Source: Clostridiales bacterium
GTDB taxonomy: Bacteria > Bacillota > Clostridia > DUOD01
DNA: 64,000 nt
NCBI GenBank assembly: GCA_012838995.1
Contig: DUOD01000024.1
Span: forward strand, 1-64,000
Direction: 5' to 3'
Shown here: positions 1 to 64,000 of the stretch, piece after piece
Position numbering within the stretch: the stretch's first letter is position 1
How the letters are laid out: each line of letters opens with the position of its first letter
The notes under the pieces: generated by a model
What the model was told of the DNA's origin: nothing
Database searches by the model: none
The model's input: only the letters and a program-made list of their open reading frames with translations
Position numbers and translations under genes: made by a program

Positions 1-80
1 AATATATCATAGTTTTCGTCTACGGCAACGACGTTGGTGCTAACGGATCCAACGTCTATACCTAAATATACTTCCCTCAT
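1..80 (-). CDS. BadF/BadG/BcrA/BcrD-type ATPase (2-hydroxyacyl-CoA dehydratase activase), N-terminal fragment truncated by window edge
   Basis: Reverse complement of 1-80 reads MREVYLGIDVGSVSTNVVAVDENYDI, the typical activase ATPase N-terminus (GIDVGSxST); its ATG overlaps the stop of the upstream CDS by 4 nt. Confidence 0.8.
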   Translation of the reverse strand, partial: MREVYLGIDVGSVSTNVVAVDENYDI

Positions 81-1195
81 ACAAATGCGACCTCTTCCTT
101 TTTAATATTATGTTCAAATTTTTTTGCTTTGATTAAGTCGATAAATGCTTCTACCCGTGTGTATACATTGGCCTCGGCCGTTTGTTCGTCAATCGCCAGG
201 GTTAAGACAGGCATGTCAAGGTCTTTCATAACTGATGGCATTATACTTTGAGATACCAGCTCGGGTAGGCAACCAAAGGGCATCAGGTGTATAACACCGT
301 CAAATCCCCGTTCTTTATAGTCCACGATATGTCCCATGGTTTCCTTGGCGTGGCCGCCTATGGGTATCTCAATAAACCTTTCACCCTTTTGCTGTATTCT
401 TTCATGGAAGTCATCTTTTCTATAGGATTTGGGTATCAAATTTGCCTCTACCCATTCGGATATATAATGGGATCTTTCCGTTTCAACACCCCTACTGCCC
501 AGGAAGTCCTCCAGGTTAAGGTTAACGGAGGGTTCCATAACAACGTATATTTCCCCTACTATACCCACTTTAATCCGTTGATGGTCCTCCACCGGATGAA
601 GGGGTATGCTGGATAACAACTCCTTGCTGAGTTTATAGGCTTTATCAAGGCCTTCTTTTGTATCCTCTTTGTCGAATATTTCAACAATCTTGTTCCACGC
701 CCGTTGGCAGTCGCCTCTTCTTACCTCATGGGCCTTCATAATTTGTATCTGCTTTTCCAACTCGTCCATGTATTTCATCTGCTGGTATATTATGGTACCT
801 ATCTGAAACAACCGACGCCATGAATTTTTGCCCTTTATTATAGAAATAATTTTTAACAGCTTTCTTATACCTATATATGGTCCGTCCACTATGATTAATT
901 GTGCATCATGGCCCAAACTCTTCAAAATTGCCCTTTGGGTTTCACCATAATAGCCTGCCCTGCAGGGACCCTTACCGCCGCTGGATACTATTACCTCGGC
1001 ACCCATTTCTATTACCTCCAGGTATGTGCCCAACATAACCTTCATGGGAAAGCAGGCAAACTCCGGGGCATATTTTACACCCAAGTCTACGGTACGCTGA
1101 CTGGGCCGGGGCGGCATGATTACTTCATGGCCTAAAAGCTTCATTAGTTTATAATAATGGTGAACGTTGCCCATATAAGGAAAGGAAACTTTCAT
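77..1195 (-). CDS. Acyl-CoA dehydratase activase-related protein (DUF2229/CoA-substrate-specific family)
   Basis: 372 aa ORF with MKVSFPYMGNVHHYYKLMKLLGHEVIMPPRPSQRTVDLGVKYAPEFACFPMKV and VIHLMPFGCLPELVSQSIMP motifs. Confidence 0.8.
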   Translation of the reverse strand: MKVSFPYMGNVHHYYKLMKLLGHEVIMPPRPSQRTVDLGVKYAPEFACFPMKVMLGTYLEVIEMGAEVIVSSGGKGPCRAGYYGETQRAILKSLGHDAQLIIVDGPYIGIRKLLKIISIIKGKNSWRRLFQIGTIIYQQMKYMDELEKQIQIMKAHEVRRGDCQRAWNKIVEIFDKEDTKEGLDKAYKLSKELLSSIPLHPVEDHQRIKVGIVGEIYVVMEPSVNLNLEDFLGSRGVETERSHYISEWVEANLIPKSYRKDDFHERIQQKGERFIEIPIGGHAKETMGHIVDYKERGFDGVIHLMPFGCLPELVSQSIMPSVMKDLDMPVLTLAIDEQTAEANVYTRVEAFIDLIKAKKFEHNIKKEEVAFV

Positions 1196-2184
1196 GATGT
1201 CACCTCCCCGGTTTTAACAAAATCCCTTCTCCTCAACATATCTATAAAAGCTTCAAGCCTTGTATTCATATGACTTTCTCCGGTATGTTCGTCCACCCTG
1301 ATGGTCATAAAGGGTTTCTTGCAGGCTTCCGACTTGATTTCCATTAATTTGCCCAAAAATGAATCGGGGCCGCAATTGAATGCAGTTACATGGATTATCC
1401 CATCTATATTGGGGTTGTCCAGGAAATGCATGCCGGCTGCAAATATCTTATTGGAAAAATCCCAAAACAGCGCCTTGTTAAGTTTTTTTATGGGCGCATT
1501 TAATGTTTTTGGTTTTATCATTTCAAAGGTTAAGACGTTTACGTCCAAGTTTTTTAACTTTGTTAAAACGTCCATGGATATAAAACTGTCATATATATTG
1601 TAAACATAACCCATAAGGCCGATGGTAACGTCCTTTTTTTCCTTGACCGGCAGCGGCGCTTTGCCATTTATATAATCCAGTGCCTCGGCACAGGTATAGC
1701 CTTGCATGTTAAGCGATCTGTACTTTAGCCATACCTTTTCCGCCCGCTTTAAAGCCCGGGCTGTGGTTTTCTTATCCTTGTTGAAGAATTCGCCTATTTC
1801 GATGAAGTTGGACAGACGGGCTATATTTTCGGTGGGAGCTTTGATGTGGGGGGACAAAATACGACAGTTTCTATCCTCCACAGCAAACCTTACCATGTCG
1901 GGCATGCCCAAAAACTTGGGACAAAAGGTGGTCATTTTTTTGATGGAAACCATCCTGGGTATGAACAGACAGTCCGCACCCCGGTCCAAAAGTTCAAAGA
2001 CATGTCCCATATAAATCTTAATAGGCAGACATATCTCCGGAACGGAATGTTTTATTCCTTTGTTAATTATTCCTTTGGTGGTGGGCGGAGTGGTTATTAC
2101 CTCCACCCCCAGCTCCTTAAAAAAAGTTTCCCATAAAGGTATATAGTACCAGTACAATAGAGCACGGGGAATACCTACACGCAT
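1192..2184 (-). CDS. Acyl-CoA dehydratase activase-related protein (DUF2229 family), paralogue of the downstream gene
   Basis: 330 aa ORF MRVGIPRALLYWYYIPLWETFFKELGVEVITTPPTTKGI...VPEICLPIKIYMGH; 4-nt overlap with next CDS. Confidence 0.8.
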   Translation of the reverse strand: MRVGIPRALLYWYYIPLWETFFKELGVEVITTPPTTKGIINKGIKHSVPEICLPIKIYMGHVFELLDRGADCLFIPRMVSIKKMTTFCPKFLGMPDMVRFAVEDRNCRILSPHIKAPTENIARLSNFIEIGEFFNKDKKTTARALKRAEKVWLKYRSLNMQGYTCAEALDYINGKAPLPVKEKKDVTIGLMGYVYNIYDSFISMDVLTKLKNLDVNVLTFEMIKPKTLNAPIKKLNKALFWDFSNKIFAAGMHFLDNPNIDGIIHVTAFNCGPDSFLGKLMEIKSEACKKPFMTIRVDEHTGESHMNTRLEAFIDMLRRRDFVKTGEVTS

Positions 2185-2532
2185 TGATCTTTAACCTCAC
2201 TTATTACAATTTTTGCAATAAATATTACTACATAAATTTAAGTTTATCATAAGTTTACAAAATCTAAAAATTTTGCAACTATATAATACCTAAAGTATAT
2301 TGTATCATTAATTTTTAAAAAGTTAAGTAATAAATTACTGAGAATAAGAAATATTTTTTAAAATTGCCGATAAAAAAACCATATTATGGTATATATTTCC
2401 AGATGGGTGTTTGATTTTTGTTCATACCGTTTCTTTTTCCGCCATAATAGGCAAATCATTTGTAGACCGCCCAGAAAAAGTGTTATAATTGTGTTAATAT
2501 TTTTATGTTTTTTGTGGAGGTAGGTTAGAGAA

Positions 2533-4191
2533 ATGATTAGTGATAGAGTAAAGAAGGGTATGGAAAAGGCACCCCATCGTTCATTGTTCAATGCCATGGG
2601 GTATATTAAGGAAGAGCTGGACAGGCCTTTAATAGGTGTGGTCAATGCCAAGAGTGAGATAGTGCCGGGGCATATACACTTGGACAGGATAGCTGAGGCG
2701 GTTAAGGCCGGTATCAGGATGGGCGGCGGTACGCCGGTGGAATTTCCGGCCATCGGTGTGTGCGACGGTATTGCCATGAACCACATAGGCATGAAATATT
2801 CGCTGGCTACCAGGGAATTAATAGCCGATAGCATAGAATGTATGGCCATAGCCCATGGCTTTGACGGTTTGGTATTGGTACCCAACTGCGATAAAATAGT
2901 ACCCGGTATGCTGATGGCCGCAGCCCGGTTGGATATACCCGCCCTGGTGGTTAGCGGCGGGCCCATGTTGGGAGGCAGGATTGGGGACCAAAAAATTACC
3001 CTGACTTCCCTATTCGAAGGCGTGGGTGCCGTAAAAGCCGGGAGGATGTCATTGCAGCAGCTGGAAGAACTGGAGGAGCAGGGCTGTCCGGGATGCGGAT
3101 CCTGTGCCGGGATGTTTACCGCCAATTCCATGAACTGCTTAACCGAGGCTTTGGGTATGGCTTTGCCGGGTAACGGTACCATACCTGCGGTGTATGCCGA
3201 GAGGATTAGACTTGCCAAGTATTCCGGTATAAAAATAATGGAACTGGTTGAGAAAAATATCAAACCTTCCGATATATTAACGGAAGAGGCCTTCTATAAT
3301 GCTCTGACGCTGGATATGGCTCTGGGTTGTTCCACCAATTCGGTGCTGCATTTACCCGCCATCGCCCATGAAGCGGGTATTAAAATAAATCTGGACATGG
3401 TAAACGAGATCAGCGGCCGAACGCCCAATCTGTGCAGGCTTAGCCCCGCGGGGCCGGACCAGGTAGAAGATTTACACAGGGCAGGCGGTGTGCCGGCAGT
3501 TATGGCTGAGCTTAACAAAAAGGGATTGATAAATACCAATTTGTTAACGGTAACAGGCGGTACGATAGGAGACAATATAAAGAATGTTACTGTAAAGGAT
3601 TATAATATTATAAGGAGTATAGACAACCCATACAGCACCACGGGCGGTATTGCCGTGCTATGGGGTAACCTTGCCCCCGAGGGTGCAGTGGTAAAACAAT
3701 CAGCGGTGGCACCTGAGATGCTGGTTCATAAAGGGCCGGCCAGGGTTTTCGATTCGGAAGAGGAAGTTATAGATGCCATACTAAACGGTAAGATAAACAA
3801 GGGCGAAGTGGTAGTAATCAGGTATGAGGGACCAAAGGGCGGTCCCGGTATGCGGGAAATGCTGTCTCCAACATCCGCCCTGGCCGGTATGGGCCTTGAT
3901 AAGCATGTGGCCCTGATAACCGACGGTCGGTTCTCCGGCGCCACCAGGGGTGCTTCCATAGGACATGTATCCCCGGAGGCCATGGAAGGCGGTACCATTG
4001 CCCTGGTCAAGGATGGGGATATGATAAGCATAGATATACCCGCCGGTAAGTTGGAGCTCATGGTGCCACAACAGGAGCTGGACAGACGACGTAGCGAGTG
4101 GAAGGCACCCGAGCCGAAGATAACCAAGGGTTACCTGGCCAGGTATGCCAGGCTGGTAACTTCAGCCAATACCGGAGCAGTGGTCAAATAA
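2533..4191 (+). CDS. ilvD: Dihydroxy-acid dehydratase
   Basis: 552 aa; [57 protein letters not shown] motifs; RBS gtggaggtag. Confidence 0.97.
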
Positions 4192-4308
4192 ATAATAAAG
4201 ATAGTAGTCAAATAGGGGGCAGTAATGCTCCCTTTACCATATAAAAGCTAAAACAGATTTTTATGTTTATTGTTGGCTTATAAATAAAAAGGGATAGGTG
4301 TTAAATTT

Positions 4309-5163
4309 ATGGAAAGGGACTTTAAAGAATTTTTATTAAGGCGGTTACCCTTTATACTTTTAGGCACCTTTATAAGCGCAGTGTCGGTGAATGCCCTGTT
4401 GGTACCCCATAAACTGCTAAGCGGCGGCGTTACCGGCATAGGAATCATCCTGTTTTATGTGTTTTCCCTGCCTTTAAGTATTACCGTCTTTGTTCTTAAC
4501 GTACCCTTATTTATAATGGGGTACAAATATATCAGCCCGCGGTTTATGTACCTTAGCATTATCGGTATGGCAGCTTATTCAACCTTCCTCGAACTGACCA
4601 AGGGTGTTATTCTGCCGGTGGGCAATCCCATCATAGCAGCTCTATTTGGCGGTCTGATAACCGGAGTGGGTTCCGGGATAGTACTTAGGAACGGGGCGTC
4701 CATGGGAGGTACGGGCATAATATCTGTCATTGTTAACAAGTATTTTTCCCTTGATATAGGGTGGGTGAACATGGCGGTGAACGCCGTTATACTCGTCCTA
4801 GGTGCGTTGGTTATCAGCATCGAGCTGGCCCTTTTCACCATAGTATCCATGTACGTGTCCTCAAAGGCCATAGACGCCATTCAGGAAGGTTTTAACCACG
4901 GCAAGATGGTTATAATAGTATCCAATAAATCAGAGCAGTTGGCCCATGAAATAATGTCCAAACTTCACAGAGGTGTAACCTTTATAAAGGGCGAAGGCGC
5001 GTATACAAAAGGCAAGAAACAGCTTATATACTGCATAGTAAAGACACTGGAGCTGGCCCGGCTTAAGGAAATTGTCCGGGAGATAGACGAGAGTGCCTTT
5101 ATATCCGTAAGCGATACCAAGGAGGTAATGGGCACCGGCTTTACCGTTAACGACAGATTCTAA
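4309..5163 (+). CDS. YitT family membrane protein (DUF161/DUF2179)
   Basis: Multi-TM N-terminus LLVPHKLLSGGVTGIGIIL plus C-terminal DUF2179-like GAYTKGKKQLIYCIV domain. Confidence 0.88.
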   Translation: MERDFKEFLLRRLPFILLGTFISAVSVNALLVPHKLLSGGVTGIGIILFYVFSLPLSITVFVLNVPLFIMGYKYISPRFMYLSIIGMAAYSTFLELTKGVILPVGNPIIAALFGGLITGVGSGIVLRNGASMGGTGIISVIVNKYFSLDIGWVNMAVNAVILVLGALVISIELALFTIVSMYVSSKAIDAIQEGFNHGKMVIIVSNKSEQLAHEIMSKLHRGVTFIKGEGAYTKGKKQLIYCIVKTLELARLKEIVREIDESAFISVSDTKEVMGTGFTVNDRF

Positions 5164-5200
5164 AACGACGCGTCCTGATTAAGGAAAGAAGGGGAAAACT

Positions 5201-6601
5201 TTGGATATGGATATATTCTTGAACAAATACCGGGAGGAGATAATATCCTCTCTTAAAGAATTTATAAAAATACCCAGTGTAATCAGCCCTCCCCGTCCGG
5301 GAGCACCCTTTGGCCCAAAGGTTGCTAAGGCGCTGGATTATGTATTAAACCTAGGCGATAGCATGGGTTTTGAGGTTAAAAACCTGGACGGGTATGCAGG
5401 ACACGTACAATACGGTGAGGGCGACGAAATTCTGGGCATCCTAACCCATGTCGATGTTGTACCGGCAGGCAGCGGCTGGACCTATCCGCCCTTTGAGGGA
5501 CAGGTGCATGATAACAGGATATACGGTAGGGGAGCGGTGGATGATAAGGGTCCAGGCATTGCCGCCCTTTATGCCCTTTTGGCATTAAAGGAGCAAGGCT
5601 TTATGCCCCAAAGAACCATACGCATCATATACGGCGCCAATGAAGAGAACGACTGGGAGTGTGTTAATTATTACTTTAGCCGTGAGAAAATGCCCCAAAT
5701 AGGTCTGGCCTTTGACGGTAGTTATCCCGTTATAAACGGCGAAAAGGGCGTCCTTGTCATTCATATGGAAAAGGATATAGAATGGAGGGCACCCCGATTT
5801 TCCATTGAAGACATTAAGGGTGGGACGGCTGCCAACGCGGTACCCGATTATTGTTGCTGTACTATTGAGATAAGGGATCAAGGCCTTGGAGGAGAGGTGG
5901 CCGATCTCCAAAGGGCCTTTGTTGAGGATACCGGTTATGATGTATCGATAACATCAATGGACGGGGGAAGGTATAGGGTGGAAAGCCGGGGACAGCCGGC
6001 CCACGGCAGCACACCCGAAAAGGGCAAAAACGCCATTGGCCGGCTTTTTAAGTTTTTGCATTTTTTGGACAGCGGCGATGAACACCTAAACGAGGTATTG
6101 TTCCATATAGGTCGGTTGGCCATGGACCACAACGGTCGGGATACCGGTTTATTTGTAAAAGACGAGGTATCCGGATCCATGACGGTAAATGTAGGTATTG
6201 TAGGCAAGAATAATCAAGCCATATACCTTAAGGTAAATACCCGGTATCCCGTGACTTATTCAATGGATCGGGCGGTGGAAGACTTTACCCGAATGGCCGA
6301 GGGGCTGGGATACAAATGCAAGGTGGAAAACAGGCTGGAGCCCCTATATGTTAAGGAAGACAGCTACATTATAAATATTTTAAAGGACATATATCAAAAA
6401 ACAACCGGGCAGCCGCCCTATGCCTTTACCATAGGCGGTGCCACCTATGCCAGGGCCCTCAAAAACGGAGTGGCCTTTGGACCCACGTTCCCCGGCCGGC
6501 CGGAGCTGGCCCATCAGAGGGACGAGTACATGGATATACAGGATCTTATGACCAATATAAAAATATATACAGAAGCAATGATGAGACTTTCTATGGCATA
6601 G
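5201..6601 (+). CDS. pepV: Sapep/PepV-like M20 dipeptidase
   Basis: GILTHVDVVPAGSGWTYPPFEGQVHDNRIYGRGAVDDKGPGIAALYALLALK metal-site motifs; ATG at 5207 is an alternative start. Confidence 0.88.
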   Translation: MDMDIFLNKYREEIISSLKEFIKIPSVISPPRPGAPFGPKVAKALDYVLNLGDSMGFEVKNLDGYAGHVQYGEGDEILGILTHVDVVPAGSGWTYPPFEGQVHDNRIYGRGAVDDKGPGIAALYALLALKEQGFMPQRTIRIIYGANEENDWECVNYYFSREKMPQIGLAFDGSYPVINGEKGVLVIHMEKDIEWRAPRFSIEDIKGGTAANAVPDYCCCTIEIRDQGLGGEVADLQRAFVEDTGYDVSITSMDGGRYRVESRGQPAHGSTPEKGKNAIGRLFKFLHFLDSGDEHLNEVLFHIGRLAMDHNGRDTGLFVKDEVSGSMTVNVGIVGKNNQAIYLKVNTRYPVTYSMDRAVEDFTRMAEGLGYKCKVENRLEPLYVKEDSYIINILKDIYQKTTGQPPYAFTIGGATYARALKNGVAFGPTFPGRPELAHQRDEYMDIQDLMTNIKIYTEAMMRLSMA

Positions 6602-6697
6602 CCTATTTAATCCTTTGCCTTCACCATTTAATTGCAAAGGGAATATATATATTATAGATATCTAATATAATATACCTTTGCAGGAGGTGATAAGGTA

Positions 6698-7618
6698 ATG
6701 GATGGTGAATATGCCGATTACCGTGATTATGAGGAAGTAGAAGCACAACAGCAGTGCCCTGCCGGCACTTTTTCATATACCGTACAGCCTGGCGATACCG
6801 TGTTTGCCATAGCCCAGCGGTTTAATACCACGGTGGATGCCATCGTGGCGGTAAACCCTGGACTGGACCCCAATGTCATTTTTGTAGGCCAAAGGATATG
6901 CATACCCAGTGTCGTGCCACCGCCGGGTGCATGTCCGCCGGGCACCTTTGCCTATACCGTGGTGCAGGGGGACACCCTGTTCACCCTGGCTTTAAGATTT
7001 GGCACTACGGTGGCTGCCATTATTGCAGCTAATCCGGGGATCGATCCCAACGTACTCTTTGTAGGCCAGAGGATTTGTATACCCAGAGTACCCGCTCCGC
7101 CGCCGGCAGTATGTCCGCCGGGTACCTTTGCCTATACAGTACAGCCTGGTGATACCTTATTCGCCATAGCCCGACGGTTTAATACTACAGTGGCGGCCAT
7201 AATTGCAGCAAATCCCGGTATAGATCCTAATGTCATATTCATAGGTCAGAGAATCTGCATACCCAGTGTTGCGCCACCGGGGGCATGTCCGCCGGGCACC
7301 TTTGCCTATACGGTACAGCCGGGCGATACCGTGTTTGCCATAGCCCAGCGGTTTAATACTACGGTAGCTGCCATTGTTGCGGTAAATCCGGGCCTGGATC
7401 CCAATGTCATTTTTGTAGGCCAAAGGATATGTATACCCAGTACCGCACCACCGAGAGTATGTCCACCGGGCACCTTTGCCTATACAGTACAGCCTGGTGA
7501 TACCCTGTTCCTAATTGCCCGAAGATTCAATACTACGGCGTTTGCAATAATAGCATTAAACCCGGGCATTATCCCGGGCAGGTTGGCCATAGGCCAAAGG
7601 TTGTGTATACCCCGGTAG
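6698..7618 (+). CDS. LysM-repeat protein with five tandem LysM domains and no obvious signal peptide
   Basis: Five copies of CPPGTFAYTVQPGDTLFxIARRFNTTVAAIIAxNPGIDPNVIFVGQRICIP; good RBS gcaggaggtgataagg. Confidence 0.9.
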   Translation: MDGEYADYRDYEEVEAQQQCPAGTFSYTVQPGDTVFAIAQRFNTTVDAIVAVNPGLDPNVIFVGQRICIPSVVPPPGACPPGTFAYTVVQGDTLFTLALRFGTTVAAIIAANPGIDPNVLFVGQRICIPRVPAPPPAVCPPGTFAYTVQPGDTLFAIARRFNTTVAAIIAANPGIDPNVIFIGQRICIPSVAPPGACPPGTFAYTVQPGDTVFAIAQRFNTTVAAIVAVNPGLDPNVIFVGQRICIPSTAPPRVCPPGTFAYTVQPGDTLFLIARRFNTTAFAIIALNPGIIPGRLAIGQRLCIPR

Positions 7619-7675
7619 AAGGTAAGTGCAGGCTGCAAAAAAGAATTAAGACATATATGTATCGGACACAACTTT

Positions 7676-7724
7676 TTATAAGCTTTGGGGTAGCAAGGGC
7701 TCCCCTAAAGCTTATATTTTTTAT
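7676..7724 (+). terminator. Rho-independent terminator after the LysM gene
   Basis: ATAAGCTTTGGGG ... CCCCTAAAGCTTAT followed by ATTTTTTAT. Confidence 0.8.
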
Positions 7725-7801
7725 AGCAAAAATTTAATCTTTATTGTAGGTTGAGGGTATAGGTTATATAATGGATTAAAGCCAGGGATAATACAGGAGG
7801 A

Positions 7802-8329
7802 ATGCCCATGAAATTTTTTAATGATTATTTTTTGGGGTTTTTGCTAATGGCTATAGGTATTGTAATTGTCCTTAAATATACCTTTAATCTAAATATACCC
7901 GTCGGCCGCATTATTGCCGGAGTTGTTATTATATTTGTAGGTCTTTGGGTGATGGTGGGCGGGTATCCCATTAGGGACAGCAATGATATTATCTTCAGAA
8001 CCGGTACCATTAAACCGGTACAGCCCCAGTATAAGCATAATATTATTTTCAGCAGCGGCGTGGTTGACTTAAGGGATATATCCTATGAAGACATTGACCA
8101 AACTATAAAAATCCACGTCATTTTCAGCGATGCAGTCATACGGCTGGATGCCGATGCTCCGGTGTCCGTTAAGGTCAACGCTGCCTTTGCCAGTGGGATA
8201 ATGCCCGATAATACGGTGGTCAGCTTCGGGGACGGTACGTATATATCAAAAACTGCGGATCATTCCGACAAAACCTTTAACATGGAGGCGGATGTGGTTT
8301 TCGGCACCCTTAGAATAATACAAGATTAG
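7802..8329 (+). CDS. LiaF-like / cell-wall-active antibiotics response family membrane protein
   Basis: N-terminal TM segments followed by beta-rich C-terminus (NIIFSSGVVDLRD...VVFGTLRIIQD) typical of the LiaF/DUF2154-type domain. Confidence 0.65.
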   Translation: MPMKFFNDYFLGFLLMAIGIVIVLKYTFNLNIPVGRIIAGVVIIFVGLWVMVGGYPIRDSNDIIFRTGTIKPVQPQYKHNIIFSSGVVDLRDISYEDIDQTIKIHVIFSDAVIRLDADAPVSVKVNAAFASGIMPDNTVVSFGDGTYISKTADHSDKTFNMEADVVFGTLRIIQD

Positions 8330-8429
8330 CCTGTTATTCTATTTAATATTTTATGGTTTCACCTTATACCCGGAACATGAATATATATATATAGAAATGA
8401 AGTGTATACCGACCGGGAGGTGAAACTTA

Positions 8430-8876
8430 GTGAGTAATAAAAAGTACTATAACAAGGAACAGCAAGCATCGGCAGACAAATTATCCACAGAAGATTATGA
8501 TGCGTTGCAGGATACAGATACCGGCGTAGGCGCCCTGCAGCAATGCCCGCCGGGCACCTTTGCCTATACAGTCCAGGCAGGGGACACCTTCTTTAGCCTT
8601 GCCCAGCGGTTTGGTACCACTGTAGATGCCATAATACGTGCCAACCCAGGTGTGGATCCCAACCGATTGATGATAGGCCAAAGGATATGTATACCCGGGG
8701 CACCGCCTAGTGTATGTCCGCCGGGTACCATAGTATATGTAATCCAGGCAGGGGATACTTTCTTTAGCCTTGCCCAGCGGTTTGGTACCACTGTGGATGC
8801 CATTATGCGTGCCAACCCAGGTGTGGATCCTAACCGACTTATGATAGGTCAGAGGATTTGCATACCCATACGTTAA
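8430..8876 (+). CDS. LysM-repeat protein with two tandem LysM domains
   Basis: 148 aa with two CPPGTxxYxxQAGDTFFSLAQRFGTTVDAIxRANPGVDPNRLMIGQRICIP repeats; RBS gggaggtg. Confidence 0.88.
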   Translation: MSNKKYYNKEQQASADKLSTEDYDALQDTDTGVGALQQCPPGTFAYTVQAGDTFFSLAQRFGTTVDAIIRANPGVDPNRLMIGQRICIPGAPPSVCPPGTIVYVIQAGDTFFSLAQRFGTTVDAIMRANPGVDPNRLMIGQRICIPIR

Positions 8877-9009
8877 AATCGTGATTTCAAACGATAACCA
8901 ATATACGTCAACGGTTGCTTTTAGGTCTGTGTGGGTTGTACGGTCCACGATTGAAGGCTGTTACCAAATATGCTAAAAAATTTTCGGATGCAAGGCAATA
9001 CAAGATAGC

Positions 9010-9050
9010 AATAATCCGGTGTTATTTTACACACCGGATTATTTGTTTGT
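9010..9050 (+). terminator. Rho-independent terminator-like hairpin
   Basis: AATAATCCGGTGT tattttac ACACCGGATTATT then TGTTTGTT. Confidence 0.7.
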
Positions 9051-9461
9051 TCCATTTTGTATGGGTTTTATATTTAGCATACGTACTGTCCTGGTATAAT
9101 ATTATTTCATTGTAGCTCATAAAATTTGGGTGTTATGCTGGCCTTGGCGGATATATGGCAAACAGAAATGTCGAATTAATTATAACCTTTCTTTAAGTCC
9201 ATACAATATGTTACATCAATTATAGTAAAGACTGTAACTTTAGGCAGGTGCCTATGTCAGCAAAAGACGGGGCTTTAGCACTTTAACGCCGGTAAAGCTC
9301 ATCTAAAGCCTTTAATTTATTGAGGTTATGCATCTTTATCAACCGGTAATTTATATGCCGTCGGAGGGATTTGGATTTGACGAATTAAAGATTTTATTGT
9401 ATAGTTTTTGATGTGTACTCTTATTTTTTTAGTAGGCTTTGAACAGAGGGGACGTTGAAAA

Positions 9462-10142
9462 TTGGAAACTATAAAGAAACTTATTTATAAGTATAGGCAT
9501 TTTGGTTGGTTGGCCTTATTCGGAATCACATTGGCATTATACGGATACTGCGAACGCAACCTCGTACCAAAATATATTATAGAATCTGTTTTAGACGACT
9601 ATATTCCCTTTATCAAAGAGTTTATTATACCCTATCTTTTCTGGTTTATTTACATGGCTGCCGCCATTTTATATTTCGGTTTAAAATCCGTCAGGGATTA
9701 TTACCGACTAGTATTTTTTATGTTTACCGGAATGCTTGTGTGTTATATCATTTACATATTATTCCCCAATGGTCTGGACTTAAGGCCTGAGGTGTCCGGA
9801 AACGATATTTTTTCCCGTCTGGTCAAGTTTATCCATGGTATGGATACGCCAACCAATGTTTGTCCAAGTATACATGTTTTTAATTCCATTGCTGTACATT
9901 TAGCCGTGGCAAAGAGTTCACTCTTTGAAAATAGGAAGGGTTTAAAAACGGTTTCCACGATTTGCATGATTTTAATTTGCGCATCGACGGTATTCGTAAA
10001 ACAGCATTCCATTATAGATCTGATTTGGGGTGTGGTCCTTGGTATTGTCTGTTACATAGCCTTTTATAGGCTGTCGGGATGGCTGCCGGGATGGATACAG
10101 AACTTCTACAGGGCGCAGGATACTTCAGTCCTGGAGAAATGA
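9462..10142 (+). CDS. PAP2-family phosphatase/inositol phosphorylceramide synthase-like membrane protein
   Basis: 226 aa multi-TM; CPSIHVFNSIAVHLA (PSxH motif) and KQHSIIDLIWGVVLG (HS..D motif). Confidence 0.75.
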   Translation: METIKKLIYKYRHFGWLALFGITLALYGYCERNLVPKYIIESVLDDYIPFIKEFIIPYLFWFIYMAAAILYFGLKSVRDYYRLVFFMFTGMLVCYIIYILFPNGLDLRPEVSGNDIFSRLVKFIHGMDTPTNVCPSIHVFNSIAVHLAVAKSSLFENRKGLKTVSTICMILICASTVFVKQHSIIDLIWGVVLGIVCYIAFYRLSGWLPGWIQNFYRAQDTSVLEK

Positions 10143-10256
10143 TTTGAAACGGCCAAGGACAGGGATTAAATGGATGAAATCTTAAGAGTTCCCCATGTAT
10201 TTGAGTGCAATTAACTAAATAAGGGAAATATAATCTTTAAAGGCAAAATACAGGGT

Positions 10257-10285
10257 TTGAACATAGTTGCCGTAGGTGTTATAAA
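10257..10285 (+). promoter_or_regulatory. Predicted sigma-A-type promoter of the Hsp20 gene
   Basis: TTGAAC (10257-10262) - 17 nt - TATAAA (10280-10285). Confidence 0.6.
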
Positions 10286-10294
10286 TAAATTAAA

Positions 10295-10311
10295 GGTCAA
10301 GGTAAGTCAAA
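10295..10311 (+). promoter_or_regulatory. Putative CtsR operator (tandem heptad)
   Basis: GGTCAAG-GTA-AGTCAAA versus recalled consensus RGTCAAA-NAN-RGTCAAA, just downstream of the -10 and 24 nt before the Hsp20 ATG. Confidence 0.55.
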
Positions 10312-10335
10312 GTAAGATCAACGGGAGGTGTTTAT

Positions 10336-10785
10336 ATGTTTGGTTTGACCCCATATAACAACAGAAACAGTATTGCCGGAAAAAGACTCCGTGGTCTGTT
10401 TGACATGGAAAACTTCTTCGAAAGCTTCTTTAATGACGGATTCTTACCTGCTTTCCACCAAGACACCATGAAGGTTGACATCAAAGAAATGGAAGGGGAG
10501 TATGTGATAGAAGCCCAATTACCCGGTGTTAAAAAGGACCAAATAAATGTAGAACTTAACGATAATAGGCTCACCATATCGGTCAATAATAAAGAAGAAA
10601 CAAAGGAAGAAGCAGCTAATTATATAAGAAAGGAAATAAGATCCGGATATATGTCAAGAAGCTTTTTAGTGGAAAATATTAAAAACGAAGAAGTAACGGC
10701 CAAATTTGAAAACGGAGTTCTTTCAATAGTACTACCCAAGGACGATAAAGACGTAGAAAGAAACAGAAGAATAGATATAGCATAA
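10336..10785 (+). CDS. Hsp20/alpha-crystallin family small heat shock protein
   Basis: 149 aa; MKVDIKEMEGEYVIEAQLPGVKKDQINVELNDNRLTISV and FENGVLSIVLPK alpha-crystallin signatures. Confidence 0.95.
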   Translation: MFGLTPYNNRNSIAGKRLRGLFDMENFFESFFNDGFLPAFHQDTMKVDIKEMEGEYVIEAQLPGVKKDQINVELNDNRLTISVNNKEETKEEAANYIRKEIRSGYMSRSFLVENIKNEEVTAKFENGVLSIVLPKDDKDVERNRRIDIA

Positions 10786-10795
10786 TTCCTTCCAC

Positions 10796-10835
10796 AAAAT
10801 AACGGGTGTCTGTATACGGGCACCCGTTATTTTTG
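10796..10835 (+). terminator. Rho-independent terminator after the Hsp20 gene
   Basis: AAAATAACGGGTG tctgtatacggg CACCCGTTATTTTT. Confidence 0.85.
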
Positions 10836-10967
10836 GTTTGGGTTATATTGTTTATAAAAAGAGACTTTATTTATGCGTTGTGTAAACCCGCCTCCAATTT
10901 TTGATTTAAGTTCTAAACGGCGCTAAATGGACATATGTACTGAGAAAGTGTGGCAGGGGGGATTAAG

Positions 10968-11207
10968 TTATATTTTAAACAACACCCACCTGCCGGTAGA
11001 TATTTCATATTTTATTTCGTATACCAAAACCTCGTTATTTATGCACACAAAACATTTTCTTATATTGCCGGCGATCCTTTCGTCATACTGCTTTAGGATT
11101 CTATCCACGGGTACCGCCTTATTGTTTATCCTGAATCTGATGGGTTTCATGTCACCACTGCTATAAAACACCGCGATTACGTCTATGGGCTTATTAACTA
11201 CCTTCAT
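10968..11207 (-). CDS. Small conserved-type hypothetical protein (79 aa) downstream of the Y-family polymerase gene
   Basis: ORF MKVVNKPIDVIAVFYSSGDMKPIRFRINNKAVPVDRIL..., same strand and 15 nt downstream of dinB, RBS ggagggagctg. Confidence 0.65.
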   Translation of the reverse strand: MKVVNKPIDVIAVFYSSGDMKPIRFRINNKAVPVDRILKQYDERIAGNIRKCFVCINNEVLVYEIKYEISTGRWVLFKI

Positions 11208-11222
11208 TTTCAGCTCCCTCCA

Positions 11223-12476
11223 TTAAAGTATGTTGCCCATGACAGCATAGTCTTCGGTCCCTACTCCTCCCGCCATGGGAGACATGCCCGAGTATAGATA
11301 TGTGGCCCTGAAAATTGAATGGCCGCCGTACTTTTTCCTTATATTATCCACCGCCCTGTCCAGAGATGATAGCATTGCTCCTTTTTTTACATTATCGAAA
11401 AGAGTATATTGGGTAAATTCCCGGGGGTACAGGTGGGAGACGTGGATGCCCAAGTGGCAGATGGGCTCTCCGTTCCATGCTTCGTCGAATAATTGTGTTG
11501 CTATTTCGTAAAGCTCATTGGTGTTGTCGGTGGGAGCGGCCAGCTTACGCTGGTGGGAGTAACGTAAAAATTCATGGGTTTTGATGCTTACTGATACAAC
11601 ACCACACTTATACCCTTCATTTCTCAGCCTGGCGGCTACTGTTTCCGCCAGGGACAATAGTACCTTGTGGGCATCCTTTTTATTATCCACGTCGAATTTA
11701 ATGGTGGTGGAATTTCCCATACCCTTCATTTGAATATTATCGTTGGGCAGTACGGGGCTGTTTTCTATACCGTTGGCGTAGTCGTGTATCAGCAGGCCGT
11801 GGCTCTTTAATTTCCAGCCCAACAGTTCTCTGTTATAATTGGCTAAATCCCCTATGGTGAAGATGCCCAATTCGTTGAGCTTGGCCTTGGTTGCCCTACC
11901 CACCATAAAAAGCCTTTCCACCGGCAGGGGCCATAACTTCGACGGGATTTCTTGAGGAAAGAGGGTATGGACCCTGTCGGGTTTGGTGAAATCCGAGGCC
12001 ATTTTAGCCAGCAGTTTGTTGGTGCTTATGCCTATATTAACCGTAAAACCGAGCTCTTCCCGTATCCTGTTCTTTATCAGCGTGGCACCTTTAAGGCAGG
12101 GGCCGAAGTGCTCTTCCATACCGGTATAGTCTAAAAAGGCCTCGTCTATGGAAAAGGACTGGACCAGGGGTGAGTATTCCCTTAGGATGTCCATAAGGGC
12201 CTTGTGGCATTTCATATAAAGGGGATAATTGGGCGGCACTATCACAAGGCCTGGACATTTTTCCTTTGCCTTGGCCAGGGGTTCACCGGTTTTTATGCCG
12301 TAGTTCTTGCAGGGTATGGATTTGGCCAGTACCACGCCCCGCCTATCGGCCTGACTGCCGCCCACGACGGCAGGTATCTTCCTTAAATCCAATTTGTGTC
12401 CCACCGAAAGATTATATGCAGCCTGGAAGGACAAGAAGGCGGAGTTACAGTCTATATGAAAAATACACCTGCTCAC
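11223..12476 (-). CDS. dinB: Y-family DNA polymerase (DNA polymerase IV)
   Basis: 417 aa; FHIDCNSAFLSFQAAY, SIDEAFLDYTG, NIGISTNKLLAKMASDFTKPD motifs. Confidence 0.92.
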   Translation of the reverse strand: MSRCIFHIDCNSAFLSFQAAYNLSVGHKLDLRKIPAVVGGSQADRRGVVLAKSIPCKNYGIKTGEPLAKAKEKCPGLVIVPPNYPLYMKCHKALMDILREYSPLVQSFSIDEAFLDYTGMEEHFGPCLKGATLIKNRIREELGFTVNIGISTNKLLAKMASDFTKPDRVHTLFPQEIPSKLWPLPVERLFMVGRATKAKLNELGIFTIGDLANYNRELLGWKLKSHGLLIHDYANGIENSPVLPNDNIQMKGMGNSTTIKFDVDNKKDAHKVLLSLAETVAARLRNEGYKCGVVSVSIKTHEFLRYSHQRKLAAPTDNTNELYEIATQLFDEAWNGEPICHLGIHVSHLYPREFTQYTLFDNVKKGAMLSSLDRAVDNIRKKYGGHSIFRATYLYSGMSPMAGGVGTEDYAVMGNIL

Positions 12477-12628
12477 TTTAACATCACCCGATTTATATAC
12501 CGAATATATGTTCGTTTTTTATTATATCATTATTTTGTTAAAATGTGTAGTACTTTTTGGAGATGGGTGATAAATAAGGAAATATTGAAAGGTTTGATGG
12601 GCTGTGGCTGGGTGTTCTATGGAAAATC

Positions 12629-14128
12629 CTATGACAGCATTTCCTCTAAAACCTTTATTGCTTTTTTTCTGTATACCTTTGCCAGAGGCAGGTATATTAG
12701 AGTGCACAGAAACGGTAACAGCAAAGGGGATATGCCCAGGGAAAACAGATAGAACGACAATACGGGAAGAGCCAAAAGGAGCAAAATAACAACCAGTTCA
12801 TTGCCCTTGGCGGAATTATTGTACTTTTCCCCGGGTTGGTCGGACAATATGTTGTATATACTGCTCCAGGTTAAAAAGGAGGCTATACCGGGTATTGATA
12901 AAAAGGCCGATATAATGGCGTATTTATGGAAGCCGGGTATTACCATAATGAATATTATGAAGACCAGGCAGCATATGACTGTCCATATAAACACACCCCG
13001 CCCGTAACCCCCTGTAATATCCTTGGTCGATACCGGAATGAGTTGAAGATAATCGAAATTGTTAAGTTCATATAACAGGCTGTCGTGTATGGCATGGCTG
13101 GACAGCATAAAGTACAGTGCCAGCACAAAGAATATCGCCTGGAAGGGTAAAAAGGGAAACCTTGAAACCATGTATATTAATACCGCCAGGGGTATGAGGA
13201 ATTTATATATATAATAAGCTATGCTTCTTTTAAGCAATTGGGCTGTGTTTTTCCATACTATGCTTGATCCGCCCGGACGGTAGCCAGGCAGTGAAAATTT
13301 CAAAAAGGAAAATTTGCGGACCGGGGTTTTAAGAGTTGCCGCATTTCCAAGCCATGTATAAATTTTTGCTTTGGATTTTGATACGCTGTCCCTTTCCAGT
13401 TCCTGAAAGTTCAATTTATTGCTGAGCAACAACAGGGCGGTAAGGCTGACGGCGAAAATAAGACCGGATACTAAAAGCAAAAATTGTTGGGGTAAAGGGA
13501 TATGGCCCATATGGATACCGTAAAAACCGAGGCAATAGAGTAAAAAGGTCATTAATACTAATATGGATATAAATACATATTTAATAATTTTCTTTGTTTT
13601 ATACCCTGCGTTAAACACCAGCCAGGATATATTGACGCCTGCAGCAAAGGCCAATATAAAGGATAATATGGTCGACAAATAAGGCCATACGGGGCCCAGG
13701 GCCAGCGATGATACAAAGGGCCATGATATGAGGAATATGGCCGTCCCTATAGCCGTTATCTTAACATAGGCTATTAATAATTTGACAGTTATATAGTCTT
13801 TTGGCGAAACAGGAGTTATAAAAAGAAAGGGACCGTCCGCCGGGCTAAAGGTTAAGGGGCTTTCCCTCAAGCCTTTAAAAACATAAAACACCAATATGGA
13901 AGGTATTAAAGAAAAGCCGGAGGTGGTAATAAAGAAATATACCCTTTGGCTTATTTCCAAAAACCAACCGGGGGGATGTTGCAGCATGCCTAGGTATAGC
14001 AAACAGCATAAAACTGCGAAATATATTATTACATACCAATCCCCCAGATATTGTTTGCATTTTCTTTTGCATTTCTCCTTCCATCTTTTAAACCGCAGGT
14101 TGTTTATATACCTAATTCCCTTATTCAT
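12629..14128 (-). CDS. ABC-2 type exporter permease, multi-TM
   Basis: 499 aa with many hydrophobic segments; 2 nt downstream of an ABC ATPase gene. Confidence 0.75.
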   Translation of the reverse strand: MNKGIRYINNLRFKRWKEKCKRKCKQYLGDWYVIIYFAVLCCLLYLGMLQHPPGWFLEISQRVYFFITTSGFSLIPSILVFYVFKGLRESPLTFSPADGPFLFITPVSPKDYITVKLLIAYVKITAIGTAIFLISWPFVSSLALGPVWPYLSTILSFILAFAAGVNISWLVFNAGYKTKKIIKYVFISILVLMTFLLYCLGFYGIHMGHIPLPQQFLLLVSGLIFAVSLTALLLLSNKLNFQELERDSVSKSKAKIYTWLGNAATLKTPVRKFSFLKFSLPGYRPGGSSIVWKNTAQLLKRSIAYYIYKFLIPLAVLIYMVSRFPFLPFQAIFFVLALYFMLSSHAIHDSLLYELNNFDYLQLIPVSTKDITGGYGRGVFIWTVICCLVFIIFIMVIPGFHKYAIISAFLSIPGIASFLTWSSIYNILSDQPGEKYNNSAKGNELVVILLLLALPVLSFYLFSLGISPLLLPFLCTLIYLPLAKVYRKKAIKVLEEMLS

Positions 14129-14130
14129 GG

Positions 14131-14868
14131 CTAATTTATGTCCTCGGTCAGCTTAATAAAAATATCCTCGAGGGATGCATGGGGACCTAGGGCGGATGCT
14201 TCCCGCAATTGTTCAATGGTACCCATGGCTCTGATACTGCCTTTGTACAAGAGTATGTACTCATCGCAAAGTTTTTCCGCGGTGTCCAGTATGTGGGTGG
14301 CCATAAGTATTCCCTTATTTTTGCTTTTCAGATCCGTCAATATATCCTTAAACATTTTGGACGCCCTGGGGTCCAGGCCCATAAAGGGCTCGTCAACCAA
14401 AAATACCGATGCATCATGGATTAGACTGCAGGCTATCATCACCTTTTGTTTCATGCCCTTGGAAAAGTTGGTGGGTATATCATTTCGTTTATCCCACAAC
14501 TCGAACCGGCGCAGCAGGGATTCCCAACGTTGCTTGGCAATGTCCGGGGCTACTTCGTAGGCCATGGCGATAAATTTTAAATGTTCCAAAACCGTCAGAT
14601 CGTCATATAGGCTTGGCATTTCGGGGACATAACTCACCCTGGCCTTTGCCTTAGGATCATTATCCGTAAGGTCGTAGCTTTCCACGTGCACCCTTCCGGT
14701 GTCCGGCCGTATAAGGTTTAATATACACCGTAAGGTAGTGGTTTTACCGGAGCCGTTTGGGCCTATAAGTCCTACAAGCCGGCCTTGTTTTATGCTAAAG
14801 CTAATATTATATATCCCGTCTTGCTGGGAAAATTTTTTGGTAAGGTTTTTTACCCGCAGTATATCCAT
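14131..14868 (-). CDS. ABC transporter ATP-binding protein
   Basis: Walker A GPNGSGKTTT, signature-like NFSKGMKQKV, Walker B SVFLVDEPFMGLDP. Confidence 0.93.
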   Translation of the reverse strand: MDILRVKNLTKKFSQQDGIYNISFSIKQGRLVGLIGPNGSGKTTTLRCILNLIRPDTGRVHVESYDLTDNDPKAKARVSYVPEMPSLYDDLTVLEHLKFIAMAYEVAPDIAKQRWESLLRRFELWDKRNDIPTNFSKGMKQKVMIACSLIHDASVFLVDEPFMGLDPRASKMFKDILTDLKSKNKGILMATHILDTAEKLCDEYILLYKGSIRAMGTIEQLREASALGPHASLEDIFIKLTEDIN

Positions 14869-15020
14869 GGTTAATTTCCTTAATTATACAAAAACTTTTA
14901 ATTTAATTTTATAGTATATCCATATGTACATCAATAGATAAGATGCATTAAAAAGGTTTAAAGGTATTGCAATATGTAAAGGAATGTATTAGAATAGAGT
15001 TTAAATATTTTTACTTTTAA

Positions 15021-15305
15021 TAAAGGCTGTGAAGGGAAGAGTAGGTCTTTGGGGCATTATTTCCAGAGAGCCGGGGAAGCTGCAAACCGGTAATAATGAT
15101 AAAGACTGAAGGTCATCCCGGAGCCGTGGAGCTGAAAGGACCAGTAGGTTCCAACGGTGACACCCGTTATAGTGTAGGATATAACCAGGTTTTTGTCTGG
15201 CGTATCTAATGAGGTCGATTTTATATCGATAAACAAGGGTGGTACCACGGAGGTAGGAGTATCCTTCGTCCCTAGAGCGGTTGGGGATGGGGGATTTTAT
15301 TTTTC
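15021..15305 (+). promoter_or_regulatory. T-box riboswitch leader upstream of ilvB (probable Val specifier GUC at 15112-15114)
   Basis: Stem I elements GAAGAGTA, AGAGAG, GTCTTT/AAAGAC; T-box core AACAAGGGTGGTACCACGG; specifier-loop 3' side TGAAGGTCATCCC reads GAA-G-GTC-A. Confidence 0.93.
15261..15304 (+). terminator. T-box leader intrinsic terminator
   Basis: ATCCTTCGTCCCT agagcggt TGGGGATGGGGGAT (with G-U pairs), then TTTATTTTT. Confidence 0.8.
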
Positions 15306-15332
15306 CATAACACGTTCAAGGAGTGATAAGAG

Positions 15333-17018
15333 ATGAAACTGACAGGAGCCCAGGTGTTGATACAATGCTTGAAGGAACAAGGGGTGGACACCATTTTTGG
15401 TTTTCCGGGTGGTGCGGTCCTGCCTATTTACGATGCGTTGTTGGATTCGGATTTGACTCATATCCTGACTTCCCATGAACAGGGGGCCACCCACGGTGCC
15501 GACGGATATGCCCGGGCGACTGGTAGAGTAGGGGTGGTGTTTGCTACGTCCGGTCCCGGTGCGACCAATACCGTCACGGGCATAGCCACGGCCTATATGG
15601 ACTCGGTGCCCATGGTGGTTTTTACCGGCCAGGTATCCTTGGATCTGTTGGGCAAGGATTCCTTCCAGGAGGTAGATATAACCGGCATTACCATGCCCAT
15701 AACCAAGCATAACTTTATAGTAAAGGATGCCCAGGCGTTGCCGGATATCATAAGAAAGGCCTTTGATATTGCCCGAAGCGGCAGGCCCGGGCCTGTACTG
15801 GTGGACATTCCCAAGGATATTCAGACGGCCGTTATAGATTACCGGCCGCGGGTTATCGATACTTCCAACGGGAATAAAGGTGCCCATGGGGAATTTGGAA
15901 AGCAAGCCGAAAGATTAGAGAACGGTTTAAAGGCGGCGGTGGAAGTTATCAGGGCCAGTGAAAGGCCGGTAGTTTTCACCGGTGGAGGTGTAATAATAGC
16001 CAATGCTCATAGGGAGCTGACCGAGTTTGCACAAAAACTCAAAGCCCCCGTCGTTACTTCCTTAATGGGTTTGGGTGCCTTTCCGGCGGATCATCCCCAG
16101 TATTTGGGCCTGGTGGGCATGCATGGTTCTAGATATGCCAATTATACCGTTTCCAACTGCGACCTTATTGTAGCCGTGGGCGTTAGGTTCAGTGATAGGG
16201 TTATAGGTGATGTGTCCAAGTTTGCACCCTCCGCCAAGATAATCCATATTGACATAGACCCGGCGGAGCTGGGTAAAAACATTGAAACTCACATACCTTT
16301 AAACGGCGACGTTAAGGTTATATTATCAAGGCTTGTGGATATGATAGAAGAAAAAAGGTTGGACGACTGGAATAAAAGGGTAGAGGAATGGAAAAGGCAA
16401 TACCCGCTGAAATACACGGATGACGGTAGCTTAAAACCCCAATTTATACTTTCAAAATTGTATCAAATGGCCAGGGATAATTATATTATTACCACTGAAG
16501 TTGGACAGCATCAGATATGGGCGGCCCAGTATTTTAATTATTCACAGCCCAGGACCTTTATCTCGTCAGGAGGTTTGGGCACCATGGGATATGGGCTGGG
16601 TGCGGCCATAGGCGCTCAGGTGGGTTGTCCCCATAAAAGGGTTATAAACATAGCCGGGGACGGGAGCTTTAGGATGAATGCCAATGAACTGGCCACCGTG
16701 GCCAGGTACAAGCTTCCCATCATAGAGATCATTATGAACAACAGCGCTTTGGGTATGGTAAGACAGTGGCAGCACCTGTTTTTTAACAAGCGTTTCTCAA
16801 ACACTACCCTGGGCGGGGATGTGGATTTTGTTAAGCTGGCCCAGGCCTATAACATAAAGGGTATGCGATTGGATGACAAGGCTAAGGTGGAAGAGGTGCT
16901 CAAGGAAGCCTTGGATTATGACGGACCTGTTTTGATTGAATGTATTATAGACCGGGATGAGAAAGTGTTTCCCATCGTACCTCCCGGTGCGCCCATAGCT
17001 GACATCATTGACGAGTAG
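15333..17018 (+). CDS. ilvB: Acetolactate synthase large subunit
   Basis: 561 aa; GFPGGAVLPIYDAL, ThDP motif GDGSFRMNANELATVARYKLPIIEIIMNN. Confidence 0.97.
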   Translation: MKLTGAQVLIQCLKEQGVDTIFGFPGGAVLPIYDALLDSDLTHILTSHEQGATHGADGYARATGRVGVVFATSGPGATNTVTGIATAYMDSVPMVVFTGQVSLDLLGKDSFQEVDITGITMPITKHNFIVKDAQALPDIIRKAFDIARSGRPGPVLVDIPKDIQTAVIDYRPRVIDTSNGNKGAHGEFGKQAERLENGLKAAVEVIRASERPVVFTGGGVIIANAHRELTEFAQKLKAPVVTSLMGLGAFPADHPQYLGLVGMHGSRYANYTVSNCDLIVAVGVRFSDRVIGDVSKFAPSAKIIHIDIDPAELGKNIETHIPLNGDVKVILSRLVDMIEEKRLDDWNKRVEEWKRQYPLKYTDDGSLKPQFILSKLYQMARDNYIITTEVGQHQIWAAQYFNYSQPRTFISSGGLGTMGYGLGAAIGAQVGCPHKRVINIAGDGSFRMNANELATVARYKLPIIEIIMNNSALGMVRQWQHLFFNKRFSNTTLGGDVDFVKLAQAYNIKGMRLDDKAKVEEVLKEALDYDGPVLIECIIDRDEKVFPIVPPGAPIADIIDE

Positions 17019-17211
17019 ACAAACTCCCCGGCCCGCCGTATTTTTTCAAGGCAACGGCTTTATAGGGCCGGCGGAAAAATGGTACGGTTAAATACGGTGA
17101 AAAAGAAATGCATTATTGCAATTGATTTTTAATAGTGATATAATTTTAGTCTAGATATCCTTGCTCTGTTGTTTAAACAGGGCCGCTTAGACCAAAAGGA
17201 GGTGAGTATCA

Positions 17212-17499
17212 GTGAACAAATACGAAACCATATTTGTCATCAACCCGGAATTGGACGAAGAAGCCACCAAGGCGGTAGTTGAAAAATTCAAAAATCTTAT
17301 TGTTCAAGAGGGTGGACAGGTAGATAATATCGATGAATGGGGTAAAAGAAAATTGGCCTATAAGGTCAAAGACTTTAAAGAAGGCTATTATGTGCTGATG
17401 AATTTTGCGGCAGCACCTACAGTACCCCAGGAATTGGAAAGGGTATATAGAATAACCGGTGACATTATTAGGTATTTAATAGTCAAGCAAAAGGATTAA
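17212..17499 (+). CDS. rpsF: 30S ribosomal protein S6
   Basis: 95 aa MNKYETIFVINPELDEEATKAVVEKFKNLI; rpsF-ssb-rpsR order. Confidence 0.97.
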   Translation: MNKYETIFVINPELDEEATKAVVEKFKNLIVQEGGQVDNIDEWGKRKLAYKVKDFKEGYYVLMNFAAAPTVPQELERVYRITGDIIRYLIVKQKD

Positions 17500-17522
17500 T
17501 TGTTTAAAGGCTGGTGTTTTTA

Positions 17523-17957
17523 ATGTTAAATAGAGCAATTCTCATAGGGCGTTTGACCAGGGACCCTGAATTGAGATACTTGACCTCGGGTACAAGCGTG
17601 GCTACCTTTACCCTGGCGGTGGACAGAGGTTATACCAATCAACAGGGTGAAAGGGAGACCGACTTTCTGCCCATAGTGGCCTGGCGAAAGCTGGGAGAGA
17701 CCTGTGCCAATTATCTTACCAAGGGCAGGCTGGTAGCCGTATGCGGAAGGATACAAACCAGAAGCTACGAGGGTCAGGACGGGCAACGGCGTTATATCAC
17801 CGAAATAGTAGCCGACGAGGTTAGATTTTTAGACAGAGCAAGCACCAGCGGCAGTCCGGTAAAGGATGCGGTACCCGATGAAGATAACCGCACTTACGAT
17901 CAACAGGAAGACGATTTCTTTAGCGAAGCAGTAGAGGATGACGAACTCCCATTCTAA
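17523..17957 (+). CDS. ssb: Single-stranded DNA-binding protein
   Basis: [35 protein letters not shown]; acidic DDELPF C-terminal tip; start chosen at the internal ATG of the ORF. Confidence 0.97.
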
Positions 17958-17977
17958 GGCAAAGGAGGTAGTAATAC

Positions 17978-18220
17978 ATGGCGGAAGCCAAGAAGCGTCA
18001 AGGCTCTCGAAGGGCGAAAAAACGTGTCTGTAATTTTTGTATAGACAAGATTGAATGTATAGATTATAAAGATGTAAATAGACTTCGAAGGTATATTACC
18101 GAAAGGGGAAAAATATTGCCCAAAAGGATTTCCGGTAATTGTGCCAAACATCAAAGGCAGTTGACGACCGCAATTAAGCGAGCGAGAAACATAGCCTTAT
18201 TACCTTACACCGAAGAGTGA
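17978..18220 (+). CDS. rpsR: 30S ribosomal protein S18
   Basis: 80 aa with [60 protein letters not shown]. Confidence 0.97.
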
Positions 18221-18230
18221 TAGGGATAAA

Positions 18231-18256
18231 AAGCAGCCTAACGGGCTGTTTTTTTA
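18231..18256 (+). terminator. Intrinsic terminator after rpsR
   Basis: AGCAGCC taac GGGCTG TTTTTTT. Confidence 0.75.
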
Positions 18257-18291
18257 TAGAAGGACATACCTTGAAACTAAGGGGTGACGTT

Positions 18292-19155
18292 ATGGGTACA
18301 TTGGCTTTTTTAGGACCCAAAGGTACATTTACCCAACGGGCGGCATATTTATATATGGAGGAGTTTAGGGATGAAAGCTTCAGGGGGGTGGAATATCCGT
18401 CTATACCTGAACTGATATCAGCCGTGGACAGGGGCGAAGCCGAACAGGGCGTGGTGCCCATTGAAAATTCCCAGGAGGGTTCGATAAATGTAACCCTTGA
18501 TATGCTCACCCATCAAGTGGATTTATATATCCAATTTGAAATTATACTGCCCATCGTTCATAACCTTTTGGTATCCCATGGTACTACTATGAACGACATA
18601 ACCAAAATACTGTCCCATCCCCAGGCCATAGCCCAGTGCAGGTCCTTCCTGGAACGCAACCTTAAAGGAGTGGAAATCCATTATACATTAAGTACCGCGG
18701 AAGCCGCCAAAAGGGTGGTGGGGACATCGGACAGCGCGGCCATATCCACGGTGGAGGCGGCGCAAGCCTTTGGCCTGAGGGTGCTCAAAAAAAACATCCA
18801 CGACAACGGTTACAACAGCACACGGTTTGTAGTGCTGGGCAAAGAAATACCCCCACCTACCGGTAGGGATAAATCGTCCATTGTATTTATGGTGGACCAC
18901 CGACCCGGAAGTCTGTACAAGATCCTGGAAATTTTCGCCCGTTTTAATATTAACCTTACTAAGATAGAATCAAGGCCGGCTAAAACCATGCTGGGACAGT
19001 ATCTGTTCTATATAGACTTTGAGGGACATCGGCAGCAGGATATAATACGGCGCATATTGGAAACAATATCTAATAGTGCCATGTATTATAAATACTTGGG
19101 CAGCTATCCCTACAAAAGCTATGGCCATCGGGATATCTGCCCATCCCCGGTTTGA
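18292..19155 (+). CDS. pheA: Prephenate dehydratase
   Basis: MGTLAFLGPKGTFTQRAA, GVVPIENSQEGSI, ESRPAKTMLGQYLFYIDFEGH ACT domain; start at 18292, downstream of the rpsR terminator, not 18217. Confidence 0.95.
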   Translation: MGTLAFLGPKGTFTQRAAYLYMEEFRDESFRGVEYPSIPELISAVDRGEAEQGVVPIENSQEGSINVTLDMLTHQVDLYIQFEIILPIVHNLLVSHGTTMNDITKILSHPQAIAQCRSFLERNLKGVEIHYTLSTAEAAKRVVGTSDSAAISTVEAAQAFGLRVLKKNIHDNGYNSTRFVVLGKEIPPPTGRDKSSIVFMVDHRPGSLYKILEIFARFNINLTKIESRPAKTMLGQYLFYIDFEGHRQQDIIRRILETISNSAMYYKYLGSYPYKSYGHRDICPSPV

Positions 19156-19239
19156 CGTTTTATAATTTTAATAGCAGGAAAAATATTAATTTAAGAGAAT
19201 ATATAAGGTATATTATTATGGACGGGGTTTTGGAAAGCC

Positions 19240-19563
19240 ATGCAAAAGGCAAATGATATAGATATTGCCAAAAATATCAGGATAATAGAATGGTTAAAGA
19301 GTGAGCTGCTAATGGAGGCAGCTAGTTTATTCAAGGTGCTGGCCAAAGGCGGCAAGGTAAGCCAGGCTACCATTTCGGATATACTGGCCAGCATAATAAC
19401 GGTGTGCTATTTATTGGGAAAACGGCTGGGGATAAATTATGTTATAATAGACGAGAAAATACGGCGTAAAATCAGGCTGGGTATTCTGGAAGATCATGAA
19501 ATAGAAAAAACCTACGGTGATTTGAAGGCTTTAAAAAATCACTTTGATACCAACAGAAGCTAA
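19240..19563 (+). CDS. MazG-like family protein
   Basis: 107 aa; IRIIEWLKSELLMEAASLFKVLAKGGKVSQATISDILASIITVCYLLGKRLGI resembles the clostridial MazG-like family found in this neighbourhood. Confidence 0.7.
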   Translation: MQKANDIDIAKNIRIIEWLKSELLMEAASLFKVLAKGGKVSQATISDILASIITVCYLLGKRLGINYVIIDEKIRRKIRLGILEDHEIEKTYGDLKALKNHFDTNRS

Positions 19564-19571
19564 AATTTGAG

Positions 19572-20573
19572 GTGGTATATTTGAACAAAAGACAGGGCCT
19601 GGGTCGGGCAGTTGAATGTATTTTAGTAGGGGTAATAAGTTCGATTATAGCAGTTGTATTATTCTTTATTCCGCTGTTAAATTTGGTTGTTTTTTTATGG
19701 CCAATACCTATTATTGTATTATCTTTCCGCAGAGGAATAAAATACGGGCTATTGGCCGTTGTTATTTCTAGCCTTATATGCGGATTATTTATGCATCCCA
19801 TATTCGGTTTTGGGGTTTTACTGATATTCGGTTCAACAGCCCTGATTATAAGCTGGGCCATGAAAAAATCCATGTCCCCGCTAAATGCCACGGTGTTTGG
19901 GGCCATAGCAATGATTATATCCATAATGATCGTTATGAAGGTTTTTGAAGTTGGTGTTGGGCAGGATTTGTTCGTATATTACGGACAAATTATAAAGGAT
20001 GTGCTGGCCGAGCAGCAACAGGACGGATTGTTGCAAAACTTTGCGGCCGTGTACAGGCAAATGGGAATAACAACCGAAGGCATTTCCATGGGGGAATTTC
20101 ACAATGCCATAGACGATATGATGGAAATGATTAAATCAGCATTTCCGTCCATATTGACGATTTTTTCCCTGATACTTAGTTTCATAAACTATTCGGTGTC
20201 CGGTGTGCTGTTAAAGAGAAAGGGGGAGGATGTACGTCTTTTCCCGTCCTTTAGCCTTTGGAGATTGCCCAGGGGCGCTGGCAGGGGATTTATAGCAATA
20301 CTGATAATAGCTTATATAGGTAATTTATCCGGAATAAGGAATTTCGATATAGTATTGATGACCATAACCAATATATGGGTGTTTGTATTTGGTATACAGG
20401 GCTTATCGGTGGCCGATTTTTTCTTTAAAAGGGCTAAGATAAACAGGGTGTTACGCGTTATCATACTGGTGTTGGTGTTTGTTTTGGTAAGACAGGTGGC
20501 TGCCTTTATAGGATTGATAGATCAATTGCTTAACGTAAGAAGACTACAGGACGATAAGAATATTACCCTTTAA
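19572..20573 (+). CDS. YybS family membrane protein (DUF2232)
   Basis: 333 aa multi-TM protein immediately upstream of gdpP. Confidence 0.8.
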   Translation: MVYLNKRQGLGRAVECILVGVISSIIAVVLFFIPLLNLVVFLWPIPIIVLSFRRGIKYGLLAVVISSLICGLFMHPIFGFGVLLIFGSTALIISWAMKKSMSPLNATVFGAIAMIISIMIVMKVFEVGVGQDLFVYYGQIIKDVLAEQQQDGLLQNFAAVYRQMGITTEGISMGEFHNAIDDMMEMIKSAFPSILTIFSLILSFINYSVSGVLLKRKGEDVRLFPSFSLWRLPRGAGRGFIAILIIAYIGNLSGIRNFDIVLMTITNIWVFVFGIQGLSVADFFFKRAKINRVLRVIILVLVFVLVRQVAAFIGLIDQLLNVRRLQDDKNITL

Positions 20574-20624
20574 ATGACGGGTGGAGCAAATAATGGCTGG
20601 AAGGAAGGGATAGGAGGACATCCC

Positions 20625-22631
20625 ATGAAAAATATAATATCAAAAAGGTTATTTGTGCCCGAGATAAAATTTCATCTCTTGATAATCCTTGTTCTTTCAA
20701 TAATAGTCCTGCATTATGATTTGATAATAGGAATAATTTCACTGGCGGTTCTGGCCGGTTTGGCCGTGTATAATTTTAAGACGGCCCGCAGACGGGTCAA
20801 ACAGTGGACGGAGTATATTGAGGATATATCGGAGAATGTGGAATGGGCAACCAAAAATGCCGTGTTGACCGTCCCGATGCCCTTGGTGGTTACCGATGAA
20901 GAGGGAAGTATAGTTTGGTACAATCCCAGGTTTTTGGAGCTGTTCGATGACCGCGATATGCTGGATGAGTCCATACAGCAACTTATACCAAAAATCGATA
21001 TTCAAAGGTTGGTTTCCAATAAAGACGGTAATGATGTACTCGATATATCCCTAAAGGATAAGCAGTACCAAGTGGTTTGCTGCCCCATGGAGATAGACAG
21101 GGGCAAGGGCATGGTAAAAAAACTGATGATGTTTTACTGGCGGGATATTACCGAGTATCACCAATTAAAACTAAAATACGCCATGCAGCGACCGGTGGTA
21201 TGCTTTATACAAATAGATAACTATGACGAAGTAATGGCCAATACCGATGAGGCCGACAGGCCGTCGGTGATAGCAGAAACCGATAGAAGGATAGGCCAGT
21301 TGGCCGGGCAGGTGGAGAGCAGCTGGGTTAAATATGAAAAGGATAAGTATATTTTAGTCTTTGAATCCAAATTTTTAAAGCAGATAGAAGAAAGGAAATT
21401 TGATATACTTGATAGTGTAAGGGATATAAGCTTGGGTAATAGGATAAACGTTACCCTAAGCATAGGAGTGGGTACCGGTGCCGATAATCCGGCCCAGGCC
21501 TCTGAATTTGCCCTTTCCGCCATAGAGCTGGCCCTGGGCAGGGGTGGGGACCAGGCCGTGGTAAAAAACGGCCAGAAACTGTCCTTCTATGGAGGCAAGA
21601 CCAGGGCAGTCGAGAAACGCACCAAAGTCAAGTCCAGGGTTATCGCCCATGCTTTGCGGGAGCTTATTGAGCACTCCCATAGGGTGTTGATAATGGGCCA
21701 TGACATGCCCGACCTGGACAGCCTGGGCTCCGCCTTGGGTATATACAGGGGAGTGGTGAGCCTGGGTAAGGAAGCCTATATAGTGCTGGAGGAATCAAAT
21801 GCCGCCATCCACAACCTGGTGGACAGGGTGGTGGACGATAAGGAGTACGGTAATCCCTTTATTTCACCCCAGCAGGCCATGGAGATTATCGACGGATATA
21901 CATTGTTGGTGGTGGTGGATACCCACAGGCCCAGTTTTACCCAGTATCCGGAATTGCTGGACGTGGTGGAAAGGATTGTGGTGCTCGACCATCATAGGCG
22001 CGGTACCGAAACCATAGAACAGGCGACCCTGTCATATATAGAACCCTATGCATCGTCCACCAGTGAGTTGGTCACCGAGATTTTGCAGTATATAAGCGAT
22101 AAGGTGCAGTTAAAGCCGGTAGAGGCCGAGGGTTTGCTGGCCGGTATAATGGTGGATACCAAGAACTTTGCCTTTAAAACGGGGGTAAGAACCTTTGAAG
22201 CCGCTTCCTACCTAAGGAGGGCGGGGGCCGACCCTACTGTGGCAATGCAGCTTTTTCAAGACGACCTGCAGACCTTCATAACCCGGGCGGAACTGGTGAA
22301 ACAGGCGAAACTAATAGGGAATGACATTGCAATCGCCATATCCAAGGAGGAACCCAAAAAAGCATCGCTGGTGGTGGCGCAGGTGGCCGATTCCCTGGTA
22401 AAAATAAAGGGTATTAATGCTTCCTTTGTTTTAAGCCCTTTGGGCGACGGTGTTATTATCAGCGGAAGATCTTTGGGTAAGATAAATGTCCAGGTAATCC
22501 TGGAAAAATTAGGCGGCGGCGGACATTTGACGGTGGCCGGGGCGCAGCTTGCGGATATTACACTGGAAGAGGCCGAGGATAAGGTTAGACAGGCTATTAA
22601 AGAATACCTTGAAGAGGAGGAAGGCAAATGA
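20625..22631 (+). CDS. gdpP: Cyclic-di-AMP phosphodiesterase GdpP (DHH family, PAS/GGDEF-like)
   Basis: TM segments, degenerate GGDEF, DHH motif [28 protein letters not shown]1 [12 protein letters not shown]; start at [10 protein letters not shown]. Confidence 0.93.
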
Positions 22632-23074
22632 AAGTTATACTGCAGGAAGATATTAAGGGTAAGGGTAAAAAAGGCGATATAGTAAATGTAAGCGATGGAT
22701 ATGCCAGGAATTTTTTATTACCCAGGGGAAAGGCCGTTGAGGCCAATAAGGAAAACCTGGCCAAGCTAAAGGAACAAAAGGCCGCGGAGCAAAAGAGAAA
22801 GCAACAGGAACAGGAGGAGTTTTCCCGATTGGCCCAAAGGCTGTCAGGTATTACCCTTACCATAAATGCCAAGGCAGGCGATCAGGATAAACTCTTCGGT
22901 TCGGTCACCAGCAAAGAAATTGTCGAACAATTGAAAGAACAATTTGATATTGATTTGGATAAAAAGAAAGTAAATCTACCCGAGCCTATAAAACATTTGG
23001 GTAATTTTACCGTAGAAGTAAAATTATATCCGGGGATAAACGCACAGTTGAAGGTAAACGTTAATCAGCAGTAG
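22628..23074 (+). CDS. rplI: 50S ribosomal protein L9
   Basis: [36 protein letters not shown]. Confidence 0.98.
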
Positions 23075-23089
23075 GAAGGGGATTGGAAA

Positions 23090-24970
23090 TTGACGTCAAC
23101 AGCATGGAAAGGCCGGGGAAAATGTAGCTATGAAAAACAAATCGACGCCCTACTGCTACTGCTTAAGGACATCCTGGGTAAGGAGGCCTTCGAAAAAAAA
23201 ATAAAGTCCATGGAACTTACCGACATGATACAATCCCGGGAGTTTCAGCACAGGATAAACGCACTTTATAGGCTGGTGTTGGGGGATGAACATGACGGCT
23301 TTAAGCACTGGAATACCCAACAAAGGATAGAGGCAATAGAAGGCCAAATAGCCGATATGATGGCCAGGCGTATTGTGGAGCGGCGGATCCAGAAGAAGAT
23401 TGCCCAGGCCATGGAAGAAAAACAAAGGCAGTACATGGACGAGATGAAACTGCAGATACTTAAGAAAAATTCCGGGTCGGAAAATGCCAATACCCTGAAG
23501 AAGTATGCAATGCTGGAGAAACTGGAGACCCAGGGTTTGTCCCGTTTTAAGGCGGATTTAATAAGACCGTCGCGCCTGGAGGACATCGTAGGCCAGTCCA
23601 AGGCAGTCAAGGCCTTGCTATCAAAGATTGCCAATCCTTTTCCCCAGCATGTTTTGATATACGGACCGCCCGGGGTGGGTAAGACCACCACCGCCCGGTT
23701 GGTATTGGAAGTGGCCAAGAAAATGAAGTATACCCCCTTTTCTCAGAGCGGTAAATTTGTGGAGGTGGACGGTACCACCCTGAGATGGGATCCCAGGGAA
23801 GCAACAAATCCGTTACTGGGCTCGGTTCACGATCCCATATATCAGGGTACAAAACGGGAGCTGGCCGAAACCGGGATACCCGAGCCCAAAACAGGTCTGG
23901 TTACCGAAGCCCATGGCGGGGTATTGTTTATAGACGAAATAGGTGAACTGGATATCTTCCTTCAAAACAAGCTTCTTAAGGTATTGGAGGATAAAAGGGT
24001 TTATTTCGATTCATCCTATTATGACCCCGATGACGATTCTACGCCCAAATACGTTAAGAAGCTCTTCGATGAAGGGGCGCCGGCGGATTTTATATTAATA
24101 GGCGCCACTACAAAACACCCGTGGGAAATAAATCCTGCCCTAAGGTCACGATGTGCCGAGGTGTTCTTTGATCCTTTAACCCCCGAACATATCCAGGATA
24201 TTGTAAAAAAGGTGGCCAAAAGGACGGGGATAAGGATAGACCGGGGCGTAGCCCGGCTTATAAGCCGGTATACCGTTGAGGGTAGGAAGGCGGTGGGCAT
24301 TTTAACGGATGCTTACGGTCTGGCCCTTTATAACCGCGGAGACAGTCTGGATGAAGGACAGGTTGTTGTGAGGGAGGATGATGTGTACCAGGTGGCGCAG
24401 ATATCCAGGTTAGTGCCCCATAATTGCTGCCAGTTGGATTTTATGCCCCAGGTGGGTAAAGCATACGGCCTTGGGGTGAACGGTTACGTGGGTTGTGTGA
24501 TAGAATTTGAATCGATAGCCTTTCCCAGCCAAGGTAAGGGCGGGTTGAAGTTCAACGACGCGGCGGGTTCCATGACCAAGGATTCGGTGGTTAATGCAGC
24601 GGTAGTCATACGAAAATTGACGGGTAGGGACCTGTCCAAGTATGATATCCATATAAACGCCGTCGGCGGAGGTAAGATAGACGGACCGTCGGCGGGTGTG
24701 GCCATGGTAATGCCTATACTAAGCGCCATAGAGCAAAGACCCTTAAGACAGGACATTGCAATGACGGGGGAAATCTCGCTACAGGGTAGGGTAAAGGAAG
24801 TAGGCGGTATACATGAGAAGATATATGGCGCCTTTCAGGCGGGTATGAAGGGTGTAATACTGCCAAAGGGTAATTTAAAGGATGTACCCGATGCCCTAAA
24901 GACCATTGAAATCATAGGCGTAGAAGATATCAGCCAGGTTATGGATATAATGTTTAACGTGGATAATTAG
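23090..24970 (+). CDS. lonC: LonC-type ATP-dependent protease
   Basis: Walker A YGPPGVGKTTTARL; Lon protease Ser motif GGGKIDGPSAGVAMVMPILSAIEQRPLRQDIAMTGEISLQGRVKEVGGIHEK; rplI-lonC-dnaB order. Confidence 0.9.
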   Translation: MTSTAWKGRGKCSYEKQIDALLLLLKDILGKEAFEKKIKSMELTDMIQSREFQHRINALYRLVLGDEHDGFKHWNTQQRIEAIEGQIADMMARRIVERRIQKKIAQAMEEKQRQYMDEMKLQILKKNSGSENANTLKKYAMLEKLETQGLSRFKADLIRPSRLEDIVGQSKAVKALLSKIANPFPQHVLIYGPPGVGKTTTARLVLEVAKKMKYTPFSQSGKFVEVDGTTLRWDPREATNPLLGSVHDPIYQGTKRELAETGIPEPKTGLVTEAHGGVLFIDEIGELDIFLQNKLLKVLEDKRVYFDSSYYDPDDDSTPKYVKKLFDEGAPADFILIGATTKHPWEINPALRSRCAEVFFDPLTPEHIQDIVKKVAKRTGIRIDRGVARLISRYTVEGRKAVGILTDAYGLALYNRGDSLDEGQVVVREDDVYQVAQISRLVPHNCCQLDFMPQVGKAYGLGVNGYVGCVIEFESIAFPSQGKGGLKFNDAAGSMTKDSVVNAAVVIRKLTGRDLSKYDIHINAVGGGKIDGPSAGVAMVMPILSAIEQRPLRQDIAMTGEISLQGRVKEVGGIHEKIYGAFQAGMKGVILPKGNLKDVPDALKTIEIIGVEDISQVMDIMFNVDN

Positions 24971-25049
24971 CACGGCCGTCAACAAGCGTAAAAAACGTCC
25001 CATAAGCCGTGTAGGGGTTAAACTTTTATTAAAAGGCGGGTATTGAGTG

Positions 25050-26393
25050 ATGGACGCAATCAAAGGGATAATGCCTCCATGTAGCATGGAGGCCGAACAA
25101 TCGGTTTTGGGTTGTATGCTTCTTAGCAAGGAGGCGGTGTCGCGGGCTGCTGAAGTATTAAAACCCGAAGACTTTTACCACGAGGGCCACAAGGAAATAT
25201 TCGAAGCTATGCTGGATATATATGAAGAGGGCGAGCCGGTTGATCTGGTTACTTTGACCGAGAGGCTGAGGATGAGAAATTCCATTGATGCCGTGGGCGG
25301 TATAACATATATAACCAATCTTTCCACCTTTGTGCCCACAGCCGCCAACATAGAATATTATATAAAGATTGTGGAAGAAAAATCCATATTAAGGAGACTT
25401 ATTAAGCTTAACACCCAAGTGATAGAATACAGCTACAGCGGCGGTTTGGATATAGACCAGCTGTTGGACATGGCCGAAAAGGGCATATTCGACATCAGCC
25501 AAAGACATTCGGTGAGAGGGTTTACACCCATTCAGGATATCCTGCTGGATAACTTCAATAGGATTGAGCAACTCTACAAGGACAAAAGTAAGATTACCGG
25601 TATACCCACAGGCTTTCCCGATATCGATTACAAAACCTCGGGGTTTCAACCCTCCGATTTGATACTGATTGCTGCACGGCCCAGTATGGGCAAAACGGCC
25701 TTTGCGCTGAATATTGCCCAGTATGCGGCATTACATGCCCAGAAATCGGTGGCCATATTCAGCCTGGAGATGTCCAAGGAACAACTGGTTAACAGGATGC
25801 TGTGTTCCGAAGCCAATATAGACAGCCACAGGATGCGTACCGGCAACCTGGACGAGAATGACTGGCCTCGACTGGCCATGGCGGTGGGTCCGCTGGCCAA
25901 GGCACCTATATATATCGATGACACCCCTGCCATATCGGTGCTGGAGATGCGGTCCAAGGCCAGGCGCTTAAAACTGGAACGGGGGCTGGATATTATTATA
26001 GTTGACTATTTACAGCTCATGCAGGGTCGGGGTAGGGCCGACAACCGCCAGCAGGAAATATCGGAGATATCCCGGTCGTTGAAGGCTCTGGCCAGAGAAC
26101 TGGATGTGCCGGTAGTTGCCCTATCGCAGCTGAGTAGGGCACCCGAGACTCGTAACGATCACCGGCCCATACTCAGCGACCTGAGGGAATCGGGAGCCAT
26201 CGAACAGGACGCCGATTTGGTTATGTTTTTATATAGGGATGAATATTATAACCCCGATACCGATAAGAAAAACATAGCCGAGATCATAATAGCAAAACAG
26301 CGAAACGGCCCCACCGGTACGGTGGAACTGGTATGGCTGGATCAGTTTACCAAGTTTGCCAGCCTTGAAAGGCATAGAACGGAGATTGAATGA
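25050..26393 (+). CDS. dnaB: Replicative DNA helicase DnaB
   Basis: PPCSMEAEQSVLGCMLLSKEA, AARPSMGKTAFALNIAQ, IIVDYLQLMQGRG. Confidence 0.97.
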   Translation: MDAIKGIMPPCSMEAEQSVLGCMLLSKEAVSRAAEVLKPEDFYHEGHKEIFEAMLDIYEEGEPVDLVTLTERLRMRNSIDAVGGITYITNLSTFVPTAANIEYYIKIVEEKSILRRLIKLNTQVIEYSYSGGLDIDQLLDMAEKGIFDISQRHSVRGFTPIQDILLDNFNRIEQLYKDKSKITGIPTGFPDIDYKTSGFQPSDLILIAARPSMGKTAFALNIAQYAALHAQKSVAIFSLEMSKEQLVNRMLCSEANIDSHRMRTGNLDENDWPRLAMAVGPLAKAPIYIDDTPAISVLEMRSKARRLKLERGLDIIIVDYLQLMQGRGRADNRQQEISEISRSLKALARELDVPVVALSQLSRAPETRNDHRPILSDLRESGAIEQDADLVMFLYRDEYYNPDTDKKNIAEIIIAKQRNGPTGTVELVWLDQFTKFASLERHRTEIE

Positions 26394-26396
26394 AAA

Positions 26397-26428
26397 AAGA
26401 AGCGGGTTTACAGCGACCGCTTCTTTCT
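26397..26428. terminator. Bidirectional hairpin between convergent dnaB and the DnaC-like gene
   Basis: AAAGAAGCGG gtttacagcga CCGCTTCTTT, overlapping the 3' end of the minus-strand ORF. Confidence 0.6.
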
Positions 26429-27391
26429 GATATCCTCACCATAAAATTTGAATATCTTGTAGTTGCCGATTATCCTGGATATTATCCTTTCCGAATAATG
26501 CTTGGCCAGTTCTTCCAGGGTGAGGTTGGTGGAAATAATGGTTTTTTTGTCTTCTATTAGCCGGGTGTTTAGTATATTAAAAAGCTCAGAACTTATAAAG
26601 GCGTTGTTGACCTCGGTGCCCAGGTCGTCGATTATTAACAGGTCTGCTTCTACCAGGTCCTCCAGTTGTTTTTTGTCGTATTCTGCCCTGTTGGACCTGA
26701 ACTTATATTCCCTAAGTATGTCGAAAAGCTTGAAAGCTGTTTGATATACTACCGTCTTTCCCTTCAACATAAGTTCCCGGGCTATGCAGTTACATAAAAA
26801 GGTTTTGCCCAGGCCGGTACTGCCATAGAACAAAAGATTGGTATCCGAAGCGTCAAAGGTATTGACGAAATTCAGGCAGGCGGCATATATGATTTCCATG
26901 TTCTTTCGGGGCGTCAGTTTTTCTTTGCCAAAGGGGGCATCGGAGTAATACTCGATGTTGAAGGTATTGAAATTTTCCTTGGTCAACCGCCGGCCTAAGT
27001 TGGACTGGGCGTAGGTATAGTCCACCAGCCGTTGCTTGAAACAGTGACACTGCCGGCCCTTTATATATCCGGTATCCTTACAGTCCGAACAGTTGTAAAT
27101 GGGTTCTAAATAATCCACCGGATACCCGTTTACAGCCAAAAGTTCGCCTTTTTCCTGTTGCAGCCGACGTATTTTGTTTTTTATCTTTTCAAACCGGGTA
27201 TTAGCATCCTCGGGATGTTTAAGAACAATGTGACTTAGCTTTATACCCAACGTGCTTATGCTGTCGTCAATTTCCCGGATCCTTGGCAGCTTTTTGTAAA
27301 TTTCTTCTTTCCTTTGGCGGGCCAGGTGGGCATTTTTGTCCCGCAGCTGCTGGTATTCACGTAGCACCTTTGTAATCACGTCGTTAGCCAT
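26408..27391 (-). CDS. DnaC/DnaI-like helicase loader ATPase
   Basis: FYGSTGLGKTFLCNCIARELM Walker A, LLIIDDLGTE Walker B; zinc-binding YNCSDCKDTGYIKGRQCHC. Confidence 0.9.
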   Translation of the reverse strand: MANDVITKVLREYQQLRDKNAHLARQRKEEIYKKLPRIREIDDSISTLGIKLSHIVLKHPEDANTRFEKIKNKIRRLQQEKGELLAVNGYPVDYLEPIYNCSDCKDTGYIKGRQCHCFKQRLVDYTYAQSNLGRRLTKENFNTFNIEYYSDAPFGKEKLTPRKNMEIIYAACLNFVNTFDASDTNLLFYGSTGLGKTFLCNCIARELMLKGKTVVYQTAFKLFDILREYKFRSNRAEYDKKQLEDLVEADLLIIDDLGTEVNNAFISSELFNILNTRLIEDKKTIISTNLTLEELAKHYSERIISRIIGNYKIFKFYGEDIRKKRSL

Positions 27392-28443
27392 TACATACCA
27401 CCGAATTCCTTAATGTTTTTTTCCAGTATCTTTTGTTCCAGATCGTTAAAATCGTAGTTTCTTTGGGGAAAATTATGGAATTTATTTTTATTCCCACTTG
27501 GCTGCTTGCGCAACTTGTTGGTTTTGTATTCCTCTCTGAATTTGGCTATGGCCTTTTCACAATCGGCCAGTGTCTTAACCCCCTCCCGTTTCCAATATTC
27601 CAGTATGGAATCCACATAGGGGAAACTGGGTTCGGGTATATTTATGGTCATTTCGCAGGCTTTTAGCACCACCTCAATGGGCAGAGCCCAGGTTTTGAGC
27701 CATTTATCCATATACTCCTTTTCATATTTTGAAGGATTCCTGTAAAAGCCCAGTGAGTTCATTATCTTCTTATAATGACCCTTGCTGTCCTCGTATTGTT
27801 TTATATGTTGTTCTATTTTATCTATTGTATTAATGCCCTTATCCGACCACTCCACCGCCACCTTTTCAATATACCTGATGTCTCGCTTACCTATCTGGAC
27901 ACAATATTCAAGGAGCATGATGATGGCTTCTATGGGCAGGCGTAGCCAGTCGTAGAAGCTGAATATGGTATTGGTGTCGTTGTAACTTAAGGGCCGGGCC
28001 AGTTTTTCTTCGGCTATACGAAAGAGCAGCTTTATTTCTTCGCAATTTTTTATGTAAAGGTCGATTTCCTCCGGTGAATAAACCGGTTTTTTTCTTCTTT
28101 TTTTGGATAGGGTAACATTTTGGTCCTTGCCCGCTATTTGGCCGGGACATTGGAATTGTATATTATAGGCATCGTTCTCTTGGGAGGGTTTGTCCATGGT
28201 TACTATCCCTGTCTTTTCCCAATATTTCCATGCCTTAATCACGTCGGATTCCAGCATGTCGAGATGCCGGGCAATAACCTCGCTGGACAGAATGCTGTTG
28301 CCCTGGTAGCATTGGCATAATGCATATAGGTATACTTTTATAAACTCGCCGTTTGCACCGGCCATGAAGTTGTTTATAAAACTGTTGTCCACCGGCGTTA
28401 TGCCGCTGACACCGCTCGGCAGGCTAAAGGACAAAATTGCCAT
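27391..28443 (-). CDS. DnaD domain-containing replication initiation protein
   Basis: 350 aa; two DnaD_2-like segments (LSYNDTNTIFSFYDWLRLPIEAIIMLLEYCVQIGKRDIRYIEKVAVEW; YMDKWLKTWALPIEVVLKACEM...YVDSILEYWKREGVKTLAD). Confidence 0.88.
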   Translation of the reverse strand: MAILSFSLPSGVSGITPVDNSFINNFMAGANGEFIKVYLYALCQCYQGNSILSSEVIARHLDMLESDVIKAWKYWEKTGIVTMDKPSQENDAYNIQFQCPGQIAGKDQNVTLSKKRRKKPVYSPEEIDLYIKNCEEIKLLFRIAEEKLARPLSYNDTNTIFSFYDWLRLPIEAIIMLLEYCVQIGKRDIRYIEKVAVEWSDKGINTIDKIEQHIKQYEDSKGHYKKIMNSLGFYRNPSKYEKEYMDKWLKTWALPIEVVLKACEMTINIPEPSFPYVDSILEYWKREGVKTLADCEKAIAKFREEYKTNKLRKQPSGNKNKFHNFPQRNYDFNDLEQKILEKNIKEFGGM

Positions 28444-28649
28444 GGGAAATTTCCTTTCATGAAATTAATCTAAAAAGTACCCTTGGTTATGTTTATATAA
28501 TACACCAAAAACATCATGGTTTTCAACGATGCTTTGGTCCAAAAAAGGTGCATAGATAGGATTACCTGCAAAGGAATGTATTATCCAATGAATGACAGCT
28601 CCGACAGGCCGCGGTAGGTCGTCGTTTTTTGGTCACGGAAGGCGTGCCG

Positions 28650-29801
28650 TTAGAGGGCACGGCCAAAAACTATATTACCGGCTACCATGGTTAGCACCGG
28701 TTCAAGGTCCTCCTTTAAAATCACAATATCCGCCCTTTTACCTACCGCAAGGCTGCCGGTTATGTTATCGATACCCAGTGCCCTGGCCGGGGTCAGAGAG
28801 GCCATCTTTAGGGCTTTTTCCAAGGGCAGCCCGGTGAATTTCATTACATTTTTTACGGCCCGGATAAGGGTGAGGGTACTGCCGGCCAGGTTGCCTTCCT
28901 TTAGCCGGGCTATTCCGTTTTTCACATATGCCTTCTGGCCCCCCAGTTCATATTGTCCATCAGACAGGCCTGTTGCCATCATGGCATCGGTTACCAGTAT
29001 TGTTTTGTCTATGCCCTTAATTTTTATCACCATGTCCACCACGGCCGGATGGTTGTGGATTCCATCGGCGATAAGTTCCACATAAAAGGGCCCGGTCAGG
29101 GCAGCGCCTGCCGCAGAAGGGTCCCGGTGGTGTAGCGGCTTCATACCGTTAAAAATGTGGGTGATGGAAATAACGCCCCGCTTGGCGGTCGACATAACCA
29201 TGTCATAGTCGGCCCCGGTATGGCCGATGGATAGGCGAAGGCCCCTGGCCAGGGCGTGGTCCATAACCGCGGAGGCCTTTTCAAGTTCCGGGGCCATGGT
29301 CACGGAGATGTGGGCCTTGCCCATAATATCCGCTATGGCATCCACTTCGTCAATGCTGGGGGGTCTTATATATGCCCTGTTGTGGGCACCCCTGTACCTT
29401 TCATTGATAAAGGGGCCTTCTATATGAACGCCGGCTATTCGGGCACCCCTGCAGGGCTTGTAAATAAAGGCGGCTATTGCCTCTAAAGCCCTTTGTAATC
29501 TTATAGGCGAGTCTGTCATGGTGGTGGGCAGCAAAGCGGTGACGCCCCTGGATGCTGCAAAGGCGGCAATGGTTTCGAGAGATATGCGGGTACCGTCCAT
29601 GGTGTCACAGCCCATACAGCCGTGGATATGGATGTCGATAAGACCGGGGGCGGCTATACAATCCCTAAATTGCAAAACCTGCTTATCTTCCTCGGGTATG
29701 TTACTTCCGATGTCTTGGATATATCCGTCCTTTATCAAAAGATTTCCCCGATTAATGGCGAAGTTTTGATCTATATATTTAATATCTTTAAAAAGAAGTA
29801 T
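28650..29801 (-). CDS. nagA: N-acetylglucosamine-6-phosphate deacetylase; start uncertain (no AUG/GUG in the homologous N-terminal frame; TTG at 29738 is the first canonical start)
   Basis: GLIDIHIHGCMGCDTMDG, GVTALLPTTMTDS, HIFNGMKPLHHRDP, DGIHNHP motifs; in-frame upstream codons encode LLFKDIKYIDQNFAINRGNLLIKDGYI, which looks like a NagA N-terminus. Confidence 0.85.
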   Translation of the reverse strand: MLLFKDIKYIDQNFAINRGNLLIKDGYIQDIGSNIPEEDKQVLQFRDCIAAPGLIDIHIHGCMGCDTMDGTRISLETIAAFAASRGVTALLPTTMTDSPIRLQRALEAIAAFIYKPCRGARIAGVHIEGPFINERYRGAHNRAYIRPPSIDEVDAIADIMGKAHISVTMAPELEKASAVMDHALARGLRLSIGHTGADYDMVMSTAKRGVISITHIFNGMKPLHHRDPSAAGAALTGPFYVELIADGIHNHPAVVDMVIKIKGIDKTILVTDAMMATGLSDGQYELGGQKAYVKNGIARLKEGNLAGSTLTLIRAVKNVMKFTGLPLEKALKMASLTPARALGIDNITGSLAVGKRADIVILKEDLEPVLTMVAGNIVFGRAL

Positions 29802-30192
29802 GGTCGTCCACTCCCGTCATTGTTTTTTATCCCAAAATGCAAACTTTATGGCCGGGCCGGCCGGACTGTAAAAAAGAGTTGTGTCGCAAGTATCGTGTAT
29901 AAAGATATGGCTGCTGATAATTATCACACCACCCAAATCCCTAACTCCTTTTTCTTGACAGGCTGAAAAAATGTCCGTCAAAAATATTTTACCATAATTA
30001 TCAACACACTATATGGAGACTTTAAGGAGGGAGCCTATCCTTTTTATATATTCATTAAGCTGTTTGGCGCAAGGAATAGGGTGTTAAACATTACGTCGCA
30101 TGTTCCAAAAAATACCTGGTATTTATTCGAAAAAAAAATCTTCCAATAGCCGGCGATGTGGTGTAAAATAATGGTTAGAAGGGGGTCAAATC

Positions 30193-30882
30193 ATGCTTGA
30201 ACAACTTAAGGAAGAAGTCTTATTGGCCAATTTGGAGCTGCCTAAACATAAACTGGTTACTTATACGTGGGGAAATGTAAGCGGTATAGACAGGCAATCA
30301 GGGTTGGTGGTTATAAAGCCCAGTGGGGTGGCCTATGAATGCATGAAGGCCGAGCATATGGTGGTGGTGGATTTACAGGGTAATAAGGTAGAGGGCGACC
30401 TAAACCCTTCTTCAGACACGCCTACCCACCTGGTGCTGTACAATAACTTCCCGGAAATAGGGGGGATAGTCCATACCCACTCAACCTGGGCTACCAGCTG
30501 GGCTCAGGCGGGCATGGCCATTCCGGCCTTAGGCACCACCCACGCCGATTATTTTTATGGTGAAATACCTTGTACCCGTGGATTAAGGCCGGACGAGATA
30601 AAGGATTCGTACGAAAAACATACCGGGGACGTAATAGTCGAAACCTTTGCCGGCAAAAATCCCCTTTATAATCCAGGAGTTTTGGTGAAAAACCACGGCC
30701 CTTTTACATGGGGCCCGGACCCCCAGGAGGCTGTTCATAATGCAGTGGTTTTGGAAGAAGTGGCCAGGATGGCTTTTAATACTATGGTGTTGAACAATCG
30801 GGTGGCTGCCATTGACCGGGTATTATTGGACAAACACTTTTTAAGAAAACACGGACCGGGGGCGTATTACGGACAAAGGTAG
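30193..30882 (+). CDS. araD: L-ribulose-5-phosphate 4-epimerase
   Basis: [73 protein letters not shown]. Confidence 0.92.
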
Positions 30883-30935
30883 TTATAAATCTTTTCATCC
30901 ACTCGCTATACTTAAAAAAATAAGGAGGATGATTT

Positions 30936-31685
30936 ATGAAAATTATTATCAAGGAAACCTATGATGATGTTAGCAAAGTAGCAGCTGACATGGTGGAAGA
31001 ACAAATCGTGAAAAAACCCGAGACGGTACTGAATCTGGCAACGGGTAGCACCCCGCTGGGGCTGTACAGTCAACTGGTGACCAGGTACCGGGAAAAAGGC
31101 CTGGATTTTTCCAAGGTAACCACCTTTAACCTGGATGAATACCTGGGCTTAACCCCGGATCATGAGCAAAGTTATAGGTATTTTATGGAGGATAACCTCT
31201 TTAAGCATATAAATATAAATCCGTCGAATATAAATTTCCTGCGGGGCGACTGCTCGGACATAGAAGCCCATTGCCGAGAATATGAAGAAAAGATACGGCA
31301 ATCGGGAGGTATAGACCTTGAGATCCTAGGCATGGGCCATAACGGTCATATAGGCTTTAACGAGCCGGGAGCATCCTTTGACAGCATAACCCGTTGTGTG
31401 GACCTTACGGAAAGTACCATCCAAGCAAATGCGCGATTTTTCGAAAAAATAGATGATGTACCCCGTAAGGCTTTGTCCATGGGTATTAAGACCATTATGA
31501 GGGCAAAAAAGATAATACTTATAGTAACGGGCAGGGCCAAGGCCGAGACGGTGCATAAAGCCCTTTTCGGCAGGATAACCGCCGATGTGCCGGCTTCTGT
31601 ATTGCAGCTTCATCCCAATGCATGGGTATTGCTGGATAAGGAAGCGGCTTCCTTAATTGATGAAAAAGAATTAAGCATGGCTTAA
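30936..31685 (+). CDS. nagB: Glucosamine-6-phosphate deaminase
   Basis: LNLATGSTPLGLYSQL, FNLDEYLGL, GMGHNGHIGFNEPG. Confidence 0.97.
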   Translation: MKIIIKETYDDVSKVAADMVEEQIVKKPETVLNLATGSTPLGLYSQLVTRYREKGLDFSKVTTFNLDEYLGLTPDHEQSYRYFMEDNLFKHININPSNINFLRGDCSDIEAHCREYEEKIRQSGGIDLEILGMGHNGHIGFNEPGASFDSITRCVDLTESTIQANARFFEKIDDVPRKALSMGIKTIMRAKKIILIVTGRAKAETVHKALFGRITADVPASVLQLHPNAWVLLDKEAASLIDEKELSMA

Positions 31686-31902
31686 ACATATAATAATCAG
31701 TTTAGTCATAAAATAAAAATGTATCAGATAAAAGCATTTTGGACAAGGGAAAAATGTATAACATTAGAGCTGTGAGGATGAGGCCAAATACTGAAGGAAA
31801 ACAGGCTGCCTTCGGCCCATTGGATAAACAACAAAAATTACCTTGATAAAAAAATTATTAAAGTGTATTATAGATACAAATTGAATTTTAGGAGGATAAG
31901 AA

Positions 31903-32109
31903 ATGTCAAAAGTAACTAAGGATATGACCATATCCCAGGTACTAATGATGGATAAAGGTACCGCCTCGATTTTTATGAACCACGGCATGTATTGTCTTGG
32001 ATGCCCTTCGGCAAGCGGTGAAAGCATACAGGATGCTTGTGCCGTTCATGGAATAGACGTCGATACTCTAATAAAGGACTTGAACGAATATCTTGAAAAG
32101 GGTGAATAG
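31903..32109 (+). CDS. DUF1858 domain-containing protein
   Basis: 68 aa SKVTKDMTISQVLMMDKGTASIFMNHGMYCLGCPSASGESIQDAC. Confidence 0.9.
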   Translation: MSKVTKDMTISQVLMMDKGTASIFMNHGMYCLGCPSASGESIQDACAVHGIDVDTLIKDLNEYLEKGE

Positions 32110-32124
32110 ACGCAAACCGAATAC

Positions 32125-32156
32125 AAAGGCAGCCTTAAGGCTGCCTTTTATTTTCG
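32125..32156 (+). terminator. Intrinsic terminator
   Basis: AAAGGCAGCCTTAAGGCTGCCTTTTATTTT. Confidence 0.85.
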
Positions 32157-32301
32157 GTTTGTAAGTTTACCGGCTATTAAGAGGAAGACGGGAATTTTAT
32201 TAAATGCTCCGGTGTATGATGCTATTATCAAATGGGGTATGATGTTAGTATAACTAAAGATTTTAAATATTTCCCCGAAATTTGGGAGGCGGAGGATATT
32301 T

Positions 32302-33690
32302 ATGAATAAAACAAAGTATGATGTTATCATAATCGGTGGCGGACCTGCCGGCATATTTACGGCCCTTGAACTGGTAAAGCATAACGATAATCTGGACATA
32401 TTATTACTGGAAAAGGGTTTGGATATAGAAAAGAGAAAATGTCCCATTGATAACGGTACTGACAGGTGCATTCATTGTCCTTGCTGCTCCGTTGTTACCG
32501 GGTGGGGCGGTGCAGGGGCTTTCAGCGACGGTAAGTTTACCATGACCGCAGAATTCGGCGGCATACTGGGCGAATATATTTCTCAGAAAAGGCTGCTGGA
32601 CCTGATAGATTATGTGGATAAAGTATATGTAAGTTTTGGGGCAACTACTAAGGTACACGGTACAGATGAACAAAGGGTGGCGGATATCCAAAAAAAGGCT
32701 GCGGCCGCCGACCTAAAACTGGTACCGGCTGTAATTAAGCATTTGGGTACCGATAAATGTTATGAAGTACTGAAAAAGATGCAGCTTTATCTGCAGGATC
32801 TAATAGAAATAAGAACTTGTACCTTTGTGGAAGATATATTGGTTGAAAACGACAGGGTAAAGGGCGTCAGAATAAAGGGCGGTCAGGAAATCTATGGAGA
32901 TTATGTGGTAGCCATGCCCGGCCGGGAGGGGGCCGAATGGTTTTATAACCAGACCGCCAAACTGGGTCTTAAAACGGTAAACAATCCTATTGACATAGGC
33001 GTCAGGGTAGAAGTGCCTGCAGTGGTGATGAAGGATCTGACCGATGTGGTCTATGAATCCAAGCTGATTTATTATACCAAATGCTTTGATGACATGGTAA
33101 GGACCTTTTGTATGAATCCATACGGTCAAGTGGTCATTGAAAACAATAACGGCCTTAAGACGGTTAACGGTCATAGTTTTTCCGATAAAAAGACGGAAAA
33201 TACTAACTTTGCCCTGTTGGTAAGCAAGGAATTCACCCAACCCTTTAAATCGCCCATAGCGTACGGTAAATATATTGCCACCTTGGCCAATATGCTGGGC
33301 GAGGGGGTTATAATTCAGCGGTTGGGGGATTTATTGAAGGGAAGGAGATCTACTCCTGAACGGATTAAAAAATGTTTGACGGTACCCACCTTAAAGGATG
33401 CAACCCCGGGGGATTTAAGCCTGGTACTGCCTTACAGGCATCTTCAGAACATTATAGAAATGCTGGAGGCCCTGGATAAGGTGGCGCCGGGTGTTTATTC
33501 GAGAAACACTCTGCTCTACGGTGTGGAAGTAAAGTTTTATTCGGCCAGGGTGGAAGTGGATGAAAGGCTGGAAACAAGGATACGCAATCTCTTTGCCGCC
33601 GGTGACGGTGCAGGCATCACCAGGGGGCTGGCCCAGGCGTCGGTATCCGGCGTGGTTGTGGCAAATGAAATTTTAAACAGAATGGGCTAG
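32302..33690 (+). CDS. NAD(P)/FAD-dependent oxidoreductase
   Basis: DVIIIGGGPAGIFTALEL dinucleotide-binding motif; GWGGAGAFSDGKFTM; LFAAGDGAGITRGLAQASVSGVVVANEI. Confidence 0.88.
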   Translation: MNKTKYDVIIIGGGPAGIFTALELVKHNDNLDILLLEKGLDIEKRKCPIDNGTDRCIHCPCCSVVTGWGGAGAFSDGKFTMTAEFGGILGEYISQKRLLDLIDYVDKVYVSFGATTKVHGTDEQRVADIQKKAAAADLKLVPAVIKHLGTDKCYEVLKKMQLYLQDLIEIRTCTFVEDILVENDRVKGVRIKGGQEIYGDYVVAMPGREGAEWFYNQTAKLGLKTVNNPIDIGVRVEVPAVVMKDLTDVVYESKLIYYTKCFDDMVRTFCMNPYGQVVIENNNGLKTVNGHSFSDKKTENTNFALLVSKEFTQPFKSPIAYGKYIATLANMLGEGVIIQRLGDLLKGRRSTPERIKKCLTVPTLKDATPGDLSLVLPYRHLQNIIEMLEALDKVAPGVYSRNTLLYGVEVKFYSARVEVDERLETRIRNLFAAGDGAGITRGLAQASVSGVVVANEILNRMG

Positions 33691-34090
33691 AAACATAGAA
33701 AGGTATGCCGTCGGATTTAACGAAGGGTATGTTTCCATATAACTCACCTTAAGCGCCTTAAAAGGTTTTGGCCGGCCTACTTTTACTTGGCACGGGTGTA
33801 CAACTTCTTATAAAGGAATTTTTCAGTGGGAAATTAGAGAGCCGGTTTGGAAAAGGCCATGGGTGCACAACCCCTATGAAGAAATTTCCCGCCCGGGCAA
33901 AGGAGTCTTGTCCATATGGGAAGGGACTGAAGTATAGGCGCTGCTAATCTATAAAGACTTTAAACGTTTGCCCAACAAAGCTTAAAAAAAAGCTTAAAAA
34001 TATATAAATAAGACGAAAAGCTTCGGGGATTGCAGTTTTTATGACTACACGGAGCTAAACGGGATAACCAATGGTAAAAAAATATTTTTA

Positions 34091-34158
34091 AATAAAAGCA
34101 CAAATTTTGTTCTTACGGCATATGATGTTTTAGGAAAGTGTGTGCTTTTATTTTTTTT
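34091..34158 (+). terminator. Terminator-like hairpin with long loop
   Basis: AATAAAAGCACA (34091-34102) pairs perfectly with TGTGCTTTTATT (34141-34152), followed by a T-run. Confidence 0.5.
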
Positions 34159-34169
34159 GGGGTGATTAT

Positions 34170-34271
34170 ATGGGGTGGGTGTTTAAGAAATATATCATTT
34201 TAACATTGATTATTGCCGTTATAATAATAATACCCGTACTCATCATAATAAGTAGGATAAATCTTTCTTAA
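34170..34271 (+). CDS. Putative 33-aa single-TM microprotein
   Basis: MGWVFKKYIILTLIIAVIIIIPVLIIISRINLS preceded by GGGGTGATT RBS-like sequence. Confidence 0.4.
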   Translation: MGWVFKKYIILTLIIAVIIIIPVLIIISRINLS

Positions 34272-34360
34272 TTTTCGCGGAATTCTTGATATAATATTGT
34301 TGACATAAGAAATCAGATATAGTATCATAATGAACTGTAACGGGTACGTTTTTGTCTCCT

Positions 34361-34436
34361 GACCCATTAGCTCAGTTGGTAGAGCACTTGACTTTTAATC
34401 AAGGAGTCCGGCGTTCGAATCGCCGATGGGTCACCA
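34361..34436 (+). tRNA. tRNA-Lys(TTT), CCA encoded
   Basis: Cloverleaf GACCCAT...ATGGGTC; anticodon loop CTTTTAA; TTCGAAT T-loop. Confidence 0.97.
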
Positions 34437-34440
34437 TTGT

Positions 34441-34515
34441 GGCCCCTTGGTCAAGTGGTTAAGACACCGCCCTTTCACGGCGGTAACAGGGGTTCGAATC
34501 CCCTAGGGGTCACCA
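34441..34515 (+). tRNA. tRNA-Glu(TTC), CCA encoded
   Basis: Acceptor GGCCCCT/AGGGGTC; anticodon loop CTTTCAC. Confidence 0.97.
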
Positions 34516-34587
34516 TTTTATAAAAAATCGGATATCAGAAGTCAGATGTCCGCTTGAACTTGTTTCAAGTCTTTTACATCTGTAATA

Positions 34588-34664
34588 GGCCCAGTAGTTC
34601 AGTTGGTTAGAACGCCAGCCTGTCACGCTGGAGGTCGAGGGTTCGAGTCCCTTCTGGGTCGCCA
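34588..34664 (+). tRNA. tRNA-Asp(GTC), CCA encoded
   Basis: Acceptor GGCCCAG/CTGGGTC; anticodon loop CTGTCAC. Confidence 0.97.
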
Positions 34665-34665
34665 C

Positions 34666-34741
34666 GCTGGTGTAGCTCAATTGGCAGAGCAGCTGATTTG
34701 TAATCAGCAGGTTGCGGGTTCGAGTCCCATCACCAGCTCCA
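34666..34741 (+). tRNA. tRNA-Thr(TGT), CCA encoded
   Basis: Acceptor GCTGGTG/CACCAGC; anticodon loop TTTGTAA. Confidence 0.97.
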
Positions 34742-34823
34742 AAACTGAATATAAGAATGAGGCGAATTGGGAATCATAAAGGCGGACATGTTATCCGATT
34801 TCTGATATCCTGTATTGAAACAC

Positions 34824-34908
34824 GGAGGGATACCCAAGTGGCCAAAGGGGGCAGACTGTAAATCTGTTGGCTCAGCCTTCGGTGGTTCGAATCCACCTCC
34901 CTCCACCA
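34824..34908 (+). tRNA. tRNA-Tyr(GTA), long variable arm, CCA encoded
   Basis: Acceptor GGAGGGA/TCCCTCC; anticodon loop CTGTAAA; class II variable arm. Confidence 0.97.
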
Positions 34909-35669
34909 TCAAATTTAAGTCTCACAATTTTTTTGCCTCAAAACCACAGTTATCATACAATCCTGTCTACTTTAAATGCGGTATTCTAATGCTTGGTAGA
35001 GCATTTTGCATCTTTAGCCGTTGCAAACTATTCCTTTGGGGAATTCGTATCCTTACCGAATTATAATATCTTGTTCCGTCGTCAAAGTTTTAATCTAGAT
35101 CATTGTAACATAACCTGGTAAAACTCTGTTTCATATGCCCGTTAAAGTCTATTTTATAAACTTAATAGGACAATCCAAATCATATCATGGGTTAAATGAA
35201 AGAATACTTCTTCGTACATGCCGTTATCGTTATCCTTTACAAACATTGAGATAAGTAAATGTAGAAAGAGTGGCTAAATTTTTATAAAATACAGAAAAAT
35301 CAATGGGAAAACGTCATCAAAGATTTAAAGGGAAAGTCTGGGCTTTAGCTTAACAAAGAATACGGGAATTGGTGGATAGAAGGCGGCCTTGCCATAGGAC
35401 GCTTTTTTCTTTGAAAAGTTTGTGCTTTTTGATGTGGTATCTTTTAAAATCGGTGTTATATTTAATGACGGCTGCTTTTTAACCCCGGAATTTTCCGCTG
35501 CGTTGGTAGCAGTCTTTTTGGCACAAGCTACCGGTTGGCCAATAGAGCTTGAAAATTTTATGCTGCGTAGGAGTGTCGTTTTTCCTTTTGCCCTACGTTG
35601 AAGGGTTAAAAGTTTAAGTGTATAATAAATATATAGTTCCAAATAGTTATATTATGATGGATATAATGT

Positions 35670-36029
35670 TTGGGAGTGAAGTTTTTGCAACTGTTATTAA
35701 TAGTGTTAAACAAAACTGAAAAACTGGATGAACTGTTGGAAGCCTTCCTGGAAAACGGTTTTTCGGGAGCAACCATTATCAGCACTACCGGTATGGTATC
35801 TAAACTGGCAAAGAGTATGGAGGACTATCCGATATTCGGCTCCCTTCGATATATAATCGATTTGGACCGTGAGGAAAACAAAACTATTTTTATGGCTCTT
35901 AAGGATGAGCAGGTGGAGCCTGCAAAAAAGATTGTGCGTGAAATTATCGGCGATTTATCCAAGCCGGACACTGCGGTATTATTAACATTTCCAATACTTA
36001 CCGTAGAAGGGATCGAGCAACAAAAATGA
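35670..36029 (+). CDS. PII-like (nitrogen regulatory PII-superfamily-like) small protein; start may be GTG/TTG further in
   Basis: LQLLLIVLNKTEKLDELLEAFLENGFSGATIISTTGM...KTIFMALKDEQVEPAKKIVREIIGDL: beta-alpha-beta PII-like pattern; stop overlaps the antiporter ATG. Confidence 0.65.
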   Translation: MGVKFLQLLLIVLNKTEKLDELLEAFLENGFSGATIISTTGMVSKLAKSMEDYPIFGSLRYIIDLDREENKTIFMALKDEQVEPAKKIVREIIGDLSKPDTAVLLTFPILTVEGIEQQK

Positions 36030-37195
36030 GCATATTCTTTTACCTGGCCCTGATTTTGTTTTCGGGGTTTATTTTTGGGCGGATTGCAAAATACATAAAA
36101 CTTCCCAATGTAACGGGTTATTTGATTGCAGGATTGCTTATAGGACCCCATATATTTAATTTACTTTCAACGGATATTCTATCACAACTTAATATAATTT
36201 CCGAGATGGCCCTTGCCTTTATAGCGTTTTCAATTGGTTCCGAATTTGGATTGTCTTATTTAAAAAAAGCGGGAATGACCCCGATAGTTATAGCGTTATG
36301 CGAAGCACTGCTGGCGTCTGTCTTGGTGACAGGGGTATTAATGCTCTTTGGCTTTGATACTAAAATATCTTTGCTGTTAGGCGCCATTGCAGCGGCAACA
36401 GCACCGGCTGCCACAATTATGGTGGTAAAACAATATAATGCAAAGGGACCTGTAACCAATACGCTGCTTAGCGTTGTAGCATTGGACGACGCAGTGGCGC
36501 TTATAGCCTTTGGTTTCGCAATGGCAATAGTTAATTCCATGCTGAATCCGGGCCAGAATTCGGCCGTGGCCACCGCTGTTTTACCCGTTGTAGAGATAGT
36601 AGGTTCGGTTGGACTGGGTTTACTTCTTGGTTGGGTTTTTAGCATTCCGCTACGGTTTTTTAAAAAGAATTCAAACAGGTTAATTTTAACCTGCGCATTT
36701 GTATTTTTAGCAAACGCCCTTGCAAACTTTGCCGGCCTGTCTTCTTTATTGTTGTGTATGAGTATGGGAGCGGCTTTAACTAACGTAAGCTCATCGGGAA
36801 GGCAAGTATTTAAAATTGTGGACTATATTACTCCTCCCATATTCCTGATGTTCTTTGTAGTTTCGGGTGCCCAGCTGGATGTTTCCATCCTACCTGAAAT
36901 CGGAGTTATTGGAGTATTATATCTTGTAGTCAGGGTTGTAGGAAAGATCGCCGGTGCTTCGTTGGGGGCCCATCTGGCGAAAGCACCGGAAACGGTGAAA
37001 AAATATATCGGTTTGACCTTACTACCCCAGGCAGGTGTTGCCATAGGTTTATCTTTAGTGGCTTCCAATGCCCTGCCTGAATACGGGCAAACCATTCGTG
37101 CGGTCATCCTATGTGCCACATTGATATATGAACTGGTCGGGCCTGCCATTACCAAGATAGGCCTGAAAAAGGCAGGGGAAATAAAAGAGGACTGA
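36026..37195 (+). CDS. Cation:proton antiporter, CPA2/Kef-type membrane domain
   Basis: 389 aa multi-TM; FGRIAKYIKLPNVTGYLIAGLLIGPHIFNLLS, FSIGSEFGLSYLKK, LPQAGVAIGLSLVA. Confidence 0.88.
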   Translation: MSIFFYLALILFSGFIFGRIAKYIKLPNVTGYLIAGLLIGPHIFNLLSTDILSQLNIISEMALAFIAFSIGSEFGLSYLKKAGMTPIVIALCEALLASVLVTGVLMLFGFDTKISLLLGAIAAATAPAATIMVVKQYNAKGPVTNTLLSVVALDDAVALIAFGFAMAIVNSMLNPGQNSAVATAVLPVVEIVGSVGLGLLLGWVFSIPLRFFKKNSNRLILTCAFVFLANALANFAGLSSLLLCMSMGAALTNVSSSGRQVFKIVDYITPPIFLMFFVVSGAQLDVSILPEIGVIGVLYLVVRVVGKIAGASLGAHLAKAPETVKKYIGLTLLPQAGVAIGLSLVASNALPEYGQTIRAVILCATLIYELVGPAITKIGLKKAGEIKED

Positions 37196-37479
37196 TATAA
37201 CCAACCTGTATGCTTAACGGCTGTTTTTGTACTTAAAAAGTTGAAACTTTATATGGCGGCTTTTCTATTATTTATATAATAAATGCCAATACGTTCCTTA
37301 TACTGGCTTTTGGCTGTTTTAGGTCGGTAGTCCCTTATGGTTTGGGAAATGTAATGAAAATTTTGCTTTTATAAAGGAAAACACTGTTTTATGTAGAATA
37401 TACCTAAATAGCAACAAATATATCCCTTTGTTTGGAAATATATCTTGCGTTCATTACCATTAATGCCGGGGGTAATGTT

Positions 37480-38577
37480 ATGAATCTCGACTTGTCCCAG
37501 CATTTATTATGCATAGAAAGGATTTTGGGAAAAGACTGTGCCTTTGTCTGCCTTTCAGATCAGGAACATTGGATTTGCGAGATACTGTCCAAGGATGAAT
37601 ATAAGTGGATAGACATTAAAAAAGCCCTGGCCTTCAAAACAAGCTATCTTAATAATATTACCGTCTTACCGATGAATAATGGCAGAAGTTCAATATTCTA
37701 CGAGAAGGACCACGGTTTTCCTGGCTTTATCTGCTATGCCGTTCCCATTTACGGAAAGGATGACAATGTTTTATACGTATTACTGGCCTTTTGTAAACAA
37801 GATGTTCCGAGGGAGGATATGCTATATCTCATGGAAGCGATTGCCTACTGTATGGGCAGGGAACTTATATACGTAGCCAAGATTAAAGATTTGGATCAAA
37901 GGAATGAATTATTGGAGAAACAAAAGGCAGATTTTGTGGACAACATTTTAATTTTTGTCCATGAGATAAAGAATGCCATTTCTAATTTGAGTGCCTGTAT
38001 ACAGTTGCTTAAGCATGATATGGAAGGGGAAGACATAGAAAAGGTAAACCGTATGCTAAAAAAAGTAGCTGCGATAAATGACATCGTAGGTGAGCTGGTC
38101 AACTGGGGAAAGACCAACAAGCTCAAGCTGACTAAGACGTGCATAAATCAACAGGTGAGAAATATATGCGACTATGTGCAAAACCAGGCCTGGATAAAGG
38201 GTATTACCCTTAAGGTAAACACAGGCGACAAACCCGTATATGCCAATATCGATACCGGTATGATGAACCAGGTTTTTTTGAATATTATAGATAACGCCTT
38301 TGCCGCCATGGAACAAGGGGGCGTGCTGGAGATTACGGTAAAGGGGGATTTTGAACGGAAAACAGTAAGCATTATTTTTAAGGACAACGGGTGCGGAATA
38401 CCGGAAGAAAACATGGAAAAAATTTTTAAACTCTTTTTTACCACCAAATCCGAAGGTTCCGGGCTGGGACTTTCGCTGTGCAAAAACATTGTCTTCGGTC
38501 ATGGGGGTACCATTGAAGTCGACAGTCAGGAGGGCAAAGGTACAACCTTTATCGTTAACCTTCCCATGGTTGTATGA
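37480..38577 (+). CDS. Sensor histidine kinase (HisKA/HATPase_c), no TM, no adjacent response regulator
   Basis: VHEIKNAISNLSACIQLLKHD H-box; NIIDNAFAAMEQGG N-box; DNGCGIPEENMEKIFKLFFTTKSEGSGLGLSLCKNI G boxes. Confidence 0.85.
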   Translation: MNLDLSQHLLCIERILGKDCAFVCLSDQEHWICEILSKDEYKWIDIKKALAFKTSYLNNITVLPMNNGRSSIFYEKDHGFPGFICYAVPIYGKDDNVLYVLLAFCKQDVPREDMLYLMEAIAYCMGRELIYVAKIKDLDQRNELLEKQKADFVDNILIFVHEIKNAISNLSACIQLLKHDMEGEDIEKVNRMLKKVAAINDIVGELVNWGKTNKLKLTKTCINQQVRNICDYVQNQAWIKGITLKVNTGDKPVYANIDTGMMNQVFLNIIDNAFAAMEQGGVLEITVKGDFERKTVSIIFKDNGCGIPEENMEKIFKLFFTTKSEGSGLGLSLCKNIVFGHGGTIEVDSQEGKGTTFIVNLPMVV

Positions 38578-38607
38578 ATATAAAGCAAAATATTATATTA
38601 TACATAT

Positions 38608-38661
38608 AATAACCCTACTATCGAGGTATAACCTATACAAACATCAAGGGTTATTTTTTTA
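38608..38661 (+). terminator. Terminator-like hairpin after the histidine kinase gene
   Basis: AATAACCCT ... AGGGTTATT followed by TTTTTATT. Confidence 0.55.
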
Positions 38662-38677
38662 TTAAATATGGGGGAAG

Positions 38678-40246
38678 GTGCAGCTATTGAAAATATATTA
38701 TACCGGACGAAAAACCTTAAGGATAATACTGTTTTCCATTATAGCCATAACAATACTGGCCGTTATTATAAATTTTGTGTTGGTTAGCAGCCGGTTGTCC
38801 CGTCAAGGCTTTGATTATACAGGGTGGGACGAGGAATTGGTCCGTCTTAGCAACAGGCTGCCCCGTTATACAATAGAAGCCAGCTTCCATGAAGAGGAAA
38901 AGCTGGTAAAGGCGGCATGGCAATTGGACTATACCAATAATACAGGCGCCGACTTGGATGAGTTGTATTTTATCCTCCATCCCAATGCCTTTAGCAGTCG
39001 TGAAGATCCTCCCTTTCCGGATGATCAGCTCGACCAGGCCTATCCCGAGGGCTTTTCGGAAGGATATATCCGTATATTAAAGGTGGAAAGCGATCATGGC
39101 ATTTCCCACGAAACAGAAGGAAAGAGAAGGGAGTTTTTAAGAGTAGACCTTAATACCCCCTTAAAGAAGGGGGATAGCATTATAATCAATATGGAGTTTG
39201 AGGTAAAACTACCCCAATGCCTGGGCCGGTTTGGTTATGGACAGCATACGGTAAATATCACCAATTGGTATCCCATACTGGCGGTCTGCGACAGGGATAC
39301 GGGATGGAGTTTGTATCCCTATTACGAAATCGGCGATCCTTTTTATAGCGATGTGGCCAATTATAAAGTCACCATTTGTGCTCCGAAGGATTATGAAATA
39401 GCCTGCACCGGCGTGGCTGACAAAGTTGAAAATCAAGGGGATAACAATATATGGCATGTCGAAGCCCTGGGCGTTAGAGATTTTGCATGGATAATGAGCG
39501 ATGGCTTCATGGTTTCCCAGGAGACAGCGGATGATATCTTGGTTAAGTCTTATTATTTCAGCAGGCCTTCGGGGACCAAAGCCTTGGAATACGGTAGGGA
39601 TGCCATTAAAATTTTCAACCGGTATTTCGGTCGGTATCCCTATCCCCAGTTTTCCATAGTACAGGCGGATTTTTATATCGGCGGAATGGAATATCCCAAC
39701 GTCATTTTAAATGACAAATCCCTGTACAGCACCGGCAGTCGGTTTATGCTGGAGTATGTTACAGTCCACGAAACCGCCCATCAATGGTGGTACGGACTGG
39801 TGGGCAACGATCAGGTTATGGAGGCTTGGTTAGATGAAGGGCTGACGGAGTATTCCACCGTTTTATATTTTGAAGAAAAGTACGGTGAGCAAAGGGGCCG
39901 GGCGGTATATGAAGGCGTGGTGGAGGGGAAATATATGGCCTATAAAAATACCTATGGCGTCCCGGAAGAAGGGCGGGAGGTAATTCTAAAGCCCACCTAC
40001 CGGTTCAAAGGATGGTTGACCTATGATGCCCTGGTGTACGGCAAGGGTGCCATGGTTTTTGACAGCCTTAGACAGCAAATGGGTGATGACACCTTTAAGA
40101 AGGTGCTGGCCCGATATTATGATGAAATGCGTTTTAAGAATGCTACCACCCAGGATTTTATAAATATTTGTAACAAAGTAACTAAAAAAGATTGGACGGA
40201 TTTTTTTGAAGACTGGCTGTTTGATGAAACCCCATCTCATGAATAA
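38678..40246 (+). CDS. Membrane-anchored M1 family zinc metallopeptidase
   Basis: TM N-terminus; GGMEYPN motif, VTVHETAHQWWYGLVGNDQVMEAWLDEGLTEYST (HExxH-x18-E). Confidence 0.93.
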   Translation: MQLLKIYYTGRKTLRIILFSIIAITILAVIINFVLVSSRLSRQGFDYTGWDEELVRLSNRLPRYTIEASFHEEEKLVKAAWQLDYTNNTGADLDELYFILHPNAFSSREDPPFPDDQLDQAYPEGFSEGYIRILKVESDHGISHETEGKRREFLRVDLNTPLKKGDSIIINMEFEVKLPQCLGRFGYGQHTVNITNWYPILAVCDRDTGWSLYPYYEIGDPFYSDVANYKVTICAPKDYEIACTGVADKVENQGDNNIWHVEALGVRDFAWIMSDGFMVSQETADDILVKSYYFSRPSGTKALEYGRDAIKIFNRYFGRYPYPQFSIVQADFYIGGMEYPNVILNDKSLYSTGSRFMLEYVTVHETAHQWWYGLVGNDQVMEAWLDEGLTEYSTVLYFEEKYGEQRGRAVYEGVVEGKYMAYKNTYGVPEEGREVILKPTYRFKGWLTYDALVYGKGAMVFDSLRQQMGDDTFKKVLARYYDEMRFKNATTQDFINICNKVTKKDWTDFFEDWLFDETPSHE

Positions 40247-40394
40247 TTTTTTTTACTTTTTGAAAAAATATACTACAAAATTATTAAAAAAAGAAGGAAT
40301 TTAACGGCCGATGTAGAATATATATTTAACAATTTCGTAAAATATTCGTAATATCGGTGTAATAATCTTAAGCAGGCTAAAATACCGGCTTAAG

Positions 40395-42161
40395 ATGGGG
40401 AAGGAGGCGATGGGGTTAATGATACCTTGGCCGCCTAATAAGAAAGAAAGGATGGTATCACCGGTTAAAACTAAGAGGAAGACTCTTAATTTAACCAAGG
40501 TTGAGCAACTTAGTAGAAAAATGGGTATAGATAAGAAATCAAGTAAAAGTCAAAACACTATATCAATGGCCGGGTTGCTGAAAAAAGTGGATAAACTGAA
40601 AAGTGGCGTCGGTCTTGGCCCGCAAAAAGCACTGGCATCATTGAAGAGAGTCAAGGAATTGCAAAGGATAAAGGTTTTAGGGTTTAAAAACCTAAAGCCG
40701 CCGGGACAACCAAAGAAGAACATATTAGAGAGACTTAAGATAAACACAGTTTTTGTTAGGTATGCAGCCATCGGAGCGGGGATAGTAGTGGGGGTGTCGC
40801 TGATAACGGGCGCTGCGTTGTATAATGATGCCCAGCAGGCACCAATCCCTGCCTTTTCGGTAGTACTTGACGGACAAGTTATAGGATATACAAAGGACAT
40901 TAAACCTGTTGACGCATCCGTAAAACAATTCAAGGATGAGCTGGAGCAGGATTATAATATGGATGTATCCTTTAGCCAGTCCATCGAGTACTTAGCCACG
41001 GCGGTGGATGAGAAGCAGTTAACTGACATAAATACCATTAACAAGCAGCTTAAGGCATCAATGGATGTTAAGGTTAGAGGGGTAGCCATAGTAATCGACG
41101 GTAAGGAAACGGTAATAGTAAAGGACAGAGCTACAGCCCACTCGATAATCGAAGGGATAAAGGCACCCTATAAACAGGCTTCCAAAGATACCCAGCTAAA
41201 GGAAATAAAACTTGCGGAAGACGTCCGGTTTAAAGACAAGCTGGTGTCCTATGAAACGGTGACAGACAAAGAGGATGCCTATAAACTCATCGCCGGGGGT
41301 ACCGAGGAACAAAAGACCTATGAAGTCCAGGACGGAGATACCCTCTGGTCCATATCCAAAAAGCATAAGATTACCTTGGATGAGTTAATGGCCGCAAATC
41401 GCGGATTGGATGAAGATGACACCATAAGGCCGGGGGATAAGCTAAATCTTACGGTACCTAAAAACCTAATTAATGTGGTCACAAAGGAAGTAACTTCTTA
41501 CACCGAAAGCATTCCCTTTGAAACCAAGACCCAGGAAGACAGCAGTATGTACACCAATCAAAGCAAGGTCATTACCGATGGGCAGGAAGGCGTTAAGGGA
41601 ATAACCGTTGAAGTAATCAAACAAAACGGTATAGAACAGCAAAGGGTTGTTATTGAGGAAAAGGTACTGAAAGAACCCGTTGACAAGGTGATTGCCAAGG
41701 GTACTAAAAAGCCTCCCGAGACCACCAGAAAGTCGCCCAAGACCACCAAAAGTTCTACCAAGGGCACCAAAAAGACGACAACGGCGGTGGGAACAGGCAA
41801 CTTCTCACTACCTACAAGGGGAACCATTACTTCAAGGTTCGGCATGAGATGGGGAAAACTTCATACCGGGGTTGATATAGGTGCACCCGTCGGAACACCC
41901 ATCCGCGCGTCGGACAGCGGTAGAGTTATTTTTGCCGGATGGAGTGGCGGTTATGGCAAATTGGTTAAAATAGACCACGGCGGCGGGAAGGTAACCTACT
42001 ACGCCCACTGTAGTTCCATAGCCGTTTCCAAAGGCCAGAAAGTTTCAAAGGGTCAAGTTATTGCAAGGGTTGGAAGTACCGGAAATAGTACCGGCCCCCA
42101 TCTACATTTTGAAATCAGGATAAACGGTAAGCCGATAAACCCCCTTAGCAGGGTAAGATAA
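40395..42161 (+). CDS. M23 peptidoglycan endopeptidase with LysM and G5 domains
   Basis: LysM YEVQDGDTLWSISKKHKITLDELMAAN; G5-like segment; M23 GMRWGKLHTGVDIGAPVGTPIRASDSGRVIFAGWSGGYGKLVKIDHG...TGNSTGPHLHFEIR. Confidence 0.93.
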   Translation: MGKEAMGLMIPWPPNKKERMVSPVKTKRKTLNLTKVEQLSRKMGIDKKSSKSQNTISMAGLLKKVDKLKSGVGLGPQKALASLKRVKELQRIKVLGFKNLKPPGQPKKNILERLKINTVFVRYAAIGAGIVVGVSLITGAALYNDAQQAPIPAFSVVLDGQVIGYTKDIKPVDASVKQFKDELEQDYNMDVSFSQSIEYLATAVDEKQLTDINTINKQLKASMDVKVRGVAIVIDGKETVIVKDRATAHSIIEGIKAPYKQASKDTQLKEIKLAEDVRFKDKLVSYETVTDKEDAYKLIAGGTEEQKTYEVQDGDTLWSISKKHKITLDELMAANRGLDEDDTIRPGDKLNLTVPKNLINVVTKEVTSYTESIPFETKTQEDSSMYTNQSKVITDGQEGVKGITVEVIKQNGIEQQRVVIEEKVLKEPVDKVIAKGTKKPPETTRKSPKTTKSSTKGTKKTTTAVGTGNFSLPTRGTITSRFGMRWGKLHTGVDIGAPVGTPIRASDSGRVIFAGWSGGYGKLVKIDHGGGKVTYYAHCSSIAVSKGQKVSKGQVIARVGSTGNSTGPHLHFEIRINGKPINPLSRVR

Positions 42162-42172
42162 AAAGTGAGTTT

Positions 42173-42220
42173 AAAATAACCCACGGCATGGTTCATCGAA
42201 CCGGGCCGTGGGTTATTTTT
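42173..42220 (+). terminator. Intrinsic terminator after the M23 peptidase gene
   Basis: AAAATAACCCACGGC atGGTTCatcGAACCgg GCCGTGGGTTATTTTT. Confidence 0.9.
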
Positions 42221-42313
42221 GTTGATGAATTTATAAACTTTTGCAGGAATTATATATTTTGTATAGAAGCATATAATTAAAGCATGATTATACGCAGACA
42301 TAAGGGTGATGGG

Positions 42314-43783
42314 ATGCGAGACTTTATAGGTGATACGGATATACGTTTATATTTGGGCGATATAACCGGTCTTCAAGCAGGGGCCATAGTCAATGCCGCC
42401 AATACCAAGCTGTATATGGGCTCGGGGGTGGCCGGTGCCATAAAGAAAAAAGGCGGGGATTGTGTAGAACGGGAGGCCACGGCCCAAGGACCCATCCAGG
42501 TAGGAGATACAGTGGTTACCGGTGGCGGCAAATTGCCCGTCAAGTATGTTATTCATGCCGCGGTCATGGATTTAGACTTAAAAACAAGCGGTGATATTAT
42601 TGCCCGGGCGACTTTCAATTCCCTGGACCGGGCGGATCGTCTGGGAGTGGATACCGTGGCATTGCCCGCCCTGGGCACCGGTGTCGGCGGGTATCCCATG
42701 GAGGACTGTGCCCAAATTATGATTAAACAAATAAAAAAATATATGCTGGAACATAATAACTCCCTAAGGGAGATAATACTGGTACTGAATAACAGCAATG
42801 CCTTTTATAAGTTCAAAAAGGTACTTTATGATGTAGAAGACGAAATCGCCCGGGACAGGGCCCGGGGCTGTCTGGTGGGCGGGGCGGTAGGAGATGCCTT
42901 AGGAATGCCGGCCGAGGCCCTGACACCCACACAGATCAAGGAATACTACGGTAATATTGACGGATATGTAAACCCAAAGGACGGACTGGCCTGTTCCCGG
43001 CTGAGGGCAGGACAGTATACCGACGATACGCAAATGACCATAGCGGTAGCCGAGTCCATCGTCGAAAGGTGTTCCTTTAATTCCAGAGACGTGGCTAACA
43101 AACTTATGGAATGGGGCACGTCCGACGATGTAAGGTGTGCCGGAAGGGCAACCATGGAAGCCGTGGGCAATCTAAAGAAGGGAATTGAGTGGACCAGGAG
43201 CGGCGTATCTTCGGCCGGTAACGGTTGTGTTGTAAGGATATCCCCCATCGGTATAATTAATATGGGCTATGGCTCCACAAAGCTGCATAATGAGGCCAGG
43301 GCTTGCTGCATTATAACCCATACCCACCAAATAGCCGTTGCTGCGTCCATTGCCCTAGCAAGCGGTATTTCCTATCTGGTATATAAAGGCCATCATTTAT
43401 TAAGCGGTCAGCACTTTATTGATATTATATGCGAACAGATACAGGAAATATGCACCGAGCTTACAAGTGTTTTAAAATCCATACCCCCTCTGTTGGATAG
43501 GGAGCCCAAAGAAGCTTTTGAAGTTTTGGGTACCGGCGGCTATGTTTTGGAAACCCTGCCGGCGGCGATATTTTGTTTCTTGAAATATCCAAGGGATTTT
43601 GAAAAAACGGTGGTTTGTGCTGCCAACGCCGGAAACGACACCGATTCCCTTGCGGCTATTGCAGGCAATCTCAGCGGGGCTTATAATGGATATGGCAATA
43701 TACCCAATAAGTTTTTGAAAACCTTGGAGGGCAGGAATTATATTCTAGAGCTTGCCGATAATTTGTTTAGCATTAGGAGATAG
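42314..43783 (+). CDS. Macrodomain fused to ADP-ribosylglycohydrolase (DraG/ARH-like)
   Basis: Macro: GDITGLQAGAIVNAANTKLYMGSGVAGAIKKKGG, ALPALGTGVGGYP; ARH: RGCLVGGAVGDALGMPAEA, YTDDTQMTIAVAES, NAGNDTDSLAAIAGNLSGAYNG. ORF opens at 42284; MRDFIGDTD at 42314 is the likely start. Confidence 0.9.
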   Translation: MRDFIGDTDIRLYLGDITGLQAGAIVNAANTKLYMGSGVAGAIKKKGGDCVEREATAQGPIQVGDTVVTGGGKLPVKYVIHAAVMDLDLKTSGDIIARATFNSLDRADRLGVDTVALPALGTGVGGYPMEDCAQIMIKQIKKYMLEHNNSLREIILVLNNSNAFYKFKKVLYDVEDEIARDRARGCLVGGAVGDALGMPAEALTPTQIKEYYGNIDGYVNPKDGLACSRLRAGQYTDDTQMTIAVAESIVERCSFNSRDVANKLMEWGTSDDVRCAGRATMEAVGNLKKGIEWTRSGVSSAGNGCVVRISPIGIINMGYGSTKLHNEARACCIITHTHQIAVAASIALASGISYLVYKGHHLLSGQHFIDIICEQIQEICTELTSVLKSIPPLLDREPKEAFEVLGTGGYVLETLPAAIFCFLKYPRDFEKTVVCAANAGNDTDSLAAIAGNLSGAYNGYGNIPNKFLKTLEGRNYILELADNLFSIRR

Positions 43784-43794
43784 GGGTGTATAGT

Positions 43795-44013
43795 ATGGCA
43801 TTAATTGATTTTAAATGCACAAAGTGTGGGTATAAATTTTTTGAATTGGTAAATTTTAAGGATAGGGACAAGGTTAAATGTCCCCAGTGTAAAAGCGGAG
43901 GTGTGCAACAAATATACGAAGGTCGATGTTACTTTGGCAGCCCCAAAAAAGAAATTGGTCCGGCCTGTGAAGGCTGTGACAGGGCCCGCGTGTGCAATGA
44001 CATGTGCCAATAA
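43795..44013 (+). CDS. Small zinc-ribbon (FmdB-like) protein
   Basis: MALIDFKCTKCGYKFFELVNFKDRDKVKCPQCKSGGVQQIYEGRCYFGSPKK; CxxC pairs; start likely the second ATG. Confidence 0.75.
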   Translation: MALIDFKCTKCGYKFFELVNFKDRDKVKCPQCKSGGVQQIYEGRCYFGSPKKEIGPACEGCDRARVCNDMCQ

Positions 44014-44087
44014 TTACCGATGAAGTTGACATAATTACGTTATATAATATACTTGTATCCCTTAGGTAATGAGAGAAGGATGCAAGT

Positions 44088-44936
44088 ATGAATAAAAAAA
44101 TAAAAATAGTGTTTGTTATTTCTGCTGCGCTGTTTTTCTTGGTTATGGTACTGCCTGTACAGCAGGCGTTATATAACGTATCTTATCCGGTATACAGAAA
44201 CTTTCAACAGTCCAGGATAGTGTCTAATATATCCGGATATCTGTCCAGGGAAACAGAAAATTTTACAATAAGGTATACCCTGGGCGATGGTGATATAGTG
44301 GATATGGTGGAAGAGGCCGCACAGCAACATTTTATTGAAATATGCAGATTTTTCGATTATGTGCCCCACAGCAAAATAGAGATAATAGTATATCCAAGCG
44401 AAAGGGAAATGTATGCCAATCTTAGAATGCCCCCGGAGCAGAGGGCCATTGGTGCCTACCACGGCGGTACGGTGAACATCATATCGCCCAAGCTATGGAT
44501 AGACGGCGGTTATGACGATATTAGGAAAGTTTTTCTGGCCCAGGGCCCGGTGGTGCATGAGATTACCCATTACATTGTGGATGATATGGCAAAGGGCAAC
44601 TTTCCCGTATGGTTTACAGAGGGGATATCGCTGTACATGGACTACAGTCTGTTAGGCTTTGAATGGGCTCCGGGTTTGGAGCATATTAGCGAACCGATAC
44701 CCATGGACGAGTTGATCATGTATTTTGATAGGCAGGACGAGGTGCTGGCATACAGACAGTCTTTTTTGATAGTTAAGGGCATAGTGGAGAATTACGGAAG
44801 GGTGCGGTTGTTGGACATATTAAAGGAATTGGGAAGTGGCGCCGATTTTAAAAGCGCCATAAGGGACATTTTGGGTATGGAAGTTTATATGCTCAATGAT
44901 GCGGTACGGACGCCCGACGGTGGGGCGGAGAACTGA
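44088..44936 (+). CDS. Membrane-anchored peptidase MA-like gluzincin metallopeptidase
   Basis: N-terminal TM; VVHEITHYIVDDMAKGNFPVWFTEGISLYMDYSL (HExxH plus downstream TEG). Confidence 0.85.
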   Translation: MNKKIKIVFVISAALFFLVMVLPVQQALYNVSYPVYRNFQQSRIVSNISGYLSRETENFTIRYTLGDGDIVDMVEEAAQQHFIEICRFFDYVPHSKIEIIVYPSEREMYANLRMPPEQRAIGAYHGGTVNIISPKLWIDGGYDDIRKVFLAQGPVVHEITHYIVDDMAKGNFPVWFTEGISLYMDYSLLGFEWAPGLEHISEPIPMDELIMYFDRQDEVLAYRQSFLIVKGIVENYGRVRLLDILKELGSGADFKSAIRDILGMEVYMLNDAVRTPDGGAEN

Positions 44937-45076
44937 AGATAAGTTTATTTTAATGCAATATTTTTTCAATAATGCTATAATAAAAGATAGATTTTTTTGT
45001 GAACAAGCAGGTATTATAGCCGTGAGTGCTGGGGGGAGGTGAATGTCCTGATTATTGGGAATGGTCAGGATATACA

Positions 45077-46333
45077 TTGGAAAAGCTAATTATTACAGGT
45101 GGCAATAGGTTAACGGGTAAAGTATCAGTAAGCGGAGCTAAGAATGCAGCAGTCGCAATAATACCGGCTGCTATACTTTGCGAAGGGGTATGTACCATAG
45201 ACAATCTGCCCTATATAGATGACGTAATAGTCTTAAAGGATATTTTAACACAAATTGGTGCCAAGGTGGATTTAACCACCGACGGTAAGATGGTCATCGA
45301 TTCTTCTGGTATAAATACCTATCGTGCCAATTACGATATAGTAAACAGGATGCGGGCCTCCTATTATCTCATAGGGGTTTTATTGGGGAGATTTGGAAAG
45401 GCTGAGGTGCCCTTTCCGGGAGGTTGCGATATAGGGGCAAGGCCGATAGATCAGCATATTAAGGGATTTTCGGCCCTGGGCGCCGATATATTCGTTGAAC
45501 ATGGAATAATAAAGGCATCGGCTAAACGGTTGGTGGGCGCGGAGATATATTTGGATGTGGTCAGCGTAGGGGCCACCATTAATATAATGTTGGCTGCCGT
45601 CAAAGCCGAGGGTAACACTACCATAGTAAACGCCGCAAAGGAGCCCCATGTGGTGGACGTAGCTAATTTTTTGAATTGCATGGGCGCCAATGTCAAGGGT
45701 GCGGGCACCGATATCATCAGGATAAAGGGATGTCAGCAGCTCAAGGGATGCAGCTATACAATAATACCTGATCAAATAGAGGCGGGTACCTTCATGATAG
45801 CTGCAGCGGCTACCATGGGCGATGTTACCGTTTGCAATGTGATACCCAAACATTTGGAGTCAGTATCCGCCAAGCTTGTGGAAATGGGCGTCACCGTTGA
45901 GGAAATGGACGATTGCATAAGGGTGAAAAATAATGCCAGGCCCAAAAAGGTGAATATAAAGACCCTGCCCTATCCGGGTTTTCCTACCGACCTACAGCAG
46001 CCCATGTCTACCCTGCTGTCCATTGCCGAGGGCACCAGTGTCATAACCGAGAATGTATGGGAAGCCAGGTACAAACACATCGAAGAGATTAAAAAAATGG
46101 GTGCCAAGGTTAAGATAGAAGACCGGGTGGCCATAATAGAAGGAGTTCCCAAGCTGTACGGCGCACCGGTAACCGCCAGTGATTTAAGGGCGGGCGCCGC
46201 ATTGGTAATAGCCGGGCTGATGGCCCATGGTAAGACCGAGATTTCCAATGTAAAATATATTGACAGGGGATATGAGAATATCGAACAAAAGCTTATCAAG
46301 TTAGGTGCCGATATCGTTAGGGTGAAAGAATAA
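45077..46333 (+). CDS. murA: UDP-N-acetylglucosamine 1-carboxyvinyltransferase
   Basis: [71 protein letters not shown]; start assigned to TTG 45077, ORF open to 45026. Confidence 0.95.
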
Positions 46334-46364
46334 AAGGGATGAACCGATACCGTTCATCTTTTTT
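46334..46364 (+). terminator. Intrinsic terminator after murA
   Basis: GGGATGAAC cgatacc GTTCATCTTTTTT. Confidence 0.75.
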
Positions 46365-46408
46365 GTCATGCATCTGTAATTGGAAAAGGATGTAAGGGAA
46401 GGATTTGC

Positions 46409-47116
46409 ATGGCCAATTACGGTAATGATACCCAAGATAAAAATGGGAATATGGAGGATATATGGTATCGCCGGCGCCGGGAAATGGTAGACAAGCAGCT
46501 GATACCTCGGGGTATAAAAGACCGGGCGGTGCTGCGGTCTATGATGGAGGTACCCCGTCATGAATTTGTACCAGACGGTGAGAAACGTTTTGCATACCGC
46601 GACGGCCCTCTGCCCATAGGCCTTGGTCAGACCATAAGCCAACCCTATATAGTGGCCCTGATGGCCCAGGCGGCCAAGCTTACCCCGGACAGTTGCGTTT
46701 TGGAGATAGGAACCGGGAGCGGTTACAGTGCCGCTGTTTTGTCCCGGATTGTAGAGACGGTGTATACCGTAGAAAGGCACCGCAAATTAGCCGAACGAGC
46801 CCGCAGGATTTTTGACCGTTTGAATTATTCCAATATTAAAGTACATATTGGCGACGGTACAAAGGGCTGGCCGGAAAAGATGCTTTTCGATAGGATAATT
46901 ATAACGGCGAGGACGCCCGTTGTGCCGCAGGCCTTGGTGGAACAGCTGGCGCCGGGGGGGTATATGGTGGTACCGGTGGGCGACGAGGTCTTCCAAACTC
47001 TCTTTCAGTTTTACAAGAAGGAAGACGGCAGTCTTGTAAAAAAAGACCTGGGCACCGTTAGGTTTGTGCCTCTGGTTTGGGAGGACGGATGTCCGGACCC
47101 TAATTCGGGTTTATAA
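46409..47116 (+). CDS. pcm: Protein-L-isoaspartate O-methyltransferase
   Basis: MMEVPRHEFVPDGEKRFAYRDGPLPIGLGQTISQPYIVALM, VLEIGTGSGYSAAVLSRI. Confidence 0.95.
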   Translation: MANYGNDTQDKNGNMEDIWYRRRREMVDKQLIPRGIKDRAVLRSMMEVPRHEFVPDGEKRFAYRDGPLPIGLGQTISQPYIVALMAQAAKLTPDSCVLEIGTGSGYSAAVLSRIVETVYTVERHRKLAERARRIFDRLNYSNIKVHIGDGTKGWPEKMLFDRIIITARTPVVPQALVEQLAPGGYMVVPVGDEVFQTLFQFYKKEDGSLVKKDLGTVRFVPLVWEDGCPDPNSGL

Positions 47117-47316
47117 TTTAAAGGGTGTATGCCGGCGTGGCCATGGGATGGTATGCCGGCTCTATTCATTGTAATTCTGGTGACATTGTTGAGGACGGCA
47201 GTATCCACGCCAAAGGGTATCGCCGGTTTTTTTTGTTATAATCGCCACCCGAATGGTATTAAGCAGCCACAAGCCTTACCGGTGTGTTGCCGTTTTCTTC
47301 CGTTTTAAACAATCCT

Positions 47317-47880
47317 CTATGGCGTACTCTGTCCGGTTTCATATAGATTGTTGCCGTGGACGTCTATGGCGGTAATTACAAAGAAATCTTCCACTTCCAA
47401 ACGGTATATGGCTTCCGGCCCTAAATCTTCAAAGGCTACCGGATGGCAGCTTTTAATGCTTTTGCAGATCAGTGCCCCGGCACCGCCTATGGCGGCAAAA
47501 TATACCGCTTTGTTTTTTATCATTGATTGTATAACCTCCGGTGAGCGATTGCCCTTTCCAATCATAACCTTTAGTCCCCTATCCAATAAGGGCGGTGTAT
47601 ATACATCCATCCTACCGCTGGTGGTGGGTCCGGCGGAGCCGATGACGTACCCGGGTTTGGGAGGACACGGACCGGCATAGTATATGGCCGAATTGGTAAT
47701 GTCTATGGGTAAGGATTGGTTTTTGGCTATTAATTGGTACAGCCTTTTGTGGGCCGCGTCCCTGGCGGTATAAATAACTCCCGTAAGGTATACCCTGTCA
47801 CCGGCGGTAAGGCTTTCCAGCTCTGCTTGTCCGCATGGTAAATTAAGTCTTTTTTCCATATTCTTATCTCTCCTCACCAT
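47317..47880 (-). CDS. Class I fumarate hydratase, C-terminal/beta subunit
   Basis: 187 aa; YYAGPCPPKPGYVIGSAGPTTSGRMDVYTPPLLDRGLKVMIGKG. Confidence 0.93.
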   Translation of the reverse strand: MVRRDKNMEKRLNLPCGQAELESLTAGDRVYLTGVIYTARDAAHKRLYQLIAKNQSLPIDITNSAIYYAGPCPPKPGYVIGSAGPTTSGRMDVYTPPLLDRGLKVMIGKGNRSPEVIQSMIKNKAVYFAAIGGAGALICKSIKSCHPVAFEDLGPEAIYRLEVEDFFVITAIDVHGNNLYETGQSTP

Positions 47881-47964
47881 ATTTGAGTATACAAGGAATA
47901 TAAGCTTAATGTATTAATTGATGCATTTATACAAAAACGGATTAGTAAAAAATGTTTTAAGTGT

Positions 47965-48807
47965 TTATAGGGTAACTTTCTTGTGTCTACAGGCATGGCA
48001 CTGCATATTGACGGCCACCGGCAGCCCGGCTATGTGGGTGGGGTAAACTTCTATATGCACGGCCAGCGCCGTTGTTCTGCCTCCCAGACCCTGGGGACCT
48101 ATGCCCAGTTGGTTTATGGCCTCTAAAAGTTCCCGTTCCAGTTGTGAAATATTGGGATCATCGTTGGGCTTACCCAGGGGTCGTATAAGGGACTTCTTTG
48201 ACAGCAGAGCGGCCTTTTCCATGGTGCCCCCGATGCCCACGCCTACCACTATAGGTGGGCAGGGATTGGCCCCGGCCTTTTTTACCGTGTCCACCACGAA
48301 TTTCTTTATGCCCGAAAGACCCTGGGCCGGGGTGAGCATCTTTAAGGCGCTCATGTTTTCACTGCCGAAGCCCTTGGGCGCAAAGGTGATGGTGAGTTTA
48401 TGCCCGGGTACTATTTCCGTGTGTATAACCGCCGGGGTATTGTCCCCGGTGTTCTGCCTGTTAATGGGGCTTTTTACTACGGAATTGCGCATATACCCTT
48501 TTTTGTAGCCCCGGCGGATGCCTTCGTTTATGGCGTCGTACAGGTATCCGCCTGTAATATGTACATCCTGGCCTATTTCTACAAATACTACCCCCATGCC
48601 CGTGTCCTGGCATAGGGGTATACCTTCTTTCCTGGCTATTTGTGCGTTTTCTATGAGCTGTTTAAGGATATCCCTGGCGAGGTCGGATTGTTCACTGCTG
48701 CAGGCATCCTTCAGCCGGTCTTCAACATCGGTGCCCAGGTTACAGCAGGCATCGATGGATAATTGCTCCACTTTAGTTATTATTTCATCCACATGTATCT
48801 GACGCAT
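47965..48807 (-). CDS. Class I fumarate hydratase, N-terminal/alpha subunit
   Basis: MRQIHVDEIITKVEQLSIDACCNL, PLCQDTGMGVVFVEIGQDVHITGG, RTTALAVHIEVYPTHIAGLPVAVNMQCHACRH. Confidence 0.94.
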   Translation of the reverse strand: MRQIHVDEIITKVEQLSIDACCNLGTDVEDRLKDACSSEQSDLARDILKQLIENAQIARKEGIPLCQDTGMGVVFVEIGQDVHITGGYLYDAINEGIRRGYKKGYMRNSVVKSPINRQNTGDNTPAVIHTEIVPGHKLTITFAPKGFGSENMSALKMLTPAQGLSGIKKFVVDTVKKAGANPCPPIVVGVGIGGTMEKAALLSKKSLIRPLGKPNDDPNISQLERELLEAINQLGIGPQGLGGRTTALAVHIEVYPTHIAGLPVAVNMQCHACRHKKVTL

Positions 48808-48984
48808 GTTTTTGTCCTCCTTACCCTTCTGGCGTAATAACGAATATATTTTTGCCAAGCTTTCGCCGTATCGTTACTATGTATAGTAAACCATATAATA
48901 AAATGTTTGTAAATAAAGAAGGGAACGTTTAACAAATCCATGGGTGCATGGTATAATAACTTGAGTGGAAATGGGGGTTGTGGT

Positions 48985-49782
48985 ATGAGTCTTAAAATTT
49001 GCCCGCTATTTAGCGGCAGCAGTGGCAATGCAACGTACATAGCAAGTAAAGCCACAAGTATTTTGGTAGACGCCGGACTGAGCGGCAGGCGTATACAACA
49101 GGCCTGTTGTTGTATAGATGTGGATATAAGATCGATAGATGCGATACTGATTTCCCATGAACACAGGGATCATATTATGGGCGCAGGCATACTGTCCAGA
49201 CGGTATGACATACCTATATATGCCACCGCCCTTACCTGGGAAGCCATGGTGGATGAGCTGGGGCCGGTGGCCGACAAAAACATAAAGATAATGGATATAA
49301 ATACAGAATTTGAGATAAAGGATATGGTTGTAAAATCCTATCCCACTCCCCATGATGCCGTACAACCCGTGGGTTTTTGTTTTTTTGCTCATGGTAAAAA
49401 AATAAGTATTACCACTGATTTGGGGCATACTAATGATGAAGTCATTAAAACCATTGAAGATTCTGACCTGGTAATGCTGGAGGCCAATCACGATGTCGAG
49501 ATGTTAAAGGCAGGTCCGTATCCCTGGCACCTTAAAAGAAGGATTTTAAGTGAAAATGGCCATTTGTCCAACGGGGATGCGGGAAAGACAATATCAAAAC
49601 TGATGAAGGGTAACCTCCAAAGGGTTATTTTAGCCCATATGAGTAAAGAAAACAATTTCCCTGAACTGGCCTACCAAACTATCTGTAATATATTGGCACA
49701 ACACGGCATTGTACCGGGAAAGGACATCCAAATAGGGCTGGCCAACAGGGACAGACACAGCGGTATTTATGAAGTGGTCTAA
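48985..49782 (+). CDS. MBL-fold metallohydrolase, YycJ/WalJ-like
   Basis: MSLKICPLFSGSSGNATYIASKATSILVDAGLSGRRI, ISHEHRDHIMGAG; directly upstream of htrA as in walJ-htrA-rlmH loci. Confidence 0.92.
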   Translation: MSLKICPLFSGSSGNATYIASKATSILVDAGLSGRRIQQACCCIDVDIRSIDAILISHEHRDHIMGAGILSRRYDIPIYATALTWEAMVDELGPVADKNIKIMDINTEFEIKDMVVKSYPTPHDAVQPVGFCFFAHGKKISITTDLGHTNDEVIKTIEDSDLVMLEANHDVEMLKAGPYPWHLKRRILSENGHLSNGDAGKTISKLMKGNLQRVILAHMSKENNFPELAYQTICNILAQHGIVPGKDIQIGLANRDRHSGIYEVV

Positions 49783-49797
49783 ATCTACAAAAAAAGG

Positions 49798-50964
49798 ATG
49801 GTGGAAGTGGATCGGCATCATGGTGGAAACAGTGGTGGTAGGGGACGGATAGGTAAAATTGCCTTGATGGCCGTGGTCAGCAGCCTGGTGATGGGTTTAT
49901 TTATGACCTCGTGCACCGCCGGGGGGAATGTACAAAGGAATGCCATGCCACAGGCGGAGGAGTATTCGGGCGAGGATTTGACCAAACAGATGGACGTTGA
50001 GGAAAGCCGTGAGTCTTCCAGTGTTACAAAGGCGGCCAATAAGGTAATGCCCAGTGTAGTTGGGATAACAACCATACACCAAGAGGAAGATACTGTTTTT
50101 GATTCTAATCCTGAGGTGATCGAGGGTGTGGGTTCCGGTGTAATAGTGAGCGAGCAAGGGCATATTTTGACCAACGATCACGTGGCAGGGGGCGACCCCG
50201 ATGAGATAAGGGTGATACTTAGCAACGGCGAGGTGCTGGAAGGCCGTACTTTGTGGTCAGACCCCGTTTTGGATCTGGCGGTTGTCAAGGTAGAGGGCGA
50301 GGGTTTCCCGGCAGCCCAGCTGGGTGATTCCAGCAACCTGGAGGTGGGCGAACTTGCGATAGCAATAGGTACACCCCTGGGCCTTCAGTTTCAACATACC
50401 GTTACATCGGGTATTATCAGCGCCCTAAACCGTACTGTCAGGATTTCCACCGAAAGGGGCGAAAATTTTATGGAGGATCTAATACAAACCGACGCCTCCA
50501 TAAACCCGGGCAACAGCGGAGGCCCGCTTATTAACCGCGACGGCCGTGTAATAGGCATAAACACCGTTAAGGTCATCAGTGCGGAAGGCATAGGCTTTGC
50601 CATACCCATAGAGGTGGCAAAACCCGTAATAGATAGTTTTAAGGCCACCGGTACCTTTGAAACGCCCTATCTGGGGGTTTTCGCCTATGACAGGGAAGTG
50701 GCCAAGTTTTTCAACCGTGGCCTTGATATACCCAAGGGCGTGTATGTTACTTATATCGACCCCAGGGGCCCGGCGTATAAGGCGGGTATCCGGGAGAGGG
50801 ACATAATAACCGATATTGATAACAAAAGCGTGAATAGGATGATAGAATTAAGAACCGAAATATTTAAAAAACAAGTAGGCAGCGACGTTACTATAACAGT
50901 GGTAAGAAAGGGTCAGCCCCGGGATTTTACACTTAAACTGGCCAAAAGGCCGGGTGATGGATAG
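49798..50964 (+). CDS. htrA: HtrA/DegP-like S1C serine protease with PDZ domain
   Basis: TM N-terminus; GSGVIVSEQGHILTNDHVAGG, DLAVVKVEG, QTDASINPGNSGGPLINRDGRVIGIN. Confidence 0.95.
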   Translation: MVEVDRHHGGNSGGRGRIGKIALMAVVSSLVMGLFMTSCTAGGNVQRNAMPQAEEYSGEDLTKQMDVEESRESSSVTKAANKVMPSVVGITTIHQEEDTVFDSNPEVIEGVGSGVIVSEQGHILTNDHVAGGDPDEIRVILSNGEVLEGRTLWSDPVLDLAVVKVEGEGFPAAQLGDSSNLEVGELAIAIGTPLGLQFQHTVTSGIISALNRTVRISTERGENFMEDLIQTDASINPGNSGGPLINRDGRVIGINTVKVISAEGIGFAIPIEVAKPVIDSFKATGTFETPYLGVFAYDREVAKFFNRGLDIPKGVYVTYIDPRGPAYKAGIRERDIITDIDNKSVNRMIELRTEIFKKQVGSDVTITVVRKGQPRDFTLKLAKRPGDG

Positions 50965-50970
50965 CCCCGT

Positions 50971-51009
50971 CCATAAAAAATACCCCTTAAGTTGGGGTAT
51001 TTTTTATGG
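50971..51009. terminator. Perfect 16-bp inverted repeat, probable bidirectional terminator after htrA
   Basis: CCATAAAAAATACCCC ttaagtt GGGGTATTTTTTATGG. Confidence 0.85.
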
Positions 51010-51061
51010 AATTTTTATTATATACTGGTATAAACCCCATCATTTAGATTAGAGAGGTGGT

Positions 51062-52066
51062 ATGTTCTTGACCATAGAAAAGCGGTCTGAAGCCGCAGCT
51101 GAGCATAGGCATCCCGGTATTTTCGGCGTTAACCTGTTATATCTTATCTGCCTTACGTTGTTTGTTACAGTAGGGTATTATGTCCAAAGGGTCCATATTT
51201 ACAAGGGTCTGCTTATTACCCAGTTTGGATTAATATTGTTGCCGTCATTATTGTTCATACTGTTTACCAACAAAAACTTTAGGTATACCTTAAGGCTTAA
51301 CAGGCTCAAGTGGTCCTATCTTCCAATACTGTTTGGGATATCGATAGCCGTGTATGGGGTAGCAATATACTTATCCCTGTTATGGTCCATGGTATTGGAT
51401 GCCTTTGGCGAACTTATTCCTTCGCCGTTGCCGCCCATTAATACCGCCTGGGACTATTTAAAAAACATTCTCATTGTAGCCGGAGCCGCCGGTCTTTGTG
51501 AAGAGGTACTGTTCAGAGGTGTTATGCTTAGGGGATATGAAAGGCTGAGCATAAAAAAGGCCATTGTTGTAACCAGCTTGTTATTCGGTTTAATGCATGT
51601 CAATATACAAAACTTCATAGGGCCCGTCATATTGGGGTTTGTTATTGGCTATGCGGTATACAGGACAAACTCCATACTGGCTGGGATGGTCATCCACTTC
51701 CTGAACAACGCAATTTCCCTTACCTTTGCATATATCGGCACCCTTTTGAATAATATGTCAGGGGGTATGGCCGATGAATTTAACACACTCTCGGATTTCC
51801 CCGCCGATATGAAGACCATGGCCGTTATTGTATGGACGGTGATAGGCCTGGTTTGCTTTGCAGTGATGATGCTTTTGCTGAATATACTTAAAAAACGGAC
51901 ACAAGGGCAGGCAAAGCAGCAAATGCCATACAGCGCAGCCGACAAAGAAAAAACAAATTTTTTGCATTATTTACCCCTGGTATTCGCCGGTGTGTTGGCC
52001 GGGGTTAACCTGGTGCTCCAGATAATGGTTATAACCGGTGTGATGCCTGTGGTGCCTACGGTGTGA
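51062..52066 (+). CDS. CPBP family intramembrane glutamic endopeptidase (CAAX/bacteriocin-processing type)
   Basis: Multi-TM; GLCEEVLFRGVMLRGYE, LLFGLMHVNIQNF, GMVIHFLNNAISL. Confidence 0.93.
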   Translation: MFLTIEKRSEAAAEHRHPGIFGVNLLYLICLTLFVTVGYYVQRVHIYKGLLITQFGLILLPSLLFILFTNKNFRYTLRLNRLKWSYLPILFGISIAVYGVAIYLSLLWSMVLDAFGELIPSPLPPINTAWDYLKNILIVAGAAGLCEEVLFRGVMLRGYERLSIKKAIVVTSLLFGLMHVNIQNFIGPVILGFVIGYAVYRTNSILAGMVIHFLNNAISLTFAYIGTLLNNMSGGMADEFNTLSDFPADMKTMAVIVWTVIGLVCFAVMMLLLNILKKRTQGQAKQQMPYSAADKEKTNFLHYLPLVFAGVLAGVNLVLQIMVITGVMPVVPTV

Positions 52067-52070
52067 GGCC

Positions 52071-52550
52071 ATGAATATAACCGTTGTTTGTGTTGGCAGG
52101 CTTAAGGAAAAGTATTTAGTCCGGGCGGTGGAGGAGTATAAAAAAAGGCTTAGGTCCTATTGTCGGCTGAAGATAATCGAGGTGGAAGATGAGAAGACAT
52201 GGGAAAATATGAGCAAAAGGGAAGAGGAACTGGTTAAGGCCAGGGAGGGTGAGCGGATTTTAAAGGCCGCAAAACCTTCGTCGTATGTCATAGCCCTTGC
52301 TATTGAAGGTGTTCAAATGTCGTCCGAGGACTTGGCTGATTATATACAGGATTTGGGTGTAAAGGGCAAAAGCGATATAACCTTCATTATAGGGGGATCG
52401 ATAGGTTTGTCGGATGAAGTACTGTCAAGGAGCCATCTAAAGCTCTCCTTTTCCCTGATGACCTTTCCCCATCAGCTTATGAGGGTAATACTCCTGGAGC
52501 AGATATACAGATCTTTTAAGATCATTAGGGGGGAGCCGTATCATAAATGA
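52071..52550 (+). CDS. rlmH: 23S rRNA pseudouridine-1915 N3-methyltransferase
   Basis: MNITVVCVGRLKEKYLVRAVEEYKKRL, IIGGSIGLSDEVLSRSHLKLSFSLMTFPHQLMRVILLEQIYRSFKIIRGEPYHK. Confidence 0.98.
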   Translation: MNITVVCVGRLKEKYLVRAVEEYKKRLRSYCRLKIIEVEDEKTWENMSKREEELVKAREGERILKAAKPSSYVIALAIEGVQMSSEDLADYIQDLGVKGKSDITFIIGGSIGLSDEVLSRSHLKLSFSLMTFPHQLMRVILLEQIYRSFKIIRGEPYHK

Positions 52551-52625
52551 GTCTAAAGTAGGGTTTATTAAGATTTTATTGTATACAATCTTTATGGATA
52601 GTGGTGGAATAAATTTGAAGTGGTA

Positions 52626-52745
52626 ATGACGAGAAAGTTAAATTTCACAATCCTTATTGAAAAGGATGAGGATGGAATATATATTGCTTTTGTTCCAGCA
52701 TTAAATTGTCGTGCATCCAGCAATATTCGGCAAACCGCATCATAA
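52626..52745 (+). pseudogene. Truncated HicB-like antitoxin remnant
   Basis: MTRKLNFTILIEKDEDGIYIAFVPALNCRASSNIRQTAS*: HicB-like N-terminus then loss of frame and stop. Confidence 0.5.
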
Positions 52746-53009
52746 GTAATGACGGTTTAAATAGATGGCAAGCCCGCTCTTTTAAGACAGGTCTAAACGA
52801 TGCCGACCAAAGTTTGAGCCCATTGCGGCAGCTGAATCATGGTGCGACAATTAAGCTGTTTTAGTGGAATGATTCAGCCCAAATTTTTGGACGGGGCAGA
52901 TGTTTTAAAACTTTATTTATATGCAAAGATTACTTGTCAGGTTTCCTCTCTGGTTTAAAAGGACTGTCGTTTAAGGGCTTTTGGGAGGATTTTTGTTTTT
53001 GGCCTGTTA

Positions 53010-53606
53010 TCATTTGGTTTTGACATTATCGTGTGTATTTGTCAACACCAGCACCGGCCCGTCCGATACCTTTGCAGCTTCCTTGGTACGGTTTACGATA
53101 TCGACTATCTGCATATATGCTTTTTTAGCTCCCAGCACCAGAAGGGGTACCCCGATAAAGTCTATACCCAGGCCACGGGAAAAGAACCCTCCCACTGACA
53201 TGGAAAAGGGTACGGTGGGAGACATGTTGGAAAATATAATTTTTTCGGTAAGTTTAAATTCATTATGAAGAAGGGTAATCAAGTCTTTCAGGCATGGGAT
53301 GAGGATTTTTGATGTACCTCGCCCGATAGTGAATACTTTATTACCCTCTTCGTCCGTTCCTCTGTATATAATTTTGCCCCTATCCTTGGAATTAAGCTTG
53401 TTAAAATAATCGGTGCCCAGTATCTCTTCCGTGGTCGGTATTCTGTCCGCGGGCAGTTTTTTTAGATGTATAGCCGATGCCAAGGAAGATGAATGGGTAC
53501 CTCCAAAGCAATTATAAATAAAGATTATTGTATTTCTCCCCCTTATTTTGTGGCCGGTGCCGGCGGTAACGGCTAAAGCACAGCAAATTATTTTTATATC
53601 ATCCAT
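53010..53606 (-). CDS. DUF3189-like hypothetical protein
   Basis: IKIICCALAVTAGTGHKIRGRNTIIFIYNCFGGTHSSSLASAIHLKKLPADRIPTTEEIL; start at MDDIKI likely. Confidence 0.65.
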   Translation of the reverse strand: MDDIKIICCALAVTAGTGHKIRGRNTIIFIYNCFGGTHSSSLASAIHLKKLPADRIPTTEEILGTDYFNKLNSKDRGKIIYRGTDEEGNKVFTIGRGTSKILIPCLKDLITLLHNEFKLTEKIIFSNMSPTVPFSMSVGGFFSRGLGIDFIGVPLLVLGAKKAYMQIVDIVNRTKEAAKVSDGPVLVLTNTHDNVKTK

Positions 53607-53754
53607 AATGACAATTTTAGTATGTACATTACCATAATAAAAATACACCGCGGTATTACTGTATAATAGAATTAACTATGGTAAACTAAAATCAGCCGGC
53701 ATGTGTTAAAGACTATTTTTATTCTTATTTTTATTGTGGAAGGGTTTAAGTGAT

Positions 53755-54588
53755 ATGATCTATATTACAACCGCCATGCACTGCGAGGCAAAACCGTTTA
53801 TAGACCGCTGGAATTTAAAAAAGGATTCGGCTTCTTCAATATTCAGGGTGTATAAAAATTCGGACAGGATACTGCTTATCACCGGTGTGGGCGTGGTATC
53901 AGCCGCCGTTGGGGCAACTTATCTGCTCACCCGATACCCGCCGCGGTTTGGTGATATGTTCATGAATATCGGTATCTGCGGTGCAAAGGATAAGGATATA
54001 AAAAAGGGTCAGGCCGTGCTTTGCCATAAGATCATCCACCATGACACCGGCAGGTGTTACTACCCGGACATGCTGTTTAAACATCCATTTTTGGAAGGCG
54101 TGCTGGAAACCTTTTCCCGACCGGTGGACAAGGCTTTACGCCCATCCGTCGAGGGTGATGTGGTGGATATGGAAGGTGCGGGCGCCTACCAGGCGGCCGA
54201 GAGGTTTTTAAGTCACGGTGCCATCCATTGCATTAAGATTGTTTCAGATTACCTGGAAGGAAATAAGCTGGACAAGGGCCAAGTGACCGATTTGATAGAA
54301 GGCAATGTACCCGCCGTCAGCCGTTGGATTAGTGTAGTGGAGGATTTACTGCCCTTGCCTGAACCGCTTTTTACTAAAGAAGAGGAAGAATATTTGGACA
54401 GGGTATGCCAAAACCTTAGGTTGACTGTAGCGCTGAAGCATCAGCTCAAGCATTTGGCGGGGCAATATACCGTACGCAGCCAGGACCTAGTGGAGGCACT
54501 AAAACCCTTTGGTGACATTAAGTGTACATCAAAAAATGAGGTGAAACGCTATTTTGAACAGCTCAAAGGACGGCTTATGGAATACTGA
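53755..54588 (+). CDS. Nucleoside phosphorylase/nucleosidase-like protein (splB-associated)
   Basis: MIYITTAMHCEAKPFIDRWNLKK, LLITGVGVVSAAVGATYLL, NIGICGAKDKDIKKG, VDMEGAGAYQAAERFL: PNP/UDP superfamily motifs. Confidence 0.8.
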   Translation: MIYITTAMHCEAKPFIDRWNLKKDSASSIFRVYKNSDRILLITGVGVVSAAVGATYLLTRYPPRFGDMFMNIGICGAKDKDIKKGQAVLCHKIIHHDTGRCYYPDMLFKHPFLEGVLETFSRPVDKALRPSVEGDVVDMEGAGAYQAAERFLSHGAIHCIKIVSDYLEGNKLDKGQVTDLIEGNVPAVSRWISVVEDLLPLPEPLFTKEEEEYLDRVCQNLRLTVALKHQLKHLAGQYTVRSQDLVEALKPFGDIKCTSKNEVKRYFEQLKGRLMEY

Positions 54589-55564
54589 TTTTTCCCATAT
54601 ATACGTGGAAAGGAAAGCAGCCGACCATCCCCGGGCCAAAAGGATTTTATCTCGGTTGAAAAATTCTCGGTTGATAGAAATTGGCCACTATAAGGATGTT
54701 TTTTGCCGCAGCCGCCAAAGTTTCAGGCTGCAAAAACACAGCCCAAAGCTCATCCTGGCTGTTAAGGAGGGCAATCTCCTGTACAAAGGGGCCAGGGTAT
54801 GCCAGGATTTCGGGAACCATCATTTTTATTATACCTCCTGTGTTATGAATTGCCCCTATGATTGTGAATACTGCTACCTTCAGGGAATGTACCCTTCTGC
54901 CAACATCGTTATTTTCGTCAACCTGGAGGATATATTCTTGGATGTGGAGAAACTGCTAAAAAGCCATCCGGTATACCTTTGTATTTCCTATGATACCGAT
55001 TTGCTGGCGCTGGAGGGCATAACGGGGTTTGTTTCTTCTTGGCTGGGGTTTGCTTCCCGGCATGACAGCCTGGTTATAGAACTTCGCACCAAAAGCGCAA
55101 ACTTTAATGCCATTAAGGATATACCTCCCTTGGATAATGTGATTTTGGCGTGGACGCTGTCGCCTGTCGAAGTTATCCATGACTATGAAGAGGGCACCCC
55201 TTCTTTACAAGCAAGACTCAAAAGTATAAAAAGGGCGGTCGATAGGGGATGGAAGGTGAGGCTATGCTTTGATCCCATAATTTTCACAAGGGATTGGAAG
55301 AGACAATACGGCGCATGTGTTAAGGAGGTTTTTGAGGAACTGTCTCCTGACAGTATCCATGATGTCAGCCTGGGGGTATTTCGGATATCCAAAGAATATC
55401 TAAAAAGGATTCACAAGGACAGGCCCAACTCTTTGGTATTTGCCTATCCCTTTGAAGAGAGGGAGGGCGTATGTACCTATTCTTCGGGCCACACAAAGGA
55501 GATGAGGGATTTTTTGTATTCGGAAATTAGCCGGTATATACCCGGGGATAAAATATATTTTTGA
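54554..55564 (+). CDS. splB: Spore photoproduct lyase (radical SAM)
   Basis: YTSCVMNCPYDCEYCYLQGMYPSANIVIFVNLED radical-SAM motif; start uncertain (35-nt overlap with upstream CDS). Confidence 0.9.
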   Translation: MNSSKDGLWNTDFSHIYVERKAADHPRAKRILSRLKNSRLIEIGHYKDVFCRSRQSFRLQKHSPKLILAVKEGNLLYKGARVCQDFGNHHFYYTSCVMNCPYDCEYCYLQGMYPSANIVIFVNLEDIFLDVEKLLKSHPVYLCISYDTDLLALEGITGFVSSWLGFASRHDSLVIELRTKSANFNAIKDIPPLDNVILAWTLSPVEVIHDYEEGTPSLQARLKSIKRAVDRGWKVRLCFDPIIFTRDWKRQYGACVKEVFEELSPDSIHDVSLGVFRISKEYLKRIHKDRPNSLVFAYPFEEREGVCTYSSGHTKEMRDFLYSEISRYIPGDKIYF

Positions 55565-55571
55565 AAGGAAA

Positions 55572-56273
55572 GTGATTATGAAAGCATCGGTTGTTACGGG
55601 CGCCACGTCGGGTATAGGCCTTGAGATTGCCAGGACCTTATTAAGGTTGGGGTACAGGGTATACGGCTTTGGCCGGGATTTTTCCAAGGCAGACATAAAC
55701 CATACCGAGTTTATAAAAACAGTGTGTGACCTGGAAGACATTGACGAGCTTACCAATACAATTAGTGGGATAAGAAAATGGGAGTCGTGTATTCATGTAT
55801 TGGTGAATAATGCCGGGGTGGGGTATTTCGGACCCCATGAGCAGTTAAATGCCCAAAAGATACGCACCATGGTGGCGGTGAACCTACAGGCGCCCCTTAT
55901 TCTAACCCAGCTTTTGCTCAGGGACATAAAAAAAAGCCGTGGCTATATTATTAATATTTCATCCATCACCGGCAAAAGGGTGTGCGCCCATGGTTGTGCT
56001 TACGGCGCTACCAAGGCGGCCTTGACCCATTTTTCCAACAGCCTTTTTGAGGAAACCAGGAAAGCCGGTGTTAAGGTGGTGGCTATACACCCGGATATGA
56101 CAAAGACATCCTTTTATGACCATTTGGACTTTAGGCAGGGCGATATACCCGAAAGCTATATAACGGCAAAATGCGTGGCCCAGGCGGTGGAGACCGTGCT
56201 CAGCCAGAGGGAGGGCACCGTGGTTACCGATATCACCCTTCGGCCCCAGAGGAACATGATAATAAGAAAGTAG
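55572..56273 (+). CDS. SDR family oxidoreductase
   Basis: VVTGATSGIGLEIARTLLRLGYRVYGFGRD, VLVNNAGVGYFG, ISSITGKRVCAHGCAYGATKAAL. Confidence 0.93.
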   Translation: MIMKASVVTGATSGIGLEIARTLLRLGYRVYGFGRDFSKADINHTEFIKTVCDLEDIDELTNTISGIRKWESCIHVLVNNAGVGYFGPHEQLNAQKIRTMVAVNLQAPLILTQLLLRDIKKSRGYIINISSITGKRVCAHGCAYGATKAALTHFSNSLFEETRKAGVKVVAIHPDMTKTSFYDHLDFRQGDIPESYITAKCVAQAVETVLSQREGTVVTDITLRPQRNMIIRK

Positions 56274-56351
56274 TTAGGTAATCGGGGACAGTTTATCAAG
56301 GGTGGAGCTGCTGGGGACTGTATATTAATAAGGTGGGTATGGTGATATGTG

Positions 56352-57068
56352 CTATGGCATCTCGTTTTTTTGACAGTCGGCCTTTAAACAACAGACATCA
56401 CACAAGGGCCTTTTTTTACAGCATTCTTTGCAGTGCCTGACTATAAGGGCGTGGTACTCGTTGTACAACTGGACTTCCTTGGGGAGGTTGGCCTGAAAGA
56501 ACCTTTGAATATCATCATAGCTGTCAGGCAGTGAAAACCCCAGACGGTTAAACATCCTTTTTGTATAGGCGTCTATCACAAATATGGGGATATTAAGTGC
56601 ATATAATATAATGGAATCGGCCGTTTCCCTGCCGATGCCCTTTATGCCTAAAAGCTCTTTGCGGATATCATACGCATCCAACGCCTTCAATGTCTCAAGG
56701 GAAAAATCCTTCTTCTTAAACCATTTTAAAAAGTTTTTCAGCCTTTTTGTTTTTATATTAAAAAAACCGCTGGGTCTTATAAGCTGTGCTAGCTTTTTAT
56801 CTTCCATGTTGTAGAGCACCTGAGGCTTGAGATAGGGTTTTAGGTTAGTAATGGCCTTTTCAACATTATTCCATGAAGTGTTCTGAGTCAGGATAGCACC
56901 CACCATTACTTCAAAGGGGGTATCCCCCGGCCACCAGTGCTGGGGACCGTAGCGGTAGTACAGCTTCCGGTAAATCGTCATAAGCCGGGATGACTGTGTG
57001 TCCATTACAAACATTCCCCCTCCATCAATTCCTTTACTAAGAATAATATACTTGCATTGCCGTGTCAA
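56352..57068 (-). CDS. Endonuclease III-like HhH-GPD DNA glycosylase/AP lyase
   Basis: FEVMVGAILTQNTSWNNVEKAI, LLGIKGIGRETADSIILYALNIPIFVIDAYTKR, C-x6-C-x2-C-x5-C Fe-S cluster CCKKRPLCDVCCLKADC; start probably at MDTQSSR. Confidence 0.9.
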   Translation of the reverse strand: MTRQCKYIILSKGIDGGGMFVMDTQSSRLMTIYRKLYYRYGPQHWWPGDTPFEVMVGAILTQNTSWNNVEKAITNLKPYLKPQVLYNMEDKKLAQLIRPSGFFNIKTKRLKNFLKWFKKKDFSLETLKALDAYDIRKELLGIKGIGRETADSIILYALNIPIFVIDAYTKRMFNRLGFSLPDSYDDIQRFFQANLPKEVQLYNEYHALIVRHCKECCKKRPLCDVCCLKADCQKNEMP

Positions 57069-57136
57069 TTATGAGAAAATTCGGATAAAGCAATACTTTG
57101 TTGATTAATAAATATCTATAATTATATGGAGGTGTA

Positions 57137-57532
57137 GTGTTGAAAACTTATAAGGTAAACCCTTGGGCTGTTACCGGGGCCTTCATATCATTGATAGTTT
57201 GGTTGGCTTTGGCTGCCGGTTTGGTTTTTGCATTGGCTTATAGGTATGAGTTTTGGTACATATTCTTGTCTTGTGTTATATTTTTATGTACCTGGACCAT
57301 ATATGGAAGTATTTATCCCAAGGAAGTAGTCATAGACGAAGGGACCTTAAGTTTAGTAATGCCCTTTGGAAACACCGTAGTAATGGAATATGGAGATGTC
57401 AATATGACAGAGAATAAGAATAATTATATTTTTGTGGTACAGGTTGATAACAAAACCCAAAGAAAAAAGTATATTCAAAAAAAGACTATACCAAAGGAAC
57501 TGGAACAAAAAATATTGATTTTTCAAAAATAA
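57137..57532 (+). CDS. Hypothetical membrane protein with PH-like C-terminal region
   Basis: Two TM segments then beta-rich KEVVIDEGTLSLVMPFGNTVVMEYGDV; RBS tggaggtg. Confidence 0.65.
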   Translation: MLKTYKVNPWAVTGAFISLIVWLALAAGLVFALAYRYEFWYIFLSCVIFLCTWTIYGSIYPKEVVIDEGTLSLVMPFGNTVVMEYGDVNMTENKNNYIFVVQVDNKTQRKKYIQKKTIPKELEQKILIFQK

Positions 57533-57630
57533 TTGTTGTGTTTTAGAATAATGTCGAAAATATATCTTTTTAAGGGAAGTTGTTTTAACTTTTTTTATAA
57601 GATTTATATTACTAAAACATTACACGAATA

Positions 57631-58218
57631 CTATCGGACGATGGCTGATATTATTATAGATAAAACGGACACAACAATTACGCTAAATATAAATAGTTTA
57701 AAATTTTTTCCAATACCGTGTTGTCCCCTGTTGTGTCCTTTTATATAATTTATCGCATTTATAATTAATGATGTTTCATTTGGATTTATATGGCTCCCCT
57801 GGGCCTTTGTTTCATCGACTATATGGGTTGTTTTATTCCAAGTTTGGTTAGGCGGCGGGGTGCTTTGCTCGGGCGTGTACAATTTATAAATAAGTCTTTG
57901 TTGCTTATTTAATACTTTTTCCTTGGATAAAAGCTTATCATGATTAGCCGTGTCAGTATTATGGTATATTTTGTCTGTTGTATATATCGAGGGTTTTCCT
58001 AGATTTTCCAAATGATTTTTATCTGTTCTTTTGATTTCGCCCATTAATGCCATGGTTTTTTTCTTCAACAATGTTTTTGGTATTTCATTTGCAGCGTCAG
58101 CCATAAGTTCATGCTGTGGATTTGACTTATCAACCTCATCGGAGGTGGTATTTGTTTTATTCAATTTATATGTACCGTATGAATTTTTCCTGATATTTCC
58201 GTAGCGTTCTATCTGCAT
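57631..58218 (-). CDS. Hypothetical tail-anchored polar protein
   Basis: 195 aa; long polar, low-complexity N-terminal region and C-terminal TM LFIFSVIVVSVLSIIISAIVR. Confidence 0.55.
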   Translation of the reverse strand: MQIERYGNIRKNSYGTYKLNKTNTTSDEVDKSNPQHELMADAANEIPKTLLKKKTMALMGEIKRTDKNHLENLGKPSIYTTDKIYHNTDTANHDKLLSKEKVLNKQQRLIYKLYTPEQSTPPPNQTWNKTTHIVDETKAQGSHINPNETSLIINAINYIKGHNRGQHGIGKNFKLFIFSVIVVSVLSIIISAIVR

Positions 58219-58524
58219 TTAAAATACCCCTTTATTCAAAAATATAAAGGTGCTTGCACTGTCTATATATTTAAAGGACATTTATAAAATAAACCCTTAT
58301 TTTTCATGTTTTTCGTATTTTTTATCTTTATCCTTATTATACTGCATTTTCCAACATTTTACCATTATAAAAGGACAATTACCTGGAATGGGATTTAATT
58401 ACGGGGTAGAGTAAAACAGTCCAGCCTAGAAGAGAAGGTGGTTTATGGCATGTATATAGCCTGTATAGATTAACCTTGCATCGGTTATATTGGACTAGAA
58501 TAACGAATAGTTGTTAATAATTAT

Positions 58525-58562
58525 GTAATGATAATGTTAACCAAGGTTAACATTATCATTAC
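58525..58562. promoter_or_regulatory. Long palindromic operator-like site
   Basis: GTAATGATAATGTTAACC-AA-GGTTAACATTATCATTAC, 18/18 bp arms, 2-nt centre, upstream of the lipoprotein gene. Confidence 0.7.
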
Positions 58563-58629
58563 GAAAATACTGTACAATATAAAAGTAAAAATACAAAACA
58601 CGGTAATTGAACACGAAAGGAGACTTACC

Positions 58630-59493
58630 ATGAAAAAAAGGTGGATATATGCAGGGTTGGTAGTGATGCTGATAATCTCACTAGCTATGGCGGGTTGTAC
58701 CAAGGGGACAGAAAACTCCGTTGCAGACAACGGTGGGGTGCAGGATGTTCAGCAGGCTCCTAGGGATGATGACCGGCAGGGAACAATAACCCATGGCGGG
58801 GATAAAGAGATTGCTGAAAAGGCCTCGCCGGAGCTCCAAACACAAGATGAAGATAAAGTTTCATATGAAACCAATGAGACGGAGAAAAAGGAAAAACCAC
58901 AAAGCGGAGGAAAGAACAATGATGCTAAGCAGCCAATACAACCGCAAAACCACGCCCAAGAGCTGGCAAAGCTGCTGCCGGATACCGTAGGTTTTAAATG
59001 GATATACAACGGTTTTGCCGAATACGGCCATACCATGGTCCTTAATGAAATATATAACGACAACAATAAAAGGATATATAACATAACCGGTGAAGTGGCG
59101 GATATGTCCGACGGTGAATCCCAAGCGGATTTTAGCTTACAAATACAATATATAATAGATGGCGACACATTGTACCAAGTTAAGACCGAAAAGATGATGA
59201 TGGATTCCATATCCGACAATATACAATTGTTAAAGGCACCGCTAAAGAAAAATGTATTATGGATCCAAAAAGTTAAGGATAAAGAAGGCAGGGATGTTGA
59301 ACTGGAATGTGAAATTACGAATATAGAAGAAATAGATGGGTTAAAACAATACACGGTGGTATACAGGGATAAGAACAGTGAATACTACGAAAAACGTAGG
59401 ATTAAAGAAGGTGTTGGGGTAGTATTTTTTGAAAAGTTATATATAAACGGTGAAGACAGCTTCGAAATAGGTTACTCAATTTTTGAGCAATAG
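58630..59493 (+). CDS. Putative lipoprotein
   Basis: MKKRWIYAGLVVMLIISLAMAGCTKG lipobox; RBS gaaaggaga; polar linker then globular domain. Confidence 0.85.
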   Translation: MKKRWIYAGLVVMLIISLAMAGCTKGTENSVADNGGVQDVQQAPRDDDRQGTITHGGDKEIAEKASPELQTQDEDKVSYETNETEKKEKPQSGGKNNDAKQPIQPQNHAQELAKLLPDTVGFKWIYNGFAEYGHTMVLNEIYNDNNKRIYNITGEVADMSDGESQADFSLQIQYIIDGDTLYQVKTEKMMMDSISDNIQLLKAPLKKNVLWIQKVKDKEGRDVELECEITNIEEIDGLKQYTVVYRDKNSEYYEKRRIKEGVGVVFFEKLYINGEDSFEIGYSIFEQ

Positions 59494-59525
59494 TTATCGG
59501 GGTTGATATAAGCGTATGTAAGACA

Positions 59526-59556
59526 TAAGGGAAGGCAGTACTGCTTTCCCTTTATC
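59526..59556 (+). terminator. Intrinsic terminator after the lipoprotein gene
   Basis: AAGGGAAGGCAG ta CTGCTTTCCCTT TATCTTT. Confidence 0.75.
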
Positions 59557-59576
59557 TTTGTGGATAGTTAAAAGGC

Positions 59577-59608
59577 TTAAAAAAAGGAGCCAACATAGCT
59601 CCTTTTTT
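59577..59608. terminator. Bidirectional terminator between lipoprotein and zinc-ribbon genes
   Basis: AAAAAAGGAGC caacata GCTCCTTTTTT. Confidence 0.8.
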
Positions 59609-60272
59609 AATTCAAGCGTTGACCGCATTCGCCGCAGAAACGGGTACCGGCGGGGCTTTTGGCCCCACATCGGCTGCATTGTTGAAGGCTTAGGCTGGTC
59701 CCGCAGTTAATACAGAACTTGCCTTCACCGCTGGGTTTGCCGCATTGGGGGCATAATATTTGTCTGCTTTCTATTTCCCCGGTGAATACCTGGGTTCTTT
59801 GGGCCTTTTCCTTTATATCGGCTACCATTTTTTCAGCCCGGGCGGCTGCAACCTCTACGCTTTGTCTGGGAGCGCATTCCATACACAAGCCTTCCTGTTC
59901 GTTCAGGTCGCTTTGGCACACCCATCTCTTGCACTTTTCACATCGGTGGTAATGGCCCTTGGCTTCGTTCTGGGCTATTTCAAAGGCCCGTTCGTGTTCC
60001 CTATGCCATTCCGGGGACATGCCTTGGAAACGTTCGGTGAATATATCGGCACCCCTTTCGAAGCTGTAGCCCACGTTGTGTTGACCGAATAGGGAAGTGC
60101 CTACTGATATACCTCTGGCCAGGCCTCTTAACAGGCCCGACTTTTTGTAGGTTTTTGAAGGTATAAACTGGGTCTTGTAACCGTCTTGACAAATGTCACA
60201 ATAAAAGGTAAATTGAAATCCGGCTTCTGTACTATTGTCCTCGTAATTTCTGGTAAAGGGTCGTAATACCAA
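59607..60272 (-). CDS. Zinc-ribbon domain protein
   Basis: CDIC, CEKCKRWVC, LCPQCGKPSGEGKFCINCGTSL and CSRCGAKSPAGTRFCGECGQRL; TTG start at 60272 preceded by AAGGAGG. Confidence 0.8.
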   Translation of the reverse strand: MVLRPFTRNYEDNSTEAGFQFTFYCDICQDGYKTQFIPSKTYKKSGLLRGLARGISVGTSLFGQHNVGYSFERGADIFTERFQGMSPEWHREHERAFEIAQNEAKGHYHRCEKCKRWVCQSDLNEQEGLCMECAPRQSVEVAAARAEKMVADIKEKAQRTQVFTGEIESRQILCPQCGKPSGEGKFCINCGTSLSLQQCSRCGAKSPAGTRFCGECGQRLN

Positions 60273-60295
60273 GTTTTTTTCCTCCTTCAATTGGA

Positions 60296-60619
60296 TTATA
60301 GCGGTTTTCCGCATTTTATACATTTACTGCCTATGGGCGGCTGTTCTAATCTGCATTTTGGGTTGGGACAGGCCACCAGCAGAGGACTGTCGCAGTATTG
60401 GCAGCAATCGTCAAAAAAGGTTTTATTGCCGCATTTGGGACAGTTAATAAAAAGCGGCAGTCCACAACAATTGCATTTTTGCCAATTTCCATCGATGGGG
60501 TTTCTGCACCTAGGGCATCTTACGGTTATAGGATCCCTTTTACCGCATACCGGGCATACATTGGAGTCGGGCGGAATGAAGTTATCGCACTTGCGGCAGG
60601 GCTGTTTATAGCCGGCCAT
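60296..60619 (-). CDS. Double zinc-ribbon protein with repeated CxxC pairs
   Basis: MAGYKQPCRKCDNFIPPDSNVCPVCGKRDPITVRCPRCRNPIDGNWQKCNCCGLPLFINCPKCGNKTFFDDCCQYC...CIKCGK; RBS ggaggtg. Confidence 0.85.
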   Translation of the reverse strand: MAGYKQPCRKCDNFIPPDSNVCPVCGKRDPITVRCPRCRNPIDGNWQKCNCCGLPLFINCPKCGNKTFFDDCCQYCDSPLLVACPNPKCRLEQPPIGSKCIKCGKPL

Positions 60620-60623
60620 GCTT

Positions 60624-61988
60624 TCACCTCCTTTTGCTCCATCGTTTATCTTCCGACCGTTCACTGACGTTAAACGTGAGCAGGTTCATAACGTCCTGCT
60701 TCCACTGTTTTGGAGAAGCATGTATTACCCTGCCGATAAACAAATTGCGCAGAGTCTTTAGAGAATGGAGATTATCTACGGCAAACCTGTATTTTAGATA
60801 CCGTGGGTTTTTAAGCTGATTTTCCGAGAGATAAATGGGTTCTCTGCGGAAATTTACCATTAGCATTGAAAAATTGAGCATATTTATTATTTCATCTGTC
60901 TTTTGGTCAAGTTGTTGGATAGAATGAAAGGTTTTATATTCTTCTCTGCCGGCTATCCTGAAGAAATAGGTAGCACCGTTCCTGTTCTTTGTCGTGAAGG
61001 CCGTCATTGCCACGGCATTTCCGGGTTTGGTGGGATCCATGTCATATATAGGTACTAAAAACCAAATATATTCATCGGTCAGATCGCCCATCAACCCCCT
61101 TTTAAAACCGATACAAATCCTGTCCTGCCGACCCAGGGATTTTAAGAAATGGTATTCTTCTTTAATGCTGTGGTTATTAATCTTATCTTCCAGCCTGAGC
61201 CACAGTTTGGGGTCGATGGCTTGTATGTCCATTTTTTTAACGGCCTTGCCGTCCTTCATTATCCGGGTAATTTTTCTGGCATTTAAAGGACTTGTTTTAT
61301 CGAGGAGATCTTTAATGGATTGCTGGAGCTTAAGAGAAAGGTTGCTCATAGCCTGATAAAGGGTTTGCCCAAACAAGTCAAACTGATTTCCCATTTTGGA
61401 CAATATAAACCTTTCGCCGGTATCCGTTGTTAGTGTAATGGCATAATCCTGTTTGGTAATGCCGGAAATAACACCATAGGGCAGTCTAAAGGGATATTGA
61501 TGCTCAGGTATTATTACAAGGCCGGTTTCATATAGCCTGGCCTCACAGCCTAAGGCGGTGGACAAACCGGTGTGGGGATCTATAGATGTGAGCTGGGCCT
61601 TTACGGCCACCCCGGAGTAGGTTTCTTCCATGAGCAAATCCTTAATCAGCACTTGGTTGCGTAGCCTTGTAATATCCCTGATAAAATCCTGGTATTTGTA
61701 ACCCAAATTAAAAAGTGTAAGGGTTTCACCTGATGACAATGCCAGCTTTAGTCTGTAATCGTCGGGAGTTATGGATACAATATCCCTATAGGGGATGGGG
61801 AAGGGAATACCCGGCTCGGGTACCACCATAAGTTTTTCTTCATCCAGCCTGGCCAGGGCATGGCCTTCGGCCGGCGGGGTGTTGTCGTCATCGGTTAGTA
61901 AATAATCCAGGGGGTATTCAAGGGTGACCTTTGAAATATCCTCCGGGTTATTTTTTCCATTGTTTTGGTCATTGGATTCCCTGGTCAT
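60624..61988 (-). CDS. Hypothetical protein with tandem PH-like N-terminal repeats
   Basis: Two similar segments (EEKLMVVPEPGIPFPIPYRDIVSITPDDYRLKLALSSGETLTLFNLG / ETGLVIIPEHQYPFRLPYGVISGITKQDYAITLTTDTGERFILSKMG); start at MTRESND. Confidence 0.75.
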   Translation of the reverse strand: MTRESNDQNNGKNNPEDISKVTLEYPLDYLLTDDDNTPPAEGHALARLDEEKLMVVPEPGIPFPIPYRDIVSITPDDYRLKLALSSGETLTLFNLGYKYQDFIRDITRLRNQVLIKDLLMEETYSGVAVKAQLTSIDPHTGLSTALGCEARLYETGLVIIPEHQYPFRLPYGVISGITKQDYAITLTTDTGERFILSKMGNQFDLFGQTLYQAMSNLSLKLQQSIKDLLDKTSPLNARKITRIMKDGKAVKKMDIQAIDPKLWLRLEDKINNHSIKEEYHFLKSLGRQDRICIGFKRGLMGDLTDEYIWFLVPIYDMDPTKPGNAVAMTAFTTKNRNGATYFFRIAGREEYKTFHSIQQLDQKTDEIINMLNFSMLMVNFRREPIYLSENQLKNPRYLKYRFAVDNLHSLKTLRNLFIGRVIHASPKQWKQDVMNLLTFNVSERSEDKRWSKRR

Positions 61989-62102
61989 ATAATTGCCTCC
62001 GTTCCGGCGAGGATAAATTATGGCTATATTATACCAGGTAATAGCAAAAATTGACAATAGCAGGATAAAAATAAAATAAATTTGCTTAAGTTGGTGTGCC
62101 GC

Positions 62103-63212
62103 CTATTGTTGTATTTTTTCTGAGTTTAACCGCCTCTGGATAAATCTGTTTATTAATAGCTTAATAACCGCCATTGTCGGGACGCCCAAAAACATTCCTA
62201 CTATACCAAAGGCTCCACCGCCTACTACTATGGCCAGGATTACCCAGAAGGGTTTAAGTCCTAACCTATCGCCCAAAATTTTGGGTCCCAGGTACCAACC
62301 GTCAAACTGCTGAAGGAGGAATATGAATATCAACACCCAAAGGGCCATTATAGGTTTGCTGGTAAACAGGGTTATTACCACTGCGGGGATTGCACCTATA
62401 AAGGGACCAAAATAGGGTATCATATTGGTAACGCCTACTATGACACTTATAAGGGGGGCATAGGGTATTCCCAATATCAACAGCCCAAGGAAACAGATAA
62501 TGCCAATTATCAGAGAATCTATGGTTTTTCCGATTATGAAACGTTTGAATATGGAGTTTACTTCTTTGGCAAAGTTGATGATCCTCTGGGCCCTTCTTTG
62601 TCTGAAAATTGCAATTAACAGCCTTTTGCCGCTTCGTATAAAGGATTCTTTATCGTACAACATATAAACGGATATTATGATGCCTATTATAAACTTAATG
62701 ACAATGGTGGTTACGTCTATGGCACGGGTTACTATATTTTTAATGGACAGGTCTAAAAGGGAACCTATTTGCTCTCCTATATCCCTTATATTATCTTTAA
62801 CAAATTGAGTGATACCATGTTCATCATACGGTTCCAGCTTTGAGAGGAAGTCATTAAGCCATTGGTCTGCCTCTTTCAGATATGTAGGCATGTTGGAAAT
62901 GATATCCTTTGCGCTGTCTACTATCCTGGGTATAATTATTATCAAAATAAGGGCTATTACTCCTAAAAAAGCCAAGTATATAATTACCAGGCTAAATGCC
63001 CTCTTTATTTTAGTTTTTCTTTCTATGAATACCATAAACGGATTCAAAAAATAAGCAATGGCAAAGCCCCATATAAAATAACTGAAGATGGAGACAAACA
63101 AACCTAAGCCCTGGGACAAGATATCCGTGCTATTAATCAGTTTGAACAGTACAAAGGCGATTATTAATATGGGGATGAGGTCTAAATGGCGTATCTTCCT
63201 CAGTTTATGCAA
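62103..63212 (-). CDS. AI-2E family transporter
   Basis: 369 aa multi-TM; GIPYAPLISVIVGVTNMIPYFGPFIGAIPAVVITL, GPKILGDRLGLKPFWVILAIVVGGGAFGIVGMFLGVPTMAV. Confidence 0.93.
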   Translation of the reverse strand: MHKLRKIRHLDLIPILIIAFVLFKLINSTDILSQGLGLFVSIFSYFIWGFAIAYFLNPFMVFIERKTKIKRAFSLVIIYLAFLGVIALILIIIIPRIVDSAKDIISNMPTYLKEADQWLNDFLSKLEPYDEHGITQFVKDNIRDIGEQIGSLLDLSIKNIVTRAIDVTTIVIKFIIGIIISVYMLYDKESFIRSGKRLLIAIFRQRRAQRIINFAKEVNSIFKRFIIGKTIDSLIIGIICFLGLLILGIPYAPLISVIVGVTNMIPYFGPFIGAIPAVVITLFTSKPIMALWVLIFIFLLQQFDGWYLGPKILGDRLGLKPFWVILAIVVGGGAFGIVGMFLGVPTMAVIKLLINRFIQRRLNSEKIQQ

Positions 63213-63476
63213 TAGGTCATTCTCCTTCTTACTTTTAATTTAATTATAACATTAAGTAATTATGCTGTATATAACATATTTATACCCAAGGCTTCTATAT
63301 AACCAAATTTACAAATAATATAAGGGTTTGGGGTATTTTTTCCGGGGCTGTATTGCAAAGTCGCGGGCACTGCATGTACAGTATAGCGTTAAGAGGCTAA
63401 CCAAGTAATGGTTAGCCTCTTAGTACAAAGTATTTTGTTTCTGGCAAAACAAGTCAAGGTTATGCCGATGGGCCGA

Positions 63477-64000
63477 TTATTCCATTTCTACCCACGTCGA
63501 TCCGTTTTTTGCGCTTTCAATTACTGCATGTACAAATCTAACTCCGTTATAACCGTCTTCAACGGTTGGGAAATCCATGGTAGAGGGTGTTTTACCGGCC
63601 TTTTTGTCGATCAAAGCAGTAATATAGTTTTTGTAAATATTAGCAAAGGCAACATAAAACCCTTCAGGATGTCCGCACGGGAGGCGGCTGAAAGAAGCTG
63701 CTTTTTCTTTAATATAACCGCAACCCCTCGACAAAGTTTGCGGGGCTCCGTCCTTTGGAGTATATACCAGATAATCAGGATAATGCTGATCCCACTCGAG
63801 AGATCCTTTATCACCATATATACGTACAAGCAATCCGTTTAGTTTCCCTGCAGCAACTTGAGAGCACCAATAGGCACCGTTAACGCCGTTTTCGTATTCC
63901 AATATTATATTTGAATTTAAGTCAAGGGCATGACCGTATGTATTTGTTGTGGCCAGTAATCTCTTGATTTTTAAGCCTGTAACGTAACTGACGAAGTATT
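63477..64000 (-). CDS. Gfo/Idh/MocA family oxidoreductase, C-terminal part (N-terminus beyond window)
   Basis: Frame open to the window edge: YFVSYVTGLKIKRLLATTNTYGHALDLNSNIILEYENGVNGAYWCSQVAAGKLNGLLVRIYGDKGSLEWDQHYPDYL... Confidence 0.85.
   Translation of the reverse strand, partial: YFVSYVTGLKIKRLLATTNTYGHALDLNSNIILEYENGVNGAYWCSQVAAGKLNGLLVRIYGDKGSLEWDQHYPDYLVYTPKDGAPQTLSRGCGYIKEKAASFSRLPCGHPEGFYVAFANIYKNYITALIDKKAGKTPSTMDFPTVEDGYNGVRFVHAVIESAKNGSTWVEME

What the first reader, a model, noticed from the sequence alone, without database searches (positions are those of the whole stretch)
42314..44013. Macrodomain-ADP-ribosylglycohydrolase fusion coupled to a zinc-ribbon gene
One 489-499 aa ORF carries an N-terminal macrodomain (NAAN...GSGVAGAI, GTGVGGYP) and a C-terminal DraG/ARH domain retaining metal-site motifs (GDALGMP, YTDDTQMT, NAGNDTDS). 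Two different de-ADP-ribosylating folds in one chain suggest processing of a compound substrate or complementary linkages. A FmdB-like zinc-ribbon gene begins 2-11 nt after its stop and may be part of the unit. No ADP-ribosyltransferase is visible within 10 kb, so its target is open.
Basis: partly seen in the sequence, partly recalled or inferred. Interest (0 to 1): 0.68.

Follow-up and report, generated by a model that had tools for sequence, protein, structure and literature searches.

The report
Macrodomain–ADP-ribosylhydrolase fusion, reader plus eraser
A bacterial protein joins two ADP-ribose-handling domains in one chain; only the second keeps a full set of known catalytic residues, and the neighbouring zinc-ribbon gene belongs to an older, unrelated gene cluster.

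Summary
The fusion is real: one 489-aa ORF (42314-43783, +) with a Macro domain (residues 26-136) and an ARH/DraG domain (185-465), each far above Pfam cut-off. The interpretation needs correcting on three points. (1) The ARH half keeps every metal ligand. The macro half is TTHA0132-type, not MacroD-type: the MacroD Asp, His and distal-ribose Tyr are Ala40, Lys44 and Gly125, as in its stand-alone relatives. Tyr-to-Ala abolishes activity in E. coli YmdB. The likeliest reading is an ADP-ribose reader coupled to an ARH eraser, not two erasers. (2) The zinc ribbon is not part of the unit: in two other genomes its homologues lie in an M23/zinc-ribbon/peptidase-MA/WalRK locus with no macro-ARH gene. 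(3) Macro+ARH chains were noted in bacteria in 2014 but not characterised. A second one here (L072) is built from different macro and ARH subfamilies, so the architecture arose more than once; in other genomes the nearest halves are separate genes. The genome has one CobB-like sirtuin and no DarT or KptA hit; other transferase searches were uninformative. The substrate stays open: O-acetyl-ADP-ribose or residual mono-ADP-ribose adducts are the best guesses.

The parts
42314..43783 (+). macro-ARH fusion gene (489 aa)
   Evidence: single open frame, two Pfam domains over cut-off
42314..42829 (+). N-terminal TTHA0132-type macrodomain (residues 1-172); D16, N27 and N30 kept; A40, K44, G125 in place of the MacroD Asp, His, Tyr
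42830..42850 (+). short linker (residues about 173-179), modelled as part of one continuous helix (161-200) that runs into the ARH domain
   Evidence: AlphaFold2 model; block pLDDT 70-98 from residue 161 to 200, macro side poorly modelled
42848..43780 (+). C-terminal ARH/DraG-fold domain (residues 179-489); ligands E201, T236, D237, D238, D442, D444, S445 kept; C275 at the DraG Asp97 position
   Evidence: fold match to 1t5j, TMt 0.91
42187..42210 (+). possible terminator between the upstream M23 gene and the fusion gene
   Evidence: consensus scan only
43795..44013 (+). FmdB-like zinc ribbon; adjacent, but judged not part of the system
   Evidence: PF09723/TIGR02605; synteny with M23/peptidase-MA/WalRK elsewhere
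44026..44053 (+). promoter-like site (TTGACA-16-TATACT) before the downstream peptidase-MA gene
   Evidence: consensus scan only, 11 of 12

Best explanation
The protein is a single-chain ADP-ribose eraser with a built-in reader. The C-terminal ARH domain, with a dinuclear metal site, hydrolyses ADP-ribose from an adduct. The N-terminal TTHA0132-type macrodomain mainly binds ADP-ribose and brings the ARH site to ADP-ribosylated or ADP-ribose-bearing targets, with weak hydrolysis at most. It acts as a chromosomal clean-up enzyme, not as an antitoxin. Shown: the domains, the residues, the gene context. Inferred: activity, division of labour, substrate. Plausible substrates are O-acetyl-ADP-ribose from the genome's one CobB-like sirtuin, or O-linked mono-ADP-ribose. 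The zinc ribbon is a neighbour only.
For: All ARH metal ligands are kept, and E201, T236, D237, D238 and D444 are invariant among 18 aligned proteins. The fold model matches ARH structures. The macro domain groups with TTHA0132, L115, L116 and L015 at SH-aLRT 100; L115, L116 and TTHA0132 share Ala for Asp, a residue other than His, and Gly for Tyr. In the literature Asn30, Asp40 and Tyr134 of OiMacroD carry the mechanism, and Tyr-to-Ala in YmdB abolishes activity (PMC5413906). Asp16, the glycine loop and the phosphate loop remain, consistent with binding. NCBIfam's best macro model is 'ADP-ribose-binding protein', though below its cut-off. One sirtuin, no DarT or KptA hit; no toxin gene adjacent.
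Against: Af1521 lacks the Asp and is active, and a substrate-assisted mechanism without it has been proposed, so the macro half could still hydrolyse. The macro half modelled poorly because that alignment held no macro homologues. No biochemical data exist. The substrate is not determined by sequence, and the ARH branch position is unresolved in the tree.
Confidence: 0.5

Rival explanations
1. Both domains are catalytic: an 'all-in-one' eraser in which the macro half cleaves ester-linked (Glu/Asp or acyl) ADP-ribose and the ARH half cleaves O- or N-glycosidic links.
For: Proposed for bacterial ARH3-like + MacroD-like chains by Perina et al. 2014 (PMC4245714). Both Asn and the glycine loop are kept; Af1521 without the Asp is active.
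Against: Asp, His and Tyr are all replaced here, and the Tyr loss is the one reported to abolish activity in YmdB. The 2014 statement concerned MacroD-like domains, which this is not.
Confidence: 0.25
2. A dedicated O-acetyl-ADP-ribose recycling enzyme: sirtuin product isomers (1'', 2'', 3'') are bound by the macro half and cleaved by the ARH half.
For: One CobB-like sirtuin with the VHG motif is the only NAD-dependent ADP-ribose-transfer enzyme found; ARH3 accepts OAADPr (PMC11664928).
Against: The sirtuin is on another contig, not linked; a stand-alone MacroD-like protein (L113) may already do this job.
Confidence: 0.13
3. A nucleic-acid ADP-ribose repair enzyme, by analogy with relatives in which the ARH domain is fused to a MUG/TDG-type DNA glycosylase.
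For: L118 and L119 are ARH+MUG fusions among the nearest ARH relatives.
Against: No DarT; a clade of the window ARH with them is not supported (AU p 0.046); no DNA-binding part in the fusion.
Confidence: 0.07
4. An immunity or antitoxin protein against an ADP-ribosyltransferase toxin, as Tri1 or DarG.
For: ARH and macro domains both serve as antitoxins in known systems (6dre, 8za7, DarG).
Against: No transferase gene beside it, a housekeeping neighbourhood, a genome without a DarT hit.
Confidence: 0.05

Closest known systems
Bacterial ARH3-like + MacroD-like combination proteins (Perina et al. 2014, PMC4245714)
   Same: macro and ARH domains in one bacterial chain; no substrate known
   Different: the macro domain here is TTHA0132-type and lacks the MacroD catalytic residues
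L072 of genome G253 (SseB + MacroD-type + DraG/Tri1-type ARH, 665 aa)
   Same: macro then ARH order in one chain, same class
   Different: different macro subfamily and different ARH subfamily: an independent fusion
TTHA0132 (2dx6), Thermus thermophilus macrodomain
   Same: closest solved relative of the N-terminal half; same Ala and Gly substitutions
   Different: stand-alone; no characterised activity that I found
MJ1187 (1t5j), ARH3 and DraG
   Same: closest solved structure, and best-studied relatives, of the C-terminal half; same metal ligands
   Different: stand-alone; the DraG-specific Asp97 is Cys275 here (it is absent from ARH3 too)

Membership tests
ADP-ribosylhydrolase (ARH/DraG, PF03747) | Pfam score over the curated cut-off across the whole domain | tested here: met
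   244 bits against 26.2, profile 1-286/287
ADP-ribosylhydrolase (ARH/DraG, PF03747) | dinuclear metal ligands Glu, Thr-Asp-Asp, Asp-x-Asp-(Thr/Ser) | tested here: met
   E201, T236-D237-D238, D442, D444, S445
ADP-ribosylhydrolase (ARH/DraG, PF03747) | metal-dependent hydrolysis of an ADP-ribose adduct | not testable with these tools
   needs an assay
DraG proper | Asp97 of R. rubrum DraG | tested here: not met
   aligned residue is C275; NCBIfam TIGR02662 130 bits, cut-off 337
MacroD-type macrodomain | Asn, Asp, Tyr (and helper Asn, His) of the OiMacroD/YmdB active site | tested here: not met
   N27 and N30 kept; A40, K44 and G125 in place of Asp, His, Tyr (PMC5413906)
TTHA0132-type macrodomain | placed with TTHA0132 in a tree, with its loop residues | tested here: met
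   SH-aLRT 100, GVAGAI and GTGVGG motifs
Macro+ARH 'all-in-one' eraser (Perina 2014) | both domains in one chain | tested here: met
Macro+ARH 'all-in-one' eraser (Perina 2014) | essential residues of both domains conserved | tested here: not met
   ARH yes, macro no
DarTG or ART-ARH toxin-immunity pair | adjacent ADP-ribosyltransferase | tested here: not met
   no transferase seen among neighbours; no DarT in the genome

The most novel reading that the evidence does not exclude
A built-in reader-eraser: a catalytically silent macrodomain, joined by a rigid helix to an ARH hydrolase, steers it to a specific ADP-ribosylated target of an unknown bacterial transferase, and macro-ARH coupling arose independently more than once.
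Probability: 0.2. Interest if true: 0.6.

Novelty: new variant of a known kind. Interest (0 to 1): 0.36.

Why it matters
Readers and erasers of ADP-ribose are often separate proteins. A natural one-chain pair whose macro half has lost the known catalytic residues gives a simple system for asking whether a macrodomain can direct an ARH enzyme, and whether bacteria without obvious transferases still make ADP-ribose adducts.

Tried and rejected
Zinc ribbon as a partner: rejected by synteny. Chimera or frameshift artefact: not supported; one continuous frame, and both halves are close to the neighbours in GC and GC3. Macro domain decayed only in the fusion: rejected, the same substitutions occur in stand-alone relatives. 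Viral or plasmid origin: no record covers both domains. Grouping with ARH+MUG proteins: not supported. PARP, DRAT and ART family searches of the genome gave no hit, but the controls were silent too, so they prove nothing.

Full report
Observation. The ORF at 42314-43783 is a continuous 489-aa frame. Pfam finds Macro at residues 26-136 and ADP_ribosyl_GH at 185-465, both far over their cut-offs. By sequence the closest solved structures are TTHA0132 (2dx6) for the first half and MJ1187 (1t5j) for the second. This is well beyond chance. ATG 42314 is a reasonable start; ATG 42284 is also in frame.

Catalytic residues, ARH half. In the alignment with MJ1187, ARH3, DraG and Tri1 all the metal ligands are present: E201, T236-D237-D238, D442, D444, with Ser445 for Thr as in MJ1187. 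The DraG-specific Asp97 position is Cys275, so on that marker it resembles ARH3, which also lacks the Asp (review PMC7050489). The AlphaFold2 model of this half is confident (block pLDDT mostly above 90) and matches 1t5j with TMt 0.91. In the tree the window ARH sits on an unresolved branch, outside the supported DraG/Tri1, ARH3 and MJ1187 groups.

Catalytic residues, macro half. For OiMacroD the proposed mechanism rests on Asn30, Asp40 and Tyr134, helped by Asn27 and His44 (PMC5413906). The fusion keeps both Asn, but has Ala40, Lys44 and Gly125. The same paper reports that Tyr-to-Ala in E. coli YmdB abolishes activity and notes that TTHA0132 naturally lacks the Asp. The window macro groups with TTHA0132 and the stand-alone L115, L116 and L015 at SH-aLRT 100, and L115, L116 and TTHA0132 share these substitutions. 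So this is a subfamily trait, not decay. Loss of the Asp alone would not be decisive, since Af1521 is active without it; the joint loss of Asp, His and Tyr makes a reader more likely than an eraser. Asp16 and the glycine and phosphate loops that bind ADP-ribose are kept.

Origin. In genome G392 (same phylum) the nearest ARH (40%) and a near macro (53%) are separate genes on different contigs; G531 has the macro alone at 54%. Three samples of 60, 391 and 399 genomes (overlapping in part), with E-value limits of 0.001, 1e-20 and 1e-25, gave one match across both domains outside the window's genome: G253. This is a lower bound. That protein, L072, is SseB + MacroD-type macro + DraG/Tri1-type ARH. 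Forcing its ARH together with the window's is rejected (AU p 9e-6), and its macro lies in the other main group. In 28 genomes of G253's order the close homologues of L072 are single-domain. The two fusions are therefore most simply read as independent. No phage, plasmid or viral contig found covers both domains.

Zinc ribbon. It is an FmdB-like gene. Homologues occur in 84 of 300 phylum genomes. None of the 19 best homologue loci outside the window has an ARH or macro neighbour within about 1.5 kb. In G657 the order is zinc ribbon, peptidase MA, a response regulator and a kinase (WalRK-like), YycH, a further gene, MurA, with an M23 gene some 6 kb upstream; in G430 it is M23, zinc ribbon, peptidase MA, response regulator, kinase. 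The window has M23, [macro-ARH], zinc ribbon, peptidase MA, MurA. The macro-ARH gene thus sits inside an older cell-envelope locus. A shared transcript with the zinc ribbon is possible, as a terminator-like site lies upstream (42187) and a promoter-like site lies after the ribbon (44026), but a shared function is not supported.

Writers in the genome. One sirtuin, CobB-like, with the VHG and four-Cys motifs of deacylases, on another contig. No DarT and no KptA, with working controls. PARP, DRAT and ART were not found, but their controls were also silent. A second, stand-alone MacroD-like protein is present.

Prior knowledge. Perina et al. [quoted passage not shown] I found no biochemical study of such a protein in the library searched. 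So the architecture is known in outline; I found no description of a TTHA0132-type version with a probable reader half.

Verdict. A real fusion, a new variant of a known kind, of moderate interest. The ARH half is very probably an active hydrolase; the macro half is more likely a reader; the zinc ribbon is a bystander; the substrate remains open.

Noticed in passing
L118:5745-7175 and L119:6359-7819: ARH domains fused to a MUG/TDG-type DNA glycosylase in two distantly related genomes (G434, G036). I found no description of this fusion; it hints at DNA-linked ADP-ribose repair.
   Followed up: partly
L113:2988-3464 (own genome, contig C40): Stand-alone MacroD-like macrodomain with Cys for the catalytic Asp and Phe for His but the Tyr kept (GGGVCGAIF, GIYGYP); this variant recurs in many class members.
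   Followed up: partly
L072:1036-3033: SseB + MacroD-type macro + DraG-type ARH in one 665-aa chain, with the second Asn of NxxN changed to Lys.
   Followed up: partly
L073:1021-2565 and L074:1036-2565: ARH domain followed by what looks like a TPR-like repeat region, beside aspartate carbamoyltransferase-like genes.
   Followed up: no
L115:6241-7182 and L116:5869-11702: Stand-alone TTHA0132-type macrodomain genes lie next to (L115) or within 5 kb of (L116) a UPF0047 (YjbQ)-like gene in two genomes.
   Followed up: no
L113:3815-4960 and 6050-6922: Two similar octopine-dehydrogenase-like genes flank an unidentified 369-aa gene in the window's own genome.
   Followed up: no
window 15020-15276 and 34361-34905: A T-box leader and a cluster of five tRNA genes (Rfam).
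   Followed up: no
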